DNA from: Comamonas denitrificans
Lineage (GTDB): Bacteria; Pseudomonadota; Gammaproteobacteria; Burkholderiales; Burkholderiaceae_C
NCBI RefSeq assembly: GCF_017368815.1
Contig: NZ_JAFNME010000005.1
Location: 62,001-126,000 of the forward strand
DNA: 64,000 nucleotides
Direction of reading: 5' to 3'
Part shown: piece after piece, positions 1-64,000 of the stretch
How positions within the stretch are numbered: the first letter of the stretch is position 1
How the letters are laid out: each line of letters opens with the position of its first letter
Made by a program: the position numbers and the translations under genes
The notes under the pieces: model-generated
What the model was told of the DNA's origin: nothing
The model's database searches: none
Seen by the model: the letters and a program-made list of their open reading frames with translations, nothing else

Positions 1-1625
1 TCTAGCGAGCCCTTGGTGGCCTGCTCACCATGCTGCTCGGCAGCCCACAGCGTCATGGCTTTGAGGCCCTCCAGCGCGGTGATACGCTGGTCCGGGCCAA
101 TGGGCACGCCGTCCCGCGAAATCCGATTGACCGCAGACCACAGCATAAACATCTGGTCCAGCGGGGCAACCACCGCGTCCGTGTGGTTGGTCGGGCGCAA
201 GCCCGCATCAATCGCATCACGCATGGGACTGATGTACATGGCTTGCGCTTTGCCACGGTTGTTAATGTGCGCTTGGGCAAAGTAGTAGGTGTGCAGTGTG
301 TAAAAGGACGGGCGAATGTTGTACTGCACAAACTGCCTAATCTGGTCTTTGCGCGCGAACTGCGCGTGAATGGCCGTCACATTGCGCGGCTTGCCCAGAT
401 CGGGGGCGGCGGCAAATTCATGCGCTGCGAGCAGGGAATCAATCGCTGCATCGCCATTGACGTGAAAGAGCACTGGCACATTCAAGTCGTACACCTGCTT
501 GAGCGCTTGGTTGATCACCGCCTGCGAAGCAATCAACTGCCCCTTCCAATCCTTTTCGCCGCCCGGCCCGCCCGTGAGGTAGGGGGTGGTGAAGGCAGCG
601 GTTCGCCCTTGCGGGGAGCCGTCAATGGTGATTTTGACCCCACCAATTTTCACCCGCTGCTGGTACTGCCCCCAGCTGGCCACCGGAAACTGGGTGAGGG
701 TATTTTGCAGATCGGTGATGAACGGGTAGGCAACCACATCAATGCTGTTGGCCCCGGCAGCGGCGGCGCGGTAAATGGTTTGCAACGCGCTCAGGTGCGT
801 GGCCCCCTCTTGCGCTGTGGTGATGCCCGCTTGGGCGTACATCTGGTGCGCGGCCTTGGTGCCCTCAATCTCTTGCTGCGGTGTCAGCGGCGCGGCTTTT
901 TCAAATATTGGCAAAAAAGCCGTTTCCATGATCAAACCGTAGGGCTCATTCGTCCCAGGCTTGCGCACGATGATGCCGCCGTCGGGGGTTTGGGTGTCCG
1001 CACCAATGCCGTAGAACTTTTGTGCCAAGGTGTTGAGCACCGTGCCGTGCATTGAGACGTGATCCACGCGCACCGGGTGGTTCGGGAAGGCACGATCGAG
1101 ATCGTCGCGATTGAGCAAACGCCCCTGGGGCATCACCGTATCGTCATAGCCGTAGCCCATGATCATTTCACCAGGCGCAATCTTGCGCTCTAGGGCAAAC
1201 CGTTGCAGTGCCGCAATGATGCTGGGGACATCTTGGCCCGGCCCTGCCGGTGGCGCGTACAACTTGGCCTGATGGGCCACCGAAAGCGCGTTGATGTAAT
1301 GGCTGTGGGCATCAATAAAGCTGGGCATCAAGGTTTTTCCGCCAAGATTGACCACCTGGGTGTGGGCCGCTTGGTGGTTTTTTTCGATCTCTGCTTGTGG
1401 GCCAACTGCCAAAATTTTCCCATCCCGAATGGCCAGTGCCTGGGCGCTGGGCTGCGCATCGTTGAGGGTGACGATATCGCCGCCCAGGTAAATCACTTGC
1501 GCCGCGCCGGAGGGTAAAGCCGACGCTGCCGCCAATGGCGCGGGCTGCTGTGCCAGCGTATGGCAGCCAGCCAGTGCGGCAGCGGCCAAACAGCCAATCA
1601 GCACGCGGGGATGCATCAATCTCAT
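1..1625 (-). CDS. Amidohydrolase family 3 lipoprotein (3' end outside window)
   Basis: The frame opens at an ATG at 1625 behind GGAGACACCC and stays open to the window edge, so the C-terminus is missing (541 codons visible). The N-terminus is a lipoprotein signal peptide with lipobox LAGC, Cys21 being the expected lipidation site. The mature part begins with the small beta domain of metal-dependent amidohydrolases (YLGGDIVTLNDAQP), followed by the metal-binding loop FIDAHSHY and, further on, HVNGDAA and NHTDAVVAP. This is the AepA/YtcJ-like amidohydrolase_3 type, which hydrolyses amide or ester bonds of unknown substrates. A lipid-anchored, envelope-located version is less usual. It stands alone, separated from greA by terminator-like hairpins. 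The substrate cannot be told from sequence. Confidence 0.85.
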   Translation of the reverse strand, partial: MRLMHPRVLIGCLAAAALAGCHTLAQQPAPLAAASALPSGAAQVIYLGGDIVTLNDAQPSAQALAIRDGKILAVGPQAEIEKNHQAAHTQVVNLGGKTLMPSFIDAHSHYINALSVAHQAKLYAPPAGPGQDVPSIIAALQRFALERKIAPGEMIMGYGYDDTVMPQGRLLNRDDLDRAFPNHPVRVDHVSMHGTVLNTLAQKFYGIGADTQTPDGGIIVRKPGTNEPYGLIMETAFLPIFEKAAPLTPQQEIEGTKAAHQMYAQAGITTAQEGATHLSALQTIYRAAAAGANSIDVVAYPFITDLQNTLTQFPVASWGQYQQRVKIGGVKITIDGSPQGRTAAFTTPYLTGGPGGEKDWKGQLIASQAVINQALKQVYDLNVPVLFHVNGDAAIDSLLAAHEFAAAPDLGKPRNVTAIHAQFARKDQIRQFVQYNIRPSFYTLHTYYFAQAHINNRGKAQAMYISPMRDAIDAGLRPTNHTDAVVAPLDQMFMLWSAVNRISRDGVPIGPDQRITALEGLKAMTLWAAEQHGEQATKGSL

Positions 1626-1725
1626 GGGTGTCTCCTGGTATTAAATGGCCCAAGCCATCTGGTAATCATTTGCTAATCGTCTGGTAACCGGCCAGGGTAC
1701 AGCAAAGTGGGCACCCATAAAGCCA

Positions 1726-1763
1726 AACACCCCAAGGCCAGGTTTGCCCGGCTTTGGGGTGTT
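1726..1763 (-). terminator. Hairpin between greA and the amidohydrolase gene
   Basis: A perfect 10-bp stem AACACCCCAA / TTGGGGTGTT (1726-1735 and 1754-1763) with an 18-nt loop. It lies downstream of greA and upstream of the amidohydrolase on the minus strand. There is no long T run, so this is a possible terminator only. Confidence 0.45.
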
Positions 1764-1787
1764 GCGAGGGTATAAAAGTATGAATTA

Positions 1788-1868
1788 AATAGCTTGTTCC
1801 GCTTATTTAATAAAGAATTAAAGGCTTTTTAAAGATAAAAGCCTTTAAATTAAAACGCAAACAGCTAT
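1788..1868. repeat. Palindromic intergenic element with inner terminator hairpin (greA 3' end)
   Basis: The outer arms AATAGCTTGTTCCGCTT (1788-1804) and AACGCAAACAGCTAT (1854-1868) are imperfect inverted repeats of the ATAGCTG..TGCGCTT motif that recurs in this window. Inside is a perfect 12-bp hairpin, TTAAAGGCTTTT / AAAAGCCTTTAA (1818-1829 and 1837-1848). The element begins about 10 nt after the greA stop and probably terminates greA transcription. Confidence 0.7.
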
Positions 1869-1876
1869 CAAATTTA

Positions 1877-2353
1877 TTAAATGTATTTCACCGACACAAT
1901 TTCGTAGCTGCGCTCGCCGCCGGGGGCCATAACAACGGCCACATCGCCCTCTTCTTTGCCGATCAGGGCGCGGGCAATGGGGCTGGAGACGTTGATCAGG
2001 CCAAACTTCAAATCGGCCTCGTCCTCGCCGACGATTTGGTAGGTCACCGCGGTGCCGGTGTCTTCATCTTCCAGATCAACCGTGGCACCAAAAACAATGC
2101 GGCCACCGGCATCCAGGGCGGAGGGGTCGATGATCTGCGCGGCCGAGAGCTTGCCCTCCACCTCCATGATGCGGCCTTCGATAAAGCCTTGGCGGTCTTT
2201 GGCGGCCTCGTATTCGGCGTTTTCGCTCAAATCGCCTTGGGCACGGGCCTCGGCGATGGCGGCGATCACGGCGGGACGCTCCACGGTTTTCAAGCGCTGC
2301 AGTTCTTCTTTGAGCTTTTCAGCGCCACGCTTGGTAATGGGCAGGGTTGCCAT
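1877..2353 (-). CDS. greA: Transcription elongation factor GreA
   Basis: 158 aa, exactly the usual GreA length. GreA inserts its coiled coil into the RNA polymerase secondary channel and stimulates cleavage of backtracked transcripts. The N-terminal coiled coil (about residues 1-75) carries the conserved tip region [16 protein letters not shown]. The C-terminal FKBP-like domain contains GEDEADL and [18 protein letters not shown] in the same frame lies 15 nt upstream, but it overlaps GGAGAAA, the ribosome binding site for the ATG at 2353; the ATG is therefore chosen and gives [14 protein letters not shown]. It follows carA-carB in the same direction but behind its own hairpin, so it is probably a separate unit. 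Confidence 0.97.
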
Positions 2354-2387
2354 AACGAGTTTCTCCACAAATTAAACGCACAAAAGC

Positions 2388-2420
2388 AAACCGCCGCGCA
2401 AGCAATTGACGCGGCGGTTT
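2388..2420 (-). terminator. Terminator hairpin between carB and greA
   Basis: A perfect 11-bp GC-rich stem AAACCGCCGCG / CGCGGCGGTTT (2388-2398, 2410-2420) with an 11-nt loop. It lies 76 nt after the carB stop and 35 nt before the greA start, on the minus strand. The 3' side reads GGTTTGCTTTTG, moderately T-rich. It probably separates carAB from greA. Confidence 0.65.
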
Positions 2421-2495
2421 TCTCAGGTATCGGCGGCTATTATGCCCCGTTTATCGCGTTTTTAGTGCGATGAATTGGCCCGGACGGGCTGGCTT

Positions 2496-5743
<3,248 letters not shown>

Positions 5744-5744
<1 letters not shown>

Positions 5745-6919
5745 TATTTTTTCTCCTGGGTGGCTGCCATGGACGCAGTAAAGCGGTCAAACAAGTGGCC
5801 AATGTCGTTGGGGCCGGGCGCCGCTTCCGGGTGGCCCTGAAAGCTGAAGGCAGGCTTGTCCGTGCATTCAAAGCCTTGCAAGGTGCCATCAAACAAGCTG
5901 ATGTGGGTAGCGCGGACATTGGCAGGCAAAGAGTCGGTGTCCACCGCAAAACCGTGGTTCTGGCTGGTGATACACACATGGCCGTTGGCCAGGGTTTTGA
6001 CAGGGTGGTTGCCGCCGTGGTGGCCATGCGCCATCTTGAAGGTCTTGGCCCCCAGCGCCAGCGCCATGATTTGGTGCCCCAGGCAAATGCCAAACAAGGG
6101 AATGCCTTGCGCCAAGAAGGTCTGCACTGCCGCAATCGCGTAATCGCACGGCTGCGGATCGCCAGGGCCGTTGGAGAGGAAAATACCATCCGGATTGAGC
6201 GCCAGCACCTCGGCCGCAGGCGTTTGCGCCGGCACCACCGTCAGCTTGCAGCCGCGGCTAACCAGCATGCGCAAAATGTTGCGCTTGACACCAAAGTCAT
6301 AGGCCACAACGTGAAAACGCGGGTTTTCCAGCTGGCCAAAGCCCTGGCCCAGCCTCCATTCGGTCTGTTCCCAGGCATAGGCTTCAGGGGTGCTGACCAC
6401 CTTGGCCAGATCCAGCCCCGCCATGCTGGGGGCGTTTTGCGCGGCAGCGATGGCGGCGGCGATGCGTTCGGGGGTGACCTGCTCACCAGCGGCCAAGCCC
6501 ACAATGGCACCGTTTTGCGATCCTTTTTCACGCAGCACGCGCGTTAAGCGACGGGTGTCAATATTGGCAATGGCCACCGTGCCTTGGCTGGTCAAAAATT
6601 CAGACAAACTTTGCTCGGCACGGAAATTGCTGACGGTCAAGGGCAGATCGCGAATGACCAGTCCAGCGGCCTGCACTTTGGCAGATTCCATGTCTTGCGC
6701 ATTGACACCGTAGCTGCCAATGTGCGGATAGGTCAAAGTGACGATTTGCTGGCAATAGCTGGGGTCGGTGAGGATTTCTTGATAGCCGGTCATGGCGGTG
6801 TTAAACACCACTTCTCCGACGGTAGTCCCTGTGCTACCGATGGAGTTGCCAATAAAGACCGTGCCGTCTGCGAGCGCCAAGATGGCGGAAGGGAACGCTC
6901 CCTGAAGAGACAAAAGCAC
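5744..6919 (-). CDS. carA: Carbamoyl-phosphate synthase small subunit (glutamine amidotransferase)
   Basis: 391 aa. CarA hydrolyses glutamine and passes ammonia to CarB. The N-terminal CPSase domain reads [16 protein letters not shown] and [17 protein letters not shown]. The C-terminal class I glutamine amidotransferase domain has the nucleophile motif [17 protein letters not shown] and the catalytic GHPEAAPGP. The start is a GTG at 6919 preceded by GGAGAACCCA, a good ribosome binding site; no nearby ATG is in frame. It is first in the carAB operon, and a perfect TATAAT lies about 130 nt upstream. Confidence 0.97.
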
Positions 6920-7039
6920 TGGGTTCTCCGAGTTGATTTCGGTTACGCCCAGCGTGTGCTTGACAACCTAGAGTTGTGCGGCAGCTTACAGCAGAAGTGG
7001 CCAAAAAACGACGCTAGGCGTAAAGTAGGTTAGCTGAAA

Positions 7040-7075
7040 GCCTCTCATTATAGCGACTCGCTCCTCACGTTTTGC
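7040..7075 (-). promoter_or_regulatory. Candidate carAB promoter
   Basis: On the minus strand the 171-nt gap before carA holds a perfect -10 hexamer TATAAT (7047-7052). At 17-nt spacing the -35 position reads GCAAAA, a weak match. Transcription from here would give a leader of about 120 nt before the GTG start. This is a candidate read from sequence only. Confidence 0.45.
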
Positions 7076-7090
7076 GCATGCCATTCGGGA

Positions 7091-7873
7091 TTACCCGACT
7101 TGCTTGCAGGCCTGTAGCGCACTGGCGTGCAAACAAATGGCTGCTGCGGCAGCGACATTGAGCGACTCCTCGCCCCCAGGCTGGGCAATGCGCACCCACA
7201 GCTGGGCCTGGCTGGCCACCTCAGGGCCTACGCCCTGCCCTTCATGGCCCATGGCCCAGGCGCACGGCCAAGGCAAATCGGCCTGGTGGAGAAACGCGCC
7301 TTGGTGCGAGCTGGTGGCCAGCAGCGGCACATTCAGCTGGGCAATATCGGCTGCACTGGCCGACTCCACCAGGTGCAAACCAAAATGCGCCCCCATGCCA
7401 GCGCGCAGCACCTTTTGGCTCCACAACGCTGCCGTGCCTTTGAGCGCCAGCACCTGGGCAAAGCCAAAGGCACTGGCGCTGCGCAGCATGGCGCCAACGT
7501 TGCCGGCATCTTGCACCCGATCAAGCACCAAGGTGGCCACCCCCGGTTGCAACTGGGTGGCAGCCCCTTGCCAGGGCAAGATGAAACCCATCTTGGCGGG
7601 GGACTCCAGGGCGCTGATCTCGGCAAACAAGGCATCCGGCAGGATTACAACTTTGCTAGCTGTTTGCGCCCATTCTTTCGATGTTTCAGACCAATAAGAG
7701 TCTGAAAACACCGCTGTATCAGCGCGAAGCCCTCTTGTAAGTGCAGCACGGCACAGGTGATCGCCCTCCAGCCAGACATAGCCCAAGCGCCGGTAAGCAC
7801 TGGCCTCGCGGGCCAGGCGCTTGAGGTCTTTGATAAATCCGTTGTCACGGGAGGTGATGGTGATGATTTTCAT
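7091..7873 (-). CDS. TrmH/SpoU-family RNA 2'-O-methyltransferase
   Basis: 260 aa. SPOUT (alpha/beta-knot) enzymes transfer a methyl group from SAM to a ribose 2'-OH of tRNA or rRNA. The N-terminal substrate-binding part (about 1-105, [14 protein letters not shown]) is of the SpoU_sub_bind type. The knot carries the three family motifs: [30 protein letters not shown] and [16 protein letters not shown]. The ATG overlaps the rnhB stop by 4 nt (ATGA), so it ends the lpx cluster. In enterobacteria dnaE occupies this place. The RNA target is unknown. A stretch at 7656-7669 resembles the arm of the local palindromic repeat. Confidence 0.9.
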
Positions 7874-8499
7874 AATGCCTTTTCTCCTTGCCCGGCCCCT
7901 TGGCTTTGCAGCGCCCGGGCCACCGGAGCAAAACTGCGCCGGTGTGCCGAAGTGGCCCCCAGCCGGGCCAAAGCCTGCATATGCTGCGCTGTGCCATAGC
8001 CTTTGTGCGCGGCAAAGCCGTATTCGGGATAGCGCACATCAAACTCGGCACACCAGCGATCACGCGTGACCTTGGCCAAAATAGAGGCCGCCGAAATCGC
8101 CGGCACCAGCAAGTCGCCCTTGACAATCGCTTCGCCCTGCACCGCCAGGCGTGGCAGGCGGTTGCCGTCCACTTGCACCAAGGCCGGTTTTAAGCGCAGG
8201 CCTTCCACCGCCCGCTGCATGGCCAGCATGGTGGCGTGCAAGATGTTTAACTGGTCAATTTCTTCAACGCTGGCCTGCGCCACGCAAAAGCACAAGGCTT
8301 TGGCGCGAATTTCATCAAACAAGGCTTCGCGGCGTTTGGCGGTGAGTTTTTTCGAGTCAGTCAGACCGGCAATGGGCTGCAGCTCGTCCAAAATGACCGC
8401 AGCAGCCACCACGGGCCCCGCCAAAGGGCCACGCCCCGCTTCATCGACCCCGGCCAACAAACCTGCGCAGGGCCAGGGCAAACCAATTTGCTCAGGCAT
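7870..8499 (-). CDS. rnhB: Ribonuclease HII
   Basis: 209 aa. RNase HII nicks RNA-DNA hybrids at embedded ribonucleotides. The N-terminal block [19 protein letters not shown] supplies the Asp-Glu catalytic pair. [11 protein letters not shown] and the later DGNRLP and [12 protein letters not shown] blocks complete the family signature. The ATG at 8499 lies inside the lpxB coding end (8-nt overlap), and its stop overlaps the next gene by 4 nt. This is the standard position of rnhB after lpxB. Confidence 0.96.
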
Positions 8500-9673
8500 A
8501 AATCAAAGTCTCAATGGCTTGTGCCGCCAAGGTAGAAGTATCACGCAGCAAGGACTGGTGCAAGGCCGCAAAGCGATCCTGCACCGCCGCCACCTGGGGC
8601 GCGGCCTCGGGGGTCAGCCACTGCTGCACCGCATCGGCCAGGGCGGCCGGGGTGGCGCGGTCTTGCAGCAATTCCGGCACCACAAAATCCTGGCACAAAA
8701 TATTCGGTAGCCCCACCCAGGGCTGCAATTGCTTGCGCCGCATCAACCGCCAGCTGATCGGGTGCATGTGGTAGCCAATCACCATCGGGCGTTTGAACAA
8801 GGCCGCCTCCAACGTGGCCGTGCCGCTGGCAATCAAGGTGCAATCGCACGCCGCCAAGGCCGTGTGCGACTGGCCGGGCAGCAACTGCACGCGGTCGCTC
8901 AAGCCCAACTCACTGAGCAAGGCCTGGAGCTGGTCATACAAAGCGGGCACGGCGGGCAGCAGCACTTGCAGTTGCGGCAGGCGCTGCAGCAGCAAGGCCG
9001 TTGCCTGCAAAAAAGGCCGCGCAATGTATTGCACCTCCGCGCGGCGGCTGCCGGGCAGCACGGCCAGCACCGGGGCATCCATGGCCAAGCCCAAAGCCTG
9101 CCGCGCCGCCTGCTTGTCGGGCTGCTCAGGAATTACCTGGGCCAAGGGGTGACCGACAAAAGTGGCCGCAATGCCTTGCGCAGCCAGCAAAGCGGGCTCA
9201 AACGGAAACAGGCACAGCACATGATCGGCCGCAGCACGAATTTTGTGGATCCGCTCAGGCCGCCAAGCCCAAATCGAGGGGCAGACAAAATGCACGGTTT
9301 TGATGCCTTGCGCCCGCAAGTCGCGCTCTAACCCCAGATTGAAATCGGGGGCATCCACCCCGACAAATACCGCTGGCCGCTCTTGCAGCAGCTGGCTGCG
9401 CAACGCAGAGCGAATTTTTAATATATCTCGCAGTTTTAGGAGGACTTCAAAGCTGTAACCGTGAACTGCCAAGCGCTCACTGCTATACAAAGCATGAAAT
9501 CCGCGCCGCTGCATCATGGCCCCGCCAATGCCATAGGCCTGCAAATCGGGCCAACGGCGCAGCAAGCCATCGAGCAGCAGGCCAGAGAGCAAATCGCCGG
9601 AGGTTTCTCCGGCGACCATGGCAATACGGGGTGGCTGAGGTGGCGTGACCGCCACAGGCATAGGATCAGGCAT
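8492..9673 (-). CDS. lpxB: Lipid-A-disaccharide synthase
   Basis: 393 aa from the ATG at 9673. LpxB condenses UDP-2,3-diacylglucosamine with lipid X (2,3-diacylglucosamine 1-phosphate) at the inner-membrane face to form the lipid A disaccharide. The GT19 features are [18 protein letters not shown] at the N-terminus, [24 protein letters not shown]-like [28 protein letters not shown] and [20 protein letters not shown]. The start is uncertain: a TTG at 9700 would add 9 residues and an ATG at 9661 is also possible; none has a clear ribosome binding site. It follows lpxA by about 40 nt in the same direction. Confidence 0.95.
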
Positions 9674-9715
9674 GGCGATTAACGAAGTTCGTCGGCTCAA
9701 GGCGCCAAACAGGGT

Positions 9716-10507
9716 TTAGCGTGCAATGCCACGGGTCGAGGCCTGCAGAAAATCCTGCATCAAGGCCACATCGGCAGCAGCTTCGGGCGTTTTCTCGGCC
9801 AACGCTGGCAAGGCGGCCAAGGCCGCTTGCAAAGTCAGCCCCTGGCGGTACAGCAGCTTGTGCATGGTTTTGACTGCTTGAATCCGTGCCGGAGTGAACC
9901 CCCGGCGGCGCAAACCTTCGATATTGAAACTGCGCACAGCCAAAGGATTGCCATCGACCATCATAAAAGGCGGAACATCCTGAGAAATATGGCTGGAAAA
10001 TCCCGCCATGGCATGGGCACCAATACGGGTAAATTGATGCACCCCCGTAAGGCCACCCAAAATGACCCAATCCCCCACATGCACATGCCCCGCCAAAGTG
10101 GCATTATTGGCAAGAATGGTGTTATTGCCGACTTGGCAGTCGTGGGCAATATGCACATAGGCCATCACCCAGTTGTTATTGCCAAGCCGGGTGACCCCTT
10201 CGTCTTGCGCTGTACCGGTATTAAAAGTGCAAAACTCGCGAATAGTATTGCCATCGCCAATTTCCAAACGCGTGGGCTCACCGGCATATTTTTTATCCTG
10301 CGGCTGCGCCCCCAACGAAGCAAATTGAAAAATCTGGTTATTGCGCCCAATGCGGGTATGGCCCTCAATCACGCAATGCGGCCCAATGCATGTGCCTTCG
10401 CCAATCTCAACATCAGGGCCAATAATGCTGTACGCGCCCACCGACACCGATGGGTGCACCACGGCACCTTCGGCAATCAAAGCGGTAGAGTGAATGTGTT
10501 GCGACAT
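9716..10507 (-). CDS. lpxA: UDP-N-acetylglucosamine acyltransferase
   Basis: 263 aa. LpxA adds the first 3-hydroxyacyl chain from acyl-ACP to UDP-GlcNAc, the first step of lipid A synthesis. The N-terminal two thirds is a left-handed beta helix of hexapeptide repeats ([40 protein letters not shown]). The conserved catalytic-histidine region is seen as [14 protein letters not shown], followed by [19 protein letters not shown]. The C-terminal helical part contains [14 protein letters not shown]. The ATG at 10507 lies 10 nt after the fabZ stop; a longer in-frame extension upstream overlaps fabZ and is not conserved-looking. Confidence 0.97.
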
Positions 10508-10517
10508 AGGCAGCCGC

Positions 10518-10982
10518 TTACGCCTGCTTGTCCTGCTTATCAGGGCCAACGTAGCGCATGGTACACATCAGCTCGGCTTCGCAAGCGATTTCATCGCCGA
10601 CACGTGCAACACCTTTAAATTTCCAAATTCCGCCCCGAATGCGATCAATCGAGGCTTCCAAAAGCAGCTGGTCACCAGGCTCGACCGGGCGCTTAAAACG
10701 GGCCGAATCAATGCCGACAAAATAGTAGATATTATTTTCATCCGGCACTTGTCCCATGGCATCAAATGCCAGCAAACCGGCTGCCTGGGCCAAGGCTTCG
10801 AGCATCAAGACACCGGGCATGACCGGGCGGCCTGGAAAATGCCCCATAAAGAATGGTTCATTGAAAGTGACGTTTTTTACCGCCAAGATTCGTGCATTGC
10901 GCTCAAGCTCGACAACTTTATCAACCAGTAAAAACGGGTAACGGTGCGGCAGTTGTTTCAGGATTGCGTGAATATTCATCAT
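10518..10982 (-). CDS. fabZ: 3-hydroxyacyl-[acyl-carrier-protein] dehydratase FabZ
   Basis: 154 aa. FabZ dehydrates 3-hydroxyacyl-ACP in fatty acid elongation and so competes with LpxA and LpxD for the same pool. The hot-dog fold signature is clear: [13 protein letters not shown], the catalytic His region [20 protein letters not shown] with the catalytic Glu, and [13 protein letters not shown]. Two consecutive ATGs (10982 and 10979) follow GAGGATAAATAAAAAC; the first is annotated. It lies 4 nt after the lpxD stop, in the canonical lpxD-fabZ-lpxA-lpxB order. Confidence 0.97.
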
Positions 10983-10986
10983 GTTT

Positions 10987-11979
10987 TTATTTATCCTCTG
11001 TCAAAGCATTGAGTGCTTTTTCAAGTTTCTTAATTCGTTCGCGCAGTTGTGACAACTGCTTCAACGAAGCCGCATTTTTTTCCCATTCGGCATTGGTTTG
11101 AATTGGGAAAATTCCAGTATATAAATCCGGCTTATGAATGGAGCGCGTGACCATCGAAGTGGGTGAAATACTGGTGCCATCAGCGATTTGCAAATGCCCC
11201 AAAATATTCGCCGCCCCACCAATAGAGCAATGGGCACCAATTTTTGCGCTACCAGCAATGCCGGTATTGCCCGCAATCACCGTGTGCGCGCCAATTTTGA
11301 CGTTGTGGGCAATTTGCACCAGATTGTCGATTTTTACACCGTCGGCAATCACCGTATCATCCAAAGCGCCCCGGTCAATGCAGGTATTGGCACCGATTTC
11401 AACATCATCACCAATCACCACAGCACCTAGTTGCTCAATTTTTTGCCATTGGCCATTTTGTTTGGCAAACCCAAAGCCATCGGCACCAATAACCACGCCG
11501 GGATGCAAAATGCAGCGCTCACCGATGGTGCAGCCTTGGCCAATGTGCACCCGAGCGCGTAAAACCGTCTGCGCCCCCACAACGGCACCACGCTCGATGG
11601 TGCAATGGGGGCCAACGCTGGCAGAGGGATCAACCAGGGCCTCAGGATGCACCACCGCAGTTGGATGTACTCCTTGCGGCCAGGCAGGTGGTTGCTGGGC
11701 CTGCCACAGCTGGGTCAAGCGCGCAAAGTAGGCATAAGGATCGGGCGTGGTAATGCAAGCACCGTGGGCCAAAGCAGCCTCGCGCATGGCGGGCGCAACA
11801 ATGACGCAGGCCGCCTGGGTTTGCGCCAATTGGGCTGCGTAGCGTGGATTGTGCAAAAAGCTGATGCTGTGGGCATCGGCCGATTCCAAAGGGGCAATCC
11901 GGGTAATCGGAGTTTGGGGGTCTCCCCCCTCCAGACACCCTCCCAGAGCCGCCACAATTTGACCAAGCTGCAAACCCAC
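10987..11979 (-). CDS. lpxD: UDP-3-O-(3-hydroxyacyl)glucosamine N-acyltransferase
   Basis: 330 aa. LpxD adds the second acyl chain during lipid A synthesis. The N-terminal uridine-binding domain (about 1-100) contains [14 protein letters not shown] long left-handed beta helix follows ([36 protein letters not shown]). The catalytic histidine lies in [19 protein letters not shown]. The C-terminus is a helix ([20 protein letters not shown]), as usual. The start is a GTG at 11979, 13 nt after the skp stop and behind AAGGCGGG. Confidence 0.97.
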
Positions 11980-11992
11980 GCCCTGACCCGCC

Positions 11993-12496
11993 TTATTTGG
12001 CGGCGTTCAAAGCTTTAATCACCTTGTCGGTGATGTCATGCTTAGGGTTAACGTAAACCGCTTCTTGCAAAATCACGTCGTACTGCTCGGCCTCGGCGAC
12101 CTGCTGCACGATTTTGTTTGCTTGGTCCAGAACCTTGGCCAATTCTTCGTTTTTCCGATTGCCCAGATCTTCTTGGAATTCACGGCTCTTGCGCTGGAAT
12201 TCACGGTCTTGCTCAACCAAGTCACGCTGCTTGGTCACGCGCTGGCTTTCCGACATGGTCGGCGCATCGCGCTCAAACGCATCGGAGCCGCGCTTTAAAT
12301 TGTCACGCAGAGCGATCAATTCCTTTTCGCGCTTGGAAAACTCTTGCTCTAACCTGGTTTGAGCAGCTTTTGCGGCATTCGCTTCGCGAAATACCCGATC
12401 GGTATTAACAAAACCAGCTTTAAAGTCAGCAAATGCCGAAAAGCTCAGACCGGCCAGCAAAGAAGCGGCGACGATGGTGCGAGTGAATTTTTTCAT
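11993..12496 (-). CDS. skp: Periplasmic chaperone Skp/OmpH
   Basis: 167 aa. Skp is a trimeric periplasmic chaperone that holds unfolded outer-membrane proteins on their way to BamA. A signal peptide occupies residues 1-23 (lysines, then [16 protein letters not shown], cleavage before [12 protein letters not shown]). Most of the mature protein is a long charged coiled coil with heptad-like Glu/Lys/Arg runs (about 40-125), the tentacles of the Skp jellyfish fold. The ATG shares one nucleotide with the bamA stop, so the chaperone is coupled to its client machine. Confidence 0.95.
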
Positions 12497-14838
12497 TAGA
12501 AAGAAGTCCCAATTTGAAATTGAATTTTTTGCAGTTTATCCTGCGGTTTCTTGCGCACGGGGGTAGCCCAAGCCAAACGCAAAGGCCCTAAAGGAGAAAT
12601 CCAACTTAAACCAATACCGGCCGAAGCACGAAGCTCGTTAGTACGAATCGGATCGTTTTCGCCAAAAACGTTCCCCACGTCAAAGAAGGTAAACCAGCGC
12701 AAGGTTTTATCATTGCCATTGCCCGGGAAAGGGGCGATCAGCTCGAAGTTCATCACCGCCATTTTTGCGCCCCCTACGAAAGAGTAAGAGGTGCAGGGTG
12801 TGGCCTCGCCTTGGTAGCAATATGAGCGAGGGCCTAGGCTACCTTGGTCAAAGCCACGCACTGAGCCTAAACCACCTGCGTAGAAATTCTTAAAGACGGG
12901 AAATTCTTTGCCGCCCAAACCTTTGCCCCAGCCAATTTCGGTATTAAATGCAAAGGTGATCGCCTTGGTGATTGGAATGTATTGTTGGAACTGGTAATTG
13001 GCTTTGATGTATTTTAAATCGCCGGCCATCGACCAATCCGCATTCAAACGCTGGTAGCGCCCTTCATTCGGAGCCAATGCACTATCACGCGAATCGCGCC
13101 CCCAGCCCAGGGTTAAAGGAATAGCCGTATTGCTCTTACCCACATAAGGGGTGAAGTACAACGGCATGTACTGGCCGGATTTAATGCTGGTTTGCTCGAC
13201 ACCAGCACCAAAATACACCGTATCCAATTCGCTAAATGGCACACCAAAGCGGATCGATGCCCCCTTGGAGAGGATCTTATACATATCGCTGGTGCCAACC
13301 TCGGTGTCATCCACCACATACGAGTAAGGGCGCGAAGTGCGATAGTAAAGATCAATCGTGCGCGAGACACCATCTTGGGTGAAATACGGGTCCGTGGTGC
13401 TGACCACCAAAGTGCGGTTGTATTTGCCAGTATTTACATCAATACCCAGGTAATTACCAGAACCAAAAGCATTTTCTTGCTTAATACCAAAGCTCAAGGT
13501 CACTTTTTCAGCGCTTGAGAAACCGGCACCCAAAGTTACTGAGCCTGTGGGTTTTTCTTTGACTGTTGTAACCAAATCAACCTGGTCTGGAGAACCTGGA
13601 ACCTCTTGGGTGTCCATATCCACTTCGGTAAAGAAGCCTAAACGGTCAATCCGGTCACGCGAGAGTTTAATTTTTTCTCCGTCGTACCAAGAGGATTCAT
13701 ACTGGCGAAACTCGCGGCGAATCACTTCATCGCGGGTGCGCTCATTGCCAGCCACTTGGATGCGGCGCACATAAGCGCGGCGTGAAGGTTCGGCCTGCAG
13801 AACAAAACTCACGCGGTTGTTTTCGCGGTCAATTTCGGGGACGGCCTCTACACGGGCAAAAGCAAAGCCAAAATTACCAAAGTGATCGGCAAACGCTTTG
13901 GTCGTGTCTGTGACCAGTTCAGCGTTATAGGGCTGGCCGGGTTTAATTTTCACCAGCGATTTGAATTCATCTTCACGATCGAGGTAGTTCCCTTCCAGAC
14001 GCACATCAGAGACAACAAAGCGCTCGCCCTCGTGGATATTGACCACCAAAGAGATATTCTTTTTGTCAGGCGAGATGGCCACTTGGGTGGAATCAATACG
14101 AAAATCGATGTAACCGCGCTTCAAATAGTAGGAACGCAGCGTTTCCAAGTCCGCATTGAGCTTGCTGCGCGCATAGCGATTGGATTTGGTGTACCAGCTC
14201 ATCCAGCCGCCGGTATCTTGGTCCATTTGTTTTTTCAAGGTGGATTCGCTAAAGGCGTTGGCACCCACAATGCGAATTTCATTGATTTTTGCCGCTTTGC
14301 CTTCCACCACCGAGAACGTTAAATTCACCCGGTTGCGCTCAATGGGCGTGACGGTAACCACCACTTCAGCGCCGTACAAGCTGCGGCTGATGTATTGGCG
14401 CTTGAGCTCTTGCTCGGCCCGATCGGCCAAGGCTTTATCGAATGGGCGGCCTTCGGCCAGACCCACATCGCGCATCGATTGCTGCAAGGCCTTTTTATCA
14501 AACTCTTTGGTACCAACAAATTCAACATTGGCAATGGTGGGGCGCTCTTCGACGACCACCACCAGCACATCGCCATTGGCCTCTAGGCGCACATCTTTGA
14601 ACAAGCCCAAGGCAAACAGGGCACGAATGGCTGCGGTGCCTTTTTCGTCATCGTATTCGTCGCCCACACGCACGGGGATGGAAGCAAAAACGGTTCCTGC
14701 TTCTACGCGCTGCAAGCCCTCAACACGAATATCTTGCACCTTGAAGGGCTCTAAGGCCCAGGCCATTTGGGCCACGGTAAGCAAAGCGGCAGCGGCCACA
14801 ACAGTGCGTGCGCCCAAGTATTGAACGGGTAGTTTCAT
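12496..14838 (-). CDS. bamA: Outer membrane protein assembly factor BamA
   Basis: 780 aa. BamA is the essential barrel that inserts beta-barrel proteins into the outer membrane. A signal peptide (about 1-28, cleavage after AWA) is followed by five POTRA domains (about 30-430, starting FKVQDIRVEGLQRVEAGTVF, with FVGTKEFDKKALQQ for the second). The C-terminal barrel (about 430-780) contains the conserved loop motif GGLGSVRGFDQGSLGPR and ends in aromatic Phe (FQIGTSF), the usual outer-membrane signal. It lies between rseP and skp, as in most proteobacteria. Confidence 0.98.
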   Translation of the reverse strand: MKLPVQYLGARTVVAAAALLTVAQMAWALEPFKVQDIRVEGLQRVEAGTVFASIPVRVGDEYDDEKGTAAIRALFALGLFKDVRLEANGDVLVVVVEERPTIANVEFVGTKEFDKKALQQSMRDVGLAEGRPFDKALADRAEQELKRQYISRSLYGAEVVVTVTPIERNRVNLTFSVVEGKAAKINEIRIVGANAFSESTLKKQMDQDTGGWMSWYTKSNRYARSKLNADLETLRSYYLKRGYIDFRIDSTQVAISPDKKNISLVVNIHEGERFVVSDVRLEGNYLDREDEFKSLVKIKPGQPYNAELVTDTTKAFADHFGNFGFAFARVEAVPEIDRENNRVSFVLQAEPSRRAYVRRIQVAGNERTRDEVIRREFRQYESSWYDGEKIKLSRDRIDRLGFFTEVDMDTQEVPGSPDQVDLVTTVKEKPTGSVTLGAGFSSAEKVTLSFGIKQENAFGSGNYLGIDVNTGKYNRTLVVSTTDPYFTQDGVSRTIDLYYRTSRPYSYVVDDTEVGTSDMYKILSKGASIRFGVPFSELDTVYFGAGVEQTSIKSGQYMPLYFTPYVGKSNTAIPLTLGWGRDSRDSALAPNEGRYQRLNADWSMAGDLKYIKANYQFQQYIPITKAITFAFNTEIGWGKGLGGKEFPVFKNFYAGGLGSVRGFDQGSLGPRSYCYQGEATPCTSYSFVGGAKMAVMNFELIAPFPGNGNDKTLRWFTFFDVGNVFGENDPIRTNELRASAGIGLSWISPLGPLRLAWATPVRKKPQDKLQKIQFQIGTSF

Positions 14839-14899
14839 GAGGATTTAAAACAGCCTGGAGAAACCAGGCAAAGTATTTTTAGATTAAGCAACCAGTAAT

Positions 14900-16255
14900 T
14901 TATGCTGCAAACAGGCGTTGAATATCATTAAAAACAGCCACAGCCATCAATAATACCAAGATGCCGATTCCCACGCGCTGCAGCCCTTGCATCCAGCTTT
15001 CGCTGACCGGATGCCCGGTGACTGCCTCCCATAGATAATACATCAGGTGCCCCCCGTCCAAAACGGGCAACGGCAAGAGATTGAGCACCCCAAGGCTGAC
15101 GCTGATCAGCGCCAAAAACGCCAAATATTGCATCAGCCCCATGCTGGCGGACTTGCCCGCATAGTCGGCAATGGTCAGCGGCCCGCTAAGATTTTTCACC
15201 GATGCTTCGCCCACCAGCATCTTGCCCATCATGCGCAGGCTCAGGATGGCCACCTCCCACGTTTTGCTAGCACCAGCAACCATCCCGTCGATAAAGCCGT
15301 ACTGCACCGTGACCATTTCTGGCGCACGGCCAATCATGGCCCCAATGCGGCCATAGGGGCCCTGCGGGCTTTGCACAACTTCTGGCGTGACGGGCAATGT
15401 GAGTGTGCTACCGGCCCGCTCAATGGCCCAGTGCTGCACGCGGCCTTGGGTGTTGAGACGAATGGTTTGGCGCAGTTGGGCACCGTCGTGCATGGGCTGG
15501 CCATCGACGGCCAAGACGGCATCCCCATCGCGCAAGCCCGCTTGGCTGGCAGGGGTATCGGGCAGCACATCGCCCACCACGGCAGGCATCCACGGCGCGA
15601 CCAAACCAATGCGCGAGAGCAAGGCCGCATCCACTTCAGCCGCTTGAATATTGGACAAAGGCAGCAGCACTGGACGGGCATGCAGGCCACGGGCATCGGT
15701 GACATGAAGCTGCAGATCCTGGCCGTTCAGGGCCCCTTGGGTCAGCTGCCAACGCAAATCGTCCCAAGAGCGAATCGCCTCGGTTTGCCCCTGAATGTGT
15801 GCCGATTGCACCCAGTCTTGCGCTTGCAAGCCAGCCTGCTCGGCCATGCTGCCAGGCACCGGGCTGGCAATGACGGCCTTGGGCGCTTCTACGCCCAACC
15901 AATTGATGAGGCTGTACAAGGCCACGGCCAAGATCAAATTGGCCAAAGGGCCGGCGGCCACAATCGCCACCCGCGAGCGCAGTGGCTGGGTGTTAAAGGC
16001 CAGGTGGCGCTCTTGAGGTGGCACGCTGCCTTCGCGCTCATCGAGCATCTTGACGTAGCCGCCCAGCGGCAGCGCGGCAATTACAAACTCGGTATCGGTA
16101 CCCTTTTTGCGCCAGCGCAGCAAGGGTTTGCCCATGCCGATGGAAAAGCGCAACACCTTCACGCCACAGGCCACGGCCACGCGGTAGTGGCCATATTCAT
16201 GAATCGCAATCAGCAGCCCCAGGGCGACCAAAAAAGCAACAAGGGTTAGCAACAT
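14900..16255 (-). CDS. rseP: Site-2 intramembrane zinc metalloprotease RseP
   Basis: 451 aa. RseP cleaves anti-sigma factors such as RseA within the membrane and clears signal peptide remnants. The active site His-Glu pair is in transmembrane segment 1 (AIHEYGHYR, HExxH at residues 19-23). The LDG motif of the last catalytic helix is LPVLDGGHLMYYL near residue 395. Two PDZ regions lie between (PVPGSMAEQAGLQAQDW and VLPDTPASQAGLRDGDAVL). The ATG at 16255 is preceded by AAGGAATGAC, which decides it over a GTG 24 nt upstream. It sits between dxr and bamA. Confidence 0.97.
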   Translation of the reverse strand: MLLTLVAFLVALGLLIAIHEYGHYRVAVACGVKVLRFSIGMGKPLLRWRKKGTDTEFVIAALPLGGYVKMLDEREGSVPPQERHLAFNTQPLRSRVAIVAAGPLANLILAVALYSLINWLGVEAPKAVIASPVPGSMAEQAGLQAQDWVQSAHIQGQTEAIRSWDDLRWQLTQGALNGQDLQLHVTDARGLHARPVLLPLSNIQAAEVDAALLSRIGLVAPWMPAVVGDVLPDTPASQAGLRDGDAVLAVDGQPMHDGAQLRQTIRLNTQGRVQHWAIERAGSTLTLPVTPEVVQSPQGPYGRIGAMIGRAPEMVTVQYGFIDGMVAGASKTWEVAILSLRMMGKMLVGEASVKNLSGPLTIADYAGKSASMGLMQYLAFLALISVSLGVLNLLPLPVLDGGHLMYYLWEAVTGHPVSESWMQGLQRVGIGILVLLMAVAVFNDIQRLFAA

Positions 16256-16297
16256 GTCATTCCTTACGGGCCCAAGCACACACCGCTGTGCACCGCC

Positions 16298-17479
16298 CTA
16301 TACAACCCAACGCTGGGCGATTTGCGCCGCAACGGCGCGGGCCTGGGCATCCAGATCCAGCAACGCGGCGACGCTGGCGGGGCGCTCGTGTGGCACCAAC
16401 TGCGCCAGCGTGGCTTGATTGACGGCTTGGATGCGGTCAAAAGGCAAGCGTTCCGCCAAAAAAGCGGCCACGGCCACCTCGTTGGCGGCATTGAGCACGG
16501 TGGTGGTGCCTTCAGGGGCTTTGAGCGCTTGCCACGACAAATGCAAACCGGGAAAGCGCACCGCATCGGCCGCTTCAAACGTCAGCGCTGCCATTTGGGT
16601 GAAATCCAAGGGGGCCACGCCACTGCTGATGCGCTCAGGCCAAGCCATGCCGCAGGCAATCGGCACGCGCATATCGGGCGTGCCCAGTTGCGCGAGGATG
16701 GAGCTGTCTTGCAGCTGCACCATGGAATGCACAATTTGCTCAGGATGAATGACCACCCGAATTTGCTCGGGTGCCATGCCAAACAGCCAGCGCGCCTCGA
16801 TCACCTCCAGCGCCTTGTTCATCATGGTGGCGGAATCGACCGAAATCTTGCGCCCCATGCTGAAGTTGGGGTGCTTGCACGCTTGCGCAGGGGTGACTTG
16901 CCCCAGCGTAGCCGGGTCGCGCTGGCGAAACGGCCCGCCCGAGGCCGTCAGGATGATGCTGTGCACGCGCTGCGCCCAGGTGCTGCGGTCTTCCGGCAGG
17001 CATTGGAAAATGGCCGAGTGCTCGCTATCAATGGGCAGCAGCGTGCAGCCATGGTCTTTCACGGTCTGCATAAACAGGGCACCGCCAACCACCAAGGCCT
17101 CTTTATTGGCCAAGAGCAGCCGTTTGCCCGCCCGCGCAGCCGCCAGGCACGGGGCCAAGCCTGCAGCGCCGACAATCGCGCCCATGACGGTATCGACTTC
17201 TGCATGCGATGCTATCGTTTCAAGTGCATCTGGCGCTTGCAAGACTTCGGTTTTAAGGTTGTTTTGCTTTAATTTATCGGCCAGCTGTGCGGCATGTGCT
17301 GCACTTGCCATTACGGCATAGCGCGGCGTGAAGGCTTGGCATTGCGCCAGCAAGGCATCCACCTGGGTTGCTGCACTGAGCGCAAAAATTTCAAATTGAT
17401 CGGGGTGGCGGCGCACCACATCCAGCGTGCTGGTACCAATGGAGCCGGTCGAACCCAGCACCGTAAGACGTTGCTTCAT
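16298..17479 (-). CDS. dxr: 1-deoxy-D-xylulose 5-phosphate reductoisomerase
   Basis: 393 aa. Dxr makes 2-C-methyl-D-erythritol 4-phosphate in the MEP isoprenoid pathway, which feeds undecaprenyl-PP made by neighbouring uppS. The NADPH-binding N-terminus is LGSTGSIGTSTLDVV. The substrate and metal region contains LLPIDSEHSAIFQCLP and ILTASGGPFRQRD, and the flexible-loop region contains KHPNFSMGRKISVDSATMMN. It starts 9 nt after the cdsA stop with AAAGAAG upstream. The order cdsA-dxr-rseP differs from E. coli, where dxr precedes the uppS homologue. Confidence 0.98.
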   Translation of the reverse strand: MKQRLTVLGSTGSIGTSTLDVVRRHPDQFEIFALSAATQVDALLAQCQAFTPRYAVMASAAHAAQLADKLKQNNLKTEVLQAPDALETIASHAEVDTVMGAIVGAAGLAPCLAAARAGKRLLLANKEALVVGGALFMQTVKDHGCTLLPIDSEHSAIFQCLPEDRSTWAQRVHSIILTASGGPFRQRDPATLGQVTPAQACKHPNFSMGRKISVDSATMMNKALEVIEARWLFGMAPEQIRVVIHPEQIVHSMVQLQDSSILAQLGTPDMRVPIACGMAWPERISSGVAPLDFTQMAALTFEAADAVRFPGLHLSWQALKAPEGTTTVLNAANEVAVAAFLAERLPFDRIQAVNQATLAQLVPHERPASVAALLDLDAQARAVAAQIAQRWVV

Positions 17480-17488
17480 AAAACTTCT

Positions 17489-18346
17489 TTAAATCACCGT
17501 GACGCTGCTGACCAGCATCATGGCCAAGGGCAAAGTGGGAACAAGGGCATCAATGCGGTCGAGCACGCCGCCATGGCCGGGCAGCAGCTGGCTGCTGTCT
17601 TTGACCCCGGCGCTGCGCTTGATCAGCGACTCGACCAAATCACCCAACACGCTCATGGCCGTTAAAAACAAAGTGGCCACCACCAGCAAGGCCCACCCGC
17701 CCTGCGCCAAATGGCTAAACAGGCTGAGTGAATCGGGCTGCCGCTGGGCATCGCATTGCACCCACAGCACGGCCATGAGCATCACCCCCACGGCGCCGCC
17801 CAGGGCCCCTTCCCAGCTTTTGCCGGGGCTGATGCTGGGGGCGAGTTTGACTTTGATAAACCGTTGCCCCAAAGCACGGCCGGCAAAATAGGCCGCGATG
17901 TCGGCCATCCAGACCAACAACAGCACCGAAAGCAAAAAATTGATGCCCATGCCCCGTGCCTGCACCATGGCCAAGCCTGCGGCCAGCAAGGCCAACAACC
18001 CCAAAGGCCAGCGCAGCCACAGCGCAATCCGCGCCCACACCGGCACGCCATGGCGCACCAAAAAACTGGCCGCCAACACCCAGGCACCCCCAACAGCCCA
18101 CCACAGCAAAGGGTAGGAAGCGGCCAGCCAGCCCTGCTGCCAAGCCAGGCCCGCGACAGCGGCAACCCCGGCCACACTGGCCCAGGTGGCCACAGGGCCG
18201 ACAAGGTTAAGCCGCCCCCACTCCCACGCGCCAGCGCTGACCATCACCAGCACAATGCCGTTAAAGCCAAGCGTGTTGGGGTGCAACAAGGCGGGCAAGA
18301 GGATGGCCAACAAAACCAAGGCGGTGATAACACGCTGTTTCAACAT
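17489..18346 (-). CDS. cdsA: Phosphatidate cytidylyltransferase
   Basis: 285 aa. CdsA makes CDP-diacylglycerol from phosphatidate and CTP in the inner membrane, the branch point of phospholipid synthesis. It is very hydrophobic, with about eight predicted membrane segments from residue 5 onward. The C-terminal family signature is complete: SLIKRSAGVKDSSQ followed by LLPGHGGVLDRID, which holds the Mg-binding Asp residues. The ATG at 18346 follows a 108-nt gap after uppS that contains a copy of the palindromic repeat. Confidence 0.97.
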   Translation of the reverse strand: MLKQRVITALVLLAILLPALLHPNTLGFNGIVLVMVSAGAWEWGRLNLVGPVATWASVAGVAAVAGLAWQQGWLAASYPLLWWAVGGAWVLAASFLVRHGVPVWARIALWLRWPLGLLALLAAGLAMVQARGMGINFLLSVLLLVWMADIAAYFAGRALGQRFIKVKLAPSISPGKSWEGALGGAVGVMLMAVLWVQCDAQRQPDSLSLFSHLAQGGWALLVVATLFLTAMSVLGDLVESLIKRSAGVKDSSQLLPGHGGVLDRIDALVPTLPLAMMLVSSVTVI

Positions 18347-18376
18347 GCAAAGCTTCCTTCAGCCAGAATTAAACAG

Positions 18377-18455
18377 GAGCTGCTCCCGCTTTGTTCTCAA
18401 TATTTTTATAAATAAATGGATTGAATACTTTTGTAGGTATGCGCAATCAGCTATT
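18377..18455. repeat. Palindromic intergenic element between uppS and cdsA
   Basis: The arms GAGCTGCTCCCGCTT (18377-18391) and GCGCAATCAGCTATT (18441-18455) form an imperfect inverted repeat of the same family as the other elements in the window. The A+T-rich centre is about 49 nt. One arm reaches into the uppS stop codon (TAA at 18457-18455). It lies inside an otherwise tight operon, so if it terminates transcription it would do so only partly. Confidence 0.55.
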
Positions 18456-19171
18456 TATTTTGAAGCAATCTGGGCCGATATCTGCCCAAATCGGCGTTCT
18501 CGCTGGGCATACTGGGCGATGGCTGCATCCAAATCGGCCGCATCAAAATCGGGCCAGAGCCGATCACTGAACAGCAACTCGGAATACGCCGCCTGCCACA
18601 GCAAGAAGTTGCTGATGCGCATCTCGCCGCCGGTACGGATCAGCAAATCGGGCTCGCTTACATGGGCCAAGGCCATGGCCGCGCTCAGATTGTCTTCGGT
18701 CAAAGGCTGGCCAGCGGCTGCCACTTTGGCCGCTGCTTGGGCCATGTCCCAGCGCCCACCGTAGTTAAAGCAAATGTTCAGCACCAACTGCGTGTTGTGC
18801 GCGGTCATCTGCTCTGCCTGGGCAAAGCCGGTCTGCACCTTCTCTGACAGCCCTGCGCGTTCGCCAACAAAGTGCAGGCGCACGCCCTCGCGGGCCAGCT
18901 CGGGCACTTCGCGGGTCAGGGCCAGCGCCATCAAGTCCATCAGGCCAGAGACTTCTTCCTGTGGACGATTCCAGTTTTCCGACGAAAAGGCAAACACGGT
19001 GAGCACCGCCACACCGCGCTCGATGCACAGGCGTACACAGCGACGCAAGGCATCGACCCCTTTTTTATGCCCCGCCAAGCGCGGCAAAAAGCGTTTTGTG
19101 GCCCACCGGCCATTACCATCCATGGCGATGGCAATGTGCCGGGGCACGCTAGCACAAGCACCCGAAGGCAT
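18455..19171 (-). CDS. uppS: Undecaprenyl diphosphate synthase
   Basis: 238 aa. UppS extends farnesyl diphosphate with isopentenyl diphosphates in cis to give the C55 lipid carrier for peptidoglycan and O-antigen. The catalytic Asp is in the N-terminal motif HIAIAMDGNGRWA. The remaining signatures are GHKKGVDALR, TVFAFSSENWNRP, LNICFNYGGRWD and the C-terminal DLLIRTGGEMRISNFLLWQ. The ATG overlaps the frr stop by one nucleotide. The final residues are encoded inside a palindromic repeat. Confidence 0.97.
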   Translation of the reverse strand: MPSGACASVPRHIAIAMDGNGRWATKRFLPRLAGHKKGVDALRRCVRLCIERGVAVLTVFAFSSENWNRPQEEVSGLMDLMALALTREVPELAREGVRLHFVGERAGLSEKVQTGFAQAEQMTAHNTQLVLNICFNYGGRWDMAQAAAKVAAAGQPLTEDNLSAAMALAHVSEPDLLIRTGGEMRISNFLLWQAAYSELLFSDRLWPDFDAADLDAAIAQYAQRERRFGQISAQIASK

Positions 19172-19731
19172 TACACCGCCATGATGTCCTGCTCTTTGGC
19201 CGAAACCAGAGCATCAATTTCAGCGATGAATTTATCGGTGAGTTTTTGGATATCGGCTTCCGTGCGCTTTTGATCGTCTTCGGAGGCTTCTTTTTCTTTC
19301 ACCAGCTTTTTGACACTCTCGTTGGCATCGCGGCGCAGGTTGCGCACGGCCACTTTGGAGGCTTCGCCCTCGTTGCGGGCCAGCTTGGTCATTTCCTTGC
19401 GGCGCTCTTCGCTCATGGGCGGCATGGGCACGCGCAGCAAATCGCCCAAAGAGGCGGGGTTCAAGCCCAAATCGCTTTCGCGGATGGCTTTTTCGATCTT
19501 GGCAGCCATGTTTTTCTCCCACGGCTGCACGCCAATGGTGCGCGAATCAATCAGCGACAGATTGGCCACCTGCGACAGCGGCACCATGGCACCGTAGTAA
19601 TCCACATGAATGGTGTCCAGCAACTGGGGGCTGGCGCGGCCCGTGCGGATGCGCGAGAGGTTGTTTTTCAGCGCCTCGATGGATTGCCCCATCTTGGTTT
19701 CGGCGTTTTTCTTGATATCGGCAATGGTCAT
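19171..19731 (-). CDS. frr: Ribosome recycling factor
   Basis: 186 aa, the standard size. RRF with EF-G splits post-termination ribosomes. The three-helix bundle carries [35 protein letters not shown] and [20 protein letters not shown], and the C-terminal helix contains [17 protein letters not shown]. The ATG at 19731 is preceded by GGAGAGAAGCCAA, which sets the start; an in-frame codon 33 nt upstream would include the ribosome binding site and is rejected. It is downstream of pyrH across a hairpin. Confidence 0.98.
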
Positions 19732-19754
19732 TTGGCTTCTCTCCAAAAACAAAC

Positions 19755-19784
19755 AGCCTTCCAATGTTTACACACAGGAAGGCT
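19755..19784 (-). terminator. Attenuator-like hairpin between pyrH and frr
   Basis: A perfect 8-bp stem AGCCTTCC / GGAAGGCT (19755-19762, 19777-19784), followed on the minus strand by GTTTGTTTTTGG. It lies between the pyrH stop and the frr ribosome binding site. A partial terminator that lowers frr and downstream expression is plausible. Confidence 0.55.
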
Positions 19785-19804
19785 AAAAAAATCCTTAATC
19801 GGCT

Positions 19805-20527
19805 TTAGGCAGTCACCAGTGTGCCCTCATCCTCGCCCATCACCACGCGCATCAAAGCGCCCGGCTTGACGATGGAGAACACACGAATCGGCAGTTTTTG
19901 ATCGCGGCACAGGGCAAAGGCCGTGGCATCCATGATGCCCAGATGGCGACCAATGGCCTCGTCAAACGACAGCCGGGTGTAGCGTGTGGCAGTGGGATCT
20001 TTCATCGGGTCGGCGGTGTAAACACCATCAACCTTGGTGGCCTTGAGCACCACTTCGGCACCAATTTCCGCACCGCGCAAGGACGCAGCGGTATCGGTGG
20101 TGAAGAAAGGGTTGCCCGTGCCCGCCGCAAAAATCACCACTTTGCCCTCTTCGAGGTACTGCAAGGCTTTGGGACGCACATAGGGCTCGACCACCTGCTG
20201 GATGTCGATGGCCGACATCACCCGGGCCGTTACCCCCTGTTTACCCATGGCATCGGCCAGGGCCAAGGCATTCATCACCGTGGCCAGCATGCCCATGTAA
20301 TCGGCCGTGGCGCGATCCATTCCCGCCGAACCACCGGCAATGCCCCGGAAAATATTGCCCCCACCAATCACCACCGCCACTTGCACACCGATGCGGGCCA
20401 CCTCGGCCACCTCGGCCACCATGCGTTCGATGGTGGCTTGGTTAATTCCAAAAGCATCGTCCCCCATCAACGCCTCGCCAGACAGCTTGAGCAAAATACG
20501 TTGATGGACGGGTTGTGGTGCGCTCAT
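19805..20527 (-). CDS. pyrH: UMP kinase
   Basis: 240 aa. Bacterial UMP kinase is a hexameric amino-acid-kinase-fold enzyme that makes UDP from UMP, the step after de novo UMP synthesis to which carAB also contributes. Motifs: [16 protein letters not shown] (phosphate binding), [14 protein letters not shown] (glycine-rich loop), [17 protein letters not shown] and [17 protein letters not shown]. The ATG at 20527 follows GCAGGAATCGCACC. It is transcribed after tsf with a gap of about 50 nt. Confidence 0.98.
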
Positions 20528-20578
20528 GGTGCGATTCCTGCAAAAAATAAAGGGGAGGGCAAATTTAAAACAGACCGA

Positions 20579-21472
20579 TTAAGCACCTTTGGCAGCGGCC
20601 ATTTGGGCAGCCACTTCAGCAGCGAAATCGTCGGCTTTTTTCTCAATGCCTTCACCCACCACGTACAGGGTAAACGCTTTGATGGTGGTGTTTTTGGCTT
20701 TGAGCATTGCGCCCACGGTTTGCTTGCCGTCTTCGGCTTTAACAAACACTTGGTCGGCCAGCGAGACTTCTTTGAGGTACTTTTGCACCGCGCCTTCAAC
20801 CATTTTGGCGGCGATCTCGGCTGGTTTGCCCGACTCTTCGGCCTTGGCAGCAGCGACCGAGCGCTCTTTTTCGATCAAATCTGCAGGCACTTCGGCGCTG
20901 GTCAGGGCCACCGGCTTCATGGCGGCAATGTGCATTGCCACGTCTTTGGCGGCAGCAGCATCACCCTCAAAGGCCACCAGCACGCCAATGCGCGAACCGT
21001 GCAGGTAAGCGGCCAGCTCGCTGCCATCAAAACGCTTGAAGCGACGGAAGGACATGTTCTCGCCGATTTTGCCGATCAGGCCTTTGCGCACTTCTTCCAG
21101 GGTGGGGCCGAAACCATCTTGCTCGTAAGCCAACGCGCCCAGGGCATCGATGTCTGCGGGGTTGTGTTTAGCGATCAGCTCGGCAGCGGCCTTGGCCATG
21201 GCGATGAAGCTATCGTTTTTAGAAACAAAGTCGGTTTCGCTGTTCACTTCGACCAGGGCACCCAGGTTGCCTTCAACAAACGAGGCGACCACACCTTCAG
21301 CGGTCACGCGGCTTGCGGCTTTACCTGCTTTGGTGCCCAGTTTCACGCGCAGCAGCTCTTCGGCCTTGGCCATGTCGCCGGCGGCTTCGGTCAGGGCTTT
21401 TTTGCACTCCATCATGGGGGCGTCGGTTTTGCCACGCAGTTCAGCGACCATGCTTGCGGTAATTGCAGCCAT
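20579..21472 (-). CDS. tsf: Translation elongation factor Ts
   Basis: 297 aa. EF-Ts exchanges GDP for GTP on EF-Tu. The N-terminal UBA-like part reads [19 protein letters not shown]. The core contains the EF-Ts signature [28 protein letters not shown], shown here only by its landmarks EVNSETDFV and the subdomain ending in [16 protein letters not shown]. The ATG at 21472 has GGAGAATCAAA upstream. It follows rpsB across a terminator-like hairpin, as in E. coli. Confidence 0.98.
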
Positions 21473-21519
21473 TTTGATTCTCCGTATTCAGTTCAATGCT
21501 TTAAAAATAGCAGTTACAA

Positions 21520-21543
21520 AAAGGGGGCTACCTGAGCCCCTTT
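21520..21543 (-). terminator. Hairpin 1 in the rpsB-tsf gap
   Basis: On the minus strand AAAGGGGCT pairs with AGCCCCCTTT (one bulged base; 21520-21529 and 21535-21543), followed by TTGTAAC. It is a likely partial terminator between rpsB and tsf. Confidence 0.6.
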
Positions 21544-21550
21544 GTTCTGC

Positions 21551-21572
21551 GGTGCTGCGTGTTGGCAGCACC
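21551..21572 (-). terminator. Hairpin 2 in the rpsB-tsf gap
   Basis: A perfect 7-bp stem GGTGCTG / CAGCACC (21551-21557, 21566-21572) about 20 nt after the rpsB stop on the minus strand. It has no T run of its own and sits just before hairpin 1. Confidence 0.4.
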
Positions 21573-21594
21573 TGAGGGCAGCGAAAAGCTGTGC

Positions 21595-22350
21595 TTAGGC
21601 AGCGCTGCCTTCTTGCACTTCGACGAATTCGTCGTTGCCTTCGCTGGAGACGGCTTGCACCACTTCGTTCAGGCGGGCTTCACGGCCTTCCAGGATGGCA
21701 TCAGCGATGCCACGGGCGTACAGCGCCACAGCCTTGGCCGAGTCGTCGTTACCGGGGATCACGTAATCAATGCCAACGGGGTTGTGGTTGGTATCGACCA
21801 CACCGATCAGGGGAATGCCCAGTTTTTTGGCTTCAGTGATAGCAATTTTGTGGAAACCAACGTCGATCACAAAGATGGCATCGGGCAGGCCATTCATGTC
21901 TTGAATGCCGCCGATATCGCGCTCGAGCTTGGCCAGCTCACGGGCAAACATCAGTTGTTCTTTTTTCGACAGAGATTCCAAACCGACTTCTTGCTGGGCC
22001 TTCATGTCTTTGAGGCGCTTGATAGAAGTTTTCACGGTTTTGAAGTTGGTCAGCATGCCGCCCAACCAGCGCTGATCCACATAGGGCACGCCAGCGCGCT
22101 GGGCTTGCTCAACGACCAACTCACGGGCTTGGCGCTTGGTGCCAACCATCAAAATAGTGCCGCCCTTGGCTGCCAATTGCTTGACGAACTTTTGCGCGTC
22201 CTGGAACATGGGCAATGTTTTTTCCAGGTTGATGATGTGGATTTTGTTGCGATGGCCAAAAATGAAGGGGGCCATTTTCGGGTCCCAAAAACGAGTTTGG
22301 TGACCAAAGTGGACACCGGCTTCCAACATTTCGCGCATAGTGACGGACAT
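21595..22350 (-). CDS. rpsB: Small ribosomal subunit protein S2
   Basis: 251 aa. S2 binds late to the 30S subunit and interacts with S1. The family signatures are the N-terminal [22 protein letters not shown], cited here as [15 protein letters not shown], and the central [16 protein letters not shown]. Also visible are [14 protein letters not shown] and [20 protein letters not shown]. The ATG at 22350 is preceded by TGGAGTATCT. It is the first gene of the long minus-strand cluster that reaches trmH. Confidence 0.98.
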
Positions 22351-22507
22351 AGATACTCCAGAAGGTTAGGTCTAAAATTCAGCTCGATTTTGCTGCTACC
22401 CGGTTAAAAATCAGGCGGCAACAACACCTTAAGGAAGCTGATTTGTTATTTGCTTCGCACCCCTGCACAAGTGCAAGTAGCAAAGCCTGTCAATTCTAGC
22501 ATGAACC
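22351..22507. promoter_or_regulatory. Divergent promoter region between rpsB and the amidase gene
   Basis: This 157-nt gap must hold the promoter of the rpsB cluster. On the minus strand I see an extended -10-like TGCTAGAAT (ending at 22494) and a TTGACA (22489-22494), but neither has a good partner at normal spacing. No promoter is called with confidence. The transcribed leader of rpsB could be up to about 140 nt. Confidence 0.35.
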
Positions 22508-23914
22508 ATGATTTCTGATTTCACTGCCCTGCGCGCGCAACTGGCCAACGGGCGCACCAGCGCGGCCACTGCTTTATCGGCCTGCCGCGCCCAGGCGCAC
22601 AGCGCTGCTGGCAAGTTGGCTTACACCCACCTCGAAACCAGCGAAAACCACGCCTGCCGCAGCGCCCCGCTGCACCTGCCGTTGGCCGGCGTCGCGGTGT
22701 CGGTCAAAGCACTGTTTGATGTGCAAGGCTGGGTCACCCACGCGGGCTCTAAAGTCTTGCAAGCCCAGCCGGCGGCCACCACCGATGCCGTGGCGGTGGC
22801 CCGTTTGCGTGCTGCCGGGGCCACGCTGATGGGCCAAACGCACATGGTGGAATTTGCCTTTTCTGGCGTGGGTACCAACCCGCACTACCCCACACCGGCG
22901 GCCATGGATGCCTTGTGGGGACGCGATTTGGGCGATGTGTATGTGCCGGGCGGCTCCTCCTCCGGTGCGGCGGCTTCAGTGGCCAGCGGCAGCGCTTGGC
23001 TGGGGCTGGGGTCGGATACGGGGGGCTCGATTCGCATTCCAGCAGCGCTTAATGGGTTGGTGGGATTTAAATCCACCGCCAACCTGGTGCCGCTGCAAGG
23101 AACCCTGCCGCTGTCCAGCACCCTGGATACCGCCTGCGCCCTCACCCGCAGCGTGCGCGATGCCATCACCGCCCATGAGATTTTGGCCGCGCGACGCATC
23201 ACCCGCAGCTGCGCACCGCTGGCCGCATGGCGGCTGGCCATTCCCAGCACCTTGATGCTCAGTGACTTGGCCCCTGCCATTGCCGCTGGTTTTACGCGCA
23301 GCATTGCGCTGCTGCGCCAAGCGGGCGCACACATTGAAGAAATAGCGCTGCCTGAACTGGATGCGCTGCCCGCCATCCACCGCCGTGGCACGCTCGCTGC
23401 CGCCGAAAGCTTTGCCTGGCACGAGCCACTGCTGGCCCAACACGGCCATAACTACGATCCACGTGTGCGCCAACGCATTGAAGCGGGGCGGCACATGAGC
23501 GCTGCCGATTACCTGCGCTTGCACCAGGCGCGAAACGACTGGATTGCACAGGTCAATGCCCGCATTGCCCGGTTTGATGCATTGCTCAGCCCCACCACGC
23601 CAATCACTGCGCCCTTGCTCGCAGCGGTGGCCCCGGCCAGCGCACTGGATCCGGCCCAGGACGCGGCCCGCGATGCGGCCTTTGTAACCGCCAACGCGCT
23701 GCTGCTGCGCAACACCAGCGTGGTGAACATGCTGGACGGCTGCGCCTTGAGCATTCCCTGTCACCTGCCCGGTGAGCTGCCCATGGGCTTGATGCTCTGG
23801 CACGGTGCTGATCGTGACGATGCCCTGTTCAACCTGGGCCTGTTGGCAGAAAGCACCTTGCTCACAGAGGCCCTGCGCCAAGGGGCCCAGCGCGCTCAGC
23901 CACTGCACTGCTAA
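22508..23914 (+). CDS. Amidase-signature family hydrolase
   Basis: 468 aa. The amidase signature family hydrolyses C-N amide bonds with a Ser-cisSer-Lys triad. The Lys is in GVAVSVKALFDVQG, the cis-Ser region is VPGGSSSGAAASVASG and the nucleophile Ser is in GSDTGGSIRIPAALNG. The sequence resembles GatA-like amidases of unassigned substrate rather than true GatA, since no gatB or gatC is nearby. It is first in a plus-strand pair: the NAD(P)HX repair gene starts 3 nt after its stop. There is no signal peptide, so a cytoplasmic location is expected. Confidence 0.88.
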   Translation: MISDFTALRAQLANGRTSAATALSACRAQAHSAAGKLAYTHLETSENHACRSAPLHLPLAGVAVSVKALFDVQGWVTHAGSKVLQAQPAATTDAVAVARLRAAGATLMGQTHMVEFAFSGVGTNPHYPTPAAMDALWGRDLGDVYVPGGSSSGAAASVASGSAWLGLGSDTGGSIRIPAALNGLVGFKSTANLVPLQGTLPLSSTLDTACALTRSVRDAITAHEILAARRITRSCAPLAAWRLAIPSTLMLSDLAPAIAAGFTRSIALLRQAGAHIEEIALPELDALPAIHRRGTLAAAESFAWHEPLLAQHGHNYDPRVRQRIEAGRHMSAADYLRLHQARNDWIAQVNARIARFDALLSPTTPITAPLLAAVAPASALDPAQDAARDAAFVTANALLLRNTSVVNMLDGCALSIPCHLPGELPMGLMLWHGADRDDALFNLGLLAESTLLTEALRQGAQRAQPLHC

Positions 23915-23917
23915 ACC

Positions 23918-25474
23918 ATGCCCCAGCGTCTGCCTGCCACTCCCCTACCCCTGTTCAACAGTGCCAGCACCCGCGCCCTGGAGCAGGCGGCGCTGGCATG
24001 GCACCCCCAGCCCAGCCTGATGCAACGCGCCGGTCGCGCTTGCGCCCAGCTGGCCCAGGCGCTTGCCCCGCATGCCCAGCATATTTGGGTGCTGTGCGGC
24101 CCAGGCAATAACGGTGGCGATGGCTTGGCCGCTGCGGCCATCCTGGCCGCGCAGGGGCGCAAAGTCACCCTGACCTGGCTGGGCCAGCGCGAACGCTGCA
24201 GCAGCGACACCTTGGTCGCACTGCAGCAAGCACAAAACCAAGCCATTCACTGGAGCGACACGCCCCCGGCCCTGCAGCCGCACGACCTCATTGTGGATGC
24301 CCTGCTTGGCCTGGGCTTGCACAGCCAGGCAGCGACCAACCCCCGCATCGCCGCCCTGCTGCAGCACAGCTATGCCAGCCCGGCAACGGTTTTGGCGGTG
24401 GATTTACCCAGCGGGCTGCAGGCCGACACCGGCCTGTGGCAAGCGGGGTATGCACCGCAAACACCGCACCACAGCCCCGGCCACCAACAGCGCCACACCC
24501 TGAGTCTGCTGACCTTGAAACCCGGCCTGTTTACCGCCGATGGGCGCGATGCGGCGGGCCAAATTTGGTTCGATGATCTGGGCCTGGGGCAGCTGCCCAT
24601 TGCCCTCCCCAGCCCTGCGCCCACCGCTTGGCTGCACCACCCTGCTGCACCGATCACGGCAGGATTGGCGGCCCGTCGCCACGCCAGCCACAAAGGCAGT
24701 TTTGGCGATGTGCTGGTCATTGGCGGCCAGGGCTTGCAAGCGGGGGCGGCCATGCAGGGCGCGGCGATTTTGGCCGCCAGTGCCGCCTTGCACCATGGCG
24801 CGGGCCGGGTGTTTCTGCACCTGCTAGACCATGGCCAGCTGCAGCAACTGCCCCAAACGCCCGAAATCATGCTGCGCAACCAAGTGACCGCCTTGGCGCA
24901 ATTGCCCAGCAGCACGGTGGTGTGCGGCTGTGGCGGCGGCAGCAGCGTGGCCGCCTTGCTGCCCAAAGTGCTGGAGCACAGCGCCCGTTTGCTGCTGGAC
25001 GCGGATGCATTGAACGCCATCGCCGCCGATGCCATGCTGCGCCAGCGCCTAAAAAACCGGGGGCCAGCGGGCCTGCCCACCGTGCTCACCCCCCACCCCC
25101 TTGAAGCAGCCCGGCTATTGAATAGCAGCGTGCCTGCTGTGCAAGCCGACCGCTTGGCGGCGGCGCACACCCTGGCCAACACCCTGGACTGCACCGTGCT
25201 GCTCAAAGGCAGCGGCAGCATCATTGCCAGCCCGGGCGAGGTGCCGCACATCAACCCCACCGGCAATGCCTTGCTGGCGACCGGCGGCACCGGCGATGTC
25301 TTGGCGGGCATGGTGGCCGCGCGCTGGGCCAGCATGCCAAACGGTATGCACCGCCAGGCCCACCACGCGGCCTGCGCTGGCGCTTATGCCCATGGGGCCA
25401 TTGCCGATGGCTGGCCTGCGCAGCGCCCTTTAACGGCGCAGGCCTTGGCGCGCACATTGGCGCGTGCTTGCTAA
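23918..25474 (+). CDS. nnrD: Bifunctional NAD(P)HX epimerase / ADP-dependent dehydratase
   Basis: 518 aa with both repair activities fused. The N-terminal epimerase domain (about 1-225, NnrE/YjeF_N) carries WVLCGPGNNGGDGLAAAAIL and VDLPSGLQADTG. The C-terminal ribokinase-like dehydratase domain (about 245-515, NnrD/CARKD) carries HKGSFGDVLVIGGQ, DADALNAIAAD, LTPHPLEAARLL and the anion-hole motif GTGDVLAGMVAA. It epimerises and dehydrates damaged hydrated NAD(P)H. It probably shares a transcript with the amidase upstream. A heptanucleotide tandem repeat starts 2 nt after the stop codon. Confidence 0.94.
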   Translation: MPQRLPATPLPLFNSASTRALEQAALAWHPQPSLMQRAGRACAQLAQALAPHAQHIWVLCGPGNNGGDGLAAAAILAAQGRKVTLTWLGQRERCSSDTLVALQQAQNQAIHWSDTPPALQPHDLIVDALLGLGLHSQAATNPRIAALLQHSYASPATVLAVDLPSGLQADTGLWQAGYAPQTPHHSPGHQQRHTLSLLTLKPGLFTADGRDAAGQIWFDDLGLGQLPIALPSPAPTAWLHHPAAPITAGLAARRHASHKGSFGDVLVIGGQGLQAGAAMQGAAILAASAALHHGAGRVFLHLLDHGQLQQLPQTPEIMLRNQVTALAQLPSSTVVCGCGGGSSVAALLPKVLEHSARLLLDADALNAIAADAMLRQRLKNRGPAGLPTVLTPHPLEAARLLNSSVPAVQADRLAAAHTLANTLDCTVLLKGSGSIIASPGEVPHINPTGNALLATGGTGDVLAGMVAARWASMPNGMHRQAHHAACAGAYAHGAIADGWPAQRPLTAQALARTLARAC

Positions 25475-25476
25475 GT

Positions 25477-25552
25477 GGTAGCTGGTAGCTGGTAGCTGGT
25501 AGCTGGTAGCTGGTAGCTGGTAGCTGGTAGCTGGTAGCTGGTAGCTGGTAGC
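25477..25552. repeat. Heptanucleotide tandem repeat (GGTAGCT)10.9
   Basis: Ten perfect copies of GGTAGCT plus a six-base partial copy, 76 nt, with no mismatches. It lies between the NAD(P)HX gene stop (25474) and the palindromic element before aroC. The unit is not a multiple of three and lies outside genes, so copy number could vary by slippage without affecting protein. Confidence 0.95.
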
Positions 25553-25573
25553 AAGAAAGTATTAGTAATAAAA

Positions 25574-25653
25574 AGAGCTGGTTACGCTGAAAAAATAAAT
25601 GGTTGAGGGATAAAACACCCTCAACCCTTTATGCATCAAGCGCAAACAGCTAT
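25574..25653. repeat. Palindromic intergenic element with bidirectional terminator
   Basis: The arms AGAGCTGGTTACGCTG (25574-25589) and AAGCGCAAACAGCTAT (25638-25653) are imperfect inverted repeats. The centre holds a perfect 9-bp hairpin GGTTGAGGG / CCCTCAACC (25601-25609, 25618-25626). On the minus strand the hairpin is followed by ATTTATTTTTTC, so it should terminate aroC. The convergent gene ends on the other side, and the element ends just beside the aroC stop codon. Confidence 0.75.
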
Positions 25654-25654
25654 C

Positions 25655-26761
25655 TTAAATAGGGGTATCCAGCGCAGCAGCAATGGCCGCCAAATCCACC
25701 TGCACGCCGCCACACTGGGCGCGTTGGCGCAAGGCGTGGTCCATCAGCACCAGGGCCAGCAGCGCCTCAGCAATCGGGGCGGCGCGAATGCCAACGCAGG
25801 GGTCGTGGCGGCCTTTGGTGACTACCTCGACCGGCTCTCCATGGATGTTGATGGAGGGGCGCGGGCTCAAAATCGAGCTGGTGGGTTTGATGGCAATGCT
25901 CACCTCAATATCCTGCCCGCTGCTGATGCCGCCCAGCACCCCGCCAGCGTGGTTGCTGGCAAAGCCTTGGGGGGTCATGGCATCGCCATGCACGGTGCCG
26001 CGCTGGGCAACGCTGTCAAAACCGGCACCAATTTCCACGCCTTTGACGGCGTTCAGCCCCATCATGGCGTAGGCAATGTCGGCATCGAGCTTGTCGTAAA
26101 TCGGCTGCCCCAGGCCCACGGGCACACCGCTGGCTTGCACGCGAATGCGCGCCCCGCAGCTGTCATGCGCTTTGCGCAGCATGTCCATATAGTCTTCCAG
26201 CGCCTGCACATTGGCCACGGGGGCAAAGAAAGGGTTGTGAGCCACATGCGCCCAGCTCTCAAAGGCAATGGGCAATTCACCCAACTGGGTCATGCAGGCC
26301 CGAACTTGCGTGCCAAATTTTTCTTTCAGCCATTTTTTGGCCACCGCACCGGCGGCCACCGTGGGGGCCGTCAGCCGCGCCGAAGAGCGCCCACCGCCGC
26401 GCGGATCGCGCACGCCGTATTTTTGCCAATAGACGTAATCGGCATGCCCCGGGCGAAACTGCTGGGCGATATCGCCATAGTCTTTGCTGCGCTGGTCGGT
26501 ATTGCGAATCAGCAGGGCAATGGGGGTGCCCGTGGTCACGCCCTCGTACACGCCCGAGAGGATTTCCACCTGGTCCGGCTCTTGCCGCTGGGTGACGTGG
26601 CGGCTGGTGCCGGGGCGACGGCGGTCCAGGTCGTGCTGAATATCGGCCGCTGTCAATGCCATGCCCGGCGGGCAGCCATCAATAACGCAGCCAATCGCTG
26701 GGCCGTGGGATTCACCAAAGTTGGTGACGGTAAAAAGGGTGCCAAAAGTATTGCCGCTCAT
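25655..26761 (-). CDS. aroC: Chorismate synthase
   Basis: 368 aa. AroC forms chorismate from EPSP with reduced FMN, the last common step to aromatic amino acids and folate. Signatures: [20 protein letters not shown] at the N-terminus, [34 protein letters not shown] and the central [16 protein letters not shown]. The ATG at 26761 gives the conserved start; an in-frame extension of 9 codons upstream is rejected. There is no clear ribosome binding site. It is transcribed toward the amidase pair and ends in the shared terminator element. Confidence 0.97.
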
Positions 26762-26837
26762 AGTGGCGCGAATTATCACCCAGGCCATGGGCTACGGATG
26801 CCGCCCAGCGCCCTTGATTGGGGGGTGCGGTCTGCGC

Positions 26838-28526
26838 CTATGGCGCATCCTGCGCGGTGCCAGCGCTGGGCATGGGGGCGCACAGGGGCAACTCCAGCGT
26901 AAAGCGGCTGCCTTGGCCACAGTAGCTCTCGAGTGCAATGCGCCCGCCCAGCAAGCCCGTGACCAGGGTATAGACAATGTGCAGCCCCAGGCCCGAGCCA
27001 CCTTGCCCCAGCTTGGTGGTGAAAAAAGGATCAAACACGCGTTTTTGCTGGTTGGCGGGAATGCCACAGCCATCGTCACTGACCACCAGGCGCACGCAAT
27101 CGTCATCACACAGCCACGCTTGCACCCAGATATTGCCCGCCACCCCAGCCGCAAAGGCATGGGTCAAAGCATTGGCAATCAAATTCATCAGCACCTGCCC
27201 CAAAGGGCCGGGGTAACTTTCCAACTCCAGCTGGGGCGGGATGGTGCAATGCAATTGATGGGCCGTGCGGCGAATGGCTGGGCGCATGGTCAGGGCAATT
27301 TCTTGCATCAGCTCGTGCAAATCAAAGCGCCGCCGCTGGCTGCTGGCTTGGTCCACCGCCAACTGTTTGAAGCTGCCCAGCAATTGCGCCGCACGGTGCA
27401 GGTTGCGCTCGATGATGGCACTGCCTTCTTGCGCATCGGCCAAGTACTGCGCCAGCGCCGTGCGCGTCAGCCCGCTGGCCACCTGCTGCTGCAGCCGCTG
27501 CTGGGCGTGTTGCAAGGTGGAGGCGACGGTGACGGCATTGCCGATCGGGGTGCTCAGCTCATGCGCCACCCCGGCGACCAAAGCGCCTAGCGAGGCCAAT
27601 TTTTCGCTTTGCAGCAAGCCTTCCTGGGTTTGCTGCAGGCGCTCCAAGGTGGCTTGCAACTGCGCCGTGCGCTCTTGTACACGCTGCTCTAGCTCGGTGT
27701 TGAGGGTGTGAATTTCTTGCTCATACAGCTTGCGCTCGGTGATGTCGAACTCAATACCGTCAAACACAATGTGGCCATTGGCCAGCCGCCGGGGGGAGGA
27801 AACCACCCGGAACCAGCGAACGCTGCCATCGGGCAAGCGGCTGCGCACCTCCAGCTTGAACGGGGTGAGGTGGGTGAGGCATTCGTGCTCAATGGCCTGC
27901 AAGCGCCGGGCATCTTCGGGCAGTAACTGCTGGTACAGCAGGCGTGCATCTTGCTGCACCGCATGCGCGGACAGTTGGTGCATGCGCTGCACGCCCTGGC
28001 TGATATAGGTCAGCACCCGCTGCTGGCCATCGATACCACAGTCCATTTGAAACACCATGGCATCGGGCAGGTTGTCGCTGATCCGCTGCAGCCGCTGCTG
28101 GCTCTCGTGCAGATGGCTTTGGGCCTGCTTGAGGCTGGTGATGTTGATATGGGTCCCCACCACCCGCCCTGAACCCTGCCCTTGGGCACCCGGCAAGGCC
28201 ATGCCCCGCGACCAAATCCAGACCCACGAGCCATCGGCATGGCGCATGCGAAACTCGTTTTCGTACATGCCTTGCGCCCCGGCGGCCAAATACTGCGCAA
28301 AGTCGGCACTGGCGCGTTCCCGATCCTGCGGATGCAGCCACTGCACCCAAATGGCATGCAAGTTGTGGCTGCCTTGGGTATCCGGAAAGTCTTCTGGCCG
28401 CTGCCCCAGCATGGTGAAATATTCTGGGCTGGCCCACAGGTGCTGGGTGTTTGGCTCCCACTCCCAGACCCCGGTATTGGAAACCTGGGCCAAAATATTT
28501 TGCAGGCGCTCAAGTTCTGAATTCAT
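26838..28526 (-). CDS. PAS-containing sensor histidine kinase
   Basis: 562 aa without a clear membrane segment, so probably cytoplasmic. Two PAS_3-like domains occupy about 10-130 (TGVWEWEPNTQHLW, RMRHADGSWVWIWSRG) and 140-270 (RLPDGSVRWFRVVSS, then DITERKLYEQEI). After a coiled coil, the phospho-acceptor block is ALVAGVAHELSTPIGNAV (His near residue 327). The ATPase has N box GQVLMNLIANALTHAF, G1 VSDDGCGIPA, F box DPFFTTKLG and G2 GGSGLGLHIVYTLV. It starts 37 nt after the stop of the REC-DUF3369-EAL gene on the same strand, so the two probably form a two-component pair. The start codon overlaps a half copy of the palindromic repeat. Confidence 0.9.
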   Translation of the reverse strand: MNSELERLQNILAQVSNTGVWEWEPNTQHLWASPEYFTMLGQRPEDFPDTQGSHNLHAIWVQWLHPQDRERASADFAQYLAAGAQGMYENEFRMRHADGSWVWIWSRGMALPGAQGQGSGRVVGTHINITSLKQAQSHLHESQQRLQRISDNLPDAMVFQMDCGIDGQQRVLTYISQGVQRMHQLSAHAVQQDARLLYQQLLPEDARRLQAIEHECLTHLTPFKLEVRSRLPDGSVRWFRVVSSPRRLANGHIVFDGIEFDITERKLYEQEIHTLNTELEQRVQERTAQLQATLERLQQTQEGLLQSEKLASLGALVAGVAHELSTPIGNAVTVASTLQHAQQRLQQQVASGLTRTALAQYLADAQEGSAIIERNLHRAAQLLGSFKQLAVDQASSQRRRFDLHELMQEIALTMRPAIRRTAHQLHCTIPPQLELESYPGPLGQVLMNLIANALTHAFAAGVAGNIWVQAWLCDDDCVRLVVSDDGCGIPANQQKRVFDPFFTTKLGQGGSGLGLHIVYTLVTGLLGGRIALESYCGQGSRFTLELPLCAPMPSAGTAQDAP

Positions 28527-28577
28527 AGCTGCTTGCGCTTGAGGGATCAGCGTTTAAGGCTGTTTAAGTGCTATTTT
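28525..28577. repeat. Half copy of the palindromic element at the kinase start
   Basis: ATAGCTGCTTGCGCTT (28525-28540) matches the arm of the intact element at 42431 in 16 positions. The second arm is eroded (AAGTGCTATT around 28565-28574). It fills the gap between the EAL gene stop and the kinase ATG and supplies two bases of that ATG. Confidence 0.5.
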
Positions 28578-30825
28578 TTTCTAACCAAAGCAAGAAGTCT
28601 TGCTCTGGTAACGGGCGGGAGAAGAAATAGCCCTGCCCCAGTTCACAGCCTGCCGCCAGCAACGCCCGGCGCTGCGCATCGGTTTCAATGCCTTCGGCCA
28701 AGGTGGCCAGTTTTAAGTGCTGGGCCAAGGTGATGATGGTGTTCGCAATCTCCAAATGCACGCCGGTGCCAGCGTCGGCCTGGGCCTGCGGCAGATCACC
28801 GCTGACAAAGCTGCGGTCAATCTTGAGTTTGTCCAGCGACAGGCGCTGCAAGATGCTCAGCGATGAGTAGCCCGTGCCAAAGTCATCCATCGCCACACGA
28901 ATGCCCTGGGCACGCAGGGCTTTGAGCTTGGCTTGCACATCCTCCACCTTGCTCACGGCCACCGATTCGGTCAGCTCAATTTCTACTTGGTAGCCCTGCA
29001 CACCCGAAGCGGCCACCAAGGCCAATACTTGCTCGACAAAATCGGGCTCGGCAAATTGTACTTGCGAGACATTGATCGCCACCCGAAAGGCATCATTCAC
29101 CCGCCCTACCAAACTTTTGCGCCAGCGCAAGGCCGTGGCAATGACCCAATGCCCCAAGGCCAGCATCAAACCGGCCTGTTCAGCCAGGGGAATAAATTGG
29201 TCCGGGGGAATGAATTTTCCGCCTGGCACCGGCCAGCGCAGCAGGCACTCGGCGGCCACCACCTGCCCGGTGCGCAAATCAACGCACGGCTGGTAGTGCA
29301 GGCACAACTGCTCTTCGGAAAACGCCGCGCGCAAGCAATTTAAGCGCTGCATGCGCTGGCTGGCCGCTTCCGATTGGGTAGGGTCAAAGTACAGGCTTTT
29401 GCCACGCGCCTGCCGCTTCGCTTGCTTGAGTGCGACCCCGGCATCTTTCAAGGCAGTCACCCCATCGGTCGAGCGCAATTGCACCAGCCCCACGGTGGCA
29501 GAAAGGCGCAACAGCTCGCCGTCCTTCACGGCAAAGGGCTGAGCAAACACCCCCAGCAAACGCTGCGGTGCGATGCTCGCTGGGGCACCGTACACCCCGA
29601 ACAGGTCACCACCGACACGGGCAACCACAGCATCCTGGGCAAATTCTGCGTGCAATCGGTGGGCCACGGCTTTGAGCACGGCATCACCAAAATGGGCATC
29701 CAGCACGCTGTTAATGTCGGCAAAACCATCTAAATCAAGCAGGGCCAGCACCCCTTGCGGGTATTGCTGGGCATCCAGCGCCGCCACCATGGCGTTGCGG
29801 TTGGGCAGGCCCACCAAGTCATCACTGAACGCCAAAGCGTTGATGTCCAGGTACAGCTGCAATTTTTCAAAGGCCATCGTGGCATTGCTGACAAACACCT
29901 CCAGCAAGCCTTGCTCCAGGGAGTGCGTAGACATTTGCAATGCCGAACGCGTGGCAGACACCGCCAGCACCACACCATGGGCACTGGGAATAAACAAATG
30001 CACTGCCTGGGCATCAAAGCGATGGCTTTGGGCTTGCAAGGTTTGCTGCAGACCCGCCCCCATGGGCACATGCTCCAGGGCACTGCCCACCCAATGTTGG
30101 CAGTCTGCACTGGCCGCCAGCACATAAGGCGCTGTACCGGCCACGTGCACAGCAATGGCGATTTGCCCCTGCTCTTGGCACGCAGAGGCCGAGCCATCGC
30201 CGTACAGCAAAACCTCCAGTTGGCGCAGTAAATTCTGGGCAAAGCCTTGCAGATTGTTGGCCTTGCCCAGCGCCAAACTGGCTTGCAAAATCCGCGCCAG
30301 CCGCGCTTGCCCCCATTGCAGCAGCTCAATTTGGGCATAGGCGCGAATGGCGATGACCAAACTGGTGAACAGGCGCTCCTGTGTCAGCTCCGACTTGGTT
30401 TTGTAATCATTGATGTCGTATTGCTGAATGGTTTGCAGCTCGGGCACATCGCCCGGCTGGCCCGTGCGCAAGACCACGCGGATGGCGGTATTGCCCAGCA
30501 CCTCACGAATATGGCGCACCAATTGCAGGCCCGCGTCCTGCTGCTCCATCACCACATCAATCAAGGCGACCGCAAAATCTGGGTTCTGCGCCAGCAAGGC
30601 CTGCGCCTGCTGGCTGGAGTAAGCATGGCTAAAGGCCAAACTGCGGCCTTCAACCTCGATGCCTTTGAGCGCCAGCTTGGTGGCGGCATGCACATCCGGC
30701 TCATCATCGACCACCAAGATATGCCACACCGCTGGGCTTTGCGTTTTTTGCGTGGTGTGCGGTGCAGGTGCAGCACTGACTTCTTCAGCAAAAACAAACT
30801 CATCACTGACGGTGCTTGAATTCAT
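28564..30825 (-). CDS. Response regulator with DUF3369, degenerate GGDEF and EAL domains
   Basis: 753 aa. A receiver domain (about 33-165) has ILVVDDEPDVH, the phospho-acceptor Asp in VALIDVVME and the C-terminal YDINDYKTKSELT. A DUF3369-like region follows (about 168-330), ending in FEKLQLYLDINALAFSD. The GGDEF domain (about 335-485) has a changed active site, RVGGDLFGVYG, so cyclase activity is doubtful. The EAL domain (about 490-745) keeps the catalytic residues: ECLLRW (EAL is ECL), NVSQVQF, EIELTESV, AMDDFGTGYSSL, KIDRSF and LAEGIET. It should hydrolyse c-di-GMP under control of phosphorylation. The adjacent downstream PAS kinase is the obvious partner. Confidence 0.9.
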   Translation of the reverse strand: MNSSTVSDEFVFAEEVSAAPAPHTTQKTQSPAVWHILVVDDEPDVHAATKLALKGIEVEGRSLAFSHAYSSQQAQALLAQNPDFAVALIDVVMEQQDAGLQLVRHIREVLGNTAIRVVLRTGQPGDVPELQTIQQYDINDYKTKSELTQERLFTSLVIAIRAYAQIELLQWGQARLARILQASLALGKANNLQGFAQNLLRQLEVLLYGDGSASACQEQGQIAIAVHVAGTAPYVLAASADCQHWVGSALEHVPMGAGLQQTLQAQSHRFDAQAVHLFIPSAHGVVLAVSATRSALQMSTHSLEQGLLEVFVSNATMAFEKLQLYLDINALAFSDDLVGLPNRNAMVAALDAQQYPQGVLALLDLDGFADINSVLDAHFGDAVLKAVAHRLHAEFAQDAVVARVGGDLFGVYGAPASIAPQRLLGVFAQPFAVKDGELLRLSATVGLVQLRSTDGVTALKDAGVALKQAKRQARGKSLYFDPTQSEAASQRMQRLNCLRAAFSEEQLCLHYQPCVDLRTGQVVAAECLLRWPVPGGKFIPPDQFIPLAEQAGLMLALGHWVIATALRWRKSLVGRVNDAFRVAINVSQVQFAEPDFVEQVLALVAASGVQGYQVEIELTESVAVSKVEDVQAKLKALRAQGIRVAMDDFGTGYSSLSILQRLSLDKLKIDRSFVSGDLPQAQADAGTGVHLEIANTIITLAQHLKLATLAEGIETDAQRRALLAAGCELGQGYFFSRPLPEQDFLLWLEKNST

Positions 30826-30971
30826 ACAAGTTTGGGCGCTTAGACCTTGGCAGACAAGAAAATAACTCTACGAGTTTAATAGCAAAAAAAAATGCATTTT
30901 AGTTTTTTTCAATGATCTGCAGTTTTATCCTGAACAGCACCACCGCCCTCTTTTGCGATGCGCCAGACCGA

Positions 30972-31511
30972 TTAAAAATGCCTTGAAAAGTCCTGCTGCC
31001 CAGCCTCTAGCGCTATCAAAGCCTGTTTGCGGGGCAAGCCACCGGCGTAGCCCGTCAGCGTGCCATTGCTGCCAACCACCCGGTGGCAGGGCACGATAAT
31101 GCTGATCTTGTTTTGCCCATTGGCGTTGGCCACGGCCCGCACGGCACGGGGCTGGCCCAGTGCCTCGGATTGCTGTGCGTAGCTGCACGTCTGGCCAAAA
31201 GGAATGCGCAGCAGGGTTTGCCAAACCCGCACTTGAAAATCCGTACCAACCCAATCCAGCGGCACATCAAACGCTTGGCGCTGCCCGGCAAAGTATTGCG
31301 CCAACTGCAGCTGCGTGGCGTGCAGCACGGCCGTTGCAGCCGTTGCACTTGCCACCTCCACGCCCCCATGGGCTTGGCGCACCTGGGCCGTGTGCCGCTG
31401 CAAGCTTTTTTGCTCGGCAAAATCCAGCAGGCACAACCCCCGATCACTGGCAATGGCCAGCATCTCACCCAGCGGGGTGGGGATCAGCAAAGAGTGCAAA
31501 ACGGCCGCCAT
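30972..31511 (-). CDS. ogt: Methylated-DNA--protein-cysteine methyltransferase
   Basis: 179 aa. Ogt removes methyl groups from O6-methylguanine by suicidal transfer to its own cysteine. The active-site block is ISIIVPCHRVVGSNG, with GYAGGLPRKQALIALE after it, and the helix-turn-helix region is FQVRVWQTLLRIPFGQTCSY. It lacks the Ada regulatory domain, so it is the Ogt type. It starts 3 nt downstream of the cobO stop on the same strand, which suggests co-transcription without an obvious functional link. Confidence 0.96.
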   Translation of the reverse strand: MAAVLHSLLIPTPLGEMLAIASDRGLCLLDFAEQKSLQRHTAQVRQAHGGVEVASATAATAVLHATQLQLAQYFAGQRQAFDVPLDWVGTDFQVRVWQTLLRIPFGQTCSYAQQSEALGQPRAVRAVANANGQNKISIIVPCHRVVGSNGTLTGYAGGLPRKQALIALEAGQQDFSRHF

Positions 31512-31514
31512 ACC

Positions 31515-32084
31515 TCAATCCTCAATGCCGCGCTGTGCGGGCACGCCCGCGTTGAATGCGTGCTTGATTTGCTGCATCTCGGTGACCGTATCGGCCAGGT
31601 CAATGATCTCTTGCGGGCAATTGCGCCCCGTCAGGCACACATGCACGGTTTTGGGCCGCTGCTGCAACGTCTCGAGCACTTCTGCCAGCGGCAGCCAGCC
31701 AAAAATCAGTGGGTAGGTCACCTCATCGAGCACCACCAAAAACTGCTCGCCCGACAAAATATCGGCCCGCGCCCGCGCCCAGCCATCGCGGGCCAGTTGG
31801 GCTGAATGCGCTAAATCCTTGCTGTCCCAAGAAAAGCCATCGCCCAACCCCTCGACCGACAGGCCCACCCGCTCGGCCAAACGGTGCTCGCCAAAGCGGG
31901 CGCTGGGCACTTTCATGAACTGGTACACCTTGACCGCCTTGCCCCGCCCCAGGGCACGAAAGGCCAAGCCAAAGGCGGCGGTACTTTTACCCTTGCCGTC
32001 ACCGGTATTGACGATGACCAGGCCACGGCGCTCGCCATCGGGTTTTTCATAGGGTTTTGTAGTCGGAGGAGATGTAATTTGCAT
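31515..32084 (-). CDS. cobO: Cob(I)yrinic acid a,c-diamide adenosyltransferase (CobO/BtuR type)
   Basis: 189 aa. The enzyme transfers adenosyl from ATP to the cobalt of corrinoids, giving the coenzyme B12 form. The P-loop is GLVIVNTGDGKGKSTAAFG; further motifs are VYQFMKVPSARFGEH, FLVVLDEVTYPL and HVCLTGRNCPQEIIDLAD. The ATG at 32084 gives the typical short Pro- and Lys-rich N-terminus; an in-frame 37-codon extension upstream is Cys-rich and overlaps the divergent gene, so it is rejected. No other cobalamin genes are in the window, so a role in corrinoid salvage is likely. Confidence 0.94.
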   Translation of the reverse strand: MQITSPPTTKPYEKPDGERRGLVIVNTGDGKGKSTAAFGLAFRALGRGKAVKVYQFMKVPSARFGEHRLAERVGLSVEGLGDGFSWDSKDLAHSAQLARDGWARARADILSGEQFLVVLDEVTYPLIFGWLPLAEVLETLQQRPKTVHVCLTGRNCPQEIIDLADTVTEMQQIKHAFNAGVPAQRGIED

Positions 32085-32176
32085 AATGATTAATATTAAC
32101 AAGCTCAAAAAACCATACGGAATTTGCTTGCAAAATTCGAAGCAATAGCCAAATAAAACCCGGCATACTTCAGGGC

Positions 32177-34069
32177 ATGCCTCGACCATCTGCATTGCAT
32201 CTGTTTACCGGAGCCCCCAATAAATCAAAATTTGGTTTGTTGGTAATACTGCTTTTAGGGCTGGGCTATTGGGCTGTTTTATTGCACAACCACCAAGAAC
32301 AGCGTGCAAGCTTGCAAGCCCAAACGCAATTGCGCGTCACCCAGGTAAGCCATGCGCTGGCCAACCAAGTCGGGCTGCTGTTTTCCAATATTGATGATGC
32401 CGCGCTGCGTTTTGGCAGCGTCTATGCAAAAGATCCGGACTATGCGCTCACGCACCTGCCATCTTTTTTTGCACTCACTTCTGCCAACCAGGCCATCTCC
32501 CAAGTGGCCCTGGCCAATCCCCAGGGGATTGTTACTTATTCCTCCCTGGCCCCTCATGGACAGCCAGAAGCCACCATTTCCATCGCAGACAGGGAGCACT
32601 TTCGGGTGCATGCCCAGGGGCAGGTCGATGGGCTGTATATCGGCGTTCCCGTGAAGGGCCGTGTTTCGGGCCAATGGACCATCCAGCTCAGTCGCGCCTT
32701 GCAGCGCAATGGGCACTTTCTGGGGGTTGTGGTGGTGTCCATCCCGAGCGATTACCTGGCGGGCATGTTCCAGGATGTGTTCAACCAACCCCACGATGTC
32801 GTGGAATTGCGCCGCACAGATGGCCGCTTTTTAGCCCGCACACTGGACACCGAGCAAGCCTTGTCCCAATCCACACCCAGCCCCATCGGCATAGAAACGG
32901 GGCCAGAAACTACCGATCACTCCCGCCCTGCTACCGGAGCCAGCGTACAAACATCGCCGCTTGACCACATTCAACGCTTTTATGCCTGGGCGACGGTGCC
33001 CCAATTTGAGGTACAGGTGATTGCCGGAGTCGATCAGCGTGCGGTCTTGGCCCCATTGGAAGCCAGTATCCAGAAAAATCTTGTCCTCAGTGCGCTGGGC
33101 ACGGGCTTGGGCTTGCTGGCGGCTTTGCTGCTGCTGCGCTTTAGCCAACAACGCCATCGCATGTTCAACCACCTGCACTTGGTGCAAGCACAGCTCATGG
33201 CCTTGATTGCCCGCTTCCCGGGTGGTGTGGTACTAGAAAATCCACTGGAACACACCAGCGTCACCATCAACCCCCCGTTGGCACAGCTGTTGCACCTACC
33301 CAAGACACTGAAAATTCAGCACGATGATTTAAAAAACCGCATTCCTGCTGAGCTGCGTGAAGTGCTTTTGCCCCAAGCCCCAGATGCCGAAATACCCCAA
33401 GGGCAAGAGGTGGCCTTGGCCGATGGCCGCGTGCTGGAGGTGGTGCAGTTTCTCTTGCAATCACCCCATGTTGCCGCTGGCCAAGCGTTGGGGCGCTTGT
33501 CCCTGGTGCAGGATGTCACGGCCCGCCACCAGCACCAAAGCATGCTGGAGCAACTGGCGCTGACCGATGCCTTGACCGGCCTGCCCAACCGCCGCGCTTT
33601 CATGCAAGCCTTGGAGCACGAATGCACACTGATTACCACCCAAAAAGCCCCCGATGCCGCCTTGGTGCTTCTGGACATTGACCACTTTAAAAAGGTCAAT
33701 GACACCTATGGCCACAGCGTGGGCGATGAGGTCATCAGCCACCTGGGACACCTGCTGCGCCAAGGGCTGCGCACCTCGGATATTCCGGGGCGCATTGGCG
33801 GCGAGGAGTTTGCCGTGCTGCTGCCAAAAATCAACCTTGGACAAGCCCAGGCACTGGCCGAACGCCTGCGCCAAAGCCTGGAGAACAACCCGGTTCCCAC
33901 CTCGGCGGGGCCTTTGGTGGTTCACGCCAGTTTTGGGGTGTACCCCATCACCAGGAAAACGGCGGATGCGGCCCAATGCCTGCACCGGGCCGACATGGCG
34001 CTGTACGACGCGAAAAATAACGGCCGCAACCAAGTGCGCACCTGGCACCCAGGGCTGCAACCACGGTAA
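32177..34069 (+). CDS. Membrane diguanylate cyclase with periplasmic Cache sensor and PAS
   Basis: 630 aa. Two membrane segments (about 18-38 and 288-310) frame a periplasmic dCache-like domain (DREHFRVHAQGQVDGLYIG, GRVSGQWTIQLSRAL, PSDYLAGMF). A PAS-like stretch lies at about 325-455. The C-terminal GGDEF domain contains DALTGLPNRRAFM, LLDIDHFKKVNDTYGHSVGDE and the active site GRIGGEEFAVLLP. The inhibitory I-site RTSD sits five residues before GGEEF. All catalytic residues are present, so it should make c-di-GMP with product inhibition. The ligand is unknown. pnuC starts 11 nt after its stop and may be on the same transcript. Confidence 0.92.
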   Translation: MPRPSALHLFTGAPNKSKFGLLVILLLGLGYWAVLLHNHQEQRASLQAQTQLRVTQVSHALANQVGLLFSNIDDAALRFGSVYAKDPDYALTHLPSFFALTSANQAISQVALANPQGIVTYSSLAPHGQPEATISIADREHFRVHAQGQVDGLYIGVPVKGRVSGQWTIQLSRALQRNGHFLGVVVVSIPSDYLAGMFQDVFNQPHDVVELRRTDGRFLARTLDTEQALSQSTPSPIGIETGPETTDHSRPATGASVQTSPLDHIQRFYAWATVPQFEVQVIAGVDQRAVLAPLEASIQKNLVLSALGTGLGLLAALLLLRFSQQRHRMFNHLHLVQAQLMALIARFPGGVVLENPLEHTSVTINPPLAQLLHLPKTLKIQHDDLKNRIPAELREVLLPQAPDAEIPQGQEVALADGRVLEVVQFLLQSPHVAAGQALGRLSLVQDVTARHQHQSMLEQLALTDALTGLPNRRAFMQALEHECTLITTQKAPDAALVLLDIDHFKKVNDTYGHSVGDEVISHLGHLLRQGLRTSDIPGRIGGEEFAVLLPKINLGQAQALAERLRQSLENNPVPTSAGPLVVHASFGVYPITRKTADAAQCLHRADMALYDAKNNGRNQVRTWHPGLQPR

Positions 34070-34080
34070 ATTGCGCCCCC

Positions 34081-34671
34081 ATGTTCTTCTGGATTGAAAA
34101 TTTGGCCGCCGCGTTGGGCGTGCTGTCGGTGTGGCTGATGGCCCGCCAAAAACCTATAGCCTGGCCCATTGGTTTTTTTATGGTGGTGCTGTACGCCATC
34201 GTGTTTTTTGAGGCCAAGCTGTATTCGGAAACCCTGCTGCAAATCATCTATGCCGGGCTGCAAGCCTATGGCTGGTGGTGTTGGCTGCGGGGTGCAAAAG
34301 CCCAGGCACTGCCCGTCACCATTTTGGCCATGCCCTGTGTGCTGCGTGATCTGGCCGTTGGCGCACTGATAACACTGGCCTTGGGCAGTTTCATGCACTT
34401 GCACACCGATGCACAAATGCCATGGCTGGATGCCACACTCACCGGCTTGAGCTTGGTGGGCCAATACTGGATGGCCCATAAACGCCTGCAATGCTGGCCG
34501 CTATGGCTGGTGGTGGATGTGGCCTACGTGGGCATGTTTTGGGCGGCAGGCTTGGTGACCACCACGCTGCTGTATGTCGGCTTTATCGGCTTGGCCGTGT
34601 ATGGCTGGCGGCAATGGTCGATGGCCATGGCGCAAAACACCGTTTTGCCATTGCCCAAGGCCGCGCCATGA
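34081..34671 (+). CDS. pnuC: PnuC-family nicotinamide riboside transporter
   Basis: 196 aa with about seven membrane segments, typical of PnuC. It carries nicotinamide riboside (historically described as NMN) across the inner membrane by facilitated diffusion driven by intracellular phosphorylation. Recognisable features are ENLAAALGVLSVWLMARQK, PIGFFMVVLYAIVFFEAKLY, the aromatic QAYGWWCWLRG and the C-terminal LYVGFIGLAVYGWRQW. The next gene, a NadR-type kinase, starts within its stop codon (ATGA), which supports the nicotinamide riboside assignment. Confidence 0.93.
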   Translation: MFFWIENLAAALGVLSVWLMARQKPIAWPIGFFMVVLYAIVFFEAKLYSETLLQIIYAGLQAYGWWCWLRGAKAQALPVTILAMPCVLRDLAVGALITLALGSFMHLHTDAQMPWLDATLTGLSLVGQYWMAHKRLQCWPLWLVVDVAYVGMFWAAGLVTTTLLYVGFIGLAVYGWRQWSMAMAQNTVLPLPKAAP

Positions 34672-35228
34672 AAGTCGTGGTTTTAACCGGCCCGGAGTCG
34701 GCCGGCAAAAGTACCCTGTGTAGCGCCCTGGCCCAGCGCTTTCAGGCCCCAGTGGTGCGCGAATACGTGCGCGAATACATGCACGGCCTGGGGCGCGAGA
34801 CCTGTCTGGCCGATGTCACCCCGATTGCCCAGGTGCAATGGCAGCGCGAGCAAGCGGCCCGTGCCTTGCGGCCGCCCTTGTTGCTGCTGGATACGCATTT
34901 ACTCTCTAACCACCAATGGAGCCTGGCGCTGTTTGGCCACAGCCCCGCCTGGATTGCCCAGACATTGGCCCAGCAACACTACGACGCGGTGTTTTTACTC
35001 AGCCCCGAAGGCCTTGCATGGCAAGCCGATGGCCTGCGCTGCCAGCCCAAGGTGTCGGAGCGCTGGGCCTTTCACGATGCCCTGCACCACTGGTTGGCCA
35101 CGCACCCACACACCTCCAGCACCACAACCTTGGTCACAGGCGATTGGCAACAGCGCTACCAGCAGATTGAGGCGGCGCTGATCACTCTGCTGGCAGCGCC
35201 TGCCCGCCCAGCACCTTCCACAAGGTAA
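34668..35228 (+). CDS. NadR-like P-loop kinase (ribosylnicotinamide kinase type)
   Basis: 186 aa. The protein matches the C-terminal kinase part of NadR: P-loop VVLTGPESAGKSTLCSAL, EYVREYMHGLGR, and LLLLDTHLLSNHQWSLALFG with a Walker B-like Asp. NadR's DNA-binding and adenylyltransferase domains are absent. By family it should phosphorylate nicotinamide riboside to NMN, trapping what PnuC imports. The ATG overlaps the pnuC stop by 4 nt. Its last 47 nt overlap the 3' end of the convergent efflux gene. A related AAA_28 ATPase of other function is a less likely alternative. Confidence 0.82.
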   Translation: MKVVVLTGPESAGKSTLCSALAQRFQAPVVREYVREYMHGLGRETCLADVTPIAQVQWQREQAARALRPPLLLLDTHLLSNHQWSLALFGHSPAWIAQTLAQQHYDAVFLLSPEGLAWQADGLRCQPKVSERWAFHDALHHWLATHPHTSSTTTLVTGDWQQRYQQIEAALITLLAAPARPAPSTR

Positions 35229-36627
35229 TGCGGTTTTGCTGCTCGGCCAGTTGCAGGCTGATCTGCATTTGCTGGGCCGCGTACAGGCTGCGCCGCGCAT
35301 CCAGCACGGTCAGAAAATCATCGGCCCCCGCATCAAAGCGGGCCTCTGACAGCGCTTGCACCTTCTGCGCTGTGTGTACCACACCGTTTTGCGCCCCCAA
35401 ACGCGCGCCCCATTGGTCGCGATCGGCCAGCACATCGGCCACTTCCCGGAAGGCGGTCTGCACGGTTTTTTCGTACTGGGCCAGGGCGATGCGCTGGTTG
35501 GCTTGCGCCACTTGCAGCCCAGCGCGCAACCGTCCCCCCGAAAAAATGGGCAAATGCACGGCGGGGGCAAAATTCCAAGTGCGGCTGGCCCCGGTAAACA
35601 GCGCATCCAGTGCCGTACTGCTGCTGCCGGTGCTGGCCGTCAGGCTGATCGTGGGAAAAAACGCCGCCCGCGCAGCACCAATGTGGGCGTGCTGGGCGAT
35701 CAAAGCATGCTCAGCAGCCTGCACATCGGGGCGGGCCAGCAAGACGCTGGAGGGCAGCGCCTGCGGCAGCGCGGGCCAAACCGCCTGGGCCGGCGCTTGC
35801 AGCCAGCCTGCAGGTGGTAAGGCCTCTGCCGCCAGCGCCGCCCCCACCAACAGCTGCAGCGCATTGCGGCTGCGGGCCAGTTGGGCGGTGTACTGGGCCA
35901 CATCGCCCCGGGCGGTTTCCACCGTGCCCAGGTTCTGCGCCAGCGCCAGGCCCGAGGTCGCGCCCAGCTGGAACATGCGGCGCATCAAGGCGTAAGACTG
36001 TTCCCGGGTGTCCAGGGTTTGCTGGGCCAGCGCCAGGCGCTCTTGGTCGGCGGCCAGGGTCAGCCAGGCATTGGCCACCTCGGCAATCAAGGCAATTTCT
36101 ACGCCCCGGCGGTTTTCTTGCACTTGCAAAAACTGCTGCCAGGCCGCCGCATTCAAGTTGCGAATGCGGCCCCACAAATCCACCTCGTAGCTGGCAAAGC
36201 CAATGCTGGCGCTGACCTGCTCATTCACCAGGCGGGTGCTGTTGCTGACATCGGCGCTGCTGCGGCTGCGCTGGCCTTGCAGCTGGGCGGCAATGCTGGG
36301 CAGCTGATCGGCCCGGGCGATGCCGTACTGGGCGCGGGCCTTGGCCACGTTGTCGGCGGCGATGCGCAAATCGCGGTTGTTGTGCAGCGCCAAGGCAACG
36401 GTGTGGCGCAAGCGGTCATCGGCCAGCCATTGCAGCGCATCGGCTTGGGCGGCCGCCAGCACGGCTGGCGCAAGCGCTGGCGCTGGTGTGGCATCTGGCA
36501 CCGTGGCCGCCACCACATCCTGCGGTTGTTGATAGCTGGGAGCGAAGTTGCAGCCTAATAAAATGCTTGAAAATAGCAATAAAACACTGATTTTGCAAGC
36601 GTTGGCAGCTCTGCTATTTTTAGTCAT
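35182..36627 (-). CDS. RND efflux outer membrane lipoprotein (OprM/NodT family)
   Basis: 481 aa. It is the outer membrane channel of the tripartite pump encoded with the next two genes. A lipoprotein signal (MTKNSRAANACKISVLLLF then SSILLGC, lipobox LLGC, Cys about 26) is followed by FAPSYQQP, the usual start of NodT-family proteins. Two repeated OEP domains contain the conserved SYEVDLWGRIRN and LARPDVQAAEHAL. The ATG at 36627 overlaps the permease stop by 8 nt. A much longer upstream in-frame extension overlaps the permease and is rejected. The 3' end overlaps the NadR-like gene on the other strand by 47 nt. Confidence 0.93.
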   Translation of the reverse strand: MTKNSRAANACKISVLLLFSSILLGCNFAPSYQQPQDVVAATVPDATPAPALAPAVLAAAQADALQWLADDRLRHTVALALHNNRDLRIAADNVAKARAQYGIARADQLPSIAAQLQGQRSRSSADVSNSTRLVNEQVSASIGFASYEVDLWGRIRNLNAAAWQQFLQVQENRRGVEIALIAEVANAWLTLAADQERLALAQQTLDTREQSYALMRRMFQLGATSGLALAQNLGTVETARGDVAQYTAQLARSRNALQLLVGAALAAEALPPAGWLQAPAQAVWPALPQALPSSVLLARPDVQAAEHALIAQHAHIGAARAAFFPTISLTASTGSSSTALDALFTGASRTWNFAPAVHLPIFSGGRLRAGLQVAQANQRIALAQYEKTVQTAFREVADVLADRDQWGARLGAQNGVVHTAQKVQALSEARFDAGADDFLTVLDARRSLYAAQQMQISLQLAEQQNRITLWKVLGGQALPAE

Positions 36628-39600
36628 GCGGGGCACTCCCGGCCTCTGCAGCCTCGGTGGGCTGGCGGCTGCGGCTTTGGAACCAGCTGCGCACCAGCAA
36701 GAAAAACACTGGCACCAAAAACAAACCCAGCACCGTTGAGGCCAGCATCCCGCCCAACACCGCCGTGCCAATGGCATTGCGCCCGCCCGCGCCTGCGCCC
36801 GTGCCCAGGGCCAGCGGCAGCACGCCAAAGCCAAAGGCCAGCGAGGTCATCAAAATGGGCCGCAAGCGCAGGCGCACGGCCTGCACCGTGGCATCAACCA
36901 ACTTGTGCCCCCGCTCTTGCAGCTGCACGGCAAACTCCACAATCAAAATCGCATTTTTCGAGGCCAACCCTATGGTGGTGAGCAGCCCCACTTGGAAGTA
37001 CACATCGTTCGTCAGCCCCCGGCTGTAGGTGGCCAACAGCGCCCCCACCACCCCCAGCGGCACAGCCAGCATGACGGACAAGGGCACCGTCCAGCTTTCG
37101 TACAGCGCCGCCAGGCACAAAAAGACAAACAAGATCGAAATGGCGTACAGCAGCGGCGCTTGCGCCCCGGATTGGCGCTCTTGCAGCGATGCGCCCGTCC
37201 ACTCATACCCAATACCAGGGGGCAGGGTTTGCAAAATGTCTTCGACGATTTGCATGGCCACCCCGGAGCTGATGCCCGGTGCGGCGCTGCCAATGATTTC
37301 ATAGGCTGGAGCGCCGCTGTAACGCAGCAACTGCGGCGAGCCGTAATCCCAGTAGCTGCTGGAGAACGCGTCAAAACCCACCATCTCGCCGTTCTTATTG
37401 CGCACCGCCCATTGCTCGATGTCTTGCGGCAGCATGCGGTAGGGCGCATCGCCTTGGATGTACACGCGCTTGACGCGGCCGTTGTGCAAAAAGTCATTCA
37501 CATAGGTGCCGCCCATGGCGCTGGAGAGGGTGCTATTGACATCGCTGTAGCCCAGCCCCAGGGCAGCGGCCTTGCGGTCGTCGATGTGCAGGCGCAGCTC
37601 GGTGGCATCGTCCAAATTGGTGCTGCGCACATTGGTCAGCTCGGCGTATTGGCGCGCTTCTTGCAAAAACTGGTCTTTGGCCGCCAGCAAGGCCGTGTGG
37701 CCCAGCCCGCCCACGTCTTTGAGCATGACGTTAAAGCCGGCGTTCGAACCCAGCCCGCGCACGGCGGGCGGCTGCATGACAAACACCTTGGCATCGCGGA
37801 TGCTGGCCAGCGCCTGGGTGGCGCGGTGGGCCACCTCGCCCGCCGATTGGCTGGGCAAAGGGCGCTGGGCCCAGGTTTTTAGCCGCACAAAGCCCCGGGC
37901 CGAGCTTTGGTCGCCGCTCAAACCCGACACCTGGTTGAAGCTGACCACCTCGGGTTGGGCCAGAAAGTACTCGCGCACCTGGTCCAGCACCTGCTGCAGC
38001 CGGGCATCGGCGGCCCCGGCCGGCAAATTCACGCTGACAAAGACAAAGCCCTGGTCCTCGTCGGGCAAGAACGAGGTGGGCAAGCGCTGCAGCAGCACCC
38101 ACATGGCCATCAAAATGGCCAGAAAGATCAGCAGCATGCGTTTGCTGCGCTGCAAAATTTTGGCCACCCCGCTTTGGTAGCGATCGGCCGTGGCATCAAA
38201 GTGGCGGTTGAACCAGATAAAAAAGCGGTCGTTGATGCCCAGCAGCCCTTTGCGAATCCGGCCGCCGTGCGCCGTGGGCGGTTTGAGCAACGTGGCGCAC
38301 AGCGCGGGGGTCAAAGTCAGCGCGACAAACACCGAAAACGCCATCGCCGCGACGATGGTGATGGAAAACTGGCGGTAAATAATGCCCGTGGAGCCGCCAA
38401 AAAACGCCATGGGCACAAAGACCGCCGACAAGGTCACGCCAATGCCCACCAGCGCGGGCGTGATCTCGCGCATGGATTGGCGCGTGGCCTCTTTGGCGGG
38501 CAGGCCCGTCTCGTGCATCACGCGCTCCACGTTTTCCACCACCACAATGGCATCGTCCACCAGCAGGCCAATGGCCAGCACCATGGCAAACATGGTCAGC
38601 GTATTGATCGAAAACCCGGCCGCCGCCAGCACCCCCAGCGTGCCCAGCAGCACCACAGGCACGGCAATGGCCGGAATCAAGGTGGCGCGAAAGTTTTGTA
38701 AAAACAAAAACATCACCAACACCACCAGCACCATGGCCTCGCCCAGCGCTTTGAGCACCTCTTCAATCGAAGCGCGCACAAAGGGGGTTGAATCTGAGCT
38801 GACAAAGTAGTCAATCTCGTTGGGGAAAAACGGCTTCATGCTGTTGAGCTTGGCCACCACCGCATCGGCCACGTCCATGGCATTGGCCCCATCGGCCAGC
38901 ACCACGCCCATGCCCGCGCCGGGCATGCCGTTGAGTTTGGATTTGACAGTGAGCGAATCAGGCCCCAGCTCCACCCGAGCTACGTCTTTAATAGCTACGA
39001 CCGCACCGTTTTCAGTGGATTTCAAGACGATTGATTCAAATTCTTCGACCGTTTTAAGCTTGGTGCGTGCAGTAATCGTAGCGTTGAGCTGTTGATTCTC
39101 CACCGCCGGCAAGGCCCCCAGCTGCCCGGCCGACACCTGGGCATTCTGGGCATTGAGGGCTGCCACCAAGTCGGCGGGAATCAAGGCGTACTGGCGCATC
39201 TTGGCCGGGTCCATCCAGATGCGCATGGCATAGCTGGTGCCAAATACGTTCACATCGCCCACGCCATCAATGCGGCCGATTTCATCGACGATGTAGGTTT
39301 GCAGGTAGTCACCAATATCCACCGAGGTCATGCTGGGCACGGTGGAATAAAAGCTGTAGGTGGCCAAAAAGTCCTGCCCACCCTTGTTCACAAACACGCC
39401 CCGGCTTTTCACGGCATCGGGCAAGCGGTTCATGGCCGATTGCAGCTTGTTTTGCACCTGCACCTGGGCCACGTCAATGTCGGTTCCCGGCGCAAAGGTC
39501 AGCGTGGTGCGGGCGCGGCCTGAGGAGTCGGAGGTGGAGCTCATGTACAGCACGTTGTCAATGCCTTTGAGCTGCTGTTCGATGATTTGCGTCACCGAGT

Positions 39601-39775
39601 TCTCCACCGTCTCGGCCGAGGCACCGGTGTACTGCGCCCCGATCGTCACGCGCGGCGGGGCAATGTCAGGGTACTGCTCTAGCGGCAGGGTAAACAGCGA
39701 CAAAGCCCCAGCCAGCATGGTGACGATGGCCAGCACCCACGCAAAAATGGGGCGGTTGATAAAAAACTGTGCCAT
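36620..39775 (-). CDS. RND multidrug efflux permease (HAE1, AcrB/MexB type)
   Basis: 1051 aa, normal for HAE1 pumps. It exports hydrophobic or amphiphilic compounds using the proton gradient. It starts FFINRPIFAWVLAIVTMLAG. Landmarks: YPDIAPPRVTI, GRARTTLTFAPGTDIDVA, the proton-relay helix AIGLLVDDAIVVVENVERV with paired Asp residues, and the second-half helix TIGLASKNAILIVEFA with the conserved Lys. Twelve membrane segments and two large periplasmic loops are expected. It lies between the adaptor (gap 13 nt) and the OprM-type gene. Substrates cannot be assigned; no linked regulator gene was seen. Confidence 0.96.
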   Translation of the reverse strand: MAQFFINRPIFAWVLAIVTMLAGALSLFTLPLEQYPDIAPPRVTIGAQYTGASAETVENSVTQIIEQQLKGIDNVLYMSSTSDSSGRARTTLTFAPGTDIDVAQVQVQNKLQSAMNRLPDAVKSRGVFVNKGGQDFLATYSFYSTVPSMTSVDIGDYLQTYIVDEIGRIDGVGDVNVFGTSYAMRIWMDPAKMRQYALIPADLVAALNAQNAQVSAGQLGALPAVENQQLNATITARTKLKTVEEFESIVLKSTENGAVVAIKDVARVELGPDSLTVKSKLNGMPGAGMGVVLADGANAMDVADAVVAKLNSMKPFFPNEIDYFVSSDSTPFVRASIEEVLKALGEAMVLVVLVMFLFLQNFRATLIPAIAVPVVLLGTLGVLAAAGFSINTLTMFAMVLAIGLLVDDAIVVVENVERVMHETGLPAKEATRQSMREITPALVGIGVTLSAVFVPMAFFGGSTGIIYRQFSITIVAAMAFSVFVALTLTPALCATLLKPPTAHGGRIRKGLLGINDRFFIWFNRHFDATADRYQSGVAKILQRSKRMLLIFLAILMAMWVLLQRLPTSFLPDEDQGFVFVSVNLPAGAADARLQQVLDQVREYFLAQPEVVSFNQVSGLSGDQSSARGFVRLKTWAQRPLPSQSAGEVAHRATQALASIRDAKVFVMQPPAVRGLGSNAGFNVMLKDVGGLGHTALLAAKDQFLQEARQYAELTNVRSTNLDDATELRLHIDDRKAAALGLGYSDVNSTLSSAMGGTYVNDFLHNGRVKRVYIQGDAPYRMLPQDIEQWAVRNKNGEMVGFDAFSSSYWDYGSPQLLRYSGAPAYEIIGSAAPGISSGVAMQIVEDILQTLPPGIGYEWTGASLQERQSGAQAPLLYAISILFVFLCLAALYESWTVPLSVMLAVPLGVVGALLATYSRGLTNDVYFQVGLLTTIGLASKNAILIVEFAVQLQERGHKLVDATVQAVRLRLRPILMTSLAFGFGVLPLALGTGAGAGGRNAIGTAVLGGMLASTVLGLFLVPVFFLLVRSWFQSRSRQPTEAAEAGSAPHD

Positions 39776-39788
39776 GGTGTGCGCCCCT

Positions 39789-41024
39789 TTATGGCTGGCG
39801 CTCTAAGGCCGAGCGCAGGGCCGCTGCCGCGGCCTGGGGATCAACCGCTGCGGCGGCAGGGCGCTGCGCGGGCATGGTCTGAGGGTCCACTCGATCGCCG
39901 GGTTTAAAGCGCTGAAAACCTTCCACCACCACCATGTCGCCCGCCTGCACCCCGCTTTCGACCAGCCACTGGTTGCCCACGGCCTGGGCCAATTGCACCG
40001 TGCGCTGCACGGCAATTTTTTGCCCCTCCCTGTCTTGCACCACCAGCACCGAGGCGCGGCCCGTGGCATCGCGCGTCACCGCCTGCTGCGGGATCAGCAA
40101 AGCGCCGCTGGCCATGCCCGTGGGCAGCACGGCCTGGGCAAACATGCCCGGCAGCAACTGGCCATCCGGATTGGGCACCACCGCCCGCAAGGTCACGGTG
40201 CCCATGCTGGGATTGACCATCAGTCCCGAAAACTGCAGCTTGCCCACATGGGGGTAGGCACTACCGTCTTCTAGCTGCAGGGCAATGGGCATGCTGCTGG
40301 CATCAAGCTTTTCGTAGCGCCCCGCGGCCCAATCGCGCTGCAATTGCAGCAATTGGGCGGTGGACTGGGTGAAATCGACGTACATCGGATCGATCTGCAC
40401 CACCTCGGTCAAAGCCGTACTTTGGTTGGCCGTGACCAAGGCCCCAGGGGTCACGTTGGACAGGCTGATGCGCCCGGCAATCGGCGCTTCAATCCTAGCA
40501 TAGCGCAAGTTGGTCTGCGCCATTTGCACACTGGCGCGCGCGGCCTGCACTTCGGCCTGGGCAATGCGGGCCGCCGCTTGGGTGTCTTCGTCCTGCTGGG
40601 CGCTGATGGCGGCGATTTTCACCAACTGCGCGCTGCGTTGCGCCTGCAGCTGCTGGCGCTCAAAACTGGCCTGCGCCTTGGCCAGCGCCGCTTGGGCGCT
40701 GCTGAGGTTGGCCTGCAGCAAGGTGGCATCTATCTGGTACAGCGCCTGCCCTTGGCGCACCAAGGCCCCCTCGGTAAACAGCTGCTTTTGAATAATGCCG
40801 CCCACCTGGGGCCGCACCTCGGCCATCTGAAACGCCCGCACACGGCCGGGCAAGGTCGTTTGCAGGGCTTGGTCTTGGGGCTGCAGCACCACCACCCCCA
40901 CCTGGGCAATGTCTTGCGGGGTGGTGTTCGCTGGGTCTTTGCTCCCTGGGCCACAGCCTGTGAGCAAGCCCAGGCCCACTCCCAAGCTGCCCAGCAATGC
41001 CGCCACCCTGGCCCATTGGTTCAT
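39789..41024 (-). CDS. RND efflux periplasmic adaptor lipoprotein (AcrA/MexA type)
   Basis: 411 aa. The adaptor links the permease and the outer membrane channel. The ATG at 41024 gives a lipoprotein signal (MNQWARVAALLGSLG, then GLGLLTGC; lipobox LTGC). The lipoyl and hairpin part includes TTLPGRVRAFQMAEVRPQVG, EGALVRQGQALYQID and an Ala/Gln-rich coiled coil. The beta-barrel and membrane-proximal regions follow (IEAPIAGRISLSNVTPGALV, VNPSMGTVTLRAVVPNPDG). The C-terminus is Ala/Pro-rich. An ATG at 41078 would add 18 residues before the lipobox and is less likely. It is the first gene of the pump operon. Confidence 0.95.
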   Translation of the reverse strand: MNQWARVAALLGSLGVGLGLLTGCGPGSKDPANTTPQDIAQVGVVVLQPQDQALQTTLPGRVRAFQMAEVRPQVGGIIQKQLFTEGALVRQGQALYQIDATLLQANLSSAQAALAKAQASFERQQLQAQRSAQLVKIAAISAQQDEDTQAAARIAQAEVQAARASVQMAQTNLRYARIEAPIAGRISLSNVTPGALVTANQSTALTEVVQIDPMYVDFTQSTAQLLQLQRDWAAGRYEKLDASSMPIALQLEDGSAYPHVGKLQFSGLMVNPSMGTVTLRAVVPNPDGQLLPGMFAQAVLPTGMASGALLIPQQAVTRDATGRASVLVVQDREGQKIAVQRTVQLAQAVGNQWLVESGVQAGDMVVVEGFQRFKPGDRVDPQTMPAQRPAAAAVDPQAAAAALRSALERQP

Positions 41025-41163
41025 TTTTTGCTGCACTGAAGAAGAACGACCAAGGGGAATGGGGAAGAAAACAGACATCGGTTCGGCAGGGGGGATGGAA
41101 AGCAAGGCGGCATTGTCGCTTGCCCAAGTGAAGTTTTTGTAAACCGCTGTACCCAGCTGGCGG

Positions 41164-41949
41164 CTAGCCCAAAACGGCACTCACCCCGCCATCCACCGCC
41201 AGCCATTGGCCGGTAATGTGCTTGCCCGCCGCACTGGCCAAGAGCACGGTGATGCCTTTTAAATCCTCGTCATCCCCCAGCCGGCGCAAAGGGGCCTGGG
41301 CGCACATCTGCGCCTCACCAATGGAGTCAATCAAACCGGAAGCCATTTTGGTGCGGAAAAACCCTGGGCAAATGGCATTCACCGTAATGCCCTGCGGCCC
41401 CCACTCGGCCGCCAATGCGCGGGTGAAGTTCAGCACCGCGCCTTTGGAGGTGTTGTAGGCCAGGGTGCGCATGGCAATCGGGTTGCCACCCAGCCCGGCG
41501 ATCGAAGAGATATTGATGATGCGCCCGCCGCGCTGCAGCATGCCCGCGCGGGCCACCGCTTGGCTTAATAAAAAATAGCCCCGGATATTCAAATCCATCA
41601 CCTTGTCCCAGGCGGCCAGGGGGTGCTCCTCGGCCTTGGCACCCCACGTGGCCCCGGCGTTGTTCACCAAGATATCAATACTGCCCAGGCGTTGCACCGC
41701 CGCTTGCACCAAGCTGGCAATCGCCTCAGGCTGGGCGCAATCGGCCGCCAGCCACTGGGCATCAATGCCTTGGGCCTGCAGCGCAGTGACAGCACTTTCC
41801 AGCTCGGCGGCTTTGCGGGCCGTGAGCAGCACCCGTGCCCCGGCTTCGCCCAAAGCCTGGGCCATTTGCAGCCCCAAGCCCCGCGAGCCCCCCGTGACCA
41901 AAGCAGTTTTTCCGGTTAAATCAAACAGTTGTTGCACGCTGCGTGCCAT
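41164..41949 (-). CDS. Short-chain dehydrogenase/reductase
   Basis: 261 aa. A classical SDR: cofactor loop TALVTGGSRGLGLQMA, NNAGATWG (NNAG motif), catalytic Ser in INISSIAGLGG and YNTSKGAV (YxxxK). The C-terminus ASAAGKHITGQWLAVDGG is typical of FabG-like and gluconate 5-dehydrogenase-like enzymes. Basic residues after the TGG motif suggest NADP(H). The ATG at 41949 is preceded by GGGAGACTTGCC, deciding it over an ATG further upstream. It is followed by the RND operon on the same strand with a gap of 139 nt. The substrate is unknown. Confidence 0.9.
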   Translation of the reverse strand: MARSVQQLFDLTGKTALVTGGSRGLGLQMAQALGEAGARVLLTARKAAELESAVTALQAQGIDAQWLAADCAQPEAIASLVQAAVQRLGSIDILVNNAGATWGAKAEEHPLAAWDKVMDLNIRGYFLLSQAVARAGMLQRGGRIINISSIAGLGGNPIAMRTLAYNTSKGAVLNFTRALAAEWGPQGITVNAICPGFFRTKMASGLIDSIGEAQMCAQAPLRRLGDDEDLKGITVLLASAAGKHITGQWLAVDGGVSAVLG

Positions 41950-42042
41950 GGCAAGTCTCCCTGAAAGTGAATGAAAAAAAACATTGTCCCGAGCGAGGCC
42001 AGCGGGCCTTGTCACACGGGTGCCACAGTCTCAAAAGAACAC

Positions 42043-42079
42043 TTGCCAAAGCTGCAAAAATAACTGTATATTTGAACAG
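42043..42079 (+). promoter_or_regulatory. SOS promoter: sigma70 boxes with overlapping LexA box
   Basis: The -35 TTGCCA (42043-42048), an 18-nt spacer and -10 TATATT (42067-42072) form a plausible sigma70 promoter. A perfect LexA-type box CTGTATATTTGAACAG (42064-42079; CTGT-N8-ACAG) overlaps the -10. It lies in a longer dyad, TAACTGT..ACAGTTA. The box ends 26 nt before the ATG of the 107-aa gene. Confidence 0.75.
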
Positions 42080-42105
42080 TTACTGCTTATTCATACAGGT
42101 GTTTT

Positions 42106-42429
42106 ATGCAAACTACTTTTGAAACTTTCCCCAGCAACACGCAGTTTTCCATCGAGCTGTGCGACTACCCCGAGCTGCCCGAAACCCAGCGCGAACGCGC
42201 CGAGGCCCGCTATGCCCGCACCTTGGAGCGCCAACTGGGCGATGCCCAATCCGTCTGCGCCCTGTACACGCTGATGGAGCAGCTGCAAGAGGCCAGCCCG
42301 GAAGACATCCCGCCCAACGCCCCGGCCCTGTACCAGCGCTGGCTCAAAGCCGTGCAGGCCGCCACCGAAGCGGGCATGCAAGGCCTGGGCGAAGCGGAAA
42401 CGGCGTACTTCTCGATTCGACTGCAATAA
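42106..42429 (+). CDS. Uncharacterised 107-aa protein, predicted SOS-regulated
   Basis: 107 aa, not recognised. It is acidic and appears largely helical (RERAEARYARTLERQLGD, ALYTLMEQLQEASPED, LYQRWLKAVQAATEAGMQ), with no signal peptide or membrane segment and one pair of Cys residues (C19, C51). It is not similar to YebG, DinI or SulA as far as I can judge. The ATG at 42106 has CAGGTG upstream. The promoter has a perfect LexA box over its -10, so induction on DNA damage is predicted. It is monocistronic: a strong 17-bp hairpin element follows its stop directly. Codon use looks like that of its neighbours. The function is unknown. Confidence 0.8.
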   Translation: MQTTFETFPSNTQFSIELCDYPELPETQRERAEARYARTLERQLGDAQSVCALYTLMEQLQEASPEDIPPNAPALYQRWLKAVQAATEAGMQGLGEAETAYFSIRLQ

Positions 42430-42430
42430 A

Positions 42431-42512
42431 AATAGCTGCTTGCGCTTGTTTTTAGGCATTTTTATATTAAAAACATTTAAATATGCTCTTTAATAAAGCG
42501 CAAGCAGCTATT
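42431..42512. repeat. Intact palindromic intergenic element (17-bp perfect arms)
   Basis: AATAGCTGCTTGCGCTT (42431-42447) and AAGCGCAAGCAGCTATT (42496-42512) are perfect inverted repeats around a 48-nt A+T-rich centre. The first arm starts 2 nt after the stop codon of the 107-aa gene. The right side continues TCTTTTATC, so termination in the plus direction is likely. It is the best copy of the family here. Confidence 0.85.
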
Positions 42513-42577
42513 CTTTTATCCAGCTTGAAAATCGCTACAGTTGCCGCTTTCCCCTGTTTTGCTTTTCAGCCCCTGCC

Positions 42578-42946
42578 ATGCCCCGCCTCTACTCTGTTGA
42601 ACATGTTTGGCTTGATGCCAGCACCCCCGACGCGGCCACCGTCGGCATTACCGCCCACGCCCAAGAGGCGCTGGGCGATGTCGTATTTACCGACTTGCCC
42701 GCCCCCGGCACCGTGCTGGCGGCAGGCCAAGTGGCCGGAGTGATTGAATCGGTCAAAGCCGCAGCCGATTTATTTGCCCCCGCCAGCGGGGAAGTCCTGG
42801 CGATCAATCCCGCCGTGCAAGCCAACCCCAGCTTGCTCAACACCGACCCCCTGGGCGCGGGCTGGCTGTTTACCGTGCGCCTGACGGCCCCCGCACAGCT
42901 CGATGCATTAATGGACGAAGCCGCCTACCAAGCGTTTTGCCAGTAA
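42578..42946 (+). CDS. gcvH: Glycine cleavage system H protein (orphan)
   Basis: 122 aa, normal for H protein. GcvH carries lipoate and shuttles the aminomethyl group between P, T and L proteins. The N-terminus reads YSVEHVWLD. The lipoylation motif GVIESVKAAADLFAP places the lipoyl-lysine at K60. The C-terminal part LLNTDPLGAGWLFTVRL and LDALMDEAAYQAF is typical. No gcvT or gcvP is in the window, so it is an unlinked copy. It could serve glycine cleavage encoded elsewhere or act as a lipoyl donor in lipoate relay. A hybrid kinase gene starts about 100 nt downstream. Confidence 0.93.
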   Translation: MPRLYSVEHVWLDASTPDAATVGITAHAQEALGDVVFTDLPAPGTVLAAGQVAGVIESVKAAADLFAPASGEVLAINPAVQANPSLLNTDPLGAGWLFTVRLTAPAQLDALMDEAAYQAFCQ

Positions 42947-43043
42947 GTTGCTGGCCGTTGGCCACCCGCAGGCGCGGCCAGCTTCCCCAGTAAGCGCCAG
43001 CAGTGGTAAAACCGGGCACCTGCCGTTTTGCCCTGCTGCTGCC

Positions 43044-45284
43044 ATGCGCCAACCTGATTTGTCTTTTCTCGTCCAACGCCAAGAAAGCCTGGGCGATGAC
43101 GCACCCCTGCCGCTGTTGCCGCAGGAGCCCTGCTTCGCCCCGCTCGAGGCCGTCGAAGCGGCCGCGCAGCTGCCCCAGGACGACCCCTTGGCCATTTTGA
43201 TTGCCGAGTTGCGCAACTACCAGGCCGAGCTGGAGGTGCAAAACCAGGTACTCAATTACAGCCAGGCGGTGGCAGAAAGCGCCTCTGAGCGGTTTGAAGC
43301 CTTGTTTGCCAGCGTGCCGCTGCCGCTGCTGGTGCTGGACGATGCGCACGACATGGTGATCCAGGCCAACGCCATGGCGCTCAATGCCTTTCAGCCCCAG
43401 GGCAGTGACCGGCTGCTGGCCTCTTTCATGCCGTTTGTCTGCCCCGCCGACCGCGACCGGGTGCAGCAGGCCTTCACCCTGGCCCGCAGCCAAGGCAAAA
43501 GCGAAGTGCATGAAATGGTCTTCAACCTGGGCAACCGCAGCACCATGCAGGGCGACTTGCACATTGCCTGCATTGAAGTGCCCCGGCAAGACGGCCCCCC
43601 CACGGCGCAATTCATGTGCGCCATCATCGACCAGGAGCCGCTGCTGGCCGAGCGGCGCACCCTGCAGCAGCGCAATGCCCAGCTGCTGGCCAGCGAAAAA
43701 CGGCTGGAGGCGGTGATCAACGCCTCGATGGATGCCATCATCAGCGTGGACAAGGCGATGCGCATCACCGTCTTCAACCCCACAGCAGCGGCCTTGTTTG
43801 CCTGCAGCGCCGAAGATGCCCTGGGCAGCCCCTTGGCGCGGTTTTTGCCCGAGGTGGCCGCCTCTTTGCCCTTGTCCCACATCACCACCCAGGCCCTGCT
43901 GGGCGAAATGCAGGCCCACACAGCCAGTGGCCAGCGGGTGGCGGTGGAGGTCAGCGTCGCTTTTGAGCCTGACGGAACCAGTACCACCGTGTTTGCCCGC
44001 GACCTGACCAGCCGCAAGCGCACCGAAGCGCAGCGCAGCGCCCTGGAAACCCAATTGCGCGAAGCGCACAAAATGCAGGCGCTGGGCACCATGGCCGGGG
44101 GCATTGCGCACGACTTCAACAACATCGTCGGTGCAATCCTGGGCAACGTGGAATTGGCCAAAACCGATAGCAGCCACCAGCCGCAGCTTTTGGACAGCTT
44201 GCTGGAAATTGAAAAAGCCGGCCGCCGCGCCCGTGATTTGGTGCGGCAAATTCTCACCTTTAGCCGCAACGAGCCCCCCGCCCGCCGCGCCGTCCACCCA
44301 CGGCACGCCATCCAAGAAAGCGAAAAACTCTTGCGCATGGGCCTGCCCCCGGCGATTGAGCTGGCGATTGATGCCCCGGCCGATCTTCCCCCCATGCTGG
44401 CCGACCCGGCCCAGGTCGAGCAAGCCTTGTTCAACCTGACCAACAACGCCATTCATGCCATTCACAACAGCATGCATTCCGGCGGAAAAATCACCATTCG
44501 CGCCCGCCTGGCACTGCCCGATTTGGGGCTGGTGCAGCGCTTTGACTTGCAGCCGGACAACTACATTGCCCTGACGGTGCAAGACAACGGCCCGGGCATG
44601 GATGCCGCCACCCAAGAGCGCATTTTTGAACCCTTCTTCACCACTAAGCCCGTGGGCCAAGGCACTGGGCTGGGGCTGGCCGTAGTGCACGGCCTGATGC
44701 GCACCCACGAAGGGGCTGTCGAGGTGCACAGCCACCCGGGCCAAGGCTGCACCTTCACGCTGTACTTTCCGCTGCTGCCCGCCAGTACGGCGGCGATTTT
44801 TACTGCCCCCCGGTTGCAGCGCGTTAAACCCCTGGAATCGGCCGCCCTGCCCGTCACCCTGCACTCGGCCCCACAAATGCAGCACCATGTGATGTATGTC
44901 GATGACGATGCCGCCATGGTGCATTTGGTGCAGCGCCTGCTGCGCCGCCGGGGCTACCAAATCACCACCTTTGAAGATCCCCGGGCGGCCGTCCAAGCGT
45001 TGCACGCTACGCCCCACGCCTTTGATTTGGTGGTCACCGACTACAACATGCCCGGTTACTGCGGTCTGGACTTGCTCAAAGCGGCCCAGTCGATTCGCCC
45101 CGATTTGCCCGTGGCCCTGGCCTCGGGCTACGTCACCTCGGAAATCAGCGAACAGGCCCTGGCCGCCGGGGCTTTGGCCCTGATTCACAAACCCAACGAT
45201 GTCAGCGAGTTGTGCGCCATCGTGGATCAGCTTTTGCACCCCAATACCCATGCCACCACCGACTGGCATGAACGCCAAAAATGA
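43044..45284 (+). CDS. Hybrid sensor histidine kinase with PAS domains and C-terminal receiver
   Basis: 746 aa, cytoplasmic by sequence. An N-terminal coiled coil (AELRNYQAELEVQNQVLNYS) precedes a PAS domain (about 85-210) and a second PAS (about 225-340, INASMDAIISVDKAMRITVF). The phospho-acceptor block GTMAGGIAHDFNNIVGAIL is of the type in NtrB-like and hybrid kinases. The ATPase has LFNLTNNAIHAIHNS, VQDNGPGMDAA, EPFFTTKPVGQGTGLGLAVV. A receiver domain ends the protein (HVMYVDDDAAMVHLV, Asp in DLVVTDYNMPG, Lys in ALIHKP). No cognate regulator is adjacent. The ATG at 43044 is preferred over a TTG 96 nt upstream. It overlaps the pseudouridine synthase gene by 4 nt. Confidence 0.9.
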   Translation: MRQPDLSFLVQRQESLGDDAPLPLLPQEPCFAPLEAVEAAAQLPQDDPLAILIAELRNYQAELEVQNQVLNYSQAVAESASERFEALFASVPLPLLVLDDAHDMVIQANAMALNAFQPQGSDRLLASFMPFVCPADRDRVQQAFTLARSQGKSEVHEMVFNLGNRSTMQGDLHIACIEVPRQDGPPTAQFMCAIIDQEPLLAERRTLQQRNAQLLASEKRLEAVINASMDAIISVDKAMRITVFNPTAAALFACSAEDALGSPLARFLPEVAASLPLSHITTQALLGEMQAHTASGQRVAVEVSVAFEPDGTSTTVFARDLTSRKRTEAQRSALETQLREAHKMQALGTMAGGIAHDFNNIVGAILGNVELAKTDSSHQPQLLDSLLEIEKAGRRARDLVRQILTFSRNEPPARRAVHPRHAIQESEKLLRMGLPPAIELAIDAPADLPPMLADPAQVEQALFNLTNNAIHAIHNSMHSGGKITIRARLALPDLGLVQRFDLQPDNYIALTVQDNGPGMDAATQERIFEPFFTTKPVGQGTGLGLAVVHGLMRTHEGAVEVHSHPGQGCTFTLYFPLLPASTAAIFTAPRLQRVKPLESAALPVTLHSAPQMQHHVMYVDDDAAMVHLVQRLLRRRGYQITTFEDPRAAVQALHATPHAFDLVVTDYNMPGYCGLDLLKAAQSIRPDLPVALASGYVTSEISEQALAAGALALIHKPNDVSELCAIVDQLLHPNTHATTDWHERQK

Positions 45285-45928
45285 CCCCTCCACGCCCTGT
45301 CTGCCTGTATGAAGACCACGCCCTGCTGGTCTTGCTCAAACCTGCGGGCCTGCTGTGTGTACCGGGCCGAGGGCCGGACAAACAAGACTGCCTCAGCGCC
45401 CGCGCCCAGGCGCATTGGCCCGATGCGCTGGTGGTGCACCGCCTGGACATGGCCACCTCCGGTCTGGTGTTGCTGGCCCGCAATAAAACCGCCCAGGCGC
45501 AGCTAAGCCAAGCCTTTGCCCAGCGCCAAGTGCACAAGCGCTACAGCGCCATCGCGGCGGGCGCACTGCACACCAAAGGCTGGCAGCAAATAGATGCCCC
45601 GCTGCGCTGCGATTGGGAGCAGCGCCCCCGGCAAATGGTCGATCCCGTGGCCGGCAAACCCAGCACCACCCGCTATTGCGTGGCCCCCGACCAAACGGGC
45701 GTGCCTGGCGCGTGTACCCGGCTGTGGCTGGAGCCCATAACTGGGCGCAGCCACCAGCTGCGCGTGCACTTGGCCCACTTGGGGCACCCCTTGGTGGGCG
45801 ATGCTTTGTATGCCCCACCTCGTGTGCAAACGCTGGCTCCACGCTTACTGCTGCATGCCCAAAGCTTGGGCTTTGCCCATCCAGAGCACGGTAAACCCCT
45901 GTTTTTTCATTCCACAGCCGATTTTTGA
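45281..45928 (+). CDS. RluA-family RNA pseudouridine synthase
   Basis: 215 aa, without an S4 domain. These enzymes isomerise uridine in rRNA or tRNA. The catalytic Asp lies in VVHRLDMATSGLVLLARN. Other family blocks are LYEDHALLVLLKPAGLLCVPG, LEPITGRSHQLRVHLAHLGHPLVGD and LLLHAQSLGFAHP. The short form without S4 resembles RluA itself more than RluC or RluD. The ATG overlaps the stop of the hybrid kinase by 4 nt. The exact target uridine is unknown. Confidence 0.9.
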   Translation: MTPPRPVCLYEDHALLVLLKPAGLLCVPGRGPDKQDCLSARAQAHWPDALVVHRLDMATSGLVLLARNKTAQAQLSQAFAQRQVHKRYSAIAAGALHTKGWQQIDAPLRCDWEQRPRQMVDPVAGKPSTTRYCVAPDQTGVPGACTRLWLEPITGRSHQLRVHLAHLGHPLVGDALYAPPRVQTLAPRLLLHAQSLGFAHPEHGKPLFFHSTADF

Positions 45929-46261
45929 ATTGTTTTTTATTTAGGTATTAACCCTTGGTTTGAATAATTTCGCCGAAATATTTTTCCGCTGAATACGCTA
46001 AAAATTTCTGCTTATTTTTTAATCCAAGCCTTGTATAACAAGGGTTTAGTGCTACTTTTATGCCAAGTTGCTTGGCCTTGCGCCATATACACGCCGCGCC
46101 ATCGCTAAAAGGAAAGGCAGCCATAGTAAAAACCCGCTTGCTGGCTTATGCACGCAATTTTTATCCTCTCGCCCCATGTGACAAGCTTGCAAACTGCAAG
46201 ATTTGTCCATCAACCGAAACCTTTGTGTGCGCATTAATCATCTAAAGAGAGGACAAGCACC
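45929..46261 (+). other. 333-nt intergenic region upstream of livK
   Basis: A+T-richer than its surroundings. It must hold the liv operon promoter, but I see no confident -35/-10 pair. A dyad GACAAGCTTGCA-AAC-TGCAAGATTTGTC (46180-46191 and 46195-46207) lies about 55 nt before the livK start and looks like an operator. AACCCTTG (45949-45956) and CAAGGGTT form a weak long-range pair. The ribosome binding site is GAGAGGA before the ATG. Confidence 0.4.
46180..46207 (+). promoter_or_regulatory. Dyad upstream of livK, possible operator
   Basis: GACAA-n-CTTGCA and TGCAAG-nn-TTGTC are inverted around AAC, giving 11 paired positions with small asymmetry. The position, about 55-80 nt before the livK ATG, suits a regulator site or a leader hairpin. 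The regulator is unknown. Confidence 0.4.
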
Positions 46262-47389
46262 ATGCATATTCCCTTCCGTCTGCAAACCTTGGTCGCCACC
46301 ATGGGCTTGGCTGGCGCTGCCTTGCTGGGTCAGGCGCATGCCGCAGACTCCATCAAAATCGCCATGGTCATTCCCGCCACCGGCCCCCTGACCCAATACG
46401 GCGACATGGTCAAAGAAGGTGTTGCCACTGCTGTTGAGCAAATCAACGCGGCGGGTGGCATCAACGGCAAAAAAATCGAAACCACCGTGGTCGATGATGC
46501 TTGCGAACCCAAGCAAGGCCCCGTGGCCGCCAACCGGGTGGTGAACGACAAAATCCGTTACGTCATCGGCCCTGTGTGCTCCGGCGCTGCCATCGCCGCC
46601 GCCCCGATTTACAACAACGAAGGCGTGGTGGTCATTACCCCCTCGGCCACGTCGCCCGCACTGACCGAAGGCAAGAACTTTCACTTCATCTTCCGCACCA
46701 TTGGCCGCGATGACCAGCAAGGGCCAGCGGCTGCCAAGTTCATCATCAACAAAGCCAAGCCCAAAAAAGTGGCCGTGCTGCACGACAAACAGTCGTATGG
46801 CCAGGGCATTGCCGCCTCGGTGCGCGATGAGCTGAAAAAAGCCAACGTCGAAGTGGCCCTGTTTGAAGGCATCAACGCCGGCGACAGCGACTACTCGGCT
46901 GTGATCACCAAACTCAAAAGCGCCGGTGCCGATTTTGTGTACTACGGTGGCTACCACCCTGAAATGGGTCTGCTGCTGCGCCAAGCCGCTGAGCAAGGCC
47001 TGAAAGTGCGCATGATGGGCCCCGAAGGTGTGGGCAACCCCGAGATCAACGCCATCGCTGGCAATGCCGTCGAAGGCATGCTGGTAACCCTGCCGGCCGA
47101 CCCCGCCTCCAAGCCAGAAAATGCTGCCTTGGTCAAAGCCTTTAAAGACAAAGGCCGCGATCCTTCGGGTGCTTTCCAAATGGGCGCTTACACCGCCACC
47201 CAAGTACTGGCCCAAAGCATCAAAGCCGTGGGTGACGATGCCGAAAAAGTGGCTGACTACCTGCACAAAACCGCATTCAACATGCCCACCGGCAATGTGG
47301 CCTGGGATGCCAAAGGCGACTTGAAGGCATTTGACTTCCCCGTTTACTCTTGGCACAAGGACGGCAGCAAGTCCGTGGCTGAAAAGTAA
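46262..47389 (+). CDS. livK: Branched-chain amino acid ABC transporter substrate-binding protein
   Basis: 375 aa. Periplasmic LIV-type binding protein. The signal peptide spans about 1-27 (LVATMGLAGAALLGQAHA, then ADSIKIAMVIPATGPLTQYG). The type I periplasmic-binding fold shows INAAGGINGKKIETTVVDD, VVITPSATSPAL, FIFRTIGRDDQQGPAAA, FEGINAGDSDYSAVITKLK and YYGGYHPEMGLLLRQA, all as in LivJ/LivK. Leucine, isoleucine or valine is the likely ligand, though related proteins bind other amino acids or amides. It is first in the livKHMGF operon and is followed by an attenuator hairpin. Confidence 0.94.
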   Translation: MHIPFRLQTLVATMGLAGAALLGQAHAADSIKIAMVIPATGPLTQYGDMVKEGVATAVEQINAAGGINGKKIETTVVDDACEPKQGPVAANRVVNDKIRYVIGPVCSGAAIAAAPIYNNEGVVVITPSATSPALTEGKNFHFIFRTIGRDDQQGPAAAKFIINKAKPKKVAVLHDKQSYGQGIAASVRDELKKANVEVALFEGINAGDSDYSAVITKLKSAGADFVYYGGYHPEMGLLLRQAAEQGLKVRMMGPEGVGNPEINAIAGNAVEGMLVTLPADPASKPENAALVKAFKDKGRDPSGAFQMGAYTATQVLAQSIKAVGDDAEKVADYLHKTAFNMPTGNVAWDAKGDLKAFDFPVYSWHKDGSKSVAEK

Positions 47390-47426
47390 TCCAGCAATCC
47401 CTTCACATCCATTCTTTACTCGGATG

Positions 47427-47463
47427 GCCCACAGTGTTTCCTTCATAAGGCCTGTGGGCTTTT
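47427..47463 (+). terminator. Attenuator hairpin between livK and livH
   Basis: Perfect stem GCCCACAG / CTGTGGGC (47427-47434, 47452-47459) followed by TTTT, 38 nt after the livK stop. Partial termination here would make the binding protein more abundant than the membrane components, as is common in ABC operons. Confidence 0.7.
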
Positions 47464-47523
47464 AAGTTCCAAAAAAACCAATACCCCGGTTGCTTGTGCC
47501 CGTCGCAAGCAGGAAATGCGGAT

Positions 47524-48450
47524 ATGAACGAATTCCTCCCTCAGCTGATACAACAGCTTTTTAACGGCCTCTCACTGGGGGCCATTTACGCCTTGATTGC
47601 CATTGGCTATACCATGGTTTACGGCATCATCGGCATGATCAACTTCGCTCACGGTGAGATTTACATGATCGGTGGCTACGTGGGTCTGGTGACCCTCTCG
47701 GCCGTGGGCACGCAAAGCGGCCTGCCGATTTGGATGGTGATTGGCCTCATGCTGGTCGTTGCCGTCTTTATTACCGGTTTGTACGGTTTTGCCATTGAGC
47801 AGGTGGCCTACAAGCCCTTGCGCGGCAGCCCGCGCCTGGTACCGCTGATTTCGGCCATTGGTATGTCCATCTTTTTGCAAAACTGGGTGGCCCTGGGCCA
47901 AGGTGCCCGCGACATGGCCGTGCCTGCGCTGCTGCCCGGTGCCTTGCGCTTTGGGGACGAAAGTGGTTTTGAAATTTTTGTTCCCTACGCACGCATTCTC
48001 ATCATCGTGGTCACCGTGGTGCTGATGATTGCGCTGACCCTGTTTATCCGCCATTCGCGCATGGGCCGCGCCAGCCGCGCGTGCTCGCAAGACATGCACA
48101 TGGCCAGCCTGCTGGGCATCAATACCAACCAGGTCATCTCGTTTACCTTTGTGCTGGGGGCCATGCTTGCTGCAGTTGGCGGAGTGCTTATCGCACTGGC
48201 CGTGGGCAAATTGAACCCATTCATTGGTTTTATTGCCGGTATTAAAGCGTTTACAGCTGCAGTTTTAGGTGGAATCGGCTCCATTCCCGGCGCGATGCTG
48301 GGCGGGGTGATTCTGGGTGTGGCCGAAACGCTGGCCGCAGCCTACATCTCCTCGGAATACAAAGACATCGTAGCCTTTAGCCTGTTGGTGCTGATTTTGC
48401 TGTTCCGCCCCACGGGTCTGCTGGGCAAGCCTGAAGTGGAGAAGGTGTAA
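47524..48450 (+). CDS. livH: Branched-chain amino acid ABC transporter permease LivH
   Basis: 308 aa, eight or more membrane segments. LivH is one of the two permease subunits. It begins [20 protein letters not shown], followed by the conserved [25 protein letters not shown] and the later [20 protein letters not shown] coupling region. The C-terminus includes [20 protein letters not shown]. The ATG at 47524 gives the conserved start; an in-frame codon 30 nt upstream is rejected. It overlaps livM by one nucleotide (TAATG). Confidence 0.95.
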
Positions 48451-49694
48451 TGCGCAAAATTCAACACAACCTTGTCCCGGCCCTGTTGGCCGCTGTGATT
48501 GCCGCCTTGGTGATCATCCCGATTTTTGGTCTGGAGCTCAAACGCGCTGGCATGACCATGGGCCTGGAATCGCACTGGAGCTTTGTGCTCTGGGGCAGCT
48601 TGGCCGTATTTATCGTGCAACTGCTCAAACCCACCCTCCAGGCACGCACCGCCGGGCTGGGCCTGAGCCTGCCCAAACTGCCCAGCTTGCCTGCCCAATG
48701 GGTCAAGCCGCTGATGTTTGCCGCCTTGCTCATGGCCGTGACCTGGCCCTTTTTTGCCGGGCGCAACGCCATTGACATTGCCACCCTGGCGCTGATTTAC
48801 GTCATGCTGGGGCTGGGGCTGAACGTGGTGGTCGGCTTTGCCGGGCTGCTCGATTTGGGCTTTGTCGGCTTCTACGCCGTCGGGGCCTACACCTACGCCT
48901 TGCTGTTTCACTGGGCGGACTGGAGCTTTTGGCAAGCACTGCCGCTGGCCGGGGCCATGGCGGCGCTGTTTGGCTTTTTGCTGGGCTTTCCGGTGCTGCG
49001 CTTGCGCGGCGACTATTTGGCGATTGTGACCTTGGGCTTTGGCGAGATCATTCGCCTGTTGCTGGTGAACCTGACCGATTGGACCGGCGGCCCCGATGGT
49101 ATTTCTGGCATTCCCAAGCCCACGGTGATGGGCTTGGAGATGTCCCGCAATGCCAGCGTCGAAGGTGCTCAAACCTTTCACCAGTTCTTTGACCTGGCGT
49201 TCAACTCGGTACACATGGTGATCTTTTTGTACCTGATGGCCTTGCTGCTGGCGCTGGTGACGCTGTTTATCAGCAACCGCCTCATCCGCATGCCCATTGG
49301 CCGTGCCTGGGAAGCGCTGCGCGAGGATGAAATCGCCTGCCGCTCGCTGGGCCTGAGCCCCATGAAGATCAAGCTCTCGGCCTTCACCTTGGGCGCGATG
49401 TTTGCCGGCTTTGGCGGCGCTTTCTTTGCCGCACGCCAAGGCATCGTGAATCCCGAATCGTTCACCTTTATCGAGTCAGCCCTGATTTTGGCCATCGTGG
49501 TGCTGGGCGGCATGGGCTCCCAGTTAGGGGTGATTGTTGCCGCTGTGCTGCTGACGGCTTTGCCTGAAATTGCCCGCGAGTTCTCCGAATACCGCATGCT
49601 GATTTTCGGCTTGGTGATGATTTTGATGATGATCTGGCGCCCCCAGGGCCTGTTGCCCATGAAACGCCACCAGATCAAAGTCGATACGGTTTAA
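48450..49694 (+). CDS. livM: Branched-chain amino acid ABC transporter permease LivM
   Basis: 414 aa, somewhat long because of an N-terminal extension with two membrane segments before the core, as in E. coli LivM. The core has [58 protein letters not shown], the coupling-helix region [16 protein letters not shown] and [20 protein letters not shown] precedes the ATG inside the end of livH. It pairs with LivH in the membrane. Confidence 0.95.
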
Positions 49695-49729
49695 CTCCGC
49701 CAGCGCAATCATTGGAAAGATTTAAGAGC

Positions 49730-50503
49730 ATGACACAGAGCGGATCGCTACTTGAAGTACACAACTTGGGCATGCGTTTTGGCGGTTTGATTGCCGTCGA
49801 TGGCATCGAGCTGAACCTGCGGCCCAAGGAAATTTTTGCCATCATCGGCCCCAACGGGGCGGGCAAAACCACGGTGTTCAACTGCATCAGCGGTTTTTAC
49901 ACCCCCTCGTCGGGCAACATCAACTTGGAGGGCCAGCGCATCGACGGCCTGGGCAGCCACAGCGTGGCCCGCAAAGGCATTGTGCGCACCTTCCAGAACG
50001 TGCGCCTATTCAAAACCATGACGGCACTGGAAAACCTGCTGGTCGCCCAGCACCAGCACCACAAGGCCTCGGTGCTGGCTGGGCTGTTCAACACCGCCAG
50101 CTACCGCAAGCAGGAGCAAGAATCTATCGAACGCGCCATGCACTGGCTGCGCTACATGGGCATTGCCGAATTTGCCAACCGCGAAGCCGGCAACCTGGCC
50201 TACGGCCACCAGCGCCGCCTAGAAATTGCCCGCTGCATGATCACCGAGCCCAAGCTGTTGATGCTGGACGAGCCGGCCGCAGGCCTGAACCCCCAGGAGA
50301 AAAAAGACCTGCAGCAACTCATTGGCCGCCTGCGTGATGAATACGGTGTCACCATCTTGCTCATTGAGCACGATATGGGCCTGGTGATGGGCGTATCTGA
50401 GCGGATTTTGGTGATGGAATATGGTCGCCCGATTGCGGTGGGCCTGCCCGAAGAAATCCAAAACAATGAACAGGTCATCAAGGCCTATTTGGGAGAAGCC
50501 TGA
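49730..50503 (+). CDS. livG: Branched-chain amino acid ABC transporter ATP-binding protein LivG
   Basis: 257 aa. ATPase with Walker A IIGPNGAGKTTVFNCISG, a LivG-type Q loop region (GIVRTFQNVRLF), signature-like LAYGHQRRLEIARCM and Walker B LLMLDEPAAGLNP. The H loop is LLIEHDMGLVMG. The ATG at 49730 follows GGAAAGATTTAAGAGC; an upstream in-frame codon lies before the ribosome binding site. It overlaps livF by one nucleotide. Confidence 0.96.
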   Translation: MTQSGSLLEVHNLGMRFGGLIAVDGIELNLRPKEIFAIIGPNGAGKTTVFNCISGFYTPSSGNINLEGQRIDGLGSHSVARKGIVRTFQNVRLFKTMTALENLLVAQHQHHKASVLAGLFNTASYRKQEQESIERAMHWLRYMGIAEFANREAGNLAYGHQRRLEIARCMITEPKLLMLDEPAAGLNPQEKKDLQQLIGRLRDEYGVTILLIEHDMGLVMGVSERILVMEYGRPIAVGLPEEIQNNEQVIKAYLGEA

Positions 50504-51249
50504 TGCAAGCAAGCAACAACGCCACCACCCGCCCAGGGCAGCGCCCCATGCTCGCCATCGAGCAGCTGTGTACCCACTACGGGGCCATTTGCGCAGTGGA
50601 TCACGTCAGCCTGCACGTGAACCAGGGCGAAATCGTCAGCCTGATCGGTGCCAACGGCGCAGGCAAAACTTCGCTGTTGATGACCGTGTGCGGCACCCCC
50701 CGTGCCACCTCGGGATCGGTGCAGTTTGAGGGCGAAGAGATCACCAACCTGCCCTCGCACCACATCATGCGCAAAGGCATCGCCATCTCGCCCGAAGGGC
50801 GGCGCATTTTCCCGGCGCTAACCGTGATGGAAAACCTGCAAATGGGCGGCTTCTTTCACACCAAGGACGACATCGCCAGCGGCATGGAGCACGTGTTCCA
50901 CCTCTTCCCGCGCCTGCGCGAGCGTGCTGCCCAGCGGGCCGGCACCATGAGCGGTGGCGAACAGCAAATGCTGGCCATTGGCCGCGCCTTGATGACCAAG
51001 CCGCGCCTGCTGCTGCTCGATGAGCCAACGCTGGGGCTGGCACCGCTGATCATTGCGCAGATTTTTGACATCATTCAAACCATCCGCGCCGAAGGGGTCA
51101 CGGTGTTTTTGGTCGAACAAAACGCCAACCGCGCTCTGCAAATTGCCGACCGGGGCTACGTTCTTGAAAACGGCCGGGTGGTGCTGGAAGACACCGGCGC
51201 CGCTTTGCTGACCAACGACGCGGTGCGCAAAGCCTATCTGGGCGGGTAA
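50503..51249 (+). CDS. livF: Branched-chain amino acid ABC transporter ATP-binding protein LivF
   Basis: 248 aa. The second ATPase: Walker A SLIGANGAGKTSLLMTVCG, Q loop region ISPEGRRIFPALTVMENLQMG, signature TMSGGEQQMLAIGRALM, Walker B LLLLDEPTLGLAP and H loop FLVEQNANRAL. The first 15 residues are an extension; an ATG at 50548 would give the usual LivF start MLAIEQLCTHYG and is a fair alternative. The operon ends here, with a terminator-like palindromic element 20 nt downstream. Confidence 0.96.
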   Translation: MQASNNATTRPGQRPMLAIEQLCTHYGAICAVDHVSLHVNQGEIVSLIGANGAGKTSLLMTVCGTPRATSGSVQFEGEEITNLPSHHIMRKGIAISPEGRRIFPALTVMENLQMGGFFHTKDDIASGMEHVFHLFPRLRERAAQRAGTMSGGEQQMLAIGRALMTKPRLLLLDEPTLGLAPLIIAQIFDIIQTIRAEGVTVFLVEQNANRALQIADRGYVLENGRVVLEDTGAALLTNDAVRKAYLGG

Positions 51250-51269
51250 ACCACACAAAACTTCAAATC

Positions 51270-51358
51270 AATAGCTGCTACCGCTGTCTATCGCTGGTTT
51301 TTTGCATTGTTCAATGCTGAAATCCAATGATTACAAGCGGTAGCAGCTATTTTTTTTA
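51270..51358 (+). terminator. Palindromic element acting as liv operon terminator
   Basis: Perfect 16-bp arms AATAGCTGCTACCGCT (51270-51285) and AGCGGTAGCAGCTATT (51336-51351), a member of the same family as the element at 42431 but with ACCGCT instead of TGCGCTT. The second arm runs straight into a run of eight T residues. This is a good intrinsic terminator shape although the loop is about 50 nt. Confidence 0.75.
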
Positions 51359-51416
51359 GCCTCTGCCCCATCTCAGCGTCCACGGCATGGCAGCATGAAA
51401 CGATCTGGAACAGGGT

Positions 51417-52925
51417 TCAAGACAAGGCGCCGTGGACTTGCCTGACTTGCTCAATGCTGCTGCACAACTGGTCCAGGGGTTTGGGCGGTGCCAAAAGATA
51501 GCCCTGGAGTTCATGGCAGCCCAGCTCATGCAGCAACTGGCGCTGCGCCTGCGTCTCGACGCCTTCGGCCACAATCGAGATTTGAAAATTATTCGCAATT
51601 CCTACCAGGGCGGTAATAATCGCCTGGGTGCGCGGCTGGGTTTCCAGGTTAAAGACAAAAGAGCGGTCTATCTTGATCTCATCGACCGACAGGTCTTTGA
51701 GCATCGACAGCGAAGAAAACCCGGTTCCAAAATCGTCCAGAGACAGTCGCAAGCCTTTCTGGCGCAAATGCGCGACCAGTTCAACACTTCCGCCCAGGTT
51801 GCTGATGGCCGCAGTTTCCGTAATTTCCAATTGCAGGTATTGAATATAATTTTTTTGCGATTCAATATGCAGCAATAATGCCTTCATCAGGGCCGGGCTG
51901 CTGAATTCCAGTGCAGAGACATTGATCGAAACCCGGTGAATTTCCTTTCCCAGCATCGGTGCCAGCTCTGTATAACTTTGCTCTATCACAAAGGCCGTCA
52001 GTTTCGAGATCAGCATATTCTTTTCCGCGATGGGAATGAAAATATCCGGGCTGATGAATCCATGAACCGGATGCTGCCAGCGCAACAAGACTTCCACTCC
52101 ACAAAGGCTGAGATCTGCCGTTGAAAACTGCGGCTGGTAAACCAGCAAGAGTGTTTTTCTCTCGATGGCCACCGACAAGTCATACAATAATTCCTGCCGC
52201 TCGCTCTCATGCCGGGAGACCTCTTGGTTAAAGAACACGATGCCGGAACGATTGCTTTTTTTGGCGGTATTCAGCGCATTGGAAGCTGCTGCCATCAAGG
52301 CCTTGGCCGTTTTGCCATCCATGGGGGCAATGGCAATGCCAATACTGCAATGGGCCTCCACATGGAAATGAAGACCTGTCTTTCGCAATAAACGACGCAA
52401 TTCTTGCGCTTGTGCTTCTGCCACTTCCGCGCTGGCAATACCAGGCAAGGCAATGGCAAACTGGTCGGTACTGATGCGTGCAATGCGTGCCGAACCACGG
52501 CTGTGTTCCCGCAAGGCATTGGCAAAATCCCGGAGCAATAAGTCTGCATTCTTGATCCCGATCTTATTATTGATGGCGCTAAAGTGATCAATATCCAGAT
52601 AGATCAGGCCAAGACTATTGGCCTCGGTAGAAGCTACGACCAGATCTTCCAACCGGTCATGAAAGAGCTGATGCCGTAAAAGCATCGTCAATGGATCCAG
52701 GCGACTGACGTTTTCAATCGCCTCCAGGGCCCGATTGATCAACACAAACAGCAGCCCGCCGGTTACGGCAACATAAATCCAGCCTTTCAGCGTTTGCAGT
52801 CGATTGACAAGCCTTGCATCTTCGATGGTAATTTCCAGGATTTTGTCGGAGAACAATATCCAGAGCACCCCGACCAGCAAATAAATACCCACCACCTTAA
52901 ATGCTGACAGCCATTGCGAAGTCAT
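51417..52925 (-). CDS. Membrane GGDEF-EAL protein with degenerate cyclase site
   Basis: 502 aa. Two membrane segments near the N-terminus (FKVVGIYLLVGVLWILFS and GWIYVAVTGGLLFVLI) leave almost no periplasmic sensor. The GGDEF domain (about 75-230) keeps DPLTMLLRHQLFHDRL and DIDHFSAINNKIG, but the active site reads ARISTDQFAIALP instead of GGDEF, so cyclase activity should be lost. The EAL domain (about 245-490) has GVEVLLRWQHP (EVL), NVSALEF, QLEITETAAI, LSLDDFGTGFSSL, KIDRSF and VAEGVETQAQ; the hydrolytic residues are intact. A c-di-GMP phosphodiesterase is predicted. AGGGGTGTCT precedes the ATG at 52925. The gene looks less GC-rich than its neighbours. Confidence 0.9.
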   Translation of the reverse strand: MTSQWLSAFKVVGIYLLVGVLWILFSDKILEITIEDARLVNRLQTLKGWIYVAVTGGLLFVLINRALEAIENVSRLDPLTMLLRHQLFHDRLEDLVVASTEANSLGLIYLDIDHFSAINNKIGIKNADLLLRDFANALREHSRGSARIARISTDQFAIALPGIASAEVAEAQAQELRRLLRKTGLHFHVEAHCSIGIAIAPMDGKTAKALMAAASNALNTAKKSNRSGIVFFNQEVSRHESERQELLYDLSVAIERKTLLLVYQPQFSTADLSLCGVEVLLRWQHPVHGFISPDIFIPIAEKNMLISKLTAFVIEQSYTELAPMLGKEIHRVSINVSALEFSSPALMKALLLHIESQKNYIQYLQLEITETAAISNLGGSVELVAHLRQKGLRLSLDDFGTGFSSLSMLKDLSVDEIKIDRSFVFNLETQPRTQAIITALVGIANNFQISIVAEGVETQAQRQLLHELGCHELQGYLLAPPKPLDQLCSSIEQVRQVHGALS

Positions 52926-53114
52926 AGACACCCCTGCTACTTCAGCACTCCCTTGCCCCAAGCCATACCAAGTTGTGCCGGTTTTTACAAAATTACGCCA
53001 AATGTTGCAGCCTGAAATTTAACCACACCTCCGGATTGGACAGGCCAAAAAACATGGCGGCAGCAGCCACCGAACGTTCCTGGCCCGGCAAACCATTCAT
53101 GGCACCATCGGGGC

Positions 53115-53867
53115 ATGACCGCACCGCATCTCTTCATCCTCACCGGCGCTTCGCGCGGCATGGGGCTGGCGCTGGCCCGCCAGCTCTGGCACAACGGCCA
53201 CGCCCCTGTCACCCTCATCACCCTGGCACGCGGGCCACTGGCGCTGCCCGCGCAGGCCGGGGCCGCGCATCTGCATTGGCAGCAGGATCTGGCCCGGCCC
53301 GAGGCGGCGGCGCAGCAGTTGCTCGATTGGCTACAGGCGGCTGGCCATAACGATCACGCCAGCGCCACCCTCATCAACAACGCCGGCGTCATCCCGCCCA
53401 TTGCCCCGCTGGCCGACACCATCTGGGCGGACATTGGCCACGCGCTGCGCGTGGGGCTGGAGGCGCCCATGCTGCTGGCCAGCGCCTTCCTGCGCGGCAC
53501 GGCGGGCTGGCAGGTGCCCAAAAAGGTGCTCAATATCTCTTCGGGCCTGGGCCGGCGCGGCATGGCCAGCCAAGCGCCCTACTGCGCAGCCAAAGCGGGG
53601 CTGGACAACTTCTCTCAAGCGCTGGCGCTGGAAGAAGCGCTCAAACCCCATGGCGCACGCGTCTGCAGCTTGGCCCCCGGGGTGATCGACACCGCCATGC
53701 AAGCCCAGCTGCGCAGCGCCGATGCGGGCAACTTTCCCGATGCCCACCGCTTTGGCCATTTGCACAGCAACGGCCTGCTGACCAGCGCCGAGGATGCAGC
53801 CACCCAGGTGCTCGCCTGGCTGGCCCGCCCCGACTTTGGCACCCCCGTGCTGGCCGATGTGCGCTAG
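53115..53867 (+). CDS. Short-chain dehydrogenase, sepiapterin-reductase-like
   Basis: 250 aa. SDR fold with cofactor loop ILTGASRGMGLALARQL, LINNAGVIPPIAPL, catalytic Ser in NISSGLGRRGM and YCAAKAGL (YxxxK). The C-terminal region (SLAPGVIDTAMQAQLR, then FGHLHSNGLLTSAEDAA) resembles sepiapterin reductase-like and benzil reductase-like SDRs. The substrate is unknown. Without the 160-bp element inserted after it, the transglutaminase gene would start about 20 nt downstream, so SDR, tgpA and mltB probably formed one operon originally. Confidence 0.88.
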   Translation: MTAPHLFILTGASRGMGLALARQLWHNGHAPVTLITLARGPLALPAQAGAAHLHWQQDLARPEAAAQQLLDWLQAAGHNDHASATLINNAGVIPPIAPLADTIWADIGHALRVGLEAPMLLASAFLRGTAGWQVPKKVLNISSGLGRRGMASQAPYCAAKAGLDNFSQALALEEALKPHGARVCSLAPGVIDTAMQAQLRSADAGNFPDAHRFGHLHSNGLLTSAEDAATQVLAWLARPDFGTPVLADVR

Positions 53868-53881
53868 CCCTGATGAGCTAA

Positions 53882-54041
53882 GAACGTGTTCACGATCTCC
53901 TCATGGGTGTGCGGGCGCGGCTTCGGGCGGTCTGCGTCGTTGCAAATCCTCGCAATAGCCAAGCTATTGCTGTGGTTTGCGCCTCGCAACCCATCCCGAA
54001 CCGCATCCCCCACACCTTCATTCGAGATCATGAACACGTTC
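53882..54041. mobile_element. MITE-like foldback element, copy 1
   Basis: 160 bp flanked by TAA direct repeats (53879-53881 and 54042-54044). The terminal inverted repeats are GAACGTGTTCA-C/T-GATCTC, 18 bp with one mismatch. The two halves are similar over their whole length, and an exact hairpin GCAATAGC-CAA-GCTATTGC (53952-53970) sits at the centre. It differs from copy 2 (57173-57332) at one base. No transposase is encoded. It is inserted between the SDR and tgpA genes. Confidence 0.9.
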
Positions 54042-54051
54042 TAAGGTGCCC

Positions 54052-56088
54052 ATGCCCATGCCTTTGCCCCCGTTGCTGACCACTTTGCACACCCTGCCCC
54101 GCTCGGCCCGCGATAGCTTGCTGGTGGTCTTGGCCGCTGCGTTGGTGCTCTTGCCCCAGTTGCCGCATTTGCCGCTGTGGGCCAGCGCCATCACGGCGGG
54201 GCTGCTGCTGTGGCGTGCTTTGCTAGCATGGCGCGCTGCACCATTGCCAAAAGCATGGCTAAAAGCGCTGATACTCCTTTGTGTTGTAGCGCTAACAGCT
54301 ACACAATTTAAAACCATCTTCGGCCCTGCTGCCGGTGCAGCCTTGATCGTGCAATTGCTGGCCTTGAAAACTTTAGAAATGCACGCCCGCCGTGATGCCA
54401 TGGTGGTGTTCTTTCTGGGCTTTTTCAGCCTGATCACCGTGTTTATCGAGTCGCAAAGCCTGGTCACCACCGCCTTGGTGCTGCTGGCGCTGTGGTGGCT
54501 GCTGGCCGCTTTGATCAACGCCCACCGCCCCGTGGGCCAGCCACGCTGGCGCGAACTGCTGCGCCAAGCGGCCAGCTTGTTGCTGTGGGGGCTGCCGCTG
54601 ATGGTGGTGCTGTTTGTCTTCTTCCCGCGCTTGCCGCCGCTGTGGGGTCTGCCCACCGATGGCCTGCAAGGCACCACGGGCTTGTCCGAAGACATGCAGG
54701 TGGGCCAGGTCGCCAGCTTGGCGCAAGACAGCAGCGTGGCACTGCGCGTGCGCTTTGGTGACGGGGTGCCACCAGCGCAGCAGCAGCTGTATTTTCGCGG
54801 CCCGGTGTTAAGCCACTTTGATGGCCGCAATTGGACGGCCACGCCCTTTACCCCCTGGGGCCGGCAAGCGAACAACCCACCCGTCGAGGCACTGGAGCCA
54901 GGGCCTGGCGTGGAGTACGAAGTCACCCTTGAGCCCCACCGCCAGCGCTGGCTGCTCACCTTGGAGGCCACCCCCCAGCCGCCCGTGCTGGCCCAGCGCA
55001 GCGTGCGCCCCAGTGGGCAGGCGCAGTGGATGAGCCCCCAGCCGATCACCGAGGTGCTGCGCTACCAGGCGCAGGCCATCTTGCGCTTTCGGTATGGGGA
55101 ACAACTCACGGCAGAAGAGCAAGCCGATTTGCGCCACCTGCCTGCGGACAGCAATCCCCGCACCCTGGCCATGGGCCAACAACTGCGCCAAGCGCATGGG
55201 CAGGACGACCAGGCCTTGATTGCTGCTGCGCTCAAGCACCTGCGCACGGGCGGCTACACCTACACCCTGACCCCCGGCGTGTACCCCAGCGATACCGCCG
55301 ATGCCTTCTGGTTTGACATCCAGCGGGGCTTTTGCGAGCACATTGCGTCGGCCTTTGCCGTGCTGATGCGCTCGGCCGGCATTCCGGCACGCATCGTCAC
55401 CGGCTACCAAGGCGGCGAGCGCAATGCCGTCGATGGCCTGTGGACGGTGCGCCAAAGCGATGCCCACGCTTGGACCGAGGTGTGGCTGCCTGGGCAAGGC
55501 TGGCTGCGCATCGACCCCACCGCTGCGGTTGCGCCCGACCGCATCGAACTGCTGCAGCGCCTGGCCCCGCCGCCCACCTTGTTCTCCGGCACGGTGGGGC
55601 GCATGTTCAACCCCAACATGCTGCAGCAGCTGCGTGCCAATTGGGAGGCGCTGAACCAGCGCTGGAACGATTGGGTGCTCAGCTACAACAGCACCCAGCA
55701 AAGCCAACTGTTCAACCACTGGAATCTGAGCGACTGGTCCGGCACCCGCCTGGCCCTTGGCCTGGGCGGGTTAGTCGGTGGGCTGCTGGCCTTGGCCGGG
55801 GCCTGGCACTGGCACCGCTGGCACCAGCGCGACCCCTGGCTGCGCTTGCTTGACCAGGCACGCCGGCGCTTGCTTGCCGCCGGACTGGCCGATGCTCCCT
55901 GGCTAGGCCCGCGCCAATTGGCCCAGGCATTGCAAAATCAATGGGGCCCAAGCAGCCAATCTGCCCAAGACTGGCTGCTGGCCATGGAACAATGGCGCTA
56001 TGCGTCCCATAGCAGCCCACGCCCAAGCCTACAGCCCTTGCGCCGCAATTTTCGGGCTGTGCGCTGGCCCCCTGCACTGAAAAAATGA
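54052..56088 (+). CDS. tgpA: TgpA-type transglutaminase-like membrane protein (DUF3488/DUF4129)
   Basis: 678 aa. Several membrane segments at the N-terminus (about 20-200, DUF3488), a periplasmic transglutaminase-like domain with a full Cys-His-Asp triad (GFCEHIASAFAVLMRSAG, SDAHAWTEVW, WLRIDPTAAV), then a membrane segment (GLGGLVGGLLALAGAW) and a short DUF4129-like tail. TgpA-type proteins are reported to be needed for envelope integrity. The usual neighbours moxR and a DUF58 gene are absent. The start is unclear: ATG at 54052 is preceded by TAAGGTGCCC, and GTG 54046 or ATG 54058 are alternatives. The TAA of the ribosome binding region is the target duplication of the MITE. It overlaps mltB by 4 nt. 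Confidence 0.88.
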   Translation: MPMPLPPLLTTLHTLPRSARDSLLVVLAAALVLLPQLPHLPLWASAITAGLLLWRALLAWRAAPLPKAWLKALILLCVVALTATQFKTIFGPAAGAALIVQLLALKTLEMHARRDAMVVFFLGFFSLITVFIESQSLVTTALVLLALWWLLAALINAHRPVGQPRWRELLRQAASLLLWGLPLMVVLFVFFPRLPPLWGLPTDGLQGTTGLSEDMQVGQVASLAQDSSVALRVRFGDGVPPAQQQLYFRGPVLSHFDGRNWTATPFTPWGRQANNPPVEALEPGPGVEYEVTLEPHRQRWLLTLEATPQPPVLAQRSVRPSGQAQWMSPQPITEVLRYQAQAILRFRYGEQLTAEEQADLRHLPADSNPRTLAMGQQLRQAHGQDDQALIAAALKHLRTGGYTYTLTPGVYPSDTADAFWFDIQRGFCEHIASAFAVLMRSAGIPARIVTGYQGGERNAVDGLWTVRQSDAHAWTEVWLPGQGWLRIDPTAAVAPDRIELLQRLAPPPTLFSGTVGRMFNPNMLQQLRANWEALNQRWNDWVLSYNSTQQSQLFNHWNLSDWSGTRLALGLGGLVGGLLALAGAWHWHRWHQRDPWLRLLDQARRRLLAAGLADAPWLGPRQLAQALQNQWGPSSQSAQDWLLAMEQWRYASHSSPRPSLQPLRRNFRAVRWPPALKK

Positions 56089-57173
56089 CTCCTTTGCTTC
56101 GCCTTCTTGCCACCAGCGTGCTCACGGCCGCCCTGCTCCCGGCCTGTGCGGCCCCCAAAAAAACCGACGCGCCCCAGCGCCCCCCCTTGAGCCAACGCGC
56201 CGACGTACAAAACTGGGTCGCCGACACCGCCCAGCGCAACAACCTGGATGCCCAGTGGTTGCAGGCCCAGCTGGCCCAGGCCCGGTTTTTGCCCCAAGTG
56301 CCCCGGCTGATGACCCCAGCCCCCAAAACCACCAGCACCGCCCCCGATTGGGCCAGCTACCGCAACCGTTTTATCGAGCCGATTCGCATCCGCGCCGGGG
56401 TGCAATTCTGGAACGAGCATGCCGACACCCTCGCCCGGGCCGAGGCCACCTATGGCGTGCCCGCCAGCATCATCGTCGGCATCATTGGTGTTGAAACCAT
56501 TTATGGCCGCCACATGGGCAATCTGCGCGTGCTCGACACTTTGAGCACGCTGGCCTTTGATTTCCCCCAGGCCCACCCCCGCGCCGCCCAGCGCCAAGCG
56601 TATTTCCAAGGCGAGCTGGCACAATTTTTAAGCACCGCATGGGCCCAGGGCAGCGACCCCACCCTGCCGCTGGGCAGCTACGCCGGCGCGGCAGGCCTGG
56701 GCCAATTCATGCCCACCAGCCAAGAAAAATGGGCGGTCGATTTTGATGGCGATGGCCAGATCGACCTCTTCAACAGCGCGGCAGATGCCATCGGCTCGGT
56801 CGCCCATTACTTTCAAGCCCATGGCTGGATCAGCGGCCTGCCCGTGGTGTACTTGCCTGCGTTTGATCCTGAAAAACTCGATTTGGCCACCTTGCTCGTG
56901 CCCGACATCCTGCCCAGCTTTACCCCCGAGCAAATGAGCGCCCTGGGTGCCCACCCCGAAGAGGGCATGGGCCACCCCGGCCTGCTGGCACTTATTGAGC
57001 TGAAAAACGGCCGCAACCCACCCAGTTACGTGGTCGGTACGCAAAATTTTTACACCATCACCCGCTACAACTGGTCCAGCTACTACGCCCTGGCGGTGTA
57101 TGAACTGGGCGAGGCAGTCGCCGCCGCGCGGCAGGGCACCAGCAGTGTGCCGATTCAGCCGCGCACCCCTTAG
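56085..57173 (+). CDS. mltB: Lytic murein transglycosylase B
   Basis: 362 aa. MltB cleaves glycan strands of peptidoglycan to 1,6-anhydromuropeptides. A lipoprotein signal (LLATSVLTAALLPAC; lipobox LPAC, Cys about 21) predicts anchoring in the outer membrane. The catalytic Glu is in IIGVETIYGRHMGNLRVLDT; YAGAAGLGQFMPTS and DFDGDGQIDLFNSAADAIGS are other MltB hallmarks. The ATG lies in the tgpA stop (ATGA), which links a cell-wall hydrolase to the envelope transglutaminase. Its stop TAG is formed at the border of MITE copy 2: T and A are target duplication and G is the first base of the element. Confidence 0.95.
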   Translation: MTPLLRLLATSVLTAALLPACAAPKKTDAPQRPPLSQRADVQNWVADTAQRNNLDAQWLQAQLAQARFLPQVPRLMTPAPKTTSTAPDWASYRNRFIEPIRIRAGVQFWNEHADTLARAEATYGVPASIIVGIIGVETIYGRHMGNLRVLDTLSTLAFDFPQAHPRAAQRQAYFQGELAQFLSTAWAQGSDPTLPLGSYAGAAGLGQFMPTSQEKWAVDFDGDGQIDLFNSAADAIGSVAHYFQAHGWISGLPVVYLPAFDPEKLDLATLLVPDILPSFTPEQMSALGAHPEEGMGHPGLLALIELKNGRNPPSYVVGTQNFYTITRYNWSSYYALAVYELGEAVAAARQGTSSVPIQPRTP

Positions 57174-57332
57174 AACGTGTTCATGGTCTCGAATGAAGGT
57201 GTGGGGGATGCGGTTCGGGATGGGTTGCGAGGCGCAAACCACAGCAATAGCTTGGCTATTGCGAGGATTTGCAACGACGCAGACCGCCCGAAGCCGCGCC
57301 CGCACACCCATGAGGAGATCGTGAACACGTTC
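57173..57332. mobile_element. MITE-like foldback element, copy 2 (inverted)
   Basis: 160 bp in the opposite orientation to copy 1 and identical to it except for one base. It is flanked by TTA direct repeats (57170-57172 and 57333-57335). Its first base completes the mltB stop codon. The sequence after it starts GAACGTCACG, which also restores TAG if the element is removed. No transposase is encoded. Confidence 0.9.
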
Positions 57333-57335
57333 TTA

Positions 57336-57659
57336 GAACGTCACGTGCTTACGATGTTCGTACCCCGGAGATTCCCCGGTCTGGCATGACCGTGATCACC
57401 GCGAATCTACCCCTTTTTCGTCTGTTAATGCTATTATTTTAATAGCAAAATGATAGCCATACCCAACGGCATTAGATGGGCGTTACGGCTGGACAGCCGC
57501 CAAAATCTTGACCAAGATCAAAGAATGACACTGCCCAAAAAAGGGTTATTGCGCTTATTATTACAAATCGTAACCAATTGATCGCCGACGCTCCCAGCGC
57601 CAGCGATTTTTTGCCACCGCAGGGGCGGGCGGGGTCAAGCAAGAAAAAAAGGCGCAGCG
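57336..57659. other. 324-nt intergenic region before the HD-GYP gene
   Basis: No gene seen. It starts with GAACGTCACGTGCTTACG, which resembles a MITE terminus but soon diverges. A perfect 8-bp hairpin TGCTATTA-TTT-TAATAGCA lies at 57429-57447. Near the end, AAAAAAAGGCGCAGCG gives a ribosome binding site for the GTG start at 57660. No clear promoter was found. Confidence 0.4.
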
Positions 57660-58796
57660 GTGAAAAAGATAGTGCATAGCGATATCGTTCTGGGCAAACC
57701 TATCGAGTTTTCCATTTACAGCGAGGGTGGGATCCTGCTCTTTCGCCGGGGCTCGGTGATCCACATGCCAGACCAAATATCACGTCTGCTGCTGCGCGGT
57801 GCCCAGTATGACGAGGCTGAAATCGACACTCGGCCCCGCGCCTCTAACGAGCCAGCACCCGCCCCTGAAGACCCTCCCCCTTTTGAGCACCTGAACACAC
57901 TGCTGCTGAACCTCAAGCATATGCTGGGCACCATGCTCAAAAGTCCCGAGCAAATTGATATTTCGGCTCGTATCGGAAAAATGGCCCAGGCAGTGCAAAG
58001 CATCTGCCACAAAGACATCGACAGCGCCCTGGCGGCCCCTTGCCTGGATACGCACACGCCCTACATCGTGGCGCACCAGATGATGGGTGCCGTGCTGACC
58101 GAGCTGATTGCCCAAAGCAAAGGGCTGGACGCGGCGCAGCGGCTACCCTTGGTGTGCGCAGCCCTGACCCGCGACCTAGGACAAATCAAGCTGCAGCCCG
58201 AGCTGGACAAGCATCCCGGGCAACTGCCAGAGGATCTGCATGCACAGATGCGCCAGCACCCCCAGCTAGGTGCCGAACTGCTTGAACAAGCCGGTGTCAC
58301 CGACAAAGTCTGGCTGGAAACCGTGCGCAGCCACCACGAGCACCTGGATGGCAGCGGCTACCCGGCAGGCCTGCGGGGCGAAGCCGTGGGTTTGGGTGCC
58401 AGGATATTGCTCGTGGCCGACCGCTACAGCGCCATGATCAGAACCCGGCCCTACCGTGCACAGGCGCACTTTCCGCAGAACGCCCTCAAAGAAATCTATC
58501 TCAAAAAAGACACGGAAATCGATAACGAAATTGCACGTATCCTGATCTCCAAAGTAGGACTGCTGTCACCCGGCACCCTCGTTCGCCTCAAGTCGGGGGA
58601 GATTGCCGTGGTCAAAAGCCCAACGGTCAAATCCAACGCTGCCATTGTCTACAGCATCTATGGCAAGAGCGGCATGATCTTGTCCACCCCCATGCGCCGA
58701 AACACTGCACAACCCGGACACGAAATCATCGCCCTGGTGCCCTTCGCTGACTGCCTGACGGCTGCCGCCTCTATCCGACAGGTCTGGGCCCCCTGA
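57660..58796 (+). CDS. HD-GYP domain protein with altered HD motif
   Basis: 378 aa from a GTG start behind AAAGGCGCAGCG. The N-terminal region (about 1-60, VLGKPIEFSIYSEGGILLFR) resembles the leader domain of many HD-GYP c-di-GMP phosphodiesterases. The HD-GYP domain follows: HH at 225-226 (SHHEHLDGSGYPAGLRG), GYP at 233-235 and VADRYSAM. The HD pair itself reads RD (ALTRDLGQIKL, residues 171-172), so a metal-binding His is lost. The C-terminus PGTLVRLKSGEIAVVKSP is typical of the family. Reduced or no catalysis with retained ligand binding is possible. The Aer-like receptor gene starts 81 nt downstream and may be co-transcribed. Confidence 0.87.
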   Translation: MKKIVHSDIVLGKPIEFSIYSEGGILLFRRGSVIHMPDQISRLLLRGAQYDEAEIDTRPRASNEPAPAPEDPPPFEHLNTLLLNLKHMLGTMLKSPEQIDISARIGKMAQAVQSICHKDIDSALAAPCLDTHTPYIVAHQMMGAVLTELIAQSKGLDAAQRLPLVCAALTRDLGQIKLQPELDKHPGQLPEDLHAQMRQHPQLGAELLEQAGVTDKVWLETVRSHHEHLDGSGYPAGLRGEAVGLGARILLVADRYSAMIRTRPYRAQAHFPQNALKEIYLKKDTEIDNEIARILISKVGLLSPGTLVRLKSGEIAVVKSPTVKSNAAIVYSIYGKSGMILSTPMRRNTAQPGHEIIALVPFADCLTAAASIRQVWAP

Positions 58797-58877
58797 TGCG
58801 CACCCACCACCACGCCCCACGGGCCGGAATCAGCCAAGCCCGCCTCCATTTCAGCCATTGAAGCCAAGGGACTCGCC

Positions 58878-60734
58878 ATGAAAATGAATCTACCCGTCAC
58901 TGGACAGGAACAACGGTTCTCTGCCGAAAAAAACATGGTCACCAAGACCAATACCAAGGGCATCATCACTTTTGCCAACAAAGATTTTGTAGAAGTCAGT
59001 GGCTTCTCAGAAGAAGAGCTGCTCGGCAAGAACCACAACCTGATCCGGCACCCAGACATGCCGCCGATCGCCTTCGAGATCATGTGGAAGACCTTGAAAA
59101 GCGGCCTACCCTGGCGCGGCATCGTTAAGAACCGCTGCAAGAATGGCGACCATTACTGGGTGGATGCCCGGATCGTTCCGATCAAGAAAAAAGGCCAAAT
59201 CACCGGCTACATGTCGGTGCGCACCTGCCCATCCCGCGACGACGTGGCCGCAGCAGAAGTGGCATACCAAAACGCCCAGATAGCACCCGAAACCATTGAA
59301 GAGAATTTCTCTTCAGGCTGGAAAAAACATATCTCGATCAAGAACGGCATTCCGCTGTGGATTGTGTTTGTCACGCTCCTGATGATTGGTGGCGGCATTC
59401 TGGGCGTTACCGGCCTGAAGCTGTCCAAGGCCGATATCCAAGCGCTGTACTACGAAGAAATGGTGCCAGTGCAAACCATCCGGCGTATCAATTTCCTCAT
59501 GGCCGATAACCGCACCCAAGTGGCGCTGGCGCTGAATTTCAAATTTGGCGCTTACTCTGACGTAGCAATCAACAACCCCAGTACCCACAACCAAATGCAG
59601 GTGGTTGCCCACAACAAGAGCGAAATCGACCGCCTCTGGGCTACCTACATCGCCAACGTCAAAGATACCAACGAGAAGAACCTGGCCAACGCGTACATCC
59701 AGGCCCGAGGCCGTTATGTGAACGAGGGCCTGCTACAAGCGATCGAGGCCATTGAGGCCGAAGACTACCTGCAGGCCCAGGACGTTTTCTTCAACCAGAT
59801 CAACCCCCTGTACGACATAGCGAATGACCATGCATCCAGCCTGCTGACCTACCTGTCTGAGCGTGCAAATGCCAAGCTGGTAGATGTCACAGCACGCGAG
59901 GACTTGATTTTCAAGCTGGCCGTGGCCGGTATCACCCTCAGCTGCCTGGTGCTGGTAGTGGCGGGCATCTTCTTTTTCCGCATCACCGCCCGCCCCCTGG
60001 AAAAAGCCGTACTGGCGCTGGAGCAAATTGCCGAAGGCAACCTATCGAACAACGTGGATCCCTCGGGCTACGGAGAGCCCGGACGCGTCATGACCGCGGT
60101 CATGGCCACACAAATGCACCTGAAAGTGATGATCCATGAAATTCAGCAGTCCTCTGAATCCATTCACAAGCAGTGCAATCACCTCAACCAACTCATGATG
60201 AACTTGGCCGAACACTCCGACGAGCAGCACGACCGTATCTGCCAGACCGTCGATGTCGTCAACGCCTCGCGCACGGCCATGAGCGCCATTGCCGGTCACA
60301 TGGACTCTTTGCTGGAAGCCGTCCATGCGGGGGACGACACCCTGCCAGCGACCACAACACAGACCGAAGAGTCCACCCCTGCCTTTGAGTTGATGCCCTC
60401 TGAATTGCTCGCGATGTTTGAAGATGACCTGCCCCAACCCCCTTTACCGGCCCCGGCAGCACCCGATGCACCAGCCGCACCGGCACTGGCAGAAGCCCGC
60501 ACACCGCAAGGGGCCCAGGCAGCCGCCCCCACAGATTTGGGCCAGCAGGTGCAAATCGTTGCCAGCGAGGCACGCAGCCAATCGCTGTCGGTGGAAGAGG
60601 TGTCATGCCAACTCCACCAGATGGCCCGGCTAGTAGTGCAAAACCGCGAAGATGTTCAGGGTGCCTGGGCAGCCTCCCAACGGCTGGAGAAAACTGCCCG
60701 CGAGCTGGATGAACTGGTCAAGTACTTCGACTGA
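58878..60734 (+). CDS. Aer-like PAS/HAMP receptor lacking the chemoreceptor signalling hairpin
   Basis: 618 aa. PAS domain of the Aer type (about 15-125; GIITFANKDFVEVSGFSEEE, RHPDMP at 57-62), membrane segment about 158-181, a four-helix-bundle-like periplasmic part (about 185-340) and a second membrane segment about 345-368. A HAMP domain follows (RITARPLEKAVLALEQIAEG). After a coiled coil, residues 487-551 are Thr/Pro/Ala-rich (PQPPLPAPAAPDAPAAP). The last 60 residues (VEEVSCQLHQMARLVVQNRE and LEKTARELDELVKYF) resemble the final helix of chemoreceptors. The conserved hairpin tip that binds CheA and CheW is absent. It is probably a redox or energy sensor with altered output. The ATG has AAGGGACTCGCC upstream. 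Confidence 0.85.
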   Translation: MKMNLPVTGQEQRFSAEKNMVTKTNTKGIITFANKDFVEVSGFSEEELLGKNHNLIRHPDMPPIAFEIMWKTLKSGLPWRGIVKNRCKNGDHYWVDARIVPIKKKGQITGYMSVRTCPSRDDVAAAEVAYQNAQIAPETIEENFSSGWKKHISIKNGIPLWIVFVTLLMIGGGILGVTGLKLSKADIQALYYEEMVPVQTIRRINFLMADNRTQVALALNFKFGAYSDVAINNPSTHNQMQVVAHNKSEIDRLWATYIANVKDTNEKNLANAYIQARGRYVNEGLLQAIEAIEAEDYLQAQDVFFNQINPLYDIANDHASSLLTYLSERANAKLVDVTAREDLIFKLAVAGITLSCLVLVVAGIFFFRITARPLEKAVLALEQIAEGNLSNNVDPSGYGEPGRVMTAVMATQMHLKVMIHEIQQSSESIHKQCNHLNQLMMNLAEHSDEQHDRICQTVDVVNASRTAMSAIAGHMDSLLEAVHAGDDTLPATTTQTEESTPAFELMPSELLAMFEDDLPQPPLPAPAAPDAPAAPALAEARTPQGAQAAAPTDLGQQVQIVASEARSQSLSVEEVSCQLHQMARLVVQNREDVQGAWAASQRLEKTARELDELVKYFD

Positions 60735-60927
60735 GTGGGCGCGCGCAATCGCCACGTACAGGCTGCTGCCAGCACTGATGCTGTTCTCGCTGGCAGTACG
60801 GGGGCACCCAGCGAGCGCACGGTGTCCACCAGCTTAGGGTGGATACCGCCACATTTCAACGTTTTGTCACAATCGTGTCGCACAGTCGGCCACAGACCAA
60901 TCGGGTCTGTTGCTTGGTTTGCTGCAC

Positions 60928-62535
60928 ATGGCTTTTGCACCCTCTTTTTCCACCTCCGCCCCCACCATCGGCCCACTGGGTCGGCGTTTGCTGGGCCTGT
61001 TCTTTATCTTGCTGACGCTGGGGCTGGCGGGCGCGTCCATGGGCTTGTGGGCGCTGGCGCGGATTGGCCAGGCCACGGATGGCATCGTCGTACACAGCCT
61101 GGCCATTGAGCGCCTGCTCAGCGACACCCAGCGCCTGCAGGCCCTGAACGCTGAGCGTTACAAGGCCGTCGCCCTCAGTTCCGAGCCCGAGGTGGGCGAC
61201 ACCCTGGGTGCCGACATTGCCGCCACCGAACAGCAGTACAACACCCATTTGGCACAGCTGGAGCAACTGTTGCAAAGCAAAGCCCAGCAGGCCCTGCTGG
61301 CCCAAGTCCACCAACAGACGCTGGCGTTTGACACCGCACGCCAGGCCCTGCTGCAAGCGCGGGACTTTGGCCTGACCGAGCGCATCCGCGATGTTTACAC
61401 CCAGCAATTTCTGCCCGCCACACAGGCCCAGCAGGCCGCCCTGGCCGCCCTGGGCCAGGCGCAGCGCCAGGCCATTGATGCCGATGCCCAGCAGGTTGCG
61501 CAATGGAGCACGCGGGCCCGCCAGGCGCTGCTGCTGTTTGGCAGCCTGGCCCTGGTGCTGGGCCTGCTGCTGGTGCTGTGGCTGGTGCGCAGCATCACGC
61601 GCCCGATTGCGCTGGCACGCGACACCGCCGACCGTGTTGCCGCGCTGGATCTGCGCCACGATATTGCTGGCCACGGGCGCGACGAAACGGGCCACATGCT
61701 CGCCGCCCTGGGCACCATGCAGGAGGCCCTGCGCCGCCTGGCCCACCAGGTGCGCACCAGCGTGCAAAGTTTGCACCACGCCTCGGGCGACATCGCCAGT
61801 GGCAATGCCGACCTGTGCCTGCGCACCGACCAAGCCGCCAGCAGTCTGCAGCAAACCGCCGCTGCGCTAGAGCAGGTGCAGCAAGCCGTACACCACTCCG
61901 TGCGCACCGCTGAACACACCGAAACCCAGGCCGCCCAGGCCGCCGCCCAGGCACAGCAGGGCCAGCAGGTGGTGGCCCAGGTGAGCCAAAGCATGGTCAC
62001 GCTGGAGCGCACTGCGGCCCGCATTGGCACCATCACCGGGGTGATTGATGACTTGGCTTTTCAGACCAATCTGCTGGCACTGAACGCGGCCATCGAAGCC
62101 GCCCGCGCCGGCGAGCGCGGACGCGGCTTTGCCGTCGTGGCCGGCGAGGTGCGCCAGCTGGCCCAGCGCTCAGCGGCTGCAGCCCACGAAATCAAAACCC
62201 TGATCGGCCAAGCCCAGCAGCAAATTGCCCACAGCGGTACCCTGGCCCAGGCCGCCGATGCCCGCATGGCGCAGGTGGCCGCCGCCATCGCCCACACGGC
62301 GCACGCCATGCTGGACATTCGCACCCACAGCCAGGCGCAGCGCAATGACATCGCCGCCATTGGCCAGGCGCTGGACCAGCTTGACCAGGTCACCCAGCAA
62401 AACGCCGCCCTGGTCGAGCAATCGGTCAGTGCCACGGCGCAGCTGCGCACCCAGGCCGACGAATTGACGGCCTTGGTCAGCCGCTTCATCCTGCCCGAGA
62501 GCATGCCAGGCACACTGCTAGCGCTACAACAATAA
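60928..62535 (+). CDS. Methyl-accepting chemotaxis protein
   Basis: 535 aa. Membrane segment 1 (about 20-45, [20 protein letters not shown]), a periplasmic four-helix bundle (about 48-195), membrane segment 2 ([20 protein letters not shown]), HAMP and a complete cytoplasmic signalling domain. The hairpin tip is the classical [19 protein letters not shown] with [20 protein letters not shown]. The end [20 protein letters not shown] is typical; there is no CheR-binding pentapeptide. ATG 60928 is chosen; a TTG 18 nt upstream is an alternative. It is the normal counterpart of the hairpin-less receptor just upstream. Confidence 0.93.
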
Positions 62536-62537
62536 GA

Positions 62538-62614
62538 ACTGCTTGCGCTTAAAAACAAAGGGGTTGAGAGGAAAAAGCCTCTCAACCCCTTATTTATTCA
62601 GCGCAAAGCGCTTT
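62538..62614. terminator. Palindromic element with bidirectional terminator (MCP / thiC)
   Basis: ACTGCTTGCGCTT (62538-62550) and CAGCGCAAAGCGCTTTG are eroded arms of the palindromic family. Inside is a perfect 14-bp hairpin, AAGGGGTTGAGAGG / CCTCTCAACCCCTT (62558-62571, 62578-62591), loop 6 nt. The minus-strand side continues TTGTTTTTAAG, good for thiC; the plus side TATTTATT serves the chemoreceptor gene. Confidence 0.85.
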
Positions 62615-62619
62615 GATTT

Positions 62620-64000
<1,381 letters not shown>

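Follow-up and report, generated by a model that had tools for sequence, protein, structure and literature searches.

In the window, that is, the whole 64-kb stretch of Comamonas denitrificans DNA that was analysed, a 107-aa ORF belonging to an unnamed protein family follows a sigma70-type promoter whose -10 hexamer lies within a perfect LexA-type box (Table 1). The two promoter hexamers are separated by 18 nt, and a scan of positions 41900-42600 returned the TTGCCA/TATATT pair as the sole promoter, with 10/12 positions matched (1 found against 0.3 in shuffled sequences). The ATG at 42106 is located 26 nt past the end of the perfect box (42079). The original prediction had read the perfect CTGT-N8-ACAG box over the -10, the promoter with its 18-nt spacer, the 26-nt distance and the 107-aa ORF; the box and the coordinates are found in the sequence exactly as described, and the promoter is recovered both by reading and by the scan. 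However, the prediction had overlooked a second, imperfect box. This second box is perfect in both L046 and L047, which are the closest relatives.

Table 1. Features of the 107-aa gene and its surroundings in the window.
Feature	Position	Strand	Basis
-35 hexamer TTGCCA	42043..42048	+	Sequence reading and promoter scan
-10 hexamer TATATT, within the LexA-type box	42067..42072	+	Sequence reading and promoter scan
Perfect LexA-type box CTGTATATTTGAACAG	42064..42079	+	Pattern CTGT-N8-ACAG; kept upstream of relatives; motif also before lexA and recA
Second LexA-type box, imperfect, CTGCTTATTCATACAG	42083..42098	+	Perfect form CTGTTCATTCATACAG in L046 and L047
107-aa ORF, unnamed family, predicted beta-alpha-alpha-alpha-beta fold	42106..42429	+	Translation, profiles, structure model
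Long hairpin, not gene-specific, probably one copy of a palindromic repeat that is dispersed	42432..42511	.	Repeat search and folding energy

The stop codon is followed by a long hairpin, which had been proposed to insulate the gene. The hairpin itself is real and strong (-37.7 kcal/mol, z -8.0), but the insulating role is doubtful: its arm recurs in the window, and the scan of 41900-42600 found no terminator-like site at this place. The arm sequence ATAGCTGCTTGCGC is found exactly at 28525, 42432 and 42498, and elsewhere with 1-2 mismatches; sites with at most three mismatches number 22 in the window, against 12.4 expected. Thus, the hairpin at 42432-42511 is probably a dispersed palindromic repeat rather than a dedicated insulator. 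Further positions of the palindromic element are 28525, 25640, 18441, 7656, 1855 and 51271/51337.

Perfect CTGT-N8-ACAG sequences occur twice in the window, against 0.74 expected, and the other one falls inside the ORF at 42948-45284. On its own, the perfect pattern is weak evidence for a LexA box at the 107-aa gene; the box becomes significant because it is conserved upstream of the relatives of the gene. According to PMC6595937, CTGT-N8-ACAG is the consensus of the SOS box in most beta-proteobacteria. When the host genome (3.0 Mb, 74 contigs) was scanned for this pattern, 21 places were found, against 9 for a reversed control pattern. The box of lexA, CTGTACAAATTCACAG, starts 24 nt before its ATG and that of recA, CTGTTTAAAAATACAG (+ strand), 26 nt before its ATG. 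A LexA box of the host type therefore overlaps the promoter of the 107-aa gene.

Relatives of the 107-aa protein were gathered as 141 records (91 different proteins) and reduced to a non-redundant set of 68 at 90% identity, matches not retrieved as loci being left out. This set consists of 59 members of a main branch and 9 most distant members. Within the main branch, a perfect box is present at most 160 nt upstream in 47 cases and a CTG-N10-CAG variant in 7, whereas five relatives (L050, L083, L084, L102 and L103) have neither; distances are approximate, as the start codons were chosen by script. In comparison, perfect boxes were found in 415/11,800 windows of 160 nt drawn at random from these loci (3.5%) and before 8/282 other ORFs of at least 120 aa, 4 of these 8 being the family box viewed from a divergent neighbour. 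Among the 30 Comamonas loci, 25 show the perfect box (24 by script, and L064), 4 show a variant box and L050 has a box with one mismatch; 23/30 have two or more CTG-N10-CAG boxes. The TATATT inside the box is retained in many relatives. The box is also kept with the gene in all 18 copies on viral contigs, in phage Aval and in other genera of the bacterial family. The suggested LexA-type promoter control is thus well sustained, through the conservation of the box and the motif it shares with lexA and recA, and we consider, from these sequences, that LexA very probably controls the 107-aa gene. A box not retained upstream of orthologues had been named as a finding that would refute the proposal, and the proposal withstood this check. 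LexA control of small genes is in itself of an already known kind. The distant branch (L036, L038-L043, L134 and L135) is devoid of boxes (0/9), and the box is therefore a trait of the main branch and not of every relative. This branch perhaps has a different or ancestral role. The CTG-N10-CAG variant at L031 is probably due to chance.

Members of the gene family occur on bacterial chromosomes and in prophages, and a few plasmids carry one as well. In Comamonas, 51/53 genomes carry a copy, including all 46 with a completeness of 90% or more and a contamination of 5% or less; the two genomes without a copy are both about 85% complete. In 9 of the 51 genomes, all that matched was a member of a more distant branch, with E values between 1e-6 and 4e-9. 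Named carriers include Comamonas testosteroni and its kin. A search of the same bacterial family with profile A1 matched 63/299 genomes, in 33/141 genera. At the order level, 7/300 genomes were matched, 2 of them outside the bacterial family and one of these weakly (E 9e-4); at the class level, 3/274 were matched, with a single weak match outside the family (E 9e-4). Among the genomes searched, the protein family is therefore almost wholly confined to one family of Burkholderiales.

The protein had been described as acidic, helical and of no recognisable kind, and the analysis agrees on each count. Its pI is 4.4, with 16 D/E for 8 K/R, and the structure model (pLDDT 86) shows a beta-alpha3-beta arrangement with three helices. 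No Pfam or NCBIfam model matches it (Pfam up to E 10), and the predicted fold has no clear match in the PDB. The expected lack of likeness to DinI and SulA was confirmed by the profiles, and neither protein exceeds the Pfam cut-off in the host genome. Membership in the SulA family was discarded, PF03846 having no match to the window protein. Membership by sequence in the DinI family was discarded as well: PF06183 gave no match to the window family in Pfam scans, with hhalign probabilities of 0.1% and 0.6%. DinI was above the Pfam cut-off in 0/150 genomes of the bacterial family, the E. coli control being found, and matches just under the cut-off were seen in 8/150. Three such near misses (L160, from the host genome, L193 and L194) correspond to one protein, presumably YajQ-like, without a box. 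These loci hint that the PF06183 model catches the YajQ-like fold by chance or through a distant likeness.

The gene neighbourhoods of mobile copies point to a possible role. In each of the 18 viral-contig copies, the perfect box is accompanied by another box of the form CTG-N10-CAG. A tblastn search, with queries made up of three repressors, two UmuD proteins and one LexA, places an S24-type repressor upstream on the same strand in 17/18 cases, within 1 kb in 16 of them and at about 3.8 kb in L178; at L179, where the flank is shorter, tblastn found no S24-type repressor. Several of these loci are near-copies of one another or of Comamonas loci, so that they are not independent. The Pfam Peptidase_S24 domain was present in the four representative linked repressors tested, which are of 240 aa, of 297 aa and of two dissimilar 229-aa kinds. 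Such variation in length and sequence, next to a small gene that is retained, agrees with a target shared by all these repressors. In phage Aval, a boxed copy stands at the end opposite the integrase as the first of three same-strand genes; the two that follow it (L082 439-1088), the unnamed gp47c and gp46c, have no Pfam match. On the Polaromonas plasmid pH6NP1, the gene order is trfA, family gene, umuD, umuC, and no box of its own was found within 160 nt upstream of the family gene. In genome G020, a member that has the variant box CTGTATGCTTAACCAG is flanked by umuD and umuC downstream and by an SRAP gene on the opposite side (L141); a further copy in this genome stands before a truncated umuD (L142). 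An SRAP gene that has a perfect box itself lies close to the family copy of a Variovorax replicon.

Chromosomal copies have other surroundings. Loci of the window type adjoin an SDR gene: the window SDR protein was found by tblastn, on whichever strand, in the fetched flank of 27/38 Comamonas loci, or 22/32 after removal of six loci taken twice from the same contig, and at none of the 13 Comamonas loci belonging to other types (L120-L132). A protein of 861-937 aa, which we take to be aconitase B, lies near the copies of a second group on chromosomes (L127-L129, L132 and L157). An S24-type match was obtained at 27 of the 61 loci tested in total, the other 34 having none. Most chromosomal copies have no S24 or umuDC neighbour, and the neighbour evidence, which is indirect, comes from copies other than that of the window.

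Considering these data together, it is plausible, though somewhat short of probable as a whole statement, that the gene encodes a lineage-restricted, LexA-repressed SOS protein that tunes the RecA-stimulated self-cleavage of S24 proteins. In an undamaged cell, LexA bound to the box over the -10 would repress a single-gene SOS unit. Upon DNA damage, RecA filaments would trigger LexA self-cleavage, the box would be freed and the protein made, an induction that we infer from the conserved boxes. The small acidic beta-alpha3-beta product would then modulate the step involving the RecA filament and the S24 protease, either by setting the speed of self-cleavage of LexA, UmuD or a prophage repressor, or by stabilising or dampening the RecA filament. 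Chromosomal copies would work for the host; those of prophages, placed beside S24 repressors, would allow the prophage to set its own induction threshold, and copies beside umuDC would time the activation of the mutagenic polymerase. This molecular role we infer from the neighbour genes. Judged from the sequences, the family appears to accompany the substrates of RecA-stimulated self-cleavage; its link with LexA is the control of its own expression, that with UmuD the operon, and that with the prophage repressors the adjacent position of their genes. As one and the same family is kept beside differing repressors, an action on their common element (the RecA filament or the self-cleavage of S24 proteins) requires fewer assumptions than a repressor-specific antirepressor. 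A wider proposal, more doubtful than the preceding one, is that an unnamed family within one Burkholderiales family governs S24 self-cleavage generally, each replicon (chromosome, prophage or plasmid) setting its own LexA, UmuD or repressor threshold, with a function like that of DinI or Hex carried by an unrelated fold.

The gene had been proposed to encode a damage-response or division-control factor; the neighbours of the mobile copies direct it to the RecA/S24 self-cleavage branch of the SOS response rather than to cell division. SidA and YneA are known SOS division inhibitors, and prophages can carry division inhibitors. An SOS-induced inhibitor delaying division during repair, equivalent in this lineage to SulA (or to SidA/YneA), is the main rival. 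It would agree with LexA-type control, with a small standalone gene in 51/53 Comamonas genomes and with a SulA that stays below the cut-off in the host genome. It is nonetheless unlikely, as mobile copies adjoin S24 repressors and umuDC instead of division genes, and as the place before umuDC would have no clear reason. Adjacency of the LexA-boxed gene to repressor genes could also suggest an antirepressor, like that of Gifsy or Tum, binding the phage repressor and lifting repression on SOS induction, the chromosomal copy then being a co-opted relic; LexA-controlled small antirepressors do exist, as passages of PMC3121763 indicate. All four of the linked repressors that were tested possess an S24 domain, which hints at self-cleavage, so that an antirepressor seems less needed. 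Antirepressors of the GfoA/Tum type inactivate, by binding, a cognate repressor that does not undergo cleavage upon induction. Moreover, the family occurs beside several dissimilar repressors, beside umuDC and, genus-wide, alone on chromosomes, which renders this explanation rather improbable.

The position before umuD-umuC on pH6NP1 and in G020 could instead denote an accessory subunit of translesion synthesis, acting on polymerase V or on sliding-clamp traffic. Members of the Variovorax group (L149 4646-5047 on the minus strand, L084 2929-3291) have an extended N terminus, and that of L149 contains QAELFF, which we take to resemble a sliding-clamp motif. In addition, a further polymerase accessory has been suggested to be encoded by impCAB, in passages of PMC7092418. 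But a umuC-like neighbour is seen only at L083 and L141 among the clustered neighbourhoods (L142 having a truncated umuD), and the window protein has no clamp-like motif; this possibility is thus slighter than that of an antirepressor. Least probable of all is an SOS-regulated gene of other function, for instance superinfection exclusion. No fold match guides the role of the protein, and genes co-transcribed with cI can serve exclusion, according to passages of PMC3564112, yet retention on chromosomes throughout the genus and links with umuDC and SRAP genes suit functions in DNA damage better.

The modulation of self-cleavage that we prefer has parallels in known systems. DinI is, in enterobacteria, a modulator of the step joining the RecA filament and self-cleavage. 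DinI (PF06183) and its phage relatives (the second half of Tum) are likewise small and LexA-controlled, with host and prophage copies. The DinI fold is made of two helices and a three-stranded sheet. In contrast, the window protein is longer, has a predicted beta-alpha-alpha-alpha-beta order and showed no sequence or profile similarity to DinI in the comparisons made. ImpC is, we presume, a DinI relative. The position of the family gene before umuDC-type genes resembles that in impCAB, an operon named in passages of PMC7092418, and Gifsy dinI homologues are the first genes of LexA-controlled operons according to passages of PMC3121763. Phage 434 Hex, as described in parts of PMC3564112, is encoded by a gene located after cI and overlapping it in part. 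A fragment of Hex blocks RecA-stimulated cleavage of the 434 and P22 repressors, but not that of LexA or the lambda repressor, and in the view of the authors it does not act directly on RecA. The likeness to Hex is drawn from these descriptions. In lysogens, Hex is expressed from the transcript of cI (same passages), whereas the window family has LexA boxes of its own.

SulA (PF03846), whose gene is under a LexA box, is another small SOS product; it differs from the window protein in gene neighbours and in profile. In the same class, hypA and hypB of beta-proteobacteria are also predicted as LexA-regulated SOS genes of unknown function in parts of PMC3323433. There, hypA is given no homologues outside multi-chromosome beta-proteobacteria and hypB is exclusive to Burkholderia, while the window family extends across Comamonas, one-contig genomes included, a contrast made from these descriptions and not from sequences. 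Identity of the window family with hypA is unlikely. The family appears to be undescribed in the open-licence literature, hypA and hypB being set apart by their descriptions.

Knowledge of the SOS regulon in these bacteria comes for the most part from comparative predictions, and DinI and SulA are unrecognisable in the host genome. A conserved LexA-boxed family shared by host and prophages is a direct candidate for a missing SOS modulator. It also offers an entry point to the control of prophage induction in Comamonas, Variovorax, Polaromonas and their kin.

Finally, perfect boxes were seen at two further places. At L155, CTGTATTTATGAACAG lies between two more divergent ORFs beside a family member. 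At L006, CTGTATGAAAAAACAG (1501-1516) lies between two ORFs that we take to be MFS-like and like the topoisomerase IV subunit ParE.
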